36,481 nt of DNA. It comes from Candidatus Aminicenantota bacterium. Lineage in GTDB: Bacteria > Acidobacteriota > Aminicenantia > Aminicenantales > Aminicenantaceae. Position numbers and translations under genes: made by a program. This document shows positions 1-36,481 of the stretch, one piece after another. The stretch lies in the NCBI GenBank assembly GCA_011772475.1, contig WVZK01000031.1, positions 1-36,481 of the forward strand. Direction: 5' to 3'. Positions within the stretch are counted from its first letter, which is position 1, and each line of letters starts with the position of its first letter. The notes beneath the pieces are model-generated. The model searched no databases. It saw nothing but the letters and a program-made list of their open reading frames with translations, and was not told the origin of the DNA.

Positions 1-1
1 C

Positions 2-64
2 AACTGGGATAAGGTAGCGGAGGTTTACGGGATCAAGGAACTTATAAGAAATATAAAGTTTTAA
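2..64 (+). CDS. C-terminal tail of an unidentified protein (partial)
   Basis: Only the last 20 codons are inside the window, in an open frame that enters from the left edge and ends at TAA. The tail (NWDKVAEVYG...) has the look of the final helix of a GT-B glycosyltransferase, where a W-[DE]-x-[VI]-A-[EK] sequence near the end is common, but 20 residues cannot establish this. The same strand continues with the RND-type exporter after about 106 bases. Confidence 0.4.
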   Translation, partial: NWDKVAEVYGIKELIRNIKF

Positions 65-170
65 ATCGGACGAAGCTTAAGGGAATCCCGCGCAAAAATT
101 TCAATTTTTCTCTGGACAAGAATTATTAGGAAAATTATCATTGTTTATTAAAAAACTATAAAGGTAAGTG

Positions 171-2912
171 ATGCGAGAAAAAATTCTTAAAAACCTGGCA
201 AAATTCCATGCTAATCATCCTTGGCGGATGTTAGTTATAGTTGTTGTTTTAACGATAATTTTTTTGGGTTTAGCATCGCGTTTAAAAGTAACCATGCGTT
301 GGTCTGATCTTTTGCCTTCCAAGGATAGACGTACGATTTCTTTTAACAAGATTATCAATGAATTTGTCTCTGCCACAAGCATAGTTGTCGTCGTTCAAGG
401 CAAGGAAGAATTGATAAAGTCTTTCGCTGAGGAAGCTGTTCCTAAAATTAAGCTTACGGTAGACCCGAAGGATTACAAACCATTCGTCAGGCGGGTAGAT
501 TATAAACAAGAAATTGATTTTATAAAGAGTCATGGACTGATGCTCATAAGAGCAGATGACCTAAAAAATATGAAGGATGTCTACAAGAATCCCAATCTCG
601 CTCCCTTACTCGAGAATATTAACAACAGCATAGAAAAAGAATATGTTGGCCGCGAGGAATCTCTTTCGACTAGAGAAAAAGAAGATGGGGCATTTGTGTT
701 TTTAGATGGTATTCAAAACTTGATAGACACAATCCAGCGATACGTGCAGGAGGATCTTCCCGAAAAATCTTTAGCGCAGGATCACAATAATCCTGCTCAG
801 CAGGCGGTTGATAAAATTCTCTTCGGTGAGCCTTATATTCTTTCCTACGACAAAACAACTCTCATCCTGAATGTCATTCCAAACTTCACTATGATGGATA
901 TGGAAAAGCTTGTCGATGGAGTTGACGCTGTTCAAGAGGTGGTTGATTCAGTTTTAGAGGATTATCCAGATGTGACAGCAGGCCTGACAGGTTTCATTCC
1001 AGTGGCGCACGATGAGATGGTTTACAGTGAAAAGAGCATAGGCTATACGACCGTGATCGCCTTGATCGCCGTGTTCTTTTTATTGGTCATTTCCTTTAGG
1101 ATGTGGATTGCACCGGTTTTAGGCTTACTTAATCTGGTGGTCGGAATCATATGGGCTATGGGGCTGGCTTTTATCCTCGTGGGCACATTGAATATCATGA
1201 CATATATGATGGCAGTGATCCTTATAGGTTTAGGAATCGATTTTTCGATCCACATGATCTCAGGTTTTACCGAGGGGAGGTCGTTAGGAAAGCAGATTCA
1301 AGAAGCAATGGAAGAGACATTTCTCAAGAGCGGAAAGGGCATTCTAACCGGTGGTCTAACGACGAGCATTGCTTTCCTGACCTTGAGTATCAGCAGCTCC
1401 CGCGGAATGAAAGAACTGGGCGTTATCGCCGGCGGAGGTTTGGTTGCCATCTTGATCGTGACTTTCCTTTTCCTTCCATCCCTTCTTGTTTTAAGAGAAC
1501 ATCGATTTGAAAAAAAGAGGAAAAAGGGGAAGCTAAGAAAAGAGTTTACTTTGAGGGACATTTCCTTCAAGTCCCTGGGAAATATTGGCAAATTTCTTTC
1601 CCTGCGATATCTGGCTACCATTATCGCCTCTATTCTCGTTACTGCCTTTTTAATTTTATCTGCGACCAAGATTTCTTTTGACCAGAACTACATGAATCTG
1701 GAGCCGAAAGGATTGCCTTCGGTTACACTTCAAGATATTGTGCTGGAAAAATTTGACCTTAGCATGGATTATGCCATGATTTTGACTGATAACGCTGCCG
1801 AATCAAGGGCTACGGCTGAAAAAGCCAAAGATATAGGTTCAGTAGCTTTAGCAGAAGATATCTCACTCTACCTGCCCTCAAAGACACAGCAGGAAAGCAG
1901 AATCCCTTTCATCAACGAAATTCGAAAAGCGATAGGAGTTTCTGAAGCGAGGAGTGCTTTCAGCAGAGAGGATTATGAGAGATCCCTCCAGGAACTCGGT
2001 CGTTTAGAAATGAACATTATCGAGATTCAGGATTTGGCGTACTTAGGAGGTCAGGATAAGGTGGATAGCAAATGCGCTGAGATTGTTGGTGAGGCTGATG
2101 ACCCGGAACCCAAGAGTCTGATAAAGGATTTAATCAAGATCTTAGAAAAGGATAGAAAGATGACATTGGCAGGACTGGAAGAATTCCAGAGGGACTTCGC
2201 TCCGTATTTTAAAAAGTCGGTTATCCAGATGTCTTTGGAAGAGACGGTTAAATTTGAAAATCTTCCCGCAAGTATCTTGGACAGGTATACAAATAAGGAA
2301 AGAACAAAATTCTTAGTCACGATATTTCCTGGGGATAACATCTGGCAGGATGCAGAGTTTTTAAAGCGCTTTGTTGAAGATTTAGAAAGAGTCAGCGAAA
2401 ACACCACCGGCATGCCGCCTGTTTTTAGGGCTCTCATCGAGATTGTCGCAAGAGACGGGAGAAACGCGATTCTGCTGGCGCTTGTCGTTGTTTTTTTCGT
2501 CCTCTGGTTAGATTACAAAAATCCGGGGCATGCTCTTATGGCCATGATCCCCCTGACAATCGGTGTTTTCTGGATGGTAGGAATGATGGGACTCGCCGGA
2601 ATGAAGCTGACTGTGATGAGTGTCATGGGTCTTCCGATGATTGTCGGCATAGGAGTGGATGATGGAGTTCATATCGTCCATCGCTGGCGTATTGAAGGAA
2701 AAGGAAAGATAACTCAAATCTTTGCCAGCACTGGAAAGGCCATCCTTCTTACAAGTGCCACGACAATGCTGGCCTTCGGGTCTCTTGTGTTTTCTGTCTG
2801 GCCTGGATTTGCCAGTCTCGGCGTTGCCATGTTTATCGGTGTTGGTGCCTGTTTTTTATCAACAGTCATTATTTTGTCTGGAATACTTGGATTATTAGAA
2901 AGGCAAAAGTGA
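171..2912 (+). CDS. RND superfamily (MMPL/HpnN-like) exporter
   Basis: This is a large inner-membrane transporter of the RND/MMPL superfamily, about 913 residues, whose members use the proton gradient to move lipids or hydrophobic molecules towards the envelope. The classic two-halves plan is visible: a first membrane helix near residues 18-38, a large extracytoplasmic domain, a bundle of helices around 300-450, a second helix near 480-500, a second soluble domain, and a final bundle from about 765. Each half carries the TM4-type motif with acidic residues (GLGIDFSIH near 357 and GIGVDDGVH near 830), which in this superfamily relays protons. The ORF track opens at GTG 168; I prefer ATG 171 because AAGG at 161-164 is then correctly spaced. 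The substrate cannot be read from sequence; hopanoid or other lipid export is possible. Confidence 0.85.
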   Translation: MREKILKNLAKFHANHPWRMLVIVVVLTIIFLGLASRLKVTMRWSDLLPSKDRRTISFNKIINEFVSATSIVVVVQGKEELIKSFAEEAVPKIKLTVDPKDYKPFVRRVDYKQEIDFIKSHGLMLIRADDLKNMKDVYKNPNLAPLLENINNSIEKEYVGREESLSTREKEDGAFVFLDGIQNLIDTIQRYVQEDLPEKSLAQDHNNPAQQAVDKILFGEPYILSYDKTTLILNVIPNFTMMDMEKLVDGVDAVQEVVDSVLEDYPDVTAGLTGFIPVAHDEMVYSEKSIGYTTVIALIAVFFLLVISFRMWIAPVLGLLNLVVGIIWAMGLAFILVGTLNIMTYMMAVILIGLGIDFSIHMISGFTEGRSLGKQIQEAMEETFLKSGKGILTGGLTTSIAFLTLSISSSRGMKELGVIAGGGLVAILIVTFLFLPSLLVLREHRFEKKRKKGKLRKEFTLRDISFKSLGNIGKFLSLRYLATIIASILVTAFLILSATKISFDQNYMNLEPKGLPSVTLQDIVLEKFDLSMDYAMILTDNAAESRATAEKAKDIGSVALAEDISLYLPSKTQQESRIPFINEIRKAIGVSEARSAFSREDYERSLQELGRLEMNIIEIQDLAYLGGQDKVDSKCAEIVGEADDPEPKSLIKDLIKILEKDRKMTLAGLEEFQRDFAPYFKKSVIQMSLEETVKFENLPASILDRYTNKERTKFLVTIFPGDNIWQDAEFLKRFVEDLERVSENTTGMPPVFRALIEIVARDGRNAILLALVVVFFVLWLDYKNPGHALMAMIPLTIGVFWMVGMMGLAGMKLTVMSVMGLPMIVGIGVDDGVHIVHRWRIEGKGKITQIFASTGKAILLTSATTMLAFGSLVFSVWPGFASLGVAMFIGVGACFLSTVIILSGILGLLERQK

Positions 2913-2949
2913 CTTTGTAATTCCCAAATTCCCAAATCCCAGTAATTTG

Positions 2950-4101
2950 TTATTTCTTGCTTTCGTGATATTCCTTGAATTTTTGAATGAACCAGGCCCA
3001 AATCTTTTTATGGAAAGCAAGGCTCGGAGGGTTGCTTTCCAGGATGGAAAGCAAGCTCTTTTCTTGTTTATCCTGAGGGGTAAACCTGAATTTTTCTTCA
3101 TGATCATAGAGAATGGGAAATTCTGGATGGAACTGGACACCAAACACGTTAGGGTATTTTTCATGTTCGATGGCTTCCACAACTTTTCCGTCCAGAGATG
3201 TGGCAGCAATTTTTATCCCTTTCCCTAACCTATCAGCCATCTGGTGGTGGGCGCTGAGGATATAGGGAGTGTCTTCTTTGTTGAAACCGATCTCAGAGCA
3301 GAATTTTCCCCTTTCAACGAGTTTTATGGGATGCATGTGGAAGGAAAAAAGTTCTTCTTCAGGATAAAGACGGGCAAGGGGATTGGCATGCCAATTTTCT
3401 CTCCCCAGGTCGATGACGTCTTCAAAATATTTTTTCCCGTACTTCACAGACCAAATGTCTTGAGTCAGCGTTCCTCCTGTCCCTACATTGAGGCTCTGGG
3501 CTCCGAGGCATATGCCCAGGATAGGAAATTGGGGGGAAGATTCAAGGAAAGCTTTAAAGTTTCCTTCTTGAAATCCTCCCAAAAGATGAAAAATTAAAGA
3601 AAGCTCAATAAAATGACGGTAGGGTGTTGAGATACGTGTAAGGAGGTTTGTTTTGCTCTTGAAAATGGAGGGAGGAATGTCTGCTCCTCCAAAGAATATA
3701 ATGCCGTCTGATTTCTGAAAGATATTTTTAAAATCATCTGTGCAGGAGTTTTTTTGAAAAAGATTATCTTTATTAAGCTCGCCTGAGACTTGATGAAACT
3801 TGAACCATTCCATGTTGTTTTCTTTGACAAACTCCTTTGATTTCTCGTAGTCGGTTTTCTCATTGGCGTGGTAAACACCGATGACTATCAGGTTTTCCTG
3901 CGGAAACAAGTTTTTTTTCCTGAGCTTTACAAGAGATTTGATAGACCCGATAGAAGGATAGAGAATTGCTAATCTTACTTCTTTTGAGGAAAGCTCTGCT
4001 TTATCAAAGTATCTGTCCGAGGATTGGGAGAAGAGCATCCCTCCCAAAAACAAAAAGATGAACAATATAAAAAGAGGCTTTTTCAAGAAAATCAATTTCA
4101 T
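2950..4101 (-). CDS. Exported peptidase C26 / class I glutamine amidotransferase-like protein
   Basis: The 383-residue product has the class I glutamine amidotransferase fold as used by gamma-glutamyl hydrolases (peptidase C26). Visible landmarks are FFGGADIPP, the nucleophile elbow GICLGAQ, a SAHHQ segment, and the catalytic His-Glu pair in GVQFHPE, so the triad looks complete. It begins with a hydrophobic signal peptide (residues 1-26 ending LFSQ), which suggests export, unlike cytoplasmic relatives such as PuuD or GuaA. The start is supported by GGAGG just upstream. It ends 37 bases from the convergent exporter gene. The likely activity is hydrolysis of gamma-glutamyl bonds in a peptide or folate-like substrate outside the cytoplasm; the substrate is unknown. 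Confidence 0.8.
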   Translation of the reverse strand: MKLIFLKKPLFILFIFLFLGGMLFSQSSDRYFDKAELSSKEVRLAILYPSIGSIKSLVKLRKKNLFPQENLIVIGVYHANEKTDYEKSKEFVKENNMEWFKFHQVSGELNKDNLFQKNSCTDDFKNIFQKSDGIIFFGGADIPPSIFKSKTNLLTRISTPYRHFIELSLIFHLLGGFQEGNFKAFLESSPQFPILGICLGAQSLNVGTGGTLTQDIWSVKYGKKYFEDVIDLGRENWHANPLARLYPEEELFSFHMHPIKLVERGKFCSEIGFNKEDTPYILSAHHQMADRLGKGIKIAATSLDGKVVEAIEHEKYPNVFGVQFHPEFPILYDHEEKFRFTPQDKQEKSLLSILESNPPSLAFHKKIWAWFIQKFKEYHESKK

Positions 4102-4218
4102 TTTAATCCTCCAATCTTTTGGTTAGGATTTTCTTTTCAAATATGGCTTGAATTATAATTTTCTTTTTTTGTTATATCAATATTTTCTTTAGAAATTATC
4201 CCTTTAGTTCTGGCTACA

Positions 4219-4412
4219 GAAAAAAAGGGCAGACAAGAAAAAAAGACAAGAAAAAAAGGGACAGGCTACTTTTCTATAAATTTAGTAGGGGTTTGATTTA
4301 TCAAATCCGCACGTTTAAAAAAAGTAGCCTGTCCCCATTTTCTTCCCCTTTGTAGGGGCTTGATTCATCAAGCCCACCTTTTGAAGGAAAAAACAGCCTG
4401 CCCCCTTTTTTT
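4219..4412. repeat. Inverted-repeat element A (triplicated left arm, doubled right part)
   Basis: The left side has three tandem arms at 4219-4236, 4237-4249 and 4250-4269, each made of GAAAAAAAG followed by a variant of GGCAGACAA, GACAA or GGACAGGCTAC. The complementary right arm GTAGCCTGTCCCC lies at 4324-4336. Between them is a palindromic core of the form TAGGGGTTTGATTTATCAAA. A second core (GGGCTTGAT-TC-ATCAAGCCC, a perfect 9-bp palindrome) and a second right arm (CAGCCTGCCCCC plus T7) follow at 4352-4412. It fills most of the gap 4102-4501 between a minus-strand gene and the small gene at 4502. No transposase is in the window. It resembles a non-autonomous REP/MITE-type repeat. Confidence 0.85.
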
Positions 4413-4501
4413 CCGCATTATTTTGTATCTCGTAATTATAAATATTATAATGGAATATCCAAAGAGCTACTGCAATTGTAGAAACTCCAGGAGCAAAAAT
4501 C

Positions 4502-4756
4502 ATGGGCCAGCCCAAAAAAAATGAAGAAGATGGAATGTTCGAGCTGAAGTTTTATTCCGGCTACAAGAGAGAAGAGATTCCGAAGGCTGTCGTAATAGGC
4601 AACCGCGAATTCAAAATAGACGAGATTATTTCGAGAAAAAGAGCTATGGACCAGAAATCTGGAAGAAGGTTTGAAGTTTTCAAGTGCAAGATGGAAGGAG
4701 AGATCGTCGAGATTACAGTATTTGAATCAGGAAAATGGGAAATTTTTTTCTCATAA
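4502..4756 (+). CDS. Small conserved-looking hypothetical protein
   Basis: I do not recognise this 84-residue soluble protein. It is rich in Lys and Glu, with alternating hydrophobic stretches (KAVVIGNREFKIDEII; GEIVEITVFESGKWEIFF) suggesting a small mostly beta fold. It has no signal peptide or membrane segment. An AGGAG eight bases before ATG supports the start; a second in-frame ATG at codon 12 is an alternative. It sits alone between two inverted-repeat elements (A and C), so it appears to be a single-gene unit. The codon use and clear RBS make it likely to be real rather than a chance ORF. Confidence 0.6.
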   Translation: MGQPKKNEEDGMFELKFYSGYKREEIPKAVVIGNREFKIDEIISRKRAMDQKSGRRFEVFKCKMEGEIVEITVFESGKWEIFFS

Positions 4757-4793
4757 AATGTTGTTTTTATGATACAGCTATTTATTTTTAAAT

Positions 4794-4911
4794 AAAAAAA
4801 GGGGCAGTAAAAAGGGGACAGTAAAATGGGGACAGGCTACTTTTTAATAAATTTCGTAGGGTTGTGATTTATCAAACCAACACATAAAAAAGTAGCCTGC
4901 CCCCTTTTTTT
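4794..4911. repeat. Inverted-repeat element C (triplicated left arm)
   Basis: Three tandem left arms are present: 4794-4808 (AAAAAAAGGGGCAGT), 4809-4822 (AAAAAGGGGACAGT) and 4823-4840 (AAAATGGGGACAGGCTAC). The matching right arm GTAGCCTGCCCCC with a T7 tail is at 4892-4911. The core GTAGGGTTGTGATTTATCAAACC is a degenerate version of the core in element A. It occupies the middle of the gap between the small gene and the DUF5916 gene. The remaining sequence up to 5071 is AT-rich and shows nothing else convincing. Confidence 0.85.
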
Positions 4912-5071
4912 CTTTTTGCATCTTATATTCGTTCCTTGGTCTCCTTTTTTCTGTCATATTTAGTTTTTTTTAAAATGCAAAACCTTTTTGCCCTTTTTTT
5001 CGTTTACCCTAGTGAAACTGTGAATCAGTGAGTAAGATGACAAAAGTTTTAGATAGTTTAGGATAAGAACA

Positions 5072-7210
5072 ATGTTGAAGAAAACCGCATTTATATTAAT
5101 TTTTTCCTTCTGTCTAGTACTTTTCCCTCAATCCGTCTTCACTTCTTCCCAGGAGATTTTAAAGGTTCCAGAACTTTCTCATGCGCCCAAGATTGATGGT
5201 GTAATTGAAAATCAACTATGGGAGAGAGAAGCATTAAAGATCGAAGGTTTTCTCCAGTTTACTCCTAAAGAAAAGGGGATACCCACTGAAAAAACCGTAG
5301 CTTATATCGGCTATGATAAAAAATGTTTCTATTTCGCTTTTCGCTGCTATGATTCTGAGCCGAAGAAATTAAGAGCGACCATAACCAACCGCGACAATAT
5401 CATTGATGATGATTGGATCGCTGTCTTTATAGATACTTTTAACGAGAAGCGCCGGGCTTTTTCATTTTTCATCAATCCTCGAGGCGTCCAGATGGATCTG
5501 ATGCGGATTGAGGAAGGCGGAAACGATTATATGGACGAGAGTTGGGATACGGTTTTCCGTTCAGACGGGAAGATTGATGAACAGGGCTACACGGTAGAGA
5601 TGGCCATTCCTTTCAAGAGCATTCGATTCCCTGATAAGGAGAATAAGGTTTGGGGAGTTATGCTCGGCAGGACCATTGCCCGCAAAGGAGAGATTGTTAT
5701 CTGGCCTCCGGTATCAAAATCCATTCCTGGTTTGCTTACTCAGGAAGAGGAGATTGTGATTCGGGGGGAGGTGGAGAAAGGAAAAAACTTCGAGCTCATG
5801 CCTATAATAACTTCTCTCAAAAATAAAGATGAAAAAACAGACCTTCAGCCCGGGATGAACTTCAAATGGGGGATTAGCTCTGATTTAACCCTTGATCTTA
5901 CTGTCAATCCTGATTTTAGCCACATCGAGGCAGATGCACCTCAGATTGATATAAACCAGAGGTTTGCCCTCTACTATTCTGAAAAAAGACCCTTTTTCCT
6001 GGAAGGCATGGAAATTTTTCAATTTCCTGAAATCGATATGGTCTATACCCGAAGGATCATCGACCCTGCTGGGGGAGCAAAGCTCACCGGTAAGGTCGGA
6101 CGTTTCACCTACGGTTTTCTCTCTGCTTATGATACAAATCCCACCGAAAGCCTTTGGGAAGTCCATAACGGAGGAGAAATAGGTGATGATAATGCCCTCT
6201 TCAACATCCTCCGCGTCAAGACAGACGTTTTTAAAGAGTCCTATCTAGGATTTTGTCTGGCCGATAAAGAGATTGATGGCTCTTATAACAGGGTTTTAGG
6301 TGTTGATGGACAGTTCAGGTTCAAAGATAAATTCTTTTTTTCTTTTCAGGCTATAGGTTCCAAATCAAAGTTTGATGATCAGGAAACAAGTATCGTTCCA
6401 GCCATGTACGCAGACTTCTCTTACTTTTCCAAACACCTGGGTGGAGGATTGTACTGGATGTCGATCCATCCTGACTTTGAGGCCTCTTCTGGTTTTATAA
6501 ACCGAGTGGATTACAGAACGTTCGGAGCGTACACGCGATTCCGTGCTTATCCCGAGAAAAAATATCTGAATCAAGTCTCACTCGGGCTTAGTGCAGGACA
6601 AAGGTATGCTTATTTTGAGGACCTTTTGACTGATCGTTGGGCAAGAGCTAATCTTCACGTAAGGTTCACTGAATTCAGCCAGATGGATATTACATTCCAG
6701 AATTCTATGGAACGGTATGAAGGGATTGATTTCAACAGGAATTCTTATACTGTCCAGAGCGAAAACAATTTGATTAGCTGGATTCCGTTTGGATTTTACT
6801 TCAGGACAGGCCATAGCATCTTTTATGATCCTGATGATCCCTTTCTTGGGTGGAGTAATACTTACGGACTCTTTTTCAATGTTAAACCTAATAAACGGCT
6901 TCAGATGTCGGTGGATTTCAGCAAACAAACTTTCTGGGAGGAAAGAGGAGGAGAGCAGGTGTATGATTTCAACGCCGTGCGTCAAAGAACTACATACCAG
7001 CTTTCCAAAACCCTTTCTCTGAGGGCTATCGTTGATTACTACCGCGAAGACAATGAAATTTATGGTAGCTTCCTGGTAAGCTGGATCCTTAGACCGGGAA
7101 CAGTGTTCTTCTTTGGTGTTGATAGTAATTACTTAAAGGGGGGATCAGGCAGGTATGGCCAGGACAATTACAGCATCTTCATAAAATTCTCTTACTGGTG
7201 GAGAATTTAA
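5072..7210 (+). CDS. CBM9-like domain plus DUF5916 outer-membrane barrel protein
   Basis: The 712-residue product starts with a signal peptide (residues 1-25). Residues about 30-235 match the carbohydrate-binding family 9-like domain in layout: an opening PKIDGVIENQLWE, then VAYIGYDKKCFYFAFRC, a DDDWIAVFIDTF segment and a MAIPFKSIRF segment. The rest, with many alternating aromatic strands (SEKRPFFLEGMEIF; PDFSHIEADAPQID) and a C-terminal aromatic end (FSYWWRI), fits the DUF5916 family, which looks like an outer-membrane beta barrel. AGGA eight bases upstream supports the ATG. Family members are abundant in Bacteroidota and Acidobacteriota-type genomes; the function is not established, but surface binding or uptake of polymers is plausible. 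It stands alone between element C and mfd. Confidence 0.85.
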   Translation: MLKKTAFILIFSFCLVLFPQSVFTSSQEILKVPELSHAPKIDGVIENQLWEREALKIEGFLQFTPKEKGIPTEKTVAYIGYDKKCFYFAFRCYDSEPKKLRATITNRDNIIDDDWIAVFIDTFNEKRRAFSFFINPRGVQMDLMRIEEGGNDYMDESWDTVFRSDGKIDEQGYTVEMAIPFKSIRFPDKENKVWGVMLGRTIARKGEIVIWPPVSKSIPGLLTQEEEIVIRGEVEKGKNFELMPIITSLKNKDEKTDLQPGMNFKWGISSDLTLDLTVNPDFSHIEADAPQIDINQRFALYYSEKRPFFLEGMEIFQFPEIDMVYTRRIIDPAGGAKLTGKVGRFTYGFLSAYDTNPTESLWEVHNGGEIGDDNALFNILRVKTDVFKESYLGFCLADKEIDGSYNRVLGVDGQFRFKDKFFFSFQAIGSKSKFDDQETSIVPAMYADFSYFSKHLGGGLYWMSIHPDFEASSGFINRVDYRTFGAYTRFRAYPEKKYLNQVSLGLSAGQRYAYFEDLLTDRWARANLHVRFTEFSQMDITFQNSMERYEGIDFNRNSYTVQSENNLISWIPFGFYFRTGHSIFYDPDDPFLGWSNTYGLFFNVKPNKRLQMSVDFSKQTFWEERGGEQVYDFNAVRQRTTYQLSKTLSLRAIVDYYREDNEIYGSFLVSWILRPGTVFFFGVDSNYLKGGSGRYGQDNYSIFIKFSYWWRI

Positions 7211-7294
7211 TCTCCTTCATTTTATTCTTTCAGCTTATTCTGTCCGTTTAGTCTTATCCATTATTTCCGTTAATACCTCTACAGCATAATGCAT

Positions 7295-7322
7295 TTGTCT
7301 CGCCAGCTGTGTCGAGTATAAT
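7295..7322 (+). promoter_or_regulatory. Sigma70-like promoter for mfd, probably leaderless
   Basis: TTGTCT at 7295-7300 and a perfect TATAAT at 7317-7322 are separated by 16 bases. The mfd ATG follows the -10 box after only six bases, so the predicted transcription start falls on or next to the start codon, and no good Shine-Dalgarno is present. This is prediction from sequence only. Confidence 0.55.
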
Positions 7323-7328
7323 AGGATT

Positions 7329-10300
7329 ATGAGCTTGGATTTTCTTAAAGAAACAGAAGAATTCAAAGGGCTTCTTAAAGCCATAAACCAGGGAGAGAAA
7401 GGTCTGAAAGTCACCGGGCTTGTCGAAGCTTCAAAGCCGTATTTTCTCTCAGCACTGGCCCTGGAATCCAAAAAAAGAATTGTATTTATCCAGCCGTCAT
7501 CATTTCCCCTTTCTGAGATCGAAGAACAGTGCAGGTTTTATTTATCCCAGTTTTCCTCTGATCTAAGCCTCAGCTCTCTGCCTGCCCTCTCAGAAAGTCC
7601 TTACCTCGAGATTTTTCCTTCTCTCGATTCAATCTCCTCGAGGATGAGGTTTTTCTATGATCTAATACATAATTCATCTTCCCTGATCGTGACCCATATC
7701 TTCGGCTTGCTAAAGCCTTTCCCCAATCCGCAGAATCTCAAACGACTCTTTTTGAATTTAGAGAAGGGGGAGGCTTATGGACGGGACCAAATTCTGAACA
7801 TACTGGATGAGTACGGATACACCAGGGAAGATTTGATTAATTCGCATGGAGAATATGCCTGGCGTGGGGGGATTGTGGATGTATTTTCTCCCTGGCAGCT
7901 TCTTCCTTATCGAATCGAGTTCAGCGGCGACGAGATCGCATCGATTCGAGAATTTGATCCTTCTTATCAGCGCTCAGTAAGTAAAATTGATACCATTCTT
8001 CTTCCCTCTCTCAGGGAGTTTCCAAGTTCGTCTCATTTTCTCCAGGAATGGGAGGAAAAAATAAAAGAAAGAGAGGAAATCCGCCGTTTGAAGGATACAG
8101 GAGAAAAGATAGGTCGAGTGAAACGGGGGGATTTCTTCCCTTCTTTTTTCTATCTTTCTCTTCTTAATAAAGAGCATTTTGTTCCTTTTGATCATTATCT
8201 AAGAAATTCTCTGTTTATTATTGATGATATTGATGAGGTGGAAAAAGAATGGAAGGAGACTATCAAGGATTTAAGGGAGCAGTACGGAGAGCTCAAGAAT
8301 AGCGGAAATTTTTGTCTCTCTCCGGAAAAAATTTACCCACCCCCTCTCTGGGAGCAAATTAAGAATGATGCGATTCATTGGCAAGAGCTTGCTCCAAAGC
8401 GGGTGAGGAAAACGTTCTCCTTCTCCTTCCAATCTGTTCCCGAGTTTAAAAACAAGATTCCTTTCTTTCTTCAGTATATGAAAAAGCTGCAGAAAGAAAG
8501 AGAGAGATGCTTCATCTACTTTTCAAGCCCAGCTGTGCGCAAGAAGATGGCCAGCCTTCTTTCTCAGAGTGAAATTCTGTATCTTGAATCCTCCAGCCCC
8601 TTTGTTTTCCCTGAGGACGCCGCGGTTGTGCTTCTTGTGGGGAGCCTCCATCATGGATTCAGCTACCCCCAGGAAAAAATAGCCTTTTTTTCTGAGAAGG
8701 ATATTTTCACGGAAGAAAAGGTTATCGTTTCTCGTCTCCCAACAAAGCCCTTTATTTCCGATTTTCGTGACCTCAAAGGAGGAGATTATGTTGTTCATGC
8801 AGATTACGGGATAGGGCTTTTCATGGGCTTGATAAAGATGGAGATAGAGAAAAAAAACCGTGAATTCATCGAGATAATCTACAAGGATGAAGATAAACTC
8901 TTTATGCCTGTCGAGGACCTCAATCTTGTTCAAAAATACTCAAAAGTCGGCACGAGTTTGCCTCTTCTCAATAAATTGGGGAGTCCTTCTTGGGAAAGGA
9001 CTAAAGCCAGGACAAAAAAAGCTATAGAGAAAATGGCCAAGGAGCTGTTGCATCTCTATGCTCAAAGGAAAGCTATGGAGGGATTTAGCTTTAGCCCAGG
9101 AGGTGATTGGCAGTCTGAGTTTGAGAGAACGTTTGAATACGAGGAAACAGAAGATCAACTGAGAGCCATAAAAGAGATAATGAGTGATATGGAGACAGAG
9201 TTTCCGATGGACCGCCTACTTTGCGGAGATGTGGGATACGGAAAAACTGAAGTGGCGATGAGGGCTTCATTCAAGGCTGTGATGGACGGAAAGCAGGTGG
9301 CTGTTCTTTGTCCCACTACTGTTCTCGCTAGCCAGCATCTGAAGACATTCAGGAACAGGGTGGTTCTGTTTCCTGTCAGAGTCGAGGGCCTTACTCGGCT
9401 CCAAACAAAGGGCCAGCAAAAGAGAATCGTCGAGGATTTAAAAAAGGGATTAATCGATATTGTGATCGGGACTCATCGGCTTCTCTCCAAGGATGTTGAA
9501 TTCCGCGATTTAGGTCTTTTAATCGTCGATGAAGAACAAAGATTTGGAGTAAGCCACAAGGAAAAAATAAAAAAGATGAAGAGCGATATCGACGTTTTAA
9601 CCCTGAGCGCAACGCCTATCCCGAGGACTTTGAATTTATCTCTCTCTTCCCTCAGAGATATGAGCCTCATCGAGACGCCCCCCAAAGATCGACTGGCGAT
9701 ACATACGGTTGTGACTCCTTTCAGCCCCAGGCTTATTGCTTCTGCTGTAAAAACGGAATTGGCGCGGAAAGGCCAGGTTTACTTTATACACAACAGGATA
9801 GAAGACATTGATAAAATTGCCAAGATGATAGAGAAATTTGTACCTCAAGCAAGGGTTGCGGTAGTCCATGGAAAAATGCCCAGCGCTACTCTTGAGAAAA
9901 AGATGATTGACTTTATCAACCAGAAATTCAATGTGCTGGTTTCAACCACAATTATCGAGAATGGAATAGATATTCCTCTTGTTAATACCCTTATTGTGGA
10001 GCGAGCCGACCTTTTTGGCTTGGCCCAGCTTTATCAGCTTCGCGGCAGAGTGGGCCGTTCCTCCCGCCAAGCTATCGCCTATTTTCTAGTTCCTCCTTTT
10101 ACAGAGCTTACAAATCTAGCCAAGGAGCGCTTAAAAGCGCTTCAAGAATTTACTGAGCTAGGATCAGGGTTTCGGTTAGCTGCAAAAGATCTGGAGATAA
10201 GGGGTGCCGGGAATTTTTTGGGCTCTGAGCAGCATGGATATATGGAAGCAGTTGGATTTGATTATTATATGTATCTTTTTGAGAAGACGATTAAAGAACT

Positions 10301-10769
10301 CAAGGGAGAAGCGAGAGAAGAAGTTAAAAGCGAGATCAACCTAAAAGTGGATATCCGGATCCCAGAGGATTATCTTCCCCAGATAAACCTGAGGCTTAGC
10401 CTTTATAAACGAATTTCTTCTGTTGAGGATCTAGGTGAAATTGAAAAGATAAAAGAAGAGATAAGAGATAGATATGGCCCTCTTCCCACAACTGTAGAAC
10501 ATCTCCTTCGCTACGGCATAATCAAGCACCTGGCTCAAAACGTAAATATCAATGCTATCGACCGCATAGGGAAGAAAATAATATTTAAGATTTTCCCATC
10601 ATCATCCGCAGACATAGCTCGACTGACCAAGCTTATGGAAAGATATTCAGGAACAATCACTCCTCAGGGTGTTATGAGTTTATCCATTCTTGCCAAGAAA
10701 GAGACCGAAATTATGGATGAAACAATATCAATCTTGAAGGAGTTATCTTTATATAATATAATAAATTAA
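7329..10769 (+). CDS. mfd: Transcription-repair coupling factor Mfd
   Basis: Mfd removes RNA polymerase stalled at DNA lesions and recruits the UvrABC excision system. At 1146 residues it is full length. The N-terminal third is the UvrB-homology region (EYAWRGGIVDVFSPW near 180). The CarD-like RNAP-interaction domain begins with GGDYVVHADYGIGLF near 485. The superfamily 2 translocase follows: Walker A CGDVGYGKTE, the DEEQRFG box, LSATPIPRTL, and the C-terminal motifs QLRGRVGRSSRQAIAYF and RGAGNFLGSEQHG. The C-terminal TRCF domain is present from about 1000. The PpiC gene starts 11 bases after its stop, so this is the first gene of a three-gene operon that also carries two periplasmic folding factors. 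Confidence 0.97.
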   Translation: MSLDFLKETEEFKGLLKAINQGEKGLKVTGLVEASKPYFLSALALESKKRIVFIQPSSFPLSEIEEQCRFYLSQFSSDLSLSSLPALSESPYLEIFPSLDSISSRMRFFYDLIHNSSSLIVTHIFGLLKPFPNPQNLKRLFLNLEKGEAYGRDQILNILDEYGYTREDLINSHGEYAWRGGIVDVFSPWQLLPYRIEFSGDEIASIREFDPSYQRSVSKIDTILLPSLREFPSSSHFLQEWEEKIKEREEIRRLKDTGEKIGRVKRGDFFPSFFYLSLLNKEHFVPFDHYLRNSLFIIDDIDEVEKEWKETIKDLREQYGELKNSGNFCLSPEKIYPPPLWEQIKNDAIHWQELAPKRVRKTFSFSFQSVPEFKNKIPFFLQYMKKLQKERERCFIYFSSPAVRKKMASLLSQSEILYLESSSPFVFPEDAAVVLLVGSLHHGFSYPQEKIAFFSEKDIFTEEKVIVSRLPTKPFISDFRDLKGGDYVVHADYGIGLFMGLIKMEIEKKNREFIEIIYKDEDKLFMPVEDLNLVQKYSKVGTSLPLLNKLGSPSWERTKARTKKAIEKMAKELLHLYAQRKAMEGFSFSPGGDWQSEFERTFEYEETEDQLRAIKEIMSDMETEFPMDRLLCGDVGYGKTEVAMRASFKAVMDGKQVAVLCPTTVLASQHLKTFRNRVVLFPVRVEGLTRLQTKGQQKRIVEDLKKGLIDIVIGTHRLLSKDVEFRDLGLLIVDEEQRFGVSHKEKIKKMKSDIDVLTLSATPIPRTLNLSLSSLRDMSLIETPPKDRLAIHTVVTPFSPRLIASAVKTELARKGQVYFIHNRIEDIDKIAKMIEKFVPQARVAVVHGKMPSATLEKKMIDFINQKFNVLVSTTIIENGIDIPLVNTLIVERADLFGLAQLYQLRGRVGRSSRQAIAYFLVPPFTELTNLAKERLKALQEFTELGSGFRLAAKDLEIRGAGNFLGSEQHGYMEAVGFDYYMYLFEKTIKELKGEAREEVKSEINLKVDIRIPEDYLPQINLRLSLYKRISSVEDLGEIEKIKEEIRDRYGPLPTTVEHLLRYGIIKHLAQNVNINAIDRIGKKIIFKIFPSSSADIARLTKLMERYSGTITPQGVMSLSILAKKETEIMDETISILKELSLYNIIN

Positions 10770-10780
10770 GCCAAAAAAAG

Positions 10781-11764
10781 ATGAAGTTTATCAAGTCGAA
10801 ACGCAGCTTATTTTTCCTTTTCCTGACAGGGATTTTAATTTTTTTTGGCGCGAATTGCGGAGAGAAGAACGAGCAGGAAAGCTCTTTAGGCGTTAACCTC
10901 GAGGACCCGCAAAGAAAGAACTACATCATCGTTGAAATTGAAGATACTGCCTACCTTAATTCTGACTTTGAAAAGTACGTTCGCGGTACTTTCGGAAATG
11001 ACCAGGAAGCTTTGACCCCTGTATCTCTAAGCCGCCTCCTCGATAAATTTATCGAGGAGAAGCTTGTTCTGCAATCAGCCAGTAATCAAAATATATCTTT
11101 GAGCTGGGAGGAGAAACAGGAATACTTGGCAAAGTTGTCGACTGATCTTAAGTCTGAAGGCAGCGACGTCTCTGTAGAAGAAATGGATACCGAGATTTTG
11201 TTTGATAGGTTACTGATAGAAAAATACACTTATGAGCTTTTGAAGGACATCGAAGTCAAAGAAGAGGAAATAAAGGAGTATTATAATCTTCATAAACGGG
11301 AATTTTTGCGGCCAGAGAGGCTTGAGGTCAGCCAGATATTGCTGGAAACCGAGGACCAGGCTATAGAAGTTTTGGAAAGAGTGAAGAGTGTTTCTGAGGA
11401 AGATTTCAGAAAGATCGCTGAGGCAGAATCCATCGGTTTGGAAGCTGTAAAAGGAGGTAAGATGGGTGTTTTTGAAATGGGCCAGCTTCCGTTTGAAATG
11501 GAAAAAGTTTTATTTTCCCTCCAGGAAGGAGAGTTAAGCCCTGTAGTGGAGTCATCTTATGGGTATCACATATTCAGAGTGGATAAGAGATTCGAGCCGG
11601 AGTTGATTTCTGAAGAAGATGCTTTACCAGACATAAAAGCAAAAATTTTGGACCTAAAAATCGAGTATCAAATTTCATCACACATGGAGTATCTGAAAAA
11701 TAATATAGAATGGAGTTTTTATCCGATAAATCTATCTTTCCCTTATCAAAGGGACGATATATGA
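10781..11764 (+). CDS. PpiC-type peptidyl-prolyl isomerase lipoprotein
   Basis: This 327-residue parvulin-type foldase probably assists protein folding in the periplasm while anchored by a lipid. The N-terminus is a lipoprotein signal ending in FFGANC, giving a lipidated Cys near residue 27. A SurA/PrsA-like helical chaperone segment covers about 40-165, and the PpiC isomerase domain about 180-275 (EVSQILLE; GGKMGVFEMGQLPFEME; YGYHIFRVD). It starts 11 bases after mfd and its TGA overlaps the next ATG (ATGA), pointing to translational coupling. It resembles PrsA/PpiC paralogues more than classical SurA because it is lipidated and has one isomerase domain. Confidence 0.88.
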   Translation: MKFIKSKRSLFFLFLTGILIFFGANCGEKNEQESSLGVNLEDPQRKNYIIVEIEDTAYLNSDFEKYVRGTFGNDQEALTPVSLSRLLDKFIEEKLVLQSASNQNISLSWEEKQEYLAKLSTDLKSEGSDVSVEEMDTEILFDRLLIEKYTYELLKDIEVKEEEIKEYYNLHKREFLRPERLEVSQILLETEDQAIEVLERVKSVSEEDFRKIAEAESIGLEAVKGGKMGVFEMGQLPFEMEKVLFSLQEGELSPVVESSYGYHIFRVDKRFEPELISEEDALPDIKAKILDLKIEYQISSHMEYLKNNIEWSFYPINLSFPYQRDDI

Positions 11765-12741
11765 AGAAAAGAAATGCCGTCCTAGTTTTTACCTTGATAT
11801 TTTCTGGCTTAGTCTGTCTTTTCGGCCAAGAAGTCATCGAGGAAATCGTAGCCGTAGTAAACGAAGACATCATCACCCTCTCTCAATTCAAAGCAGAGCA
11901 TGACGATTTTTATCAGGCTCTTAGCACTCAATTTAAGGGCGAAGAGTTTGATAAGAGGTATGATGCCATGAAAGAAAATCTTTTAGAAAAGATGATAACA
12001 GATCTCCTGCTTTTGCAGGAAGCCCAGGAAATGGAGGGGCTAAATCCAGATGAACAACTAAAATTATGGCTGGAAAACTTAAAAAAAGAGAATAACCTGA
12101 ATTCGGACGCAGAGCTAATCCGAGCTCTCCAGCAGCAAGGAATTGATTTTGAAGAGTGGAAGAAAAGGATGAGGGAAAATATAATGAGGGAAGCTGTTAT
12201 TTATTCGGAAGTCCGTGCAAATGTTGTCGTCAACGACTCAGAAACCGTTAATTATTATAAGCTTCATCCTGAGGAATTCACAGAGCTTCCAGAATATAAA
12301 CTGAGAGCCATTTATCTTTCAGGGGAAGGGGGAAACGAGGATGATGTCGAGGCTAAAAAGCGAGAAATCAACGAGAAGATTTCCTCTGGCGAGGACATGG
12401 GTTCTCTAGCTGGCGAGTATTCTGAGGGGCCAGAGAAGGATAATCAAGGAGAGTTGGGAAGCTTTAAAAAGGGTGAATTAGAAAAAGACCTGGAACAAGC
12501 TGTGGAGAAGCTAAAGGTGGGAGAGATGACTCCCTGGCTAAAGGTTCGAACGGGCTGGTTCCTGCTGAAATTAGAGGAAAAAAAAGAGAGCCGCCTTAAA
12601 TCCTTTGAAGAAGCCCGGAGAGAAATAGAAGAAAAATTTTTTAACGAGAAAAGCCAAAAAAAACTAGAGGAATATTTAAAAGAACTCAAAGAGAAGAGCC
12701 TTATAAAGATACTTATACCCAATCCTCTCGATTATATATAG
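11761..12741 (+). CDS. SurA-like periplasmic chaperone with PpiC domain
   Basis: The product, about 326 residues, is a periplasmic chaperone of the SurA/PpiC type, likely helping outer-membrane proteins. I place the start at 11761, not 11710 as in the ORF track: that ATG gives an immediate signal peptide (MKKRNAVLVF...LFGQ) and overlaps the preceding stop as ATGA. The SurA N-domain follows at once (EEIVAVVNEDIITLSQF), then a helical region, then one PpiC domain around residues 180-285 (PEYKLRAIYLS; GELGSFKKGELEKDLEQAV). Classical SurA has two isomerase domains; this one has one. mfd followed by PpiC/SurA genes is a layout I know from other Gram-negative groups. Confidence 0.85.
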   Translation: MKKRNAVLVFTLIFSGLVCLFGQEVIEEIVAVVNEDIITLSQFKAEHDDFYQALSTQFKGEEFDKRYDAMKENLLEKMITDLLLLQEAQEMEGLNPDEQLKLWLENLKKENNLNSDAELIRALQQQGIDFEEWKKRMRENIMREAVIYSEVRANVVVNDSETVNYYKLHPEEFTELPEYKLRAIYLSGEGGNEDDVEAKKREINEKISSGEDMGSLAGEYSEGPEKDNQGELGSFKKGELEKDLEQAVEKLKVGEMTPWLKVRTGWFLLKLEEKKESRLKSFEEARREIEEKFFNEKSQKKLEEYLKELKEKSLIKILIPNPLDYI

Positions 12742-12748
12742 CATTCCT

Positions 12749-12860
12749 GTAGGGGTTTGATTCATCAAAAAGGGGTCAGGTCTTGTTTTTTGTTTTAATT
12801 TCTGATGATGAAATGTCTAAAGAAGGGTAAAAAGCAAAAAAAAAGACCAGCCGCCTTTTT
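12749..12860. repeat. Inverted-repeat element D (GGGGTCAGGTCTTG type)
   Basis: A palindromic-core fragment (GTAGGGGTTTGATTCATCAA, 12749-12768) is joined to an arm AAAAAGGGGTCAGGTCTTG and T-run; the opposite arm, with poly-A followed by AAGACCAGCCGCC and T5, is at about 12836-12860. The arms pair over the GGTCTT/AAGACC part with flanking A/T runs. It fills the gap between the convergent surA-like and arginine decarboxylase genes and ends four bases from the latter's stop, where it could also act as a bidirectional terminator. Confidence 0.7.
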
Positions 12861-12864
12861 CTTT

Positions 12865-13416
12865 TTAGGGTATGAAGATAGCGGCGGCAATGGCCGTCGT
12901 CCAGAGACCTTTTTTCCCTTTTGCTGTCTGAGTGATATGTCTAGTCCTGACTTTAATGTTATCGGATAACCTATAAATATTTTTTTCTTCGTTCCAGATT
13001 TGATTGGTATCGAAGTTCACGCCAAGAGTCGTGGCCAGCATATACGCCGCTAGATCCTCTGCATACTGACCTGCTTCTTTCTCGTCTTGACCAAAACTGT
13101 GATGTTCGGAAAGATAACCATAATGATTAGGTGCATTAGGAATGGCCAATCCTATTGAGGCTTGTATTAAGCGGTGGGCTTCATCTGTTGCGCATTCGCT
13201 CATGACCAAAAAAACAATTTGGCCTGGCTTAAGCGACTTCAATCCCTCCTCTTTTGAACAAAGCTTGCACTGAGGAGGGAAGATACTCGAGGCTTTAACA
13301 AGGTTAAAAGGAGCGATGGCGGCTTCTCTTAAAGCTTGCTCAAAACTGGCTAATTTTTCCTTATGCTGTCCTTTTCCTTTGGTTAAAAATACTCTTGTAG
13401 GAATGAATGTGCTCAT
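12865..13416 (-). CDS. pdaD: Pyruvoyl-dependent arginine decarboxylase
   Basis: The 183-residue protein matches the pyruvoyl-dependent arginine decarboxylase family, which converts arginine to agmatine for polyamine synthesis or acid resistance. The proenzyme is self-cleaved between two serines to create the pyruvoyl group; the site is visible as VKASSIFPP near residue 43. Other family landmarks are the N-terminal TRVFLTKGKGQHKEKLASFE, GQIVFLVMSE and ASIGLAIP. The length is close to that of archaeal relatives. GGAAAGGA lies upstream of the ATG. The next gene on the same strand, a lipoprotein, is about 59 bases upstream. No agmatinase or agmatine deiminase is in the window, so the end product is unknown. 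Confidence 0.92.
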   Translation of the reverse strand: MSTFIPTRVFLTKGKGQHKEKLASFEQALREAAIAPFNLVKASSIFPPQCKLCSKEEGLKSLKPGQIVFLVMSECATDEAHRLIQASIGLAIPNAPNHYGYLSEHHSFGQDEKEAGQYAEDLAAYMLATTLGVNFDTNQIWNEEKNIYRLSDNIKVRTRHITQTAKGKKGLWTTAIAAAIFIP

Positions 13417-13474
13417 CAGTTACAGTTCCTTTCCTCGAAATATTTATTCGCGAAGCTTATCCAGGTTGGAAGTA

Positions 13475-14032
13475 TTAATAAGATGTTAGCTTCTCTTCTT
13501 TCTTGGGAGGATAAGGCTCTGGTTCCTTAAAATCTATTTTCCGAGAAACCTCCCATTCTCCTAGGAGAGTAAACCGGGATCCTTTATGCCTAACGAACAA
13601 TTTGACCAAAGCGATCTTCCAATGCGGACTGTTTCTGAAATGGCTAACGGATTTCCCCTCAACTCCCAGGCGGCTTTTCAAAAGGATAGCATCACTCGTT
13701 CCTCCGGGAGGAATAGAACCTTCTGGAAGGCCAGGCAGGAATCCTTCTCCTAAGGTTTTAGTATCATCCATGAACCTGAAAACGGCTTCAAAACTTATAT
13801 GCCGAATCGCTTCTTCAGTTAGGTTTTTTACTCGGAAAGAAATTGCCGGAACAAGTGTCAACTTTGCAGGCCATGGTTGATAGTATTTTTTCACCCACTT
13901 TGTTTCTACGTCGACTATTTTCAAAGAGGCTTTGAGCTCTTCCGCGGTAGGTGCTCTCTGACATCCAGTCTGAATAAAGGCAGAAATGAATGTAGTTACG
14001 ATAAGAGTTTTGACCAGCAGCGCTTTTTTCAT
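13475..14032 (-). CDS. Hypothetical lipoprotein
   Basis: This lipoprotein of about 185 residues is of unknown function. The ORF track opens at 14086, but the ATG at 14032 is better: it has an excellent AAAGGAG six bases upstream and directly starts a lipoprotein signal (MKKALLVKTL... to IQTGC). The mature part is a likely beta-sandwich with FRVKNLTEEAIRHISFEAVF and IPPGGTSDAIL, resembling small domains that compare 'pre- and post-modification' secreted proteins such as the FxLYD group; this is a weak similarity by eye. It has a Lys/Pro-rich tail. It may be cotranscribed with the arginine decarboxylase, but the gap of about 58 bases leaves that open. Confidence 0.75.
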   Translation of the reverse strand: MKKALLVKTLIVTTFISAFIQTGCQRAPTAEELKASLKIVDVETKWVKKYYQPWPAKLTLVPAISFRVKNLTEEAIRHISFEAVFRFMDDTKTLGEGFLPGLPEGSIPPGGTSDAILLKSRLGVEGKSVSHFRNSPHWKIALVKLFVRHKGSRFTLLGEWEVSRKIDFKEPEPYPPKKEEKLTSY

Positions 14033-14106
14033 CTCGGTCTCCTTTGTTCCATTTTTTAATATAATTGAGGACAGGAAATTATTCAATCTTTTTAATTGGT
14101 TTAATT

Positions 14107-14220
14107 GGGGCCAGGCCCCATTTTCAAATTTTCTGTCTTCGCGCTGTGAGAATGTCCTCTCTCTTTAAAAAAATGGGGCCTGGCCCCATTCTCCACACCC
14201 ATTCTCCACAAAAAATGGGG
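14107..14220. repeat. Inverted-repeat element E (GGGGCCAGGCCCC type)
   Basis: GGGGCCAGGCCCCATTTT at 14107-14124 pairs perfectly over 18 bp with AAAATGGGGCCTGGCCCC at 14170-14187. To the right, CCATTCTCCACA is repeated twice in tandem (about 14186-14210), followed by a further AAAAATGGGG at 14211-14220. Read on the opposite strand, this is again a multiplied outer arm, as in elements A, C, H and I. It lies in the 366-base gap between divergent genes; the rest of the gap (14221-14398) is AT-rich, and no promoter there is clear enough to call. Confidence 0.8.
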
Positions 14221-14398
14221 CTGCCCAATTTCGTTCCCGATAGTTATGCATAGATCCATATGAAAAGGCACGAAACCACCAAACCTGATCTCAGGCTTGC
14301 AAAAGTTGCATTTTTAAGTAGCATAGTAAAATAAAAAAATTAGCCATTTAGGGAAGAATAGAAAAAAACTAAAATCTTGAGAGCATGACGCAAGCACG

Positions 14399-15313
14399 AT
14401 GAAAGAAAAGATCCTTCGTCTTAACCTATACTTTGGCCTTTTTGGCCTCATATTTTCTGCATTTCTCCTTGTTCTTGATGTGTCTTTTATGAAAACCTGG
14501 TTCTTTTGCTGTTCGTGGTGGTCGTTTATTCTCATAATGGACAGCTTGAACTTTAGGAGAAGTAAGGCCTCACCTCTTTCTATATCTTTGAAGAATTTTC
14601 TTTTTTCAGCTTTCATTTCTGTTCTCGTCTGGCTTATTTTTGAGCTGTTTAATTTAAGAGTGAAAAACTGGACCTATCATGATCTTCCTCCAGGCATACT
14701 TGAAAGGTGGATTGGCTATTTTATTGCTTATGCCTCTGTCATTCCGGCGATGAAAGAGATCTCCCTGTTTGTTCAAAGCTTCTTATCTAAAAGGAAACTT
14801 GCCTTGTTTAGGATAAGAGGAACACCGGTTCTTCTTAAATCGTGGTTTTTTTCAGGAATAATATCAATTATTTTAGTCCTTGCTTGGCCTCGTCTTTTTT
14901 TTCCTTTTGTCTGGCTGTGTTTTATTTTTATGCTTGAGCCGTTGAATTTTTGGCTAAAAAATGAAACTTTATTGAAAGATTTAGAGAAAAAGGATTGGAC
15001 CCGATTCTGGAGCTGGTTATTGGCCGGCCTTGTTGCCGGCTTCTTGTGGGAATTTTGGAATTTTTGGGCAGGATCTCACTGGGAATACTCCATTCCGTAT
15101 CTCAATTTCTGGAGAGTGTTCCAGATGCCCGTTTTTGGTTATACAGGTTTTCTCCCTTTTGCTCTTGAGGTTTTTGCCCTTTACCAGCTTCTTTTTGCTC
15201 TGTACAAGAAATTACAAAGGAAGATCGTTTTCAAAGGTATGATTATTATTCTTTTGCTTGTATTTTACGCTGGAGCCTTTTATCTGATTGATACTTTTAC
15301 TTTTGTTCGTTAA
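14399..15313 (+). CDS. Polytopic membrane protein with internal duplication, unknown function
   Basis: I do not recognise this 304-residue membrane protein. About eight to nine hydrophobic helices are visible and it is very rich in Trp and Phe. Two halves appear related: WSFILIMDSLNF with IFELFNLRVKNWTY in the first half (about 41-92), and CFIFMLEPLNF with LWEFWNFWAGSHWEY in the second (about 171-231). Conserved acidic, Asn and Trp positions at equal spacing inside membrane segments suggest a ligand or cofactor site repeated by gene duplication. The Shine-Dalgarno is poor, so the start is uncertain. It is convergent with the YibQ-like gene and preceded by element E. Confidence 0.7.
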   Translation: MKEKILRLNLYFGLFGLIFSAFLLVLDVSFMKTWFFCCSWWSFILIMDSLNFRRSKASPLSISLKNFLFSAFISVLVWLIFELFNLRVKNWTYHDLPPGILERWIGYFIAYASVIPAMKEISLFVQSFLSKRKLALFRIRGTPVLLKSWFFSGIISIILVLAWPRLFFPFVWLCFIFMLEPLNFWLKNETLLKDLEKKDWTRFWSWLLAGLVAGFLWEFWNFWAGSHWEYSIPYLNFWRVFQMPVFGYTGFLPFALEVFALYQLLFALYKKLQRKIVFKGMIIILLLVFYAGAFYLIDTFTFVR

Positions 15314-15315
15314 CT

Positions 15316-15345
15316 GCAGGGGTTTGATTTATCCGCGGGCTTCTC
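15316..15345. repeat. Partial palindromic core of the repeat family
   Basis: GCAGGGGTTTGATTTATC followed by CGCGGGCTTC is a degenerate single copy of the core found in elements A, C and G, with no arms. It lies between two convergent genes, three bases after the stop of the membrane protein gene. Confidence 0.55.
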
Positions 15346-15359
15346 TCCGGTCTTCTTGA

Positions 15360-16559
15360 TTATTTGGTAAGCTGGGAGGCGAAGACGGGTTCGATATTAT
15401 ATTTATCCAGAAGATGAAAGTTTTCCCTTAGGACTCTTAGAGTTCTTTCAGTTGGATGGCAGATGCCTACAGCTTTTCCATTTCTCTGAGCCAAGCGAAA
15501 GAGCTCAATCATTTTTCCTTTTATGTAACCCTTACGGTTTTCTCCGTCAAGAAAAACTTGGCGATAGGCTGAAGGGATTCCGAGTGTTTGGGCAACATTA
15601 TAAGCTTCGGACCTGCTTGTGGTACGACTATCAATAAAAAAAAGATTTCTTTCTTTTAAAGGTCCAAGGACTAAGGATATGAGATTCTTGTCAGCCGTTA
15701 TTTTCGATCCCATATGGTTGTTAACTCCTGTGACGTATGGAATCTGATCGAGATTGTGCTCCACCGTTTTTAGTATTTCCTCTTCGCCCATTTGAGAGAG
15801 AATTATTCCCTCAATGTGGTTTCCTCCCTGGTTATTTATTGATTCAAGAGGAAGATGAAGCATAACTTCCAAATTGTTTTGGTGAGCAATCCGAGCTATC
15901 TCTTTGGCTAGAGGGGTATAGGGAAGAATAGAGATTGTCAAGGGCTTATTGAGCGAGCAGATATCATTGATTGCTTTTAAACTGTAACCCATGTCGTCGA
16001 TGATGATTGCTACTTTGTTTCTAGCTTTTCTTGGAGGAAGTTCTGCCCTTATTTTTTCCTTATGGCTTGCGAAAAGAATACTCAACCTTTGCTTTCTTAT
16101 CCCTTCGACCTGCCACAGATAATAATTCTTTTCTGGGCCGAGTTGTTCTTCTTTTTCTCGGACAGAAGCACTGACTTTATTGAATTCTTTTTCAAGAAGA
16201 GATTCTAGCTCCACGTATTTTTTCAAGGGGAGGTCAATCATAAGATGGAGAACTCCCTTGTTGTCCTTGTACTGTTGATTTGGATCATAGGGTATGTTAA
16301 GCAGGGTTAGACTCTTGATGACAATCTGGTCAAGGGCTTCTTTATCAGGCGGAGGTTCTTGACGAGGCTGAGTTTCCTGACTCAATAGAGCTGCCTTTCT
16401 TCCAAACAGAGAAGCAAAAAGGTAAGATTTTTCTCCATTTTTCCAGCCGATGTAGTCTAAACCGATTGCTGATAAAAGCACCATAAGAGAAAAGATAATA
16501 ATGGTGGAAGGAGGAATGCGATTGGCCTTTTTTCTTTTCTTAGACCTTCTTTTTCGCAT
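15360..16559 (-). CDS. Divergent polysaccharide deacetylase (YibQ family)
   Basis: This 399-residue envelope protein belongs to the divergent polysaccharide deacetylase family (DUF610, E. coli YibQ). A basic N-terminus and one membrane anchor (about 18-40) precede a linker and a helical region; the deacetylase-like domain begins near 180. Visible motifs are KVAIIIDDMGYS (metal-binding Asp pair), MLHLPLE, GVNNHMGSK (conserved His) and VGICHP near the end, so the putative metal site looks intact. The N-terminal 180 residues exceed E. coli YibQ. It starts 22 bases after the S41-like gene and is the third gene of an envC-ctp-yibQ operon, implying a role in cell-wall metabolism or division; the enzymatic activity of the family is unproven. 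Confidence 0.9.
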   Translation of the reverse strand: MRKRRSKKRKKANRIPPSTIIIFSLMVLLSAIGLDYIGWKNGEKSYLFASLFGRKAALLSQETQPRQEPPPDKEALDQIVIKSLTLLNIPYDPNQQYKDNKGVLHLMIDLPLKKYVELESLLEKEFNKVSASVREKEEQLGPEKNYYLWQVEGIRKQRLSILFASHKEKIRAELPPRKARNKVAIIIDDMGYSLKAINDICSLNKPLTISILPYTPLAKEIARIAHQNNLEVMLHLPLESINNQGGNHIEGIILSQMGEEEILKTVEHNLDQIPYVTGVNNHMGSKITADKNLISLVLGPLKERNLFFIDSRTTSRSEAYNVAQTLGIPSAYRQVFLDGENRKGYIKGKMIELFRLAQRNGKAVGICHPTERTLRVLRENFHLLDKYNIEPVFASQLTK

Positions 16560-16581
16560 TAATTACATTTTAGGCTGGAGA

Positions 16582-17706
16582 TTAAAGGCTTTTTTTAAGA
16601 TATGTGCTAAGGCTTTGGTCTTCCCCGTTTATTTTTATATCAGGCTTAATTCCTTTTTCCCACAACTTTTCTCCTGACCTAAGATAGAAGATTCCTGAAG
16701 TGAGCAGCAAACCGCTTCCGTCATCCAGGACAAAGATATTTTGTTTGGCCACGAGACCTAAAGTTGGATGCCCGATGATTTTGCCCCTTTTAAATTCTTT
16801 GAGAACTCCGGCTACTGCCTCTGCCGGTCCGATTGTAGCCTGGTTTGTCCAGATAACCAAAGGCAGTTTTTCAAGTTCAGCCTCTTCCGGACAAGAAATA
16901 ATCTCCTTGGTTCTTCCTTTTGTTTCAAAGTAACCTATATTAGGAGATTTTAAGAATAGATTGACGAGTTTTCTGGCTTCTTCAATCTCTCCTTCGTAGC
17001 AATCCCTTAAATCCAAAATAAGAGTCCTTTTCTCTGGCTTTAATCTGGGTATGATTTCCTGTCTTATCTTCTTTACACAAGGAGGATAAAGCTGATGGAT
17101 CTTCAAAATTCCGCTCGTGCCCTTTGCTTCAGCATAGGAAAATGGTTCTTCAAAGAGCAAGGTTCTTTCAACACTCACCTCTTTTGTTTCCTCTCTTTTA
17201 AATATCCTGAGCTTTATGGTTTTCTCATCTCTATCCTTAAGATAGAGATTTGCTTCGGTCATACTCATGGTGAGAGTCGAGCGTCCGTCAATAGAACTGA
17301 TAAAGTCGCCGATCTGGATTCCTTTCTTTTCAGCAGGGGAATTCTCTCTAATTCCGATGACCTGAGGAAAAGAACCGTAGCTTTTGTAAAGGACAATTCC
17401 TATATCCTTCAGGCTTGCCTCCTTGCGCTGGCTATACCTAACCATGCTCTCTTTGTCCAAATAGCTGGAAAGAACGTCCAGGGAATCAACCATTCCTTTA
17501 AAGGCTCCCTTCATTGTTTTATCTGGATTAGCCTCTTCAATGTAATCGTTTTTGATCAATTGGATAACTTTTCCTAGCAACTCAAAATTCCTGTCGGGAG
17601 AAAGCTTTGATAAGAGTCCAGGGAGAAAGCTTTTTTCTAGCAAGAAGAAGAGAAAGACCAAGACCAGTACGGCAAAAAGGAGTATTCTTGCTCTTTTTTT
17701 GTTCAT
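16582..17706 (-). CDS. S41 (CtpA-like) peptidase homologue lacking the usual catalytic Ser/Lys
   Basis: The 374-residue protein has the carboxy-terminal processing protease plan: N-terminal membrane anchor or signal (about 8-27), a helical segment, a PDZ domain (about 90-170, NSPAEKKGIQIGDFISSIDGR) and an S41 core (LILDLRDCYEGEIEEARKLVNLFL). In active CtpA/Tsp proteins the serine lies in S-A-S-A-S-E and the lysine in TFGKG. Here the aligned segments read TIGPAEAVAG (near 288) and PTLGLVAKQ (near 311), placing Gly and Leu at those positions. It is therefore probably a pseudo-protease or uses other residues. It lies between the EnvC-like and YibQ-like genes, 34 and 22 bases away, as in the known envC-ctp-yibQ arrangement. 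Confidence 0.85.
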   Translation of the reverse strand: MNKKRARILLFAVLVLVFLFFLLEKSFLPGLLSKLSPDRNFELLGKVIQLIKNDYIEEANPDKTMKGAFKGMVDSLDVLSSYLDKESMVRYSQRKEASLKDIGIVLYKSYGSFPQVIGIRENSPAEKKGIQIGDFISSIDGRSTLTMSMTEANLYLKDRDEKTIKLRIFKREETKEVSVERTLLFEEPFSYAEAKGTSGILKIHQLYPPCVKKIRQEIIPRLKPEKRTLILDLRDCYEGEIEEARKLVNLFLKSPNIGYFETKGRTKEIISCPEEAELEKLPLVIWTNQATIGPAEAVAGVLKEFKRGKIIGHPTLGLVAKQNIFVLDDGSGLLLTSGIFYLRSGEKLWEKGIKPDIKINGEDQSLSTYLKKSL

Positions 17707-17740
17707 TTTATCCTAAAACTGATTTTTGATTTTAACATCT

Positions 17741-18916
17741 TCATTTCAGCCATTGCAAGGGATTAAGGGGCTTTGTCTTGAATCGAATTTCAAAATAAAC
17801 AGAGTCTCCTTCAAAAGAACCGATATCGCCGACAAGGGCGATCGGTTGCTCAGCTTTGACCAGGACGCCCTTCTTGACCAATATTTCTGAGCAATGACCA
17901 TAGAGCGAATAGTAGGACATTCCGTGATCGATAATGATGAGGTTGCCGTATCCCTGGAAGTAGTCAGAGTAGACGACTTTGCCAGGATGGATAGATCTAA
18001 CAATGACATAGTTCTTTTTGGGTGAAATTTCGATTCCGTTATTCATCGTGGTCGTTTTAAATTGAGGATGCCTCTGGAGCCCAAATTTGGTGGTGACGTT
18101 TCCCTCGATAGGCCAAGGAAGTTCCCCTTTTTTCTCGTAAAGAGGGATTAAATTAATAGGAAAAGTAATTTCTTCTTTAAGTAATCTTTCTATCAAAATT
18201 AACAACTGTTGAGCTCTTACTTTTAACTCATCTAAGGTTTGAAGATGTAGTTTCTTGTTTTTCTTTATTTCTGATATAAGGGCTCTGTTCTTTCTTTCCT
18301 GAGCTTGGAGTTCTTTCCTTTTCTTCTCGGCATTCCTTATCAAACGCGAAGCCTCCGTTTTTTTCGTTTTAAGCTCTTTTTGGGCTGTCTCCAGTTTATC
18401 CAAGGTTTCCATATAATTTGAGATAATTCTTTCCTGATACTGAGCCAAAATAGTCAAATTCTTATTCTCGGAAATAAGAGTTCCTACGTTTTCTGCCTGA
18501 AGCATGAATTGGAAAAAGTTAAATTTTCCGAATTTATAGGTGGTGATGAGTATTTTCTCGATAGATTGCTTTTCCTCCTCTAGCTTTGCTTCTAGCTTGG
18601 GAATGCTTTTGTTCAATGAAGAAAGCTCACGATTTGCTTTTCCCAATTGGATAGAATAAAGGGAGATTTCTTTTTTGATAAGTCCCTTGTTAAATCCAAT
18701 CCTATCCAGCCGGGAAAGAGTGCTTGATTCCTTTTTTTCCTCTTCTTCTATTTTCAGCCGTAGCTGCTCTATCTGTTGGGAGATTTTCGCCAGGCGTTCT
18801 TGGTAATCGGAAACATCCTGCTGGCCACGGGCATTCAGAGAGATAATGAGAATAAGGGTGATTGAAATTCCGAGGAAACAGTAGGATTTCTCTAGCGCCT
18901 TCTTACACAACTTCAT
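17741..18916 (-). CDS. EnvC-like coiled-coil protein with degenerate LytM domain
   Basis: This 391-residue protein has a signal/anchor segment (about 11-31), a long coiled coil (about 34-245) and a C-terminal LytM/M23 domain (about 265-391). EnvC-type proteins do not cut peptidoglycan themselves; they activate amidases at the division site. The metal-binding residues of active M23 enzymes are lost here: HNGVD-like reads NNGIEI, and the HLHFE-like motif reads DSVYFEIR, while YGHCSE keeps its His. That matches E. coli EnvC, which also ends with a [LV]YFEIR motif. It is first in the operon; a promoter sits directly before its ATG and there is no Shine-Dalgarno. Confidence 0.9.
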   Translation of the reverse strand: MKLCKKALEKSYCFLGISITLILIISLNARGQQDVSDYQERLAKISQQIEQLRLKIEEEEKKESSTLSRLDRIGFNKGLIKKEISLYSIQLGKANRELSSLNKSIPKLEAKLEEEKQSIEKILITTYKFGKFNFFQFMLQAENVGTLISENKNLTILAQYQERIISNYMETLDKLETAQKELKTKKTEASRLIRNAEKKRKELQAQERKNRALISEIKKNKKLHLQTLDELKVRAQQLLILIERLLKEEITFPINLIPLYEKKGELPWPIEGNVTTKFGLQRHPQFKTTTMNNGIEISPKKNYVIVRSIHPGKVVYSDYFQGYGNLIIIDHGMSYYSLYGHCSEILVKKGVLVKAEQPIALVGDIGSFEGDSVYFEIRFKTKPLNPLQWLK

Positions 18917-18923
18917 TTCTTAA

Positions 18924-18952
18924 ATAATACTCTCTACCGTCCCGATAATCAA
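18924..18952 (-). promoter_or_regulatory. Sigma70-like promoter of the envC-ctp-yibQ operon
   Basis: On the minus strand TTGATT (18947-18952) and TATTAT (18924-18929) are exactly 17 bases apart. Only seven bases separate the -10 box from the EnvC ATG, so transcription would begin at the start codon. The absence of any GGAG-like sequence there agrees with a leaderless message. Confidence 0.55.
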
Positions 18953-19048
18953 ATATAAATCCTGCCCTGGTGCAATCTAATTGTTAATTACCACGCATTA
19001 ACGGTATATTGGCTCCCAGGGCTTTTTCAGTGTTGGAGCTTTCAGGAT

Positions 19049-20782
19049 TTATATCTCTCGTTTTTTTCCATAAAAATACTTGGTTGTCACTTTTCCAACC
19101 AACCCGGCTAAAAGAAGAAGGGACAACAAGTTAGGGAAAGCCATAAAAGCATTGGCTACATCTCCTATGTACCAGACTATGTAGCGGTGTGGACCCTGAA
19201 TGATAGAGCCGATGAAAAGCAGGATGATGAAAGCAACTCTGTAAGGATAGATTATCCTGATTCCAAAGATATATTCCAGGCATTTTTCTCCATAGTAGCA
19301 CCATCCAAGAAGAGTAGAATAGCCAAAAAGAAAAGAGCAAAGAGCAATGATGTATCCTCCATAAGGAATGACAGAGCCAAAGGCATCTGCTGTTAGCGCC
19401 GTGGATGTTAGAGCTCTTGGGTCGCCGTAGGCAGCGGTTTTGATGTAGCTTCCGGTTATGACAATGGTCAGAGTGGTCAGCGTATTAACGACCAAGGTAT
19501 CGATGAAAGTCCCGGTCATAGCGATGAGTCCGTTTCGAGAAGGATCTTTGGATTTTGATGCAGACTGAGCAATTCCGGCTGAACCTAGTCCAGATTCGTT
19601 GGAAAGCAGACCTCTCCTAATACCTTGGCTAATAGCAAGTTTTATAGTAACTCCTACCATACCTCCTCCCACAGCTTTTACAGAGAAGGCTGATGTAAAG
19701 ATCGTGGTGAGAGCTGCGGGCAAGTCAGTGATCCTTGCCAGGATGATAACGATGGCTCCTCCGAAATAAAGAATGATCATGGTCGGAACCAGTCGCTCAG
19801 ATACCATTCCGATTCTCTTGATCCCGCCCAATATAACCGCTCCCACGATGCCTGTGATAACCAGTCCGCTTATCCAGAAAGGAATTTGGAATTCTTTGTT
19901 AAAGACCAGAGCCATTGAATTGGATTGCATCATGTTCCCTGTGCCTAACAAGCAGGCTACGGCACCACAGATAGCAAAAAACATGCCCATGAATTTGGCT
20001 AAATGCTTGTTCTTGATGCCGTTGCGGGCATAGTACATGGGCCCTCCGGACATCTCTCCGCGTATATTCTTGATCCTGAATCTGACTCCTAAAAATCCCT
20101 CAGCATACTTTGTTGCCATGCCAAAGACACCGGCTATCCACATCCAAACAGGAGCTCCTGGTCCACCAACAGCGATGGCAGTAGCCACCCCGGCGATATT
20201 GCCGTTGCCAACGGTAGCAGCCAGAGCAGTCATCAAAGCCGCATAAGGAGATATGTCTCCTTCCTCTTTATCCGGCCTATCCTTTCCTAGGGCTCCCCGC
20301 AACACCATCTTCAGGGATAGGATTAACCTTCTAATTTGGATGAGGCGGGTGAGATAAGTCAGCAGGATGCCTGTCCCTAAAAGAAGGGCGATCATCCAGT
20401 AACCCCACATGAAGTCACTTGCTTTTGTGATGAAAATGAGTATTTTATCCAAAATAGAAAGGGAAATAGTGAAGCTAAGCTCCAGTGTTTCTGCTTTGTC
20501 TTTTATCTCTATCTCTTCTTCGAAGGGAGTCAATTCATAGAGATCCATTTTGATGATGTATTTTCCTGGCCTAAGATCGCTGTACGTAAAATTTCCCTCA
20601 GGATCAAGAGCGGTTTCGGAAAAGTATTCCTCCTCCAGGGGTTTTAGAAGCACGATCCCTTCAGTGTACGGCTCTCCTTTAGGAGAAAGGATAACCTTGC
20701 CCTTGATATCAGCTGCATTAAGGGTTTGAAGACTCGTCAAACACAGAAAAAATAAAATGATGGCTAAAGTTTTTTTCTTCAT
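19049..20782 (-). CDS. AGCS sodium:amino-acid symporter with exported N-terminal regulatory-like domain
   Basis: The C-terminal 465 or so residues form an alanine/glycine:cation symporter of the AGCS family, moving small amino acids with sodium. Family motifs are clear: ALMTALAATVGNGNIAGVA, GGPGAPVWMWIAG, FGMATKYAEGFLGVR and SNESGLGSAGIA. Most relatives have GTGN where this protein has GNGN. Unusually, the protein begins with a signal peptide (1-24) and a beta-sandwich of about 85 residues resembling the carboxypeptidase regulatory-like domain (GKVILSPKGEPYTEG; LDPEGNFTYSDLRPGKY). At 577 residues it is about 100 longer than usual. GGAAG precedes the ATG, nine bases after the SNF-type transporter, so the two are cotranscribed. 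Confidence 0.88.
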   Translation of the reverse strand: MKKKTLAIILFFLCLTSLQTLNAADIKGKVILSPKGEPYTEGIVLLKPLEEEYFSETALDPEGNFTYSDLRPGKYIIKMDLYELTPFEEEIEIKDKAETLELSFTISLSILDKILIFITKASDFMWGYWMIALLLGTGILLTYLTRLIQIRRLILSLKMVLRGALGKDRPDKEEGDISPYAALMTALAATVGNGNIAGVATAIAVGGPGAPVWMWIAGVFGMATKYAEGFLGVRFRIKNIRGEMSGGPMYYARNGIKNKHLAKFMGMFFAICGAVACLLGTGNMMQSNSMALVFNKEFQIPFWISGLVITGIVGAVILGGIKRIGMVSERLVPTMIILYFGGAIVIILARITDLPAALTTIFTSAFSVKAVGGGMVGVTIKLAISQGIRRGLLSNESGLGSAGIAQSASKSKDPSRNGLIAMTGTFIDTLVVNTLTTLTIVITGSYIKTAAYGDPRALTSTALTADAFGSVIPYGGYIIALCSFLFGYSTLLGWCYYGEKCLEYIFGIRIIYPYRVAFIILLFIGSIIQGPHRYIVWYIGDVANAFMAFPNLLSLLLLAGLVGKVTTKYFYGKKREI

Positions 20783-20791
20783 TTGCTTCCT

Positions 20792-22153
20792 TTATCCAGA
20801 CGCAATTTTCCTTATGAAGATAAGAATAAAAATTATAGCTATGGGCGAGAGAAATTTGAGAGAAAAAACCCAGAGCAGCCTTAATCTGAACTTAGGATTT
20901 CCAGAAAAGATTTCTTTGATCGCGTTTTTAACTCCCCAAACATAGCCAACGAAAAGACAAATAAAAAAGGCGCCAACAGCCAGCGAGATATTGCCGAAGA
21001 TAAAATCAAATCTGCCAAAGAAACTTATTTTGGTGAAAAATTTCATTCCTCCGAAGGAAAGGGCGGAAGGAACTCCAATGACGAAAGAAAGAAACCCTAC
21101 TGACAGAGCTGCTTTTTTTCTCGACCATTCCCTCTCATCAACGAGATAAGCCACTGGAACTTCGAGGAGAGATATGGTCGAAGTCAGAGCAGCCACGCAT
21201 AAAAGCGAGAAAAAGAGAAGCGCAAAGATATATCCACCCGGTATTTGGGAAAAGATAATAGGAAAGATCTGGAAAACCAGGCCAAAACCTCCAACATCCA
21301 TTGGCTGGTTGGCAAAGGCAAGAGTGGGAAAGATGATTAGCCCTGCCAGGAGGGCGATAAAAGTATCCGAGAAGGTGACCCATCCTGCCGAAGAGACGAG
21401 ATTATCGGATTTAGAGATATAGCTGCCATAGGTTATCATTGTTCCCATACCCAGGCTTAAAGAAAAGAAAGCTTGGCCCAAGGCAAACAGAACGACGGTG
21501 CCGCTGAGCTTTGAGAAGTCTGGTTTGAGATAATAGGTCAATCCTTCGGACGCGTTGGGAAGAATTAAAGCTCTCACAGCAAGAAAAATAATAAGCAGAA
21601 AAAGGATGGGCATCAGAACCTTAGTCCATCTTTCTATTCCCTTTTTCACTCCCCTCGAGATTATATAAGTAGTAGTTCCGATGAATAGGAAAAGTAAAAA
21701 GATAACCTGAAGAGGATTAGAGGTGAATTCTGTGAATATCTTTTCAGTTAATTGACTTGTCACCTCTCCGCTGAAAGCCCCTGTTGCAGTCTTTACCATG
21801 TAGCCTACTGTCCATCCTGCTACGACAGAGTAATAGGAGAGAATGCAAACACCTGTTATTACTCCCATATAGCCGATGAATTTCCAGGGCGAACGGGGTT
21901 TTATATATCCGATTGCTCCCACAGGATTTTTCTGAGCGTGGCGGCCTATGGTCAATTCTGCCAGCATCACAATGAACCCGATTAAGGCAACAGCCAGGAT
22001 ATAGACCAGGACAAAAACTGCTCCTCCGTTCTGACTCACCATTGTCGGGAATCGCCAGATGTTGCCTAGACCTATAGCTGACCCTGTAGCTGCAAAAATG
22101 AAAGCTATTTTAGATCCCCAAGTTCCTCTCTTGATTGTTTCCTGGCCTTCCAT
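20792..22153 (-). CDS. Sodium-dependent (NSS/SNF) amino-acid transporter
   Basis: This 453-residue protein belongs to the neurotransmitter:sodium symporter family, whose bacterial members import amino acids with sodium. The signature is at the N-terminus: WGSKIAFIFAATGSAIGLGNIWRFP, followed by ELTIGRHAQKNPVGAI; the unwound GSAIGLGN segment of TM1 forms the sodium and substrate site. About 11 to 12 membrane helices are present (LGQAFFSLSLGMG is the TM6 region). The bacterial size is typical. It is the first gene of a two-gene operon with the AGCS symporter, which suggests use of external amino acids or peptide-derived amino acids as nutrients in a sodium-based economy. Confidence 0.93.
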   Translation of the reverse strand: MEGQETIKRGTWGSKIAFIFAATGSAIGLGNIWRFPTMVSQNGGAVFVLVYILAVALIGFIVMLAELTIGRHAQKNPVGAIGYIKPRSPWKFIGYMGVITGVCILSYYSVVAGWTVGYMVKTATGAFSGEVTSQLTEKIFTEFTSNPLQVIFLLFLFIGTTTYIISRGVKKGIERWTKVLMPILFLLIIFLAVRALILPNASEGLTYYLKPDFSKLSGTVVLFALGQAFFSLSLGMGTMITYGSYISKSDNLVSSAGWVTFSDTFIALLAGLIIFPTLAFANQPMDVGGFGLVFQIFPIIFSQIPGGYIFALLFFSLLCVAALTSTISLLEVPVAYLVDEREWSRKKAALSVGFLSFVIGVPSALSFGGMKFFTKISFFGRFDFIFGNISLAVGAFFICLFVGYVWGVKNAIKEIFSGNPKFRLRLLWVFSLKFLSPIAIIFILIFIRKIASG

Positions 22154-22247
22154 TTTAGTCTCTTTTATGAAGACGAAAAAAAGAAATATTAATTTTTCCC
22201 GTATCTTTTACCACAATCTTTGAATATTGTAAAAAGAAATTAAATTA

Positions 22248-22276
22248 TTGCCTATTTAATCATCTCTCGTTAAAAT
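22248..22276 (+). promoter_or_regulatory. Sigma70-like promoter for the flavodiiron gene
   Basis: TTGCCT (22248-22253) and TAAAAT (22271-22276) are 17 bases apart. A strong Shine-Dalgarno AAAGGAGG (22293-22300) lies eight bases before the ATG, so this transcript would have a conventional leader, unlike mfd or envC. Confidence 0.45.
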
Positions 22277-22308
22277 TATAAGCTGTCTGGAGAAAGGAGG
22301 TAGACTAA

Positions 22309-23511
22309 ATGCCTGCAATAGAAATAAAGCCCGATGTTTACTGGATAGGTGTGAACGACCGAACCACTGACCTTTTTGAAGGGTTATGGCCGATCACCAA
22401 GGAAGGCGTTTCTTACAATTCATATCTCATTGACGATGAAAAGAAAGCGATTATCGATCTGACAAAATCCTTCAAGGGAAATGAGTTCCTTGATCAAATC
22501 GATGAAGTCACTGATATTTCAAAGATTGACTATGTAGTCGTAAATCATATGGAGCCCGATCACTCTGGTCTTATAAGGACATTGAGAAGGATCGCTCCTC
22601 AAGTCACTTTCATCGGCTCAGCGAAAACGAAGGATATGCTGGAGAGTTTCTTTTCCATAAAAGAGAATGTTCAGGTAGTAGGTGACGGGGACACTCTTTC
22701 CCTGGGCAAAAGAACCTTGAAATTCTTTTCAACGCCCTTTCTTCATTGGCCTGAAACTATGATGACATACGAGGTCTCTCACAAGATTCTGTTTCCTTGT
22801 GATGCATTTGGTGGATATGGCGCTATCCGAGGATCTATTTTTGATGATGAATGCAAAGACTTTGACTTTTACGAGAAGGAATCTCTCCGTTATTACGTTA
22901 ATATCGTGGCCAATTTTAGTGCAAGGGTCTTAGGAGCTATCGAAAAGCTGGCTGATCTTCCCATAGATGTTATTGCTCCATCTCATGGTCTAATCTGGCG
23001 CAAGAATCCTTCTCTTATAGTCAACCTCTACAAGAAGTGGGCAGAGTATGCGGTTGGAAAAACCGAGGCCGGGATTACTCTAATTTATGGCTCTATGTAC
23101 GGTTTTACAGAATCCATGATGAATTCAGTGGCCCAGGGAATATCCCGGGAGGATGTTCCCCTTGAAATCTTTGATGCCTCCCGAACTCATGTGAGCTACA
23201 TCCTTCCTTCTCTCTGGACAAAAAAGGGAGTGATGATAGGAGCTCCCACATATGAAGTGTCGCTTTTTCCTCCAGTTGAAGGAGTTCTAAACATGGCTGC
23301 TCATAAGCACATCAAAAACAAGAAAGTGGCCTATTTCGGAAGCTACGGATGGAGCGGTGGAGCGAGAAAAAATTTAGAAAAAATCATAGAGCCACTTAAG
23401 TGGGAACTTGTTGATACCCTGGAGTTTGAGGGGTATCCGACAGAAGAAGAATTAAAAAAGGGCGAAGAATTTGGAAAACATTTCGCAGAATTGATAAAGA
23501 AAGAAACATAG
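22309..23511 (+). CDS. A-type flavodiiron protein (FprA family)
   Basis: Flavodiiron proteins reduce oxygen to water or nitric oxide to nitrous oxide in the cytoplasm of anaerobes. The 400-residue length is typical. The metallo-beta-lactamase-like domain has all iron ligands in view: HMEPDH near 84-89, the His in FLHWPETM, the Asp in PCDAFGGYG, and the His in PSHGLIW. The flavodoxin domain starts near 258 with the FMN phosphate loop GSMYGFTE. No rubredoxin or flavin reductase domain is attached, so this is the simple class A form that needs a separate electron donor, which is not in the window. A strong Shine-Dalgarno and a promoter precede it. Confidence 0.95.
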   Translation: MPAIEIKPDVYWIGVNDRTTDLFEGLWPITKEGVSYNSYLIDDEKKAIIDLTKSFKGNEFLDQIDEVTDISKIDYVVVNHMEPDHSGLIRTLRRIAPQVTFIGSAKTKDMLESFFSIKENVQVVGDGDTLSLGKRTLKFFSTPFLHWPETMMTYEVSHKILFPCDAFGGYGAIRGSIFDDECKDFDFYEKESLRYYVNIVANFSARVLGAIEKLADLPIDVIAPSHGLIWRKNPSLIVNLYKKWAEYAVGKTEAGITLIYGSMYGFTESMMNSVAQGISREDVPLEIFDASRTHVSYILPSLWTKKGVMIGAPTYEVSLFPPVEGVLNMAAHKHIKNKKVAYFGSYGWSGGARKNLEKIIEPLKWELVDTLEFEGYPTEEELKKGEEFGKHFAELIKKET

Positions 23512-23601
23512 AAGGTGCCCAGTCTCTTTTTTTACTTATTCTTTAAAAGCTGAATAGAAATATGATAAGATACCGATGGCCTACTTCATCGGGGGTACAA
23601 A

Positions 23602-24066
23602 ATGGCAAAAGCCGACTGGAAAGACGAGCTAGCAAGCTTCATCGATGACCTCAGAGTTGTCGATGAATGCAAGGCCGAGGCTCCAGGAAAATTTAATCAG
23701 TTTTGTGAGTTCATTGCTGAGTCTTCCTTTGAAAGTTTATCTGAAGAGTTGAAAATCTATGGGATAAAATCCAAAGTCAGAAAAGAAAAACGGAAATCTA
23801 TTGCTTTTGAGGTTAATTTTCCTAAGTCGCGGGTAGATCATTTCCACTATGTTATCCGTCTTCCCAATAATGCCCTGGATCTCCAATTAAGACTGCTGAT
23901 TAGAGGGAGGAAGGATAAGAAGAGTCAGATTGAGGAAAAGGAAGTGCCCTTCATGAAAAATATCAAGCCTTCAAGCGTCCTGAAATTGTCCAAGGAAGAA
24001 CTCATCTTAGATGTGATTAAACACTATAAAAAATTCATTTCTGAAGCTTTAATCTATTCTGAATAA
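23602..24066 (+). CDS. Hypothetical protein
   Basis: I do not recognise this 154-residue protein. It is charged and soluble, with a helical N-terminus (DELASFIDDLRVVDECK), a central segment that may be beta (KSIAFEVNFPKSRVDHFHYVIRLP) and a helical C-terminus (SKEELILDVIKHYKKFISEAL). There is no signal peptide or membrane segment. GGGGG six bases before the ATG serves as the Shine-Dalgarno. It lies 90 bases after the flavodiiron gene on the same strand; cotranscription is possible but not shown. Confidence 0.65.
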   Translation: MAKADWKDELASFIDDLRVVDECKAEAPGKFNQFCEFIAESSFESLSEELKIYGIKSKVRKEKRKSIAFEVNFPKSRVDHFHYVIRLPNNALDLQLRLLIRGRKDKKSQIEEKEVPFMKNIKPSSVLKLSKEELILDVIKHYKKFISEALIYSE

Positions 24067-24120
24067 ATCAAGAGCTTTATTCAAAAATTCCTTCTTTTTC
24101 TTGTAGGGTCTTCTTTAATT

Positions 24121-24178
24121 GTGGGGGTTTGATTTATCAAGCCCACATTTTAATGTAAGGTTTTGATTCATCAAATTT
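24121..24178. repeat. Two tandem palindromic cores without arms
   Basis: GTGGGGGTTTGATTTATCAAGCCCAC (24121-24146) and GTAAGGTTTTGATTCATCAAATTT (24155-24178) are successive copies of the core seen in elements A, C, D and F. A further weak reversed piece (TTTGATAAAT) follows near 24210. No GGGGACAGG arm accompanies them, showing that core and arms can occur separately. They occupy the 218-base gap before the MFS gene. Confidence 0.65.
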
Positions 24179-24284
24179 TTATATTCTATTTATTGAAAAA
24201 AATGGCTCGTTTGATAAATAAGACCTCTGCATCAAAAAAAGATTGAAATAGAAGGATAGATTTGTTAGTTTTTGTTTCTTTTAA

Positions 24285-25463
24285 ATGAGAAACAAAAAAT
24301 TAGCTCCGGGAATACTCTCCATCCAATTACTGGTATTAATGTCTTACTCTTCCGTTGCCATGCTGATTCTTCTTTCTGTATATTTTAAGCACCTGGGAGG
24401 GAGCCCGCGGCAAATCGGCTTCTTACTGGGTATTTTTTCCCTGTCTGCCTTTTTATCCCGCCCGTTTGTTGGCTGGCTTTTAAGCAAGTACAATCCTAGG
24501 AAAGTGGTTGTTGCAGGGCTAATTCTTGTCCTGATCATGACAGCCATGTACCTCTTCATCCAAGAATTAAATTGGTTTGTCGTATTCATAAGGATTCTTC
24601 ATGGTTTTGGGTTTTCAGTTTTTATTCTGGCAGCTTTGTTGATCGCTGTTTTGATAACCCGCGAGGAAGAGAGGGCTTATGCCATCGGAGTTGTGTCCAC
24701 AGGTTTTATGCTTCCTCTCTTGGTTGTTCCTTTTATGGGAGAAGGAATTATTGAAAGATTTGGCTTCTCCCCTTTTTTTCTCTGTGCTGTTTTCCTGGCC
24801 GCGATTCCGCTTGTGTTTGGCCTCTTCTGGAAAGTCAAGCTTCCTCGATTTCCTGAAGACTCAGAAATCAAAAGCGTTGGCTTTCTTCGTCTCCTAAAAC
24901 AGAGAAGAATTTTCTTGATTTTTTTTCTAACCTTAATCTTTGAAACCGGTCTGAGCTCTAGCTTGAGTTTTGTTCCTCTTCTTGCTCACGGAGAATCTCC
25001 GATGTGGGCTGGCTATTTTTATACTTTTCTGAGCTTGACTGCTGTGTTTATGCGGCTTTATGGAGGAAAGCGGTTTGTTTTTTGGGGTAGTCCGAGGTCA
25101 CTTCTTCCTGCTTTTTATTTTATTTCCGGAGGAGGAGTATTAATCTATTTTGCTTCCAATAATATTTTGCTCGGACTATCTGGCGTTATCTGGGGAATCG
25201 GAGTGGGAATTCTATACCCCCATCTGACCGCTCTCGTTGTCGAGGGAGTCCCTTTTCGAGAACATGGGAAAGTTTTGAGTCTTTTTGCTTCTTCTGTAGA
25301 TTTAGGTTTTGCCTTTGGCCCACTGCTATTCGGATGGGTCTCCCAGTACTTTGGGCTAAGAGATTCCTTTATTATTTTTGCTCTTTTTGTTTTTCTTTCT
25401 TCGTCTGCCCTTATTTTGTGGGGAAAATCCTACCTTTTAAAAAAGCTAAAAAAGGGGACATAA
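24285..25463 (+). CDS. Major facilitator superfamily transporter
   Basis: The 392-residue protein shows the 12-helix MFS plan in two six-helix halves with a central loop near 195-210 (KVKLPRFPEDSEIK). The loop 2-3 motif is a degenerate motif A (RPFVGWLLSKYNPRKVV). It resembles small drug/metabolite efflux MFS proteins, but the substrate cannot be inferred. There is no convincing Shine-Dalgarno before the ATG. The last codons and the TAA lie inside repeat element H (from 25448), so the C-terminal residues KKGT are contributed by the repeat; the native end may have been replaced by insertion of the element. Confidence 0.85.
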   Translation: MRNKKLAPGILSIQLLVLMSYSSVAMLILLSVYFKHLGGSPRQIGFLLGIFSLSAFLSRPFVGWLLSKYNPRKVVVAGLILVLIMTAMYLFIQELNWFVVFIRILHGFGFSVFILAALLIAVLITREEERAYAIGVVSTGFMLPLLVVPFMGEGIIERFGFSPFFLCAVFLAAIPLVFGLFWKVKLPRFPEDSEIKSVGFLRLLKQRRIFLIFFLTLIFETGLSSSLSFVPLLAHGESPMWAGYFYTFLSLTAVFMRLYGGKRFVFWGSPRSLLPAFYFISGGGVLIYFASNNILLGLSGVIWGIGVGILYPHLTALVVEGVPFREHGKVLSLFASSVDLGFAFGPLLFGWVSQYFGLRDSFIIFALFVFLSSSALILWGKSYLLKKLKKGT

Positions 25464-25586
25464 AAAAGGACATAAAAAAGGGGACAGGCTACTTTTTATA
25501 GTTAAGACAGGAATTAGATCTTTCAAACCATAACAGAAGCCACAGCAGCAGTAATCATCATAAAAAAGTAGCCTGTCCCCTTTTTT
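25448..25586. repeat. Inverted-repeat element H (triplicated left arm)
   Basis: Three tandem left arms occur: AAAAAAGGGGACAT (25448-25461), AAAAAAGGACAT (25462-25473) and AAAAAAGGGGACAGGCTAC (25474-25492). The right arm AAAAAAGTAGCCTGTCCCC with T6 is at 25562-25586. The final left arm and right arm are complementary over about 19 bp. The interior differs from the other elements and retains little of the palindromic core. It lies between the convergent MFS and radical SAM genes and could terminate transcription from both sides. Confidence 0.88.
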
Positions 25587-25603
25587 AAATGAAGGTCGTT
25601 AGG

Positions 25604-26560
25604 TTAAAAGCGCCAGATAAGGCGCAGTTTCTCCCTCTTATCTAGGCGAGTTATCCCTTCGTCCTTTGCCGCTTCTACGGCCGCGTCATATTCGCCTTGA
25701 TTGATTCTTCTGTTTAAAGGAGAGTTGGCAGAGATTCTGCCGTAGGGATAAAACTGGTCCATGATGTTAACATAGGTGTTCTTAGAGATTTCTTGAGCCA
25801 GGAAGCTCATCACCTCTTTTGTTCCAGCCAATTCCTGAGGAAGAACCAGGTGTCTCACCAAAAGTCCTCTAAGTGCTATTCCTCTCTCATCCAAGAGGAG
25901 ATCTCCTACTTGACGATGCATTTCCTTAAAGGCAAGCTTAGCCATTTCAGGATAGTCAGGTGCTTGTGAGTATTCTTCAGCCACCTTGCCGTCAGCGTAT
26001 TTAAAATCAGGCATATAAATATCAAAGACTCCGTCTAGAAGCTTCAGAGTCTCGACAGAATCGTAACCTCCAGTGTTATAGACAAGTGGCACTTTAAGTC
26101 CCTTATCTATAGCTACAGGAAGGGCCTTCAAAATTTGAGGAACATAATGGGTGGGAGTAACAAAATTAATGTTGTGGCAGCCCATCATTTGAAGCTCGAT
26201 CATCATCCTCCCTAACCTTTCAAAGGATATCTCCCTGCCTTCTCCTCCATGACTTATAGAGTAATTCTGGCAAAAGAGACATTTCAGGTTACAATGAGTC
26301 ATGAAAATTGTGCCCGAGCCATGATGGCCAACAAGCGGCCTTTCTTCTCCGAAGTGAGGGGAGTAGGAAGACACCTCAGGGAGAAATCCTGCGCCGCAAT
26401 ATTTTTTTTCTCCTTTGACTCGGTTCACTCCGCAGTTTCGAGGGCAGAGGCTGCATTTCTCCAATAATTGGAAGGCCTTCTCAATTTTTTCTTTAAAAAG
26501 CCCTTCTCTGTGTTTTTTGAGATAGGCTGGTTCGAAATTTTCTGACTGCATGTTCTTCAT
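25604..26560 (-). CDS. PflX-like radical SAM protein (PflA-type activase family)
   Basis: The protein of about 318 residues belongs to the PflX group (COG1313) of radical SAM proteins related to pyruvate formate-lyase activating enzyme. The 4Fe-4S cluster that binds S-adenosylmethionine uses CNLKCLFCQN (near 90-99). An N-terminal cysteine cluster (CSLCPRNCGVNR and YCGAG) is typical of this group. The substrate is unknown. The ORF track begins at a TTG; I choose ATG 26560, although ATG 26548 is possible. There is no Shine-Dalgarno; instead an extended -10 (TGCTATAAT) lies five bases upstream, suggesting a leaderless transcript. It is divergent from pgeF. Confidence 0.9.
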   Translation of the reverse strand: MKNMQSENFEPAYLKKHREGLFKEKIEKAFQLLEKCSLCPRNCGVNRVKGEKKYCGAGFLPEVSSYSPHFGEERPLVGHHGSGTIFMTHCNLKCLFCQNYSISHGGEGREISFERLGRMMIELQMMGCHNINFVTPTHYVPQILKALPVAIDKGLKVPLVYNTGGYDSVETLKLLDGVFDIYMPDFKYADGKVAEEYSQAPDYPEMAKLAFKEMHRQVGDLLLDERGIALRGLLVRHLVLPQELAGTKEVMSFLAQEISKNTYVNIMDQFYPYGRISANSPLNRRINQGEYDAAVEAAKDEGITRLDKREKLRLIWRF

Positions 26561-26565
26561 AGGCA

Positions 26566-26574
26566 ATTATAGCA
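26566..26574 (-). promoter_or_regulatory. Extended -10 element before the radical SAM gene
   Basis: On the minus strand TGC-TATAAT (TATAAT at 26566-26571) ends five bases before the ATG at 26560. The TG extension can compensate for the lack of a recognisable -35. The implied transcription start coincides with the start codon. Confidence 0.45.
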
Positions 26575-26675
26575 AATTTGGAGTCAGACTTTACCAAATT
26601 TAATTTTTTTTGGATGCTCAATATTTGGTTGTATTTTTTGATTAGAATAATTAAAGTTATCAGAGTCTAATCCCG

Positions 26676-27380
26676 ATGAGTGTCAAATCTGGCTCCTTAT
26701 ACAGTACGATTCCTCGACTGGAACGAATTCCCTTCCTTATCCATGGCTTCGGCGCAAGATTATGGAAGGAAGATGATTATAAAAATAGACCGGAGTGGAA
26801 GGATTTTAAGCTCGTTTTGCTTAATCAAATTCACTCCAACATTATTCAAGTAATAGATAATGTTCCCGAGGAGAAATTAAAAGGAGATGCCGCAATCACC
26901 GGCCTCCCTTTTCTCCTTCTCATCATAAAAACAGCTGATTGCCTACCTGCCCTAATTGTGGATGAGCCCCAGAAAGTAATTGCTGCTGTCCACTGCGGGT
27001 GGAGAGGAACATCTAAGAGAGTCATTAAAAAGGTTATTCAAAATATGAAAAACCATTATGGCAGCGATCCCGCATTGCTTCTGGTGGCTTTGGGGCCTTG
27101 TATAGGGCGTGAGTGCTATGAAGTTGGGGAGGATGTCTATAAGAGCTTTAAGCAAGAGGGCCTTTCAACAGAGTTTTTTCGAAATCATCCTCTGCGAAGG
27201 CAAAAGTATCTTTTCGATTTAAAAGGAGCAAATCTTTCTCAGATGGTTAGTGAAGGAGTGGAGGAAAAAAATATTTTTTCCGTAGAAATCTGTACTCATT
27301 GCCATGAGAGCCTTCCTTCATTCCGAAGAGATAAGGACAAAGCGGGCAGAACCCTAAGCTTCATCGGAATGTCATCTTAG
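26676..27380 (+). CDS. pgeF: Laccase-domain (YfiH/PgeF) purine nucleoside phosphorylase/editing protein
   Basis: This 234-residue cytoplasmic protein belongs to the YfiH family, annotated as polyphenol oxidase/laccase domain, multicopper-like purine nucleoside phosphorylase, or PgeF, which removes wrong residues from peptidoglycan precursors in E. coli. The metal-binding motifs are visible: LLNQIHS, KTADCLPALIV, VHCGWRG, and GPCIGRECYEVG, followed by ICTHCH near the end. It starts a run of plus-strand genes but is separated from purC by 73 bases. The ATG has no clear Shine-Dalgarno. The in vivo role of the family outside model organisms is unsettled. Confidence 0.92.
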   Translation: MSVKSGSLYSTIPRLERIPFLIHGFGARLWKEDDYKNRPEWKDFKLVLLNQIHSNIIQVIDNVPEEKLKGDAAITGLPFLLLIIKTADCLPALIVDEPQKVIAAVHCGWRGTSKRVIKKVIQNMKNHYGSDPALLLVALGPCIGRECYEVGEDVYKSFKQEGLSTEFFRNHPLRRQKYLFDLKGANLSQMVSEGVEEKNIFSVEICTHCHESLPSFRRDKDKAGRTLSFIGMSS

Positions 27381-27414
27381 AGGGGAGCGAGGCTATTTCC
27401 CAAAACGTTTTTAG

Positions 27415-27443
27415 TTGCTTTTTAAATTTATTTTTTTTATTCT
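27415..27443 (+). promoter_or_regulatory. Weak promoter candidate before purC
   Basis: TTGCTT (27415-27420) and TATTCT (27438-27443) are 17 bases apart and the -10 box is ten bases from the purC ATG. Both boxes are imperfect. No Shine-Dalgarno is visible, so a very short or absent leader is possible. Confidence 0.25.
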
Positions 27444-27453
27444 TTAGCGTGCT

Positions 27454-28347
27454 ATGGCCAAAGCATATTCTGAGATTTCAATTCCAGAACTTCCTTTATT
27501 CAAAAAAGGAAAGGTCCGCGACGTCTACGAGATAGAAGACAAGCTTCTTGTGGTTGCTTCGGACCGCATTTCTGCTTTTGATTTTGTTCTTCCTTCACTT
27601 ATTCCAGATAAGGGAAAAATCTTAACACAGCTTTCTAAGTTTTGGTTTGATTTCACCTCACTCGTTTGCCGTAATCATCTCCTGACTGACGATGTAGGCG
27701 AGTTTCCGCCAGTGCTCCACAAATATAAGGATATCCTGGAGAAAAGATCTATGCTGGTGCACAAGACCGAAGTTATTCCCGTAGAATGCGTTGTCCGAGG
27801 ATATCTCTCCGGCTCAGGATGGAAGGATTATAAAGCCACAGGGAAGATTAGCGGCGTTAAAGTTCCTCCTGGCATGAGAGAAGCTGACAGATTAGAAGAG
27901 ACGATCTTCACTCCTGCTACAAAGGCTGAAGTAGGGGAGCATGATCAAAACATATCTTTTAAGGAGATGCAAAAGCTAATTGAGCCTGAACTCGCTGATA
28001 AGGTTAAAAAAATAAGCTTGGAGCTCTTTCAGAAAGCATCCCTTCATGCTATCTCTAAGGGAATTATTATTGCTGATACAAAGTTTGAATTCGGGCTTTT
28101 AAATGATGAGCTTATGCTGGTTGACGAAATCTTTACTCCAGATTCTTCTCGATTCTGGCCGTCGGCCAGCTACTCTCCTGGCCAGTCTCCGCCCAGCCTG
28201 GATAAGCAATTTGTTCGTGATTACCTGGAAAGCACTGACTGGGACAAAGAGAGCCCGCCCCCTCCATTACCCCAGTCGATTATCGAACAGACAGCGAAAA
28301 GGTATTTTGAAATTTATAGTCTCTTAACAGGAAAGAATGAATTATAA
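27454..28347 (+). CDS. purC: SAICAR synthase
   Basis: PurC (phosphoribosylaminoimidazole-succinocarboxamide synthase) joins aspartate to CAIR with ATP in purine synthesis. The 297-residue length is that of the longer, yeast-like form. Motifs are clear: the glycine-lysine loop FKKGKVRDVYEI, VASDRISAFDFVLP, VECVVRGYLSGSGWKDY, EVGEHDQNIS, IADTKFEFG and DEIFTPDSSRFWP. The stop overlaps the next start (TAATG), so the PHP gene is translationally coupled. It is the only purine-synthesis gene in the window. Confidence 0.96.
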   Translation: MAKAYSEISIPELPLFKKGKVRDVYEIEDKLLVVASDRISAFDFVLPSLIPDKGKILTQLSKFWFDFTSLVCRNHLLTDDVGEFPPVLHKYKDILEKRSMLVHKTEVIPVECVVRGYLSGSGWKDYKATGKISGVKVPPGMREADRLEETIFTPATKAEVGEHDQNISFKEMQKLIEPELADKVKKISLELFQKASLHAISKGIIIADTKFEFGLLNDELMLVDEIFTPDSSRFWPSASYSPGQSPPSLDKQFVRDYLESTDWDKESPPPPLPQSIIEQTAKRYFEIYSLLTGKNEL

Positions 28348-29228
28348 TGCAAGGGCAAGTCGATTTGCATATTCATTCCAATAAAAGTAGCGACGGTAGC
28401 CTTTCTCCTTTCCATATTGTTCAGCTCGCAAGCGAGAAGAAACTGGAAGCTATTTCTATTACTGATCATGATACAGTTGCAGCTTATCCTCAAGCTTTGG
28501 AGTTCGGCGAAGAAGCAGGCGTTGAGGTTATCCCCGGCATCGAGCTCACAACTCTCTACGGCGACCGTGAGTTTCATCTTCTTCTTCCCTTTGTAAGCTG
28601 GAAGAAGAAAATTATTTTCAAACTTATCAATAAGGCTTCGAAGAAAAGGATTATAGAGGCTAAGGAGCGTGTTCGTAAACTTCAAGACATCGGATTTGAT
28701 ATTAGCTGGAAAGAGATAGCCAAAGATTCAAAGTCCACTCCTCCCTTGGGAGTGACAATTGCCCAGGTTTTGCTGCGAAAGGCTGAAAGGAAAAAAACTC
28801 CAGTGCTCAAGAAGTATTTTGAAGGGGCAAGTCGAGACTTTGCCCCTTATCTTTTTTATGAAGATTATTTCGTGAAGGGTAAGCCGGCTTGGGTTCCCAA
28901 GCAAAACCTGAGTTTATTGGATGTTCTCAGGGTTGCTCCCGAGACAGAAGGTGTTCCAGTCCTCGCTCATCCTGGTGCGTATTTCCAGAAGGCCTCCAGA
29001 GAAGATATAGCAATTCTGAAAGAAAGCGGGCTCCAAGGGATAGAGGTATACACTTCTTATCATGATCATTCCCAGACAGAGCATTACAAGAAGATTGCAG
29101 AAGAGCTGGATCTTGTTCCGATAGCTGGGTCAGATTTTCATGGAAAAATAAAACCTCACATACCCTTTGGAAATCTTAGAGAGGGTCAATACTGGATGGT
29201 AGAGGAGTTGAGAAAAAGAAGGAAGTGA
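28347..29228 (+). CDS. PHP-domain phosphoesterase
   Basis: The 293-residue protein has the polymerase and histidinol phosphatase (PHP) fold of the YciV/RNase AM group, metal-dependent phosphoesterases acting on nucleotide or RNA 5' ends. Metal ligands are seen in DLHIHSNKSSDGSL (HxH near residues 7-9), SITDHDT, the Glu in IPGIELTT, VLAHPGAYF and GSDFHGK. The order and spacing fit that group. It overlaps purC by one base and is followed seven bases later by cvpA, so it is part of the same operon. Its exact substrate cannot be fixed from sequence. Confidence 0.9.
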   Translation: MQGQVDLHIHSNKSSDGSLSPFHIVQLASEKKLEAISITDHDTVAAYPQALEFGEEAGVEVIPGIELTTLYGDREFHLLLPFVSWKKKIIFKLINKASKKRIIEAKERVRKLQDIGFDISWKEIAKDSKSTPPLGVTIAQVLLRKAERKKTPVLKKYFEGASRDFAPYLFYEDYFVKGKPAWVPKQNLSLLDVLRVAPETEGVPVLAHPGAYFQKASREDIAILKESGLQGIEVYTSYHDHSQTEHYKKIAEELDLVPIAGSDFHGKIKPHIPFGNLREGQYWMVEELRKRRK

Positions 29229-29234
29229 ACTGGC

Positions 29235-29765
29235 GTGAACTGGATTGATGTTATTTTGATCAGCATTTTAGCCTTGACCACTATCCTGGGCGTAGTCAAA
29301 GGACTTGTGAAGCAGGTTTTTGGCCTTCTTGCAGTGATTATTGGATTAATTTTGGCCCTTGGTTTTTATTCTCAGGCCTCCCGGATTTATCTTCGGCTTA
29401 TCTCCAACGAAGTCCTGGCTCATTTTTTAGGCTTTTTGACCATATTTTTGATTGTGCTCTGCCTGGGCTGGGTTTCATCGTATACTCTCTCTAAGTTTAT
29501 AAAAGGCCCCTTAAAGCTCCTTAATAATATTTTAGGAGGAGGAATAGGGCTCCTGAAGGGGATTCTAATCTGTGGTGTTGTTGTTTTTGCTCTCTTGGTG
29601 TTTCCGATAAGCAAAAAGGCCTTGAAAGAATCTGCTCTTTCCCCAGTGTGCCTGCAAGTGACTAGGGCCATAATCAGCCTTATACCTAAGGAGCTTAAGG
29701 AAAGATTCAAAGAAGCCTATAAAGAAGTCACAAAAAGGGTGGAAAAAGATGGAAAAAAAATCTGA
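29235..29765 (+). CDS. CvpA family membrane protein
   Basis: This 176-residue inner-membrane protein has four hydrophobic helices (about 5-20, 25-45, 62-85 and 100-122) and the CvpA opening NWIDVILISILALTTILGVVKGLVKQVF. CvpA proteins are known from colicin V production and from bile or envelope stress tolerance, with no defined biochemical activity. The start is GTG, seven bases after the PHP stop; GGAAG lies just upstream. Its charged C-terminus overlaps the following HTH gene by 17 bases. Association with purine genes is common for cvpA. Confidence 0.87.
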   Translation: MNWIDVILISILALTTILGVVKGLVKQVFGLLAVIIGLILALGFYSQASRIYLRLISNEVLAHFLGFLTIFLIVLCLGWVSSYTLSKFIKGPLKLLNNILGGGIGLLKGILICGVVVFALLVFPISKKALKESALSPVCLQVTRAIISLIPKELKERFKEAYKEVTKRVEKDGKKI

Positions 29766-29985
29766 AAAACTCAATATCCATCAGAAACTGGAAATTGTTA
29801 TCGATGAAATGGTGGAAAAAGAGCTATCTCTGAAAGATGCACTAAAAGAATTCGAAAAAATTTACATCGAAAAATCAGCGAAAATATACAAGGGGAACAT
29901 GACCAAAATGGCAAACGCCCTTGGAGTTCATCGCAACACTCTTCGTAACAGGGCCAAATCTTTAAAGATTTTGAAGAAAATTTAG
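29749..29985 (+). CDS. Small Fis-type helix-turn-helix protein
   Basis: The 78-residue protein ends in a Fis/NtrC-type HTH (HTH_8): KGNMTKMANALGVHRNTLRNRAKSL at about 48-72. The N-terminal part is helical (LEIVIDEMVEKELSLKDALKEFEKIYIEKS), as in Fis, which dimerises through that region. It is probably a DNA-binding protein with a local or global regulatory role. It overlaps cvpA by 17 bases, and its TAG stop lies inside the CIRCE operator of groESL, so HrcA bound there would sit on the end of this gene. Confidence 0.8.
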   Translation: MEKKSEKLNIHQKLEIVIDEMVEKELSLKDALKEFEKIYIEKSAKIYKGNMTKMANALGVHRNTLRNRAKSLKILKKI

Positions 29986-30008
29986 CACTCTCCTTCTAAG
30001 AGTGCTAA
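29982..30008. promoter_or_regulatory. CIRCE operator (perfect), HrcA-binding site
   Basis: TTAGCACTC (29982-29990), nine bases, GAGTGCTAA (30000-30008) is the exact CIRCE consensus. HrcA represses chaperone genes through it. It lies 16 bases upstream of the -35 box, and its left arm contains the stop codon of the Fis-type gene. No hrcA is present in the window. Confidence 0.95.
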
Positions 30009-30024
30009 ATTTATTTCTTTTTTC

Positions 30025-30054
30025 TTGACAAAAAAGGGGAACTAGAGCTAAAAT
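30025..30054 (+). promoter_or_regulatory. groESL promoter
   Basis: TTGACA (30025-30030, perfect) and TAAAAT (30049-30054) are separated by 18 bases. The leader to groES is about 47 bases and includes a second CIRCE-like sequence and a strong AAGGAGG. Confidence 0.65.
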
Positions 30055-30080
30055 TAGCAATCTTCTATAAAATCTGCTAA
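30054..30080. promoter_or_regulatory. Second, degenerate CIRCE-like operator
   Basis: TTAGCAATC, nine bases, ATCTGCTAA has the CIRCE geometry of 9-9-9 and matches 8 of 9 bases in the left arm and 6 of 9 in the right; TTAGCA and TGCTAA remain fully complementary. It begins at the last base of the -10 box and covers the likely transcription start, the usual place for HrcA repression. Confidence 0.5.
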
Positions 30081-30108
30081 AAAAATTATCTATATTAAGG
30101 AGGCTTTA

Positions 30109-32038
<1,930 letters not shown>

Positions 32039-32044
32039 ATCCTC

Positions 32045-32178
32045 GGGGTCAGGCATCATGAGGTCAGGCTTCATGGGGTCAGGCCTTGTCATCGGGAAAA
32101 GATATTTTCTTACGTCTTGTCCTTACGGCATTCTTTTGGGTATGGACTGAGCCCATAATTTGGTCAAGGTCTAACCCC
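32045..32178. repeat. Inverted-repeat element I (triplicated GGGGTCAGG arm)
   Basis: Three tandem arms follow the groEL stop by six bases: GGGGTCAGGCATCAT (32045-32059), GAGGTCAGGCTTCAT (32060-32074) and GGGGTCAGGCCTTGTCAT (32075-32092). A degenerate complementary arm AAGGTCTAACCCC is at 32166-32178, matching 11 of 13 bases of the third arm. It lacks the palindromic core. With 32179-32342, which is AT-rich and shows nothing else, it fills the gap of about 304 bases before the convergent secreted-protein gene. Confidence 0.75.
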
Positions 32179-32342
32179 AAAGGCCCTGGATACTTGCCCA
32201 GGTTCTTTCTTATTTCAGCGCTTCTCTTTGGTATATAAAAATATTTACTATTCTGAATCTTCTAAAAAATGACCGCTTAGAAATTCTCTTATATTCTTTT
32301 ATCCTTAGTAATCTGATTCCAAGCAGTAATGATGAATTAATA

Positions 32343-32771
32343 TTAATATTCCATTTTAAACCTGACCCTTACCAATTTATAAGTAGTTATCTTTTTGCCA
32401 GATTCAAATATTACGTTCACTGTTTTGTCGGCGGGATTTTTTAGTATATTTAATCTGGGCTGAATTGGAATTTCGGGATCTTTTATTCTTTCCCTACCAA
32501 AGCTCTTATATGGTAGTCTTTCTCCAGCTATAAGGCAGAGAGCTTTTCCCTTTTTTATAAGCCTGAGATACCACACTTGCTGCGTATAACTAAACATAAT
32601 TTCAAAATCATATTTACCTTTCTCGAATATAGAATTTTTATGTTTCAGATCATATGGGATTTGTACGTCTTTGAATTTATAAATTCTTTTCATGGAGGCC
32701 ATAGCTGAGCAAAAAAGAAACATAATCAGAAAGATTCCCAAATGCATAACAAAAGATTTTTTATATAACAT
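32343..32771 (-). CDS. Small secreted hypothetical protein
   Basis: This 142-residue protein has a signal peptide (about 1-26, ending SAMAS) and a mature domain of likely beta strands (YDFEIMFSYTQQVWYLRLIKKGKALCLIAGE; KTVNVIFESGKKITTYKLVRVRF). I do not recognise the family. An AGGAGG eight bases before the ATG makes expression convincing. It stands alone: groESL converges on one side and lptFG diverges on the other. A structural or ligand-binding role in the periplasm is all that can be suggested. Confidence 0.7.
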   Translation of the reverse strand: MLYKKSFVMHLGIFLIMFLFCSAMASMKRIYKFKDVQIPYDLKHKNSIFEKGKYDFEIMFSYTQQVWYLRLIKKGKALCLIAGERLPYKSFGRERIKDPEIPIQPRLNILKNPADKTVNVIFESGKKITTYKLVRVRFKMEY

Positions 32772-33195
32772 CTAATCGTCCTCCTTTTAAAGACTCATTA
32801 AATAGACAGTGGTTATCAAAGAAGTTTAGCTAGTTTTCTTGTTTTTCCCCTCCTGCTTTTTTTCTATCCTATCATAGCTTGAGTGAAAAAATTTATCAAG
32901 GAAAAGAATCATAAATGTTGAAGGAAAAGTCAGCAGTTTTTATGAAAGAATAAAGTTATGAGATTTAACTTTTACTAGTCAAATACTATTGAATTATGAA
33001 ACAAGCACAGGAAATCACTGACCTGCCCTCCAAATATCGATCCAGGTGATTTGTAAAAATTTGCTGGGCGCGGACCTGCTCCGTGTTTAGGTCAATTTTT
33101 GCGGGAGCAGATGCCTGGAAGACTCTAAGTTCTTTATCTTCAAGTAATTATAATGACGATATACAAGCTCAATAATTTTATGGTATATAAACAGA
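32772..33195. other. Gene-free region with possible structured RNA
   Basis: This 424-base region between divergent genes has no ORF. Most of it is AT-rich, but 33012-33110 is less so and holds pairing segments. AAATCAC-TGA-CCTG (33012-33025) pairs with CAGGTGATTT (33043-33052) as ten base pairs with a three-base bulge. CTGCTCC (33076-33082) pairs with GGAGCAG (33104-33110), and AAAAATT (33055-33061) with AATTTTT (33094-33100), the last two interleaved as in a pseudoknot. A -10-like TATATA is at 33184-33189. Confidence 0.35.
33184..33189 (+). promoter_or_regulatory. Possible -10 box directly before lptFG
   Basis: TATATA ends six bases before the GTG start of lptFG, the same geometry as for mfd and envC, and there is no Shine-Dalgarno. 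No good -35 is seen, so this is weak. Confidence 0.25.
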
Positions 33196-35550
33196 GTGAT
33201 CAAATATTTTGACCGCTATATCATAAAAGAGTTAGCCCCCCCTTTTTTTATCGGCCTTTTAATCTACACTTTTGTTCTTTTAATGAATCAGATTCTTCAA
33301 TTCTCTGAGATTTTCATAACCAGAGGAGTTTCATTCAAAGCCGCAATAGTAATCTTCGTCTACCTCGTTCCTTCTATTCTGGCCTTTACTGTGCCGATGG
33401 CTATCCTGATGGGGGTTTTGGGTGGTCTGAGCCGTCTTTCATCTGACTCGGAGATCATGGCTTTTAAAACATTGGGGATCAGCTATAAGAGGCTTCTCCG
33501 CCCTGTTCTTATCTTTTCAGTCTGCGGGTGGCTGTTGACTTCTTATTTAGTTCTCTATCTTGCACCTCACTCCAACTACAGGCTGATCCAGACAATTTAT
33601 CAATCTGTCCTGACAAAGGTTCAGTTTAAGATTAATCCTCGGGAATTCAATGAGTCCATCCCCAATACGGTTATATTTATCCAGGGGATCACTCAAACAA
33701 GAGACTGGGAGAATATTTTCGTCTATTTTTCCGACCCCCCTGAAGAGCCAAGGGTTATATCTGCAAAGAGAGGAAAGCTTAACTTCTATCCAGAAATGAA
33801 AAGAGCCGTCCTTGAGCTTTTCGACGGAACTGTTCATTCTTATCCCCTTTCTGAACCCGAGAAATACGGAGTTACATCTTTCGAGAAAATTGAAGAAGAA
33901 ATAAACGTGGAGAGCCTCTTCACTTCCGTTTCTCATAAAAAGCGGGTGCGAGAAAAGGATATCCGCGAGCTATTCAGGGATATAAAAATCATCAGGCAAG
34001 ATTTAACAAAGCTCAGGAAGGAAAAGGAAGTAGCAGCTGATAAAGAGTTTGATTATTCGCGAAGAAGAAAGGACTATCTTTCTTACTGGGTTGAGATTAA
34101 TAAGAAATTCGCCCTTCCTTTTGTCTGTTTAATTTTCGGCCTTTTAGGCCTTCCTCTCGGTGTTTCAACACGCAAGGGAGGCAGAACCAGCGGCTTCACG
34201 ATAAGTCTGGGAATAATTTTGATCTACTACGTGCTGATCACCGCAGGCGAGAAGATGACTATGGAAGGGAAACTCTCTCCTTTGCTCGGAATATGGGGGC
34301 CAAATATTCTGCTGCTCCTTGTTGGCGTTTATCTGTTCATTCAGTCGCTGAAAGAAGCCAAGCTCTTTGCTGGCCTTTCCCGCTTTTTAAAGAGAAGGAA
34401 AGAAGAGGAGTCTTTTCCTAAAAAAAGGATATTCTCCAGAAACTGGCCGCGATTTCCCCTCCGCTTTCCCAATATCTTGGATCGCTATGCCATCAGAAAA
34501 TACTTGGCCATATTTTCGCTCGTCTTTTTCAGTCTGCTTCTCATTTCAATCATTGTCACTTTTTTTGAGCGGATTGATAATGTCTATGAGCATGATAAAC
34601 CTCTTATTCTCTTGTTTGAGTTTGTTCGCTACAGCATCCCTGAGTTTATTCATTATATTCTTCCCGTTACTGCTTTGACCACTACCCTTTTGTCCTTGGG
34701 CCTTTTTACAAAATTCAATGAAATAACAGCCATGAAGGCTTGTGGCATAAGCCTTTATCGCATTATTCTCCCTGTTCTTCTTATGGCGTGTCTTGTGAGT
34801 TTTCTTTCTTTTTATCTTCAGGAAAATGTTCTTCCCTATTCCAACAAGAAGAAAGAAGAGATTTGGAACAAGATTAATGATGTTCCTGCGCGGAGCTACA
34901 GCTATCTCGATCGCCGCTGGGTTTTGAGCAAAGAAAAGAATAGAATTTACCATTACAATTATTTTGATCTGCAGAAGTCTGTCTTCAGTCAGCTCTCGAT
35001 CTATGATTTCGATCCTTCAGCGTGGTCTTTTCAAAGAAGGATTTATTCAGAAAGAGGCTATTTACGTAATGGTCATCTTTCTTTAGAAAATTGCTGGTCA
35101 AGAGACTTTGTCAACGGCATACCCACAGGATTCGAAAAGAAAGAGAAGATTGATTTACTGGATGCGGAAGATAAGGATCATTTCAAGAAGAGGTATAAAG
35201 AGCCTGAGCAGATGAGTTATACAGAGCTCAGGCAGTATATAGAAGAGCTAGAAGAGCGTGATTTTGATACGGTGAGGTTCAAGGTTGATTTGAACTATAA
35301 AGTATCTTTTCCTCTTGCCAGTTTGATTATGACGCTCCTCGGGATTCCTTTTGCTTTTTCTATGGGAAAGAAGGGGACCCTTGTTGGCATCGGCTTGAGC
35401 ATTGCTATTGCTATGATCTATTGGGGTGGGATAGGAGTTTTCAAGAGCATTGGTTATCTTAATTATCTGAGTGCTTTTTTGGCAGCCTGGGGACCTAACC
35501 TGATTTTTGGATTGATCGGACTTTATCTCCTTTTTACCTTAAGGACCTAA
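33196..35550 (+). CDS. lptF/lptG: Fused LptF-LptG lipopolysaccharide export permease
   Basis: LptF and LptG are the two membrane subunits of the LptB2FG transporter that extracts lipopolysaccharide for delivery to the outer membrane. Normally each is a separate protein of about 360-390 residues. Here both are in one 784-residue chain: half one about 1-385 (FDRYIIKELAPPFFIGLLIY; coupling helix DSEIMAFKTLGISYKRLLRP) and half two about 428-784 (LDRYAIRKYLAIFSLVFFSL; NEITAMKACGISLYRIILP). Each half has six membrane helices and a periplasmic beta-jellyroll. A basic linker of about 40 residues (FLKRRKEEESFPKKR) joins them, keeping both C- and N-termini cytoplasmic. The GTG start lacks a Shine-Dalgarno. 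A terminator follows. Confidence 0.93.
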   Translation: MIKYFDRYIIKELAPPFFIGLLIYTFVLLMNQILQFSEIFITRGVSFKAAIVIFVYLVPSILAFTVPMAILMGVLGGLSRLSSDSEIMAFKTLGISYKRLLRPVLIFSVCGWLLTSYLVLYLAPHSNYRLIQTIYQSVLTKVQFKINPREFNESIPNTVIFIQGITQTRDWENIFVYFSDPPEEPRVISAKRGKLNFYPEMKRAVLELFDGTVHSYPLSEPEKYGVTSFEKIEEEINVESLFTSVSHKKRVREKDIRELFRDIKIIRQDLTKLRKEKEVAADKEFDYSRRRKDYLSYWVEINKKFALPFVCLIFGLLGLPLGVSTRKGGRTSGFTISLGIILIYYVLITAGEKMTMEGKLSPLLGIWGPNILLLLVGVYLFIQSLKEAKLFAGLSRFLKRRKEEESFPKKRIFSRNWPRFPLRFPNILDRYAIRKYLAIFSLVFFSLLLISIIVTFFERIDNVYEHDKPLILLFEFVRYSIPEFIHYILPVTALTTTLLSLGLFTKFNEITAMKACGISLYRIILPVLLMACLVSFLSFYLQENVLPYSNKKKEEIWNKINDVPARSYSYLDRRWVLSKEKNRIYHYNYFDLQKSVFSQLSIYDFDPSAWSFQRRIYSERGYLRNGHLSLENCWSRDFVNGIPTGFEKKEKIDLLDAEDKDHFKKRYKEPEQMSYTELRQYIEELEERDFDTVRFKVDLNYKVSFPLASLIMTLLGIPFAFSMGKKGTLVGIGLSIAIAMIYWGGIGVFKSIGYLNYLSAFLAAWGPNLIFGLIGLYLLFTLRT

Positions 35551-35560
35551 GTCGATAAGC

Positions 35561-35595
35561 ATAATTCCTTAACTCAGTGGAATTATCCCCTTTTT
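35561..35595 (+). terminator. Intrinsic terminator after lptFG
   Basis: ATAATTCC (35561-35568) and GGAATTAT (35579-35586) form an 8-bp stem with a ten-base loop, followed by CCCC and TTTTT (35591-35595). An outer pair GGACCT (35543-35548) and AGGTCC (35601-35606) could extend the structure. Confidence 0.6.
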
Positions 35596-35657
35596 ATATA
35601 AGGTCCAGCTTTGTTCGGTGATAGTGTTATGAGAGGGAAGTGAAGGAGGGGATGAAC

Positions 35658-36143
35658 TTACATTTTGTATTTGCCGAAGTTTTCGGGTTTTAATCCTTCA
35701 AGCCACTTCTTGAGTTTTTCTGAATCTTCCAGATTCTCGTCGAATTTTAGACTGTGCGCTTTTTTTACCACTTCATTCTCCACAAATATGGGTGCCTCTG
35801 CCCTAAGAGCCAAAGCAATGGCATCAGAAGGACGGGAATCAATAGTCACAGCCTGATCTTTGTTGCGGCAATGGATCTGGGCAAAAAAAGTATTATCTCT
35901 TACATCGTTAACTACGATCTTTTCGATGGAGATATTGAGTTTATCCAGGAAATTTTTCAACAGGTCGTGAGTCATAGGCCGAGGGGTGGCTATGTTTTCT
36001 ATTTTGAGGGCAATGGCGTTAGCTTCAAATACTCCTATCCAGATAGGGAGCATGCGTTCGCTATTGAGGTCTTCAAGCACAATAATATGCATTTTAGAAA
36101 TGGGATCAACAACGAGCCCTTTTATCTTCATTTCAATTTCCAT
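35658..36143 (-). CDS. Bifunctional nuclease family protein (DUF151)
   Basis: This 161-residue cytoplasmic protein belongs to the bifunctional nuclease (BFN/DUF151) family, described as having DNase and RNase activity in plants and implicated in stress or DNA functions in bacteria. Family signatures are present: MKIKGLVVDPISKMHIIVLEDLNSERMLPIWIG opening, EANAIALKIENIATPRPMTHDLL, and SRPSDAIALALRAEAPIFVE. The short Lys/Glu-rich C-terminus lacks a full UVR domain. GAGG lies about eight bases before the ATG; a second ATG at codon 5 is possible. It is 75 bases downstream of the partial gene on the same strand and convergent with lptFG. Confidence 0.9.
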   Translation of the reverse strand: MEIEMKIKGLVVDPISKMHIIVLEDLNSERMLPIWIGVFEANAIALKIENIATPRPMTHDLLKNFLDKLNISIEKIVVNDVRDNTFFAQIHCRNKDQAVTIDSRPSDAIALALRAEAPIFVENEVVKKAHSLKFDENLEDSEKLKKWLEGLKPENFGKYKM

Positions 36144-36217
36144 GGTTCATTCCTCGCTTATGGATTAATATAAGGCTTATTCGGGGAGTTGTCAAGAAAC
36201 CCACCCTTAGAGAGGGG

Positions 36218-36481
36218 TTATTTATTGATCATTTTTTCTAACTGAAGATAGCTTATGATGGAAGAAGGAACATCCTCTACAGCAAGAGAGATGATATAAT
36301 GATCCGGATTAACGTACATTTCAGCGAGGTAGGGGTAACTGCGCTTAACTGCAATTTCATATTCTCCAGGAGGTATTTTTATTTCTTGAGTCAATTCATG
36401 ACAAGGAGATATACGACCCTCTGAATCCATAAGGGAAATGTACACCTTAATTTGTCCGATATAATCGTTTTCACGAGGTAA
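36218..36481 (-). CDS. C-terminal part of a large protein, possibly VWFA-related (partial)
   Basis: The frame is open to the right edge of the window, so this is the last 87 codons of a longer gene; the GTG used by the ORF track is internal. The visible part (YIGQIKVYISLMDSEGRI; IKIPPGEYEIAVKRSYPY; DHYIISLAVEDVPSSIISYL) alternates beta strands with a late G-x-Y/H-x-I-x-x-x-V-x-D pattern. That resembles the C-terminal beta domain of VWFA-related proteins that are numerous in Acidobacteriota and Aminicenantes. This is recognition by eye, so moderate at best. Confidence 0.45.
   Translation of the reverse strand, partial: LPRENDYIGQIKVYISLMDSEGRISPCHELTQEIKIPPGEYEIAVKRSYPYLAEMYVNPDHYIISLAVEDVPSSIISYLQLEKMINK

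Follow-up and report, generated by a model that had tools for sequence, protein, structure and literature searches.

The window, a 36,481-nucleotide stretch from a Candidatus Aminicenantota bacterium (phylum Acidobacteriota), carries on its minus strand an envC-like gene, a gene for a relative of the C-terminal processing peptidases (CTPs) in which the catalytic residues are replaced, here called the pseudo-CTP, and a yibQ/sddA gene (Table 1). The reading frame of the pseudo-CTP gene is intact from ATG to TAA over 374 codons, and its product has the architecture of the S41A CTPs in one chain, with a CtpB_N-like region (PF22694), a PDZ domain and a Peptidase_S41 core (PF03572) that all score above the Pfam cut-offs. 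With the NCBIfam family TIGR00225 (prc, C-terminal processing peptidase) it reaches 142.2 bits, below the curated cut-off of 218.6, the match covering nearly the whole chain. The preliminary description had considered the frame to be intact and the PDZ domain and overall fold to remain, and both statements hold, the fold being recovered by hhalign with a probability of 100, except that the PDZ loop corresponding to G-L-G-I has lost its first glycine. The single-protein scan found six named Candidatus Aminicenantes relatives. An AlphaFold prediction for the window protein with six relatives, based on a shallow alignment, gave a pLDDT of 38 and a pTM of 0.32, too low to lend support to any structural claim.

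Table 1. Features of the envC-ctp-yibQ locus in the window (residue numbers refer to the pseudo-CTP).
Feature	Position	Strand	Remarks
envC-like gene	17741..18916	-	Coiled coil and M23/LytM domain (Pfam/NCBIfam); 34 nt upstream of the pseudo-CTP gene
Pseudo-CTP gene, 374 aa	16582..17706	-	N-terminal hydrophobic anchor (probable), N-terminal dimerisation region, PDZ, S41 core; catalytic residues replaced
Hydrophobic N-terminal segment, residues about 8-26	17629..17685	-	From sequence
N-terminal dimerisation region, residues 40-86	17449..17589	-	CtpB_N-like, PF22694 (Pfam); His84 position is Leu79
PDZ domain, residues 101-182	17161..17406	-	Pfam; GLGI carboxylate loop reads KDIGI
S41 core, residues 190-360	16627..17139	-	Pfam; D232, R234, G239, E296, G312 and G317 kept
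Thr291 codon	16834..16836	-	Canonical Ser at this position; T-x-G is a pseudo-CTP signature
Gly293 codon, GGA	16828..16830	-	Catalytic Ser position
Leu318 codon, CTC	16753..16755	-	Catalytic Lys position
yibQ/sddA gene	15360..16559	-	Divergent polysaccharide deacetylase, PF04748 (Pfam); 22 nt downstream of the pseudo-CTP gene; metal ligands present

None of the N-termini of 39 orthologs contains a lipobox and none of the eight inspected contains an AxA site; the hydrophobic segment is probably an uncleaved membrane anchor. At the other end of the chain, the C-terminal dimerisation region of the Pseudomonas aeruginosa CtpA hexamer (strand 370-376 and helix 418-435) is missing. Residue 356 corresponds to CtpA residue 365, and the chain stops 18 residues further on, before the helix, which the CtpA hexamer needs (PMC8764530).

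The first His and the Asp of the metal-binding set in the LytM domain of EnvC are replaced by N and E, both in the window and in most relatives, which is consistent with a role as activator rather than endopeptidase; an E. coli EnvC sequence served in this alignment only as a marker. The metal ligands of YibQ are retained in nearly all of 132 loci. The adjoining envC and yibQ genes link the pseudo-CTP to the EnvC-SddA module, and the genome also encodes FtsE-FtsX, located elsewhere, and two Amidase_3 proteins. In two members of the class, the genes preceding envC had been considered as ftsEX candidates, but Pfam assigned them to other families. In E. coli, SddA (YibQ) is a septal protein that deacetylates denuded strands, and its excess causes cell chaining as if the amidases were impaired (PMC12440217). 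The P. aeruginosa operon has the order envC-ctpA-PA5135, and cell-wall hydrolases are substrates of its CtpA (PMC12569750).

Two further genes in the window deserve mention. A sodium:alanine symporter (19049-20782, minus strand) has about 110 extra residues at its N-terminal end, with the Pfam match beginning at residue 169, and we read the extra stretch as resembling a carboxypeptidase-regulatory-like beta-sandwich. A membrane protein without any Pfam or NCBIfam match is encoded convergently to yibQ (14399-15313, plus strand); a similar-looking open reading frame lies on the strand opposite to the operon at positions 1195-2101 of a locus from another family of the class (L107, genome G100).

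The window protein resembles CtpA of P. aeruginosa (PA5134), which is encoded between EnvC and YibQ/SddA genes, in domain order and, as judged by sequence, in fold. CtpA has the residues Ser302, Lys327 and His84 and degrades cell-wall hydrolases together with LbcA, whereas the window protein lacks all three residues. Three alignments, namely phmmer to CtpA, a profile to the CtpA structure 7rpq (E 7e-54) and an hhalign profile-profile alignment to canonical acidobacterial CTPs, agree in placing Gly293 at Ser302 and Leu318 at Lys327, in line with the preliminary description. The motif T-I-G-P-A-E falls on S-A-S-A-x-E, with glycine at the catalytic Ser in third place, and T-L-G-L on T/S-F-G-K, with leucine at the catalytic Lys, and the canonical spacing of 25 residues between the Ser and Lys sites is preserved. 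The damage extends beyond the dyad: the oxyanion-loop motif D-L-R-x-N-x-G-G is changed to D-L-R-x-C-x-E-G, altering the Asn and a Gly, and leucine replaces His84, a residue that assists catalysis in CtpA (PMC11021448). The CtpA helper residue is His84 or Gln331, neither of which is essential (PMC11021448); the window protein retains the Gln331 equivalent, but within the order it is found in just 64% of the sequences. The frame residues of the S41 core are retained beside the lost dyad, while W286 and L318, which by alignment lie near the former active site, are new residues specific to the order.

It has been shown that S302A and K327A each abolish the activity of P. aeruginosa CtpA (PMC11021448). 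The window protein lacks what defines an active S41A peptidase, the Ser-Lys dyad, and has Leu at the position of the helper His84. It is almost certainly a true pseudoprotease and should be unable to cut peptides by the S41 mechanism. A substitute pair of catalytic residues was also considered and rejected. The lysine three residues past the Lys site, K321, which had been named as the residue that might restore a competent dyad, is found in 38% of the order and in 2% of the sequences elsewhere, and there is no conserved Ser nearby.

The loss is fixed among the orthologs. Of 60 sampled relatives, 59 contained a match to the window protein, mostly a clear ortholog. The 86 aligned orthologs from the order, down to about 38% identity, all lack both Ser and Lys at the catalytic positions, the first being Gly in 97% and the second Leu in 98%, and Thr is found at position 291 in 97% of the order and in 50 of 51 sequences from elsewhere. 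Adding these 51 relatives from the rest of the class and the phylum, neither the Ser-Lys pair nor His84 was found in any of 137 sequences, whereas all three residues are present in each of 16 canonical CTPs (14 acidobacterial proteins plus the CtpA proteins of P. aeruginosa and H. pylori). Twelve class members from outside the order lack the dyad as well, with M/F, L/F, L/M or E/L at the two sites and one case of Ser with Ile. The L107 protein looks like an intermediate: it retains the nucleophilic Ser, but Lys is replaced by Ile and His84 by Asn. Since the dead residues are common to the 86 orthologs, a sequencing error or decay in a single strain can be dismissed.

For an unbiased view of the phylum, 297 genomes were searched for the PF04748 deacetylase and the genes upstream were read in 40 loci, so that the sample was selected by yibQ and not for dead copies of the Ctp. 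A Ctp was found upstream in 34 of the loci, in most of them with an EnvC match before it, and the envC-ctp-yibQ order is conserved across the order and in most of the yibQ-bearing loci read from the phylum. Thirty of the 34 proteins could be aligned through the active site, and none has Ser and Lys. The other four, from family f11, are too diverged there; the Ctp encoded between envC and yibQ in this family has about 345 residues, a badly diverged active-site region and several conserved cysteines. Of the remaining loci, two show no Ctp, and in four class members from genera g49 and g50 of family f12 envC directly adjoins yibQ and the ctp gene is missing. These two families indicate that the pseudo-CTP is dispensable in some lineages. 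The loss of the dyad holds for every alignable operon Ctp of the phylum and is not peculiar to the window genome.

In 20 further genomes, nearly all of which were picked because they lacked a yibQ match, 16 encode a second CTP of shorter length, in which Gly occupies the Ser site and Lys is never present at the other; among the longer, canonical CTPs, those amenable to alignment retain Ser and Lys. No EnvC match lies beside the pseudo-CTP in the nine yibQ-less Acidobacteriota genomes whose surroundings were read, which indicates that EnvC need not be its sole partner. One genome contains the three-gene unit twice: its second pseudo-CTP (G008, contig C8, 18489-19604), with its own envC and yibQ, is 60% identical to the window copy.

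To place the pseudo-CTPs among their relatives, we inferred trees from 63 pseudo-CTPs and 16 canonical CTPs. One branch separates the two sets with an SH-aLRT support of 100, also when the active-site columns are left out, and EnvC-linked and other CTPs of other phyla take an intermediate position, with the pseudo-CTPs on one side and the acidobacterial canonical paralogs on the other; these are quick, unrooted trees with some long branches. Against the pseudo-CTP profile, CTPs of other phyla score higher (175-187 bits) than the canonical acidobacterial paralogs (131-162 bits). The simplest reading is that the pseudo-CTP descends from the operon's own Ctp and that catalysis was lost early in the phylum. 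A recent loss is ruled out by a single clade that spans the phylum.

The preliminary description had suggested that the protein is conserved though inactive, and the substitution pattern bears this out. The Nei-Gojobori dN/dS values between the window and close relatives are 0.15-0.18 for ctp, 0.13-0.14 for envC and 0.16-0.18 for yibQ; the pseudo-CTP is under purifying selection, like envC. In an alignment of 39 diverse orthologs, 24 columns are invariant. Within the order, Leu occupies the Lys site almost without exception, and elsewhere in the phylum many residues occur there (R, W, F, M, E and T among them), so that the site is constrained locally but not phylum-wide. The intact frame, the purifying selection and a dead site that is fixed across relatives are those of an S41 pseudoprotease.

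The pattern is reversed in six envC-ctp-yibQ operons of Hyphomicrobiales (records of Sinorhizobium, Rhizobium, Shinella and Methylobacterium, our sampling having covered the Acidobacteriota and a few plasmid-collection records). The Ctp keeps Ser, Lys and His84 in all six, and YibQ lacks most of its metal ligands (IVVGGLG, ILLQVPME and similar). The expectation that a Ctp next to EnvC is active in other bacteria is in agreement with these operons, where it looks active, and with the P. aeruginosa mutants. ATU2773 of Agrobacterium also lacks the zinc ligands yet stays with envC, and a regulatory role has been proposed for it (PMC12440217). ATU2773 and its relatives in the Rhizobiaceae thus resemble the window operon in retaining a catalytically dead enzyme beside envC, but there it is the deacetylase (SddA/YibQ) that is dead and the Ctp that is intact, the opposite of the situation in the window. 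With the Ctp dead in the Acidobacteriota and YibQ dead in the Hyphomicrobiales, the operon can evidently keep either enzyme in a dead form. EnvC itself, a degenerate-LytM activator encoded in this operon, already exemplifies a regulator built on a dead peptidase fold, although it has an M23 fold that acts on AmiA/AmiB and not an S41 fold.

We suggest that the pseudo-CTP is a membrane-anchored, non-proteolytic adaptor in the EnvC/SddA module that controls the septal amidases, a reading to which we assign a probability of roughly 0.55. It is favoured because the dead protease is fixed and under selection and because its two neighbours, the activator and the deacetylase, each act on the septal amidase system. 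The protein would dimerise through its N-terminal region and, held at the membrane, would bind EnvC and/or SddA, perhaps by the former substrate tunnel, the cleft or the cap. Instead of degrading its clients, as active CtpA would do in other bacteria, the pseudo-CTP would position or restrain EnvC or SddA and may thereby control the activation of the amidases or the access of SddA. The altered carboxylate loop of the PDZ domain argues against a classical binding of C-termini. The earlier proposal of a scaffold that regulates EnvC is plausible and is the one that we favour, but the nine yibQ-less genomes weaken the case for EnvC as a universal partner, and the loss of the gene in g49 and g50 also speaks against the adaptor role.

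A different function would be that of an inactive regulatory protomer whose partner, joined through the N-terminal dimerisation region, is the cell's own active canonical CTP. The genomes examined encode canonical CTPs as well as pseudo-CTPs, only the N-terminal of the two dimerisation regions survives, and half of the CtpA protomers in the solved LbcA-CtpA complex, the back ones, are inactive (PMC11021448). We nevertheless regard such a pairing as unlikely, since canonical CTPs are also found in three genomes without a pseudo-CTP match, the two genes lie on different contigs of the window genome, and by score the pseudo-CTPs are nearer to CTPs linked to EnvC in other phyla than to canonical paralogs from their own phylum. 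Slightly less probable again is that the empty S41 cleft has been reused to hold a lipid, a glycan or another small ligand, as in RBP3/IRBP, where an S41-like fold serves without proteolysis to bind retinoids. Both the single sequence and the profile matched RBP3, the frame residues are kept, and the order-specific W286 and L318 have arisen near the former active site by alignment, but beyond the order the Lys site shows a free variation that would not be expected of a conserved binding pocket, and the PDZ domain has been retained. Moreover, RBP3 is a multi-module retinoid carrier of vertebrates and not part of a division operon.

The absence or degradation of the gene in families f12 and f11, and the frequent changes at both active-site positions within the phylum, would suit a relic that is translated through its operon position and has no function of its own. 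This is quite improbable given purifying selection close to that on envC, intact frames over many genera together with the invariant columns, the replacement of Lys by one near-invariant Leu in the order, and the retention of the gene even where envC is not adjacent. Least credible, to the point of being highly improbable, is a protease with a non-canonical catalytic set, such as a displaced Lys acting with Thr291. Both Thr291 and Glu296 hardly vary, but the scarcity of K321 leaves no conserved Lys near the site, His84 is lost, the oxyanion loop has been altered, and single substitutions of Ser302 or Lys327 suffice to abolish the activity of CtpA.

Pseudoproteases as such are already known. 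No acidobacterial or other bacterial S41 pseudoprotease was found in the literature (open-licence papers), and we found no earlier description of a branch of bacterial CTPs that is dead in the greater part of a phylum. The label "S41 family peptidases" is misleading for these genes in a large set of genomes. The adaptor reading can be widened, doubtfully, to an ancient, phylum-wide non-proteolytic Ctp that regulates the EnvC-amidase module, in an operon that might tolerate a dead protease or a dead deacetylase because both mainly bind EnvC/FtsX rather than catalyse. The results turn an oddity of one genome into a testable question, namely what role the Ctp between EnvC and SddA has besides proteolysis, and the reversed pattern in the Hyphomicrobiales suggests that non-catalytic functions of both Ctp and SddA matter in the control of the septal amidases.
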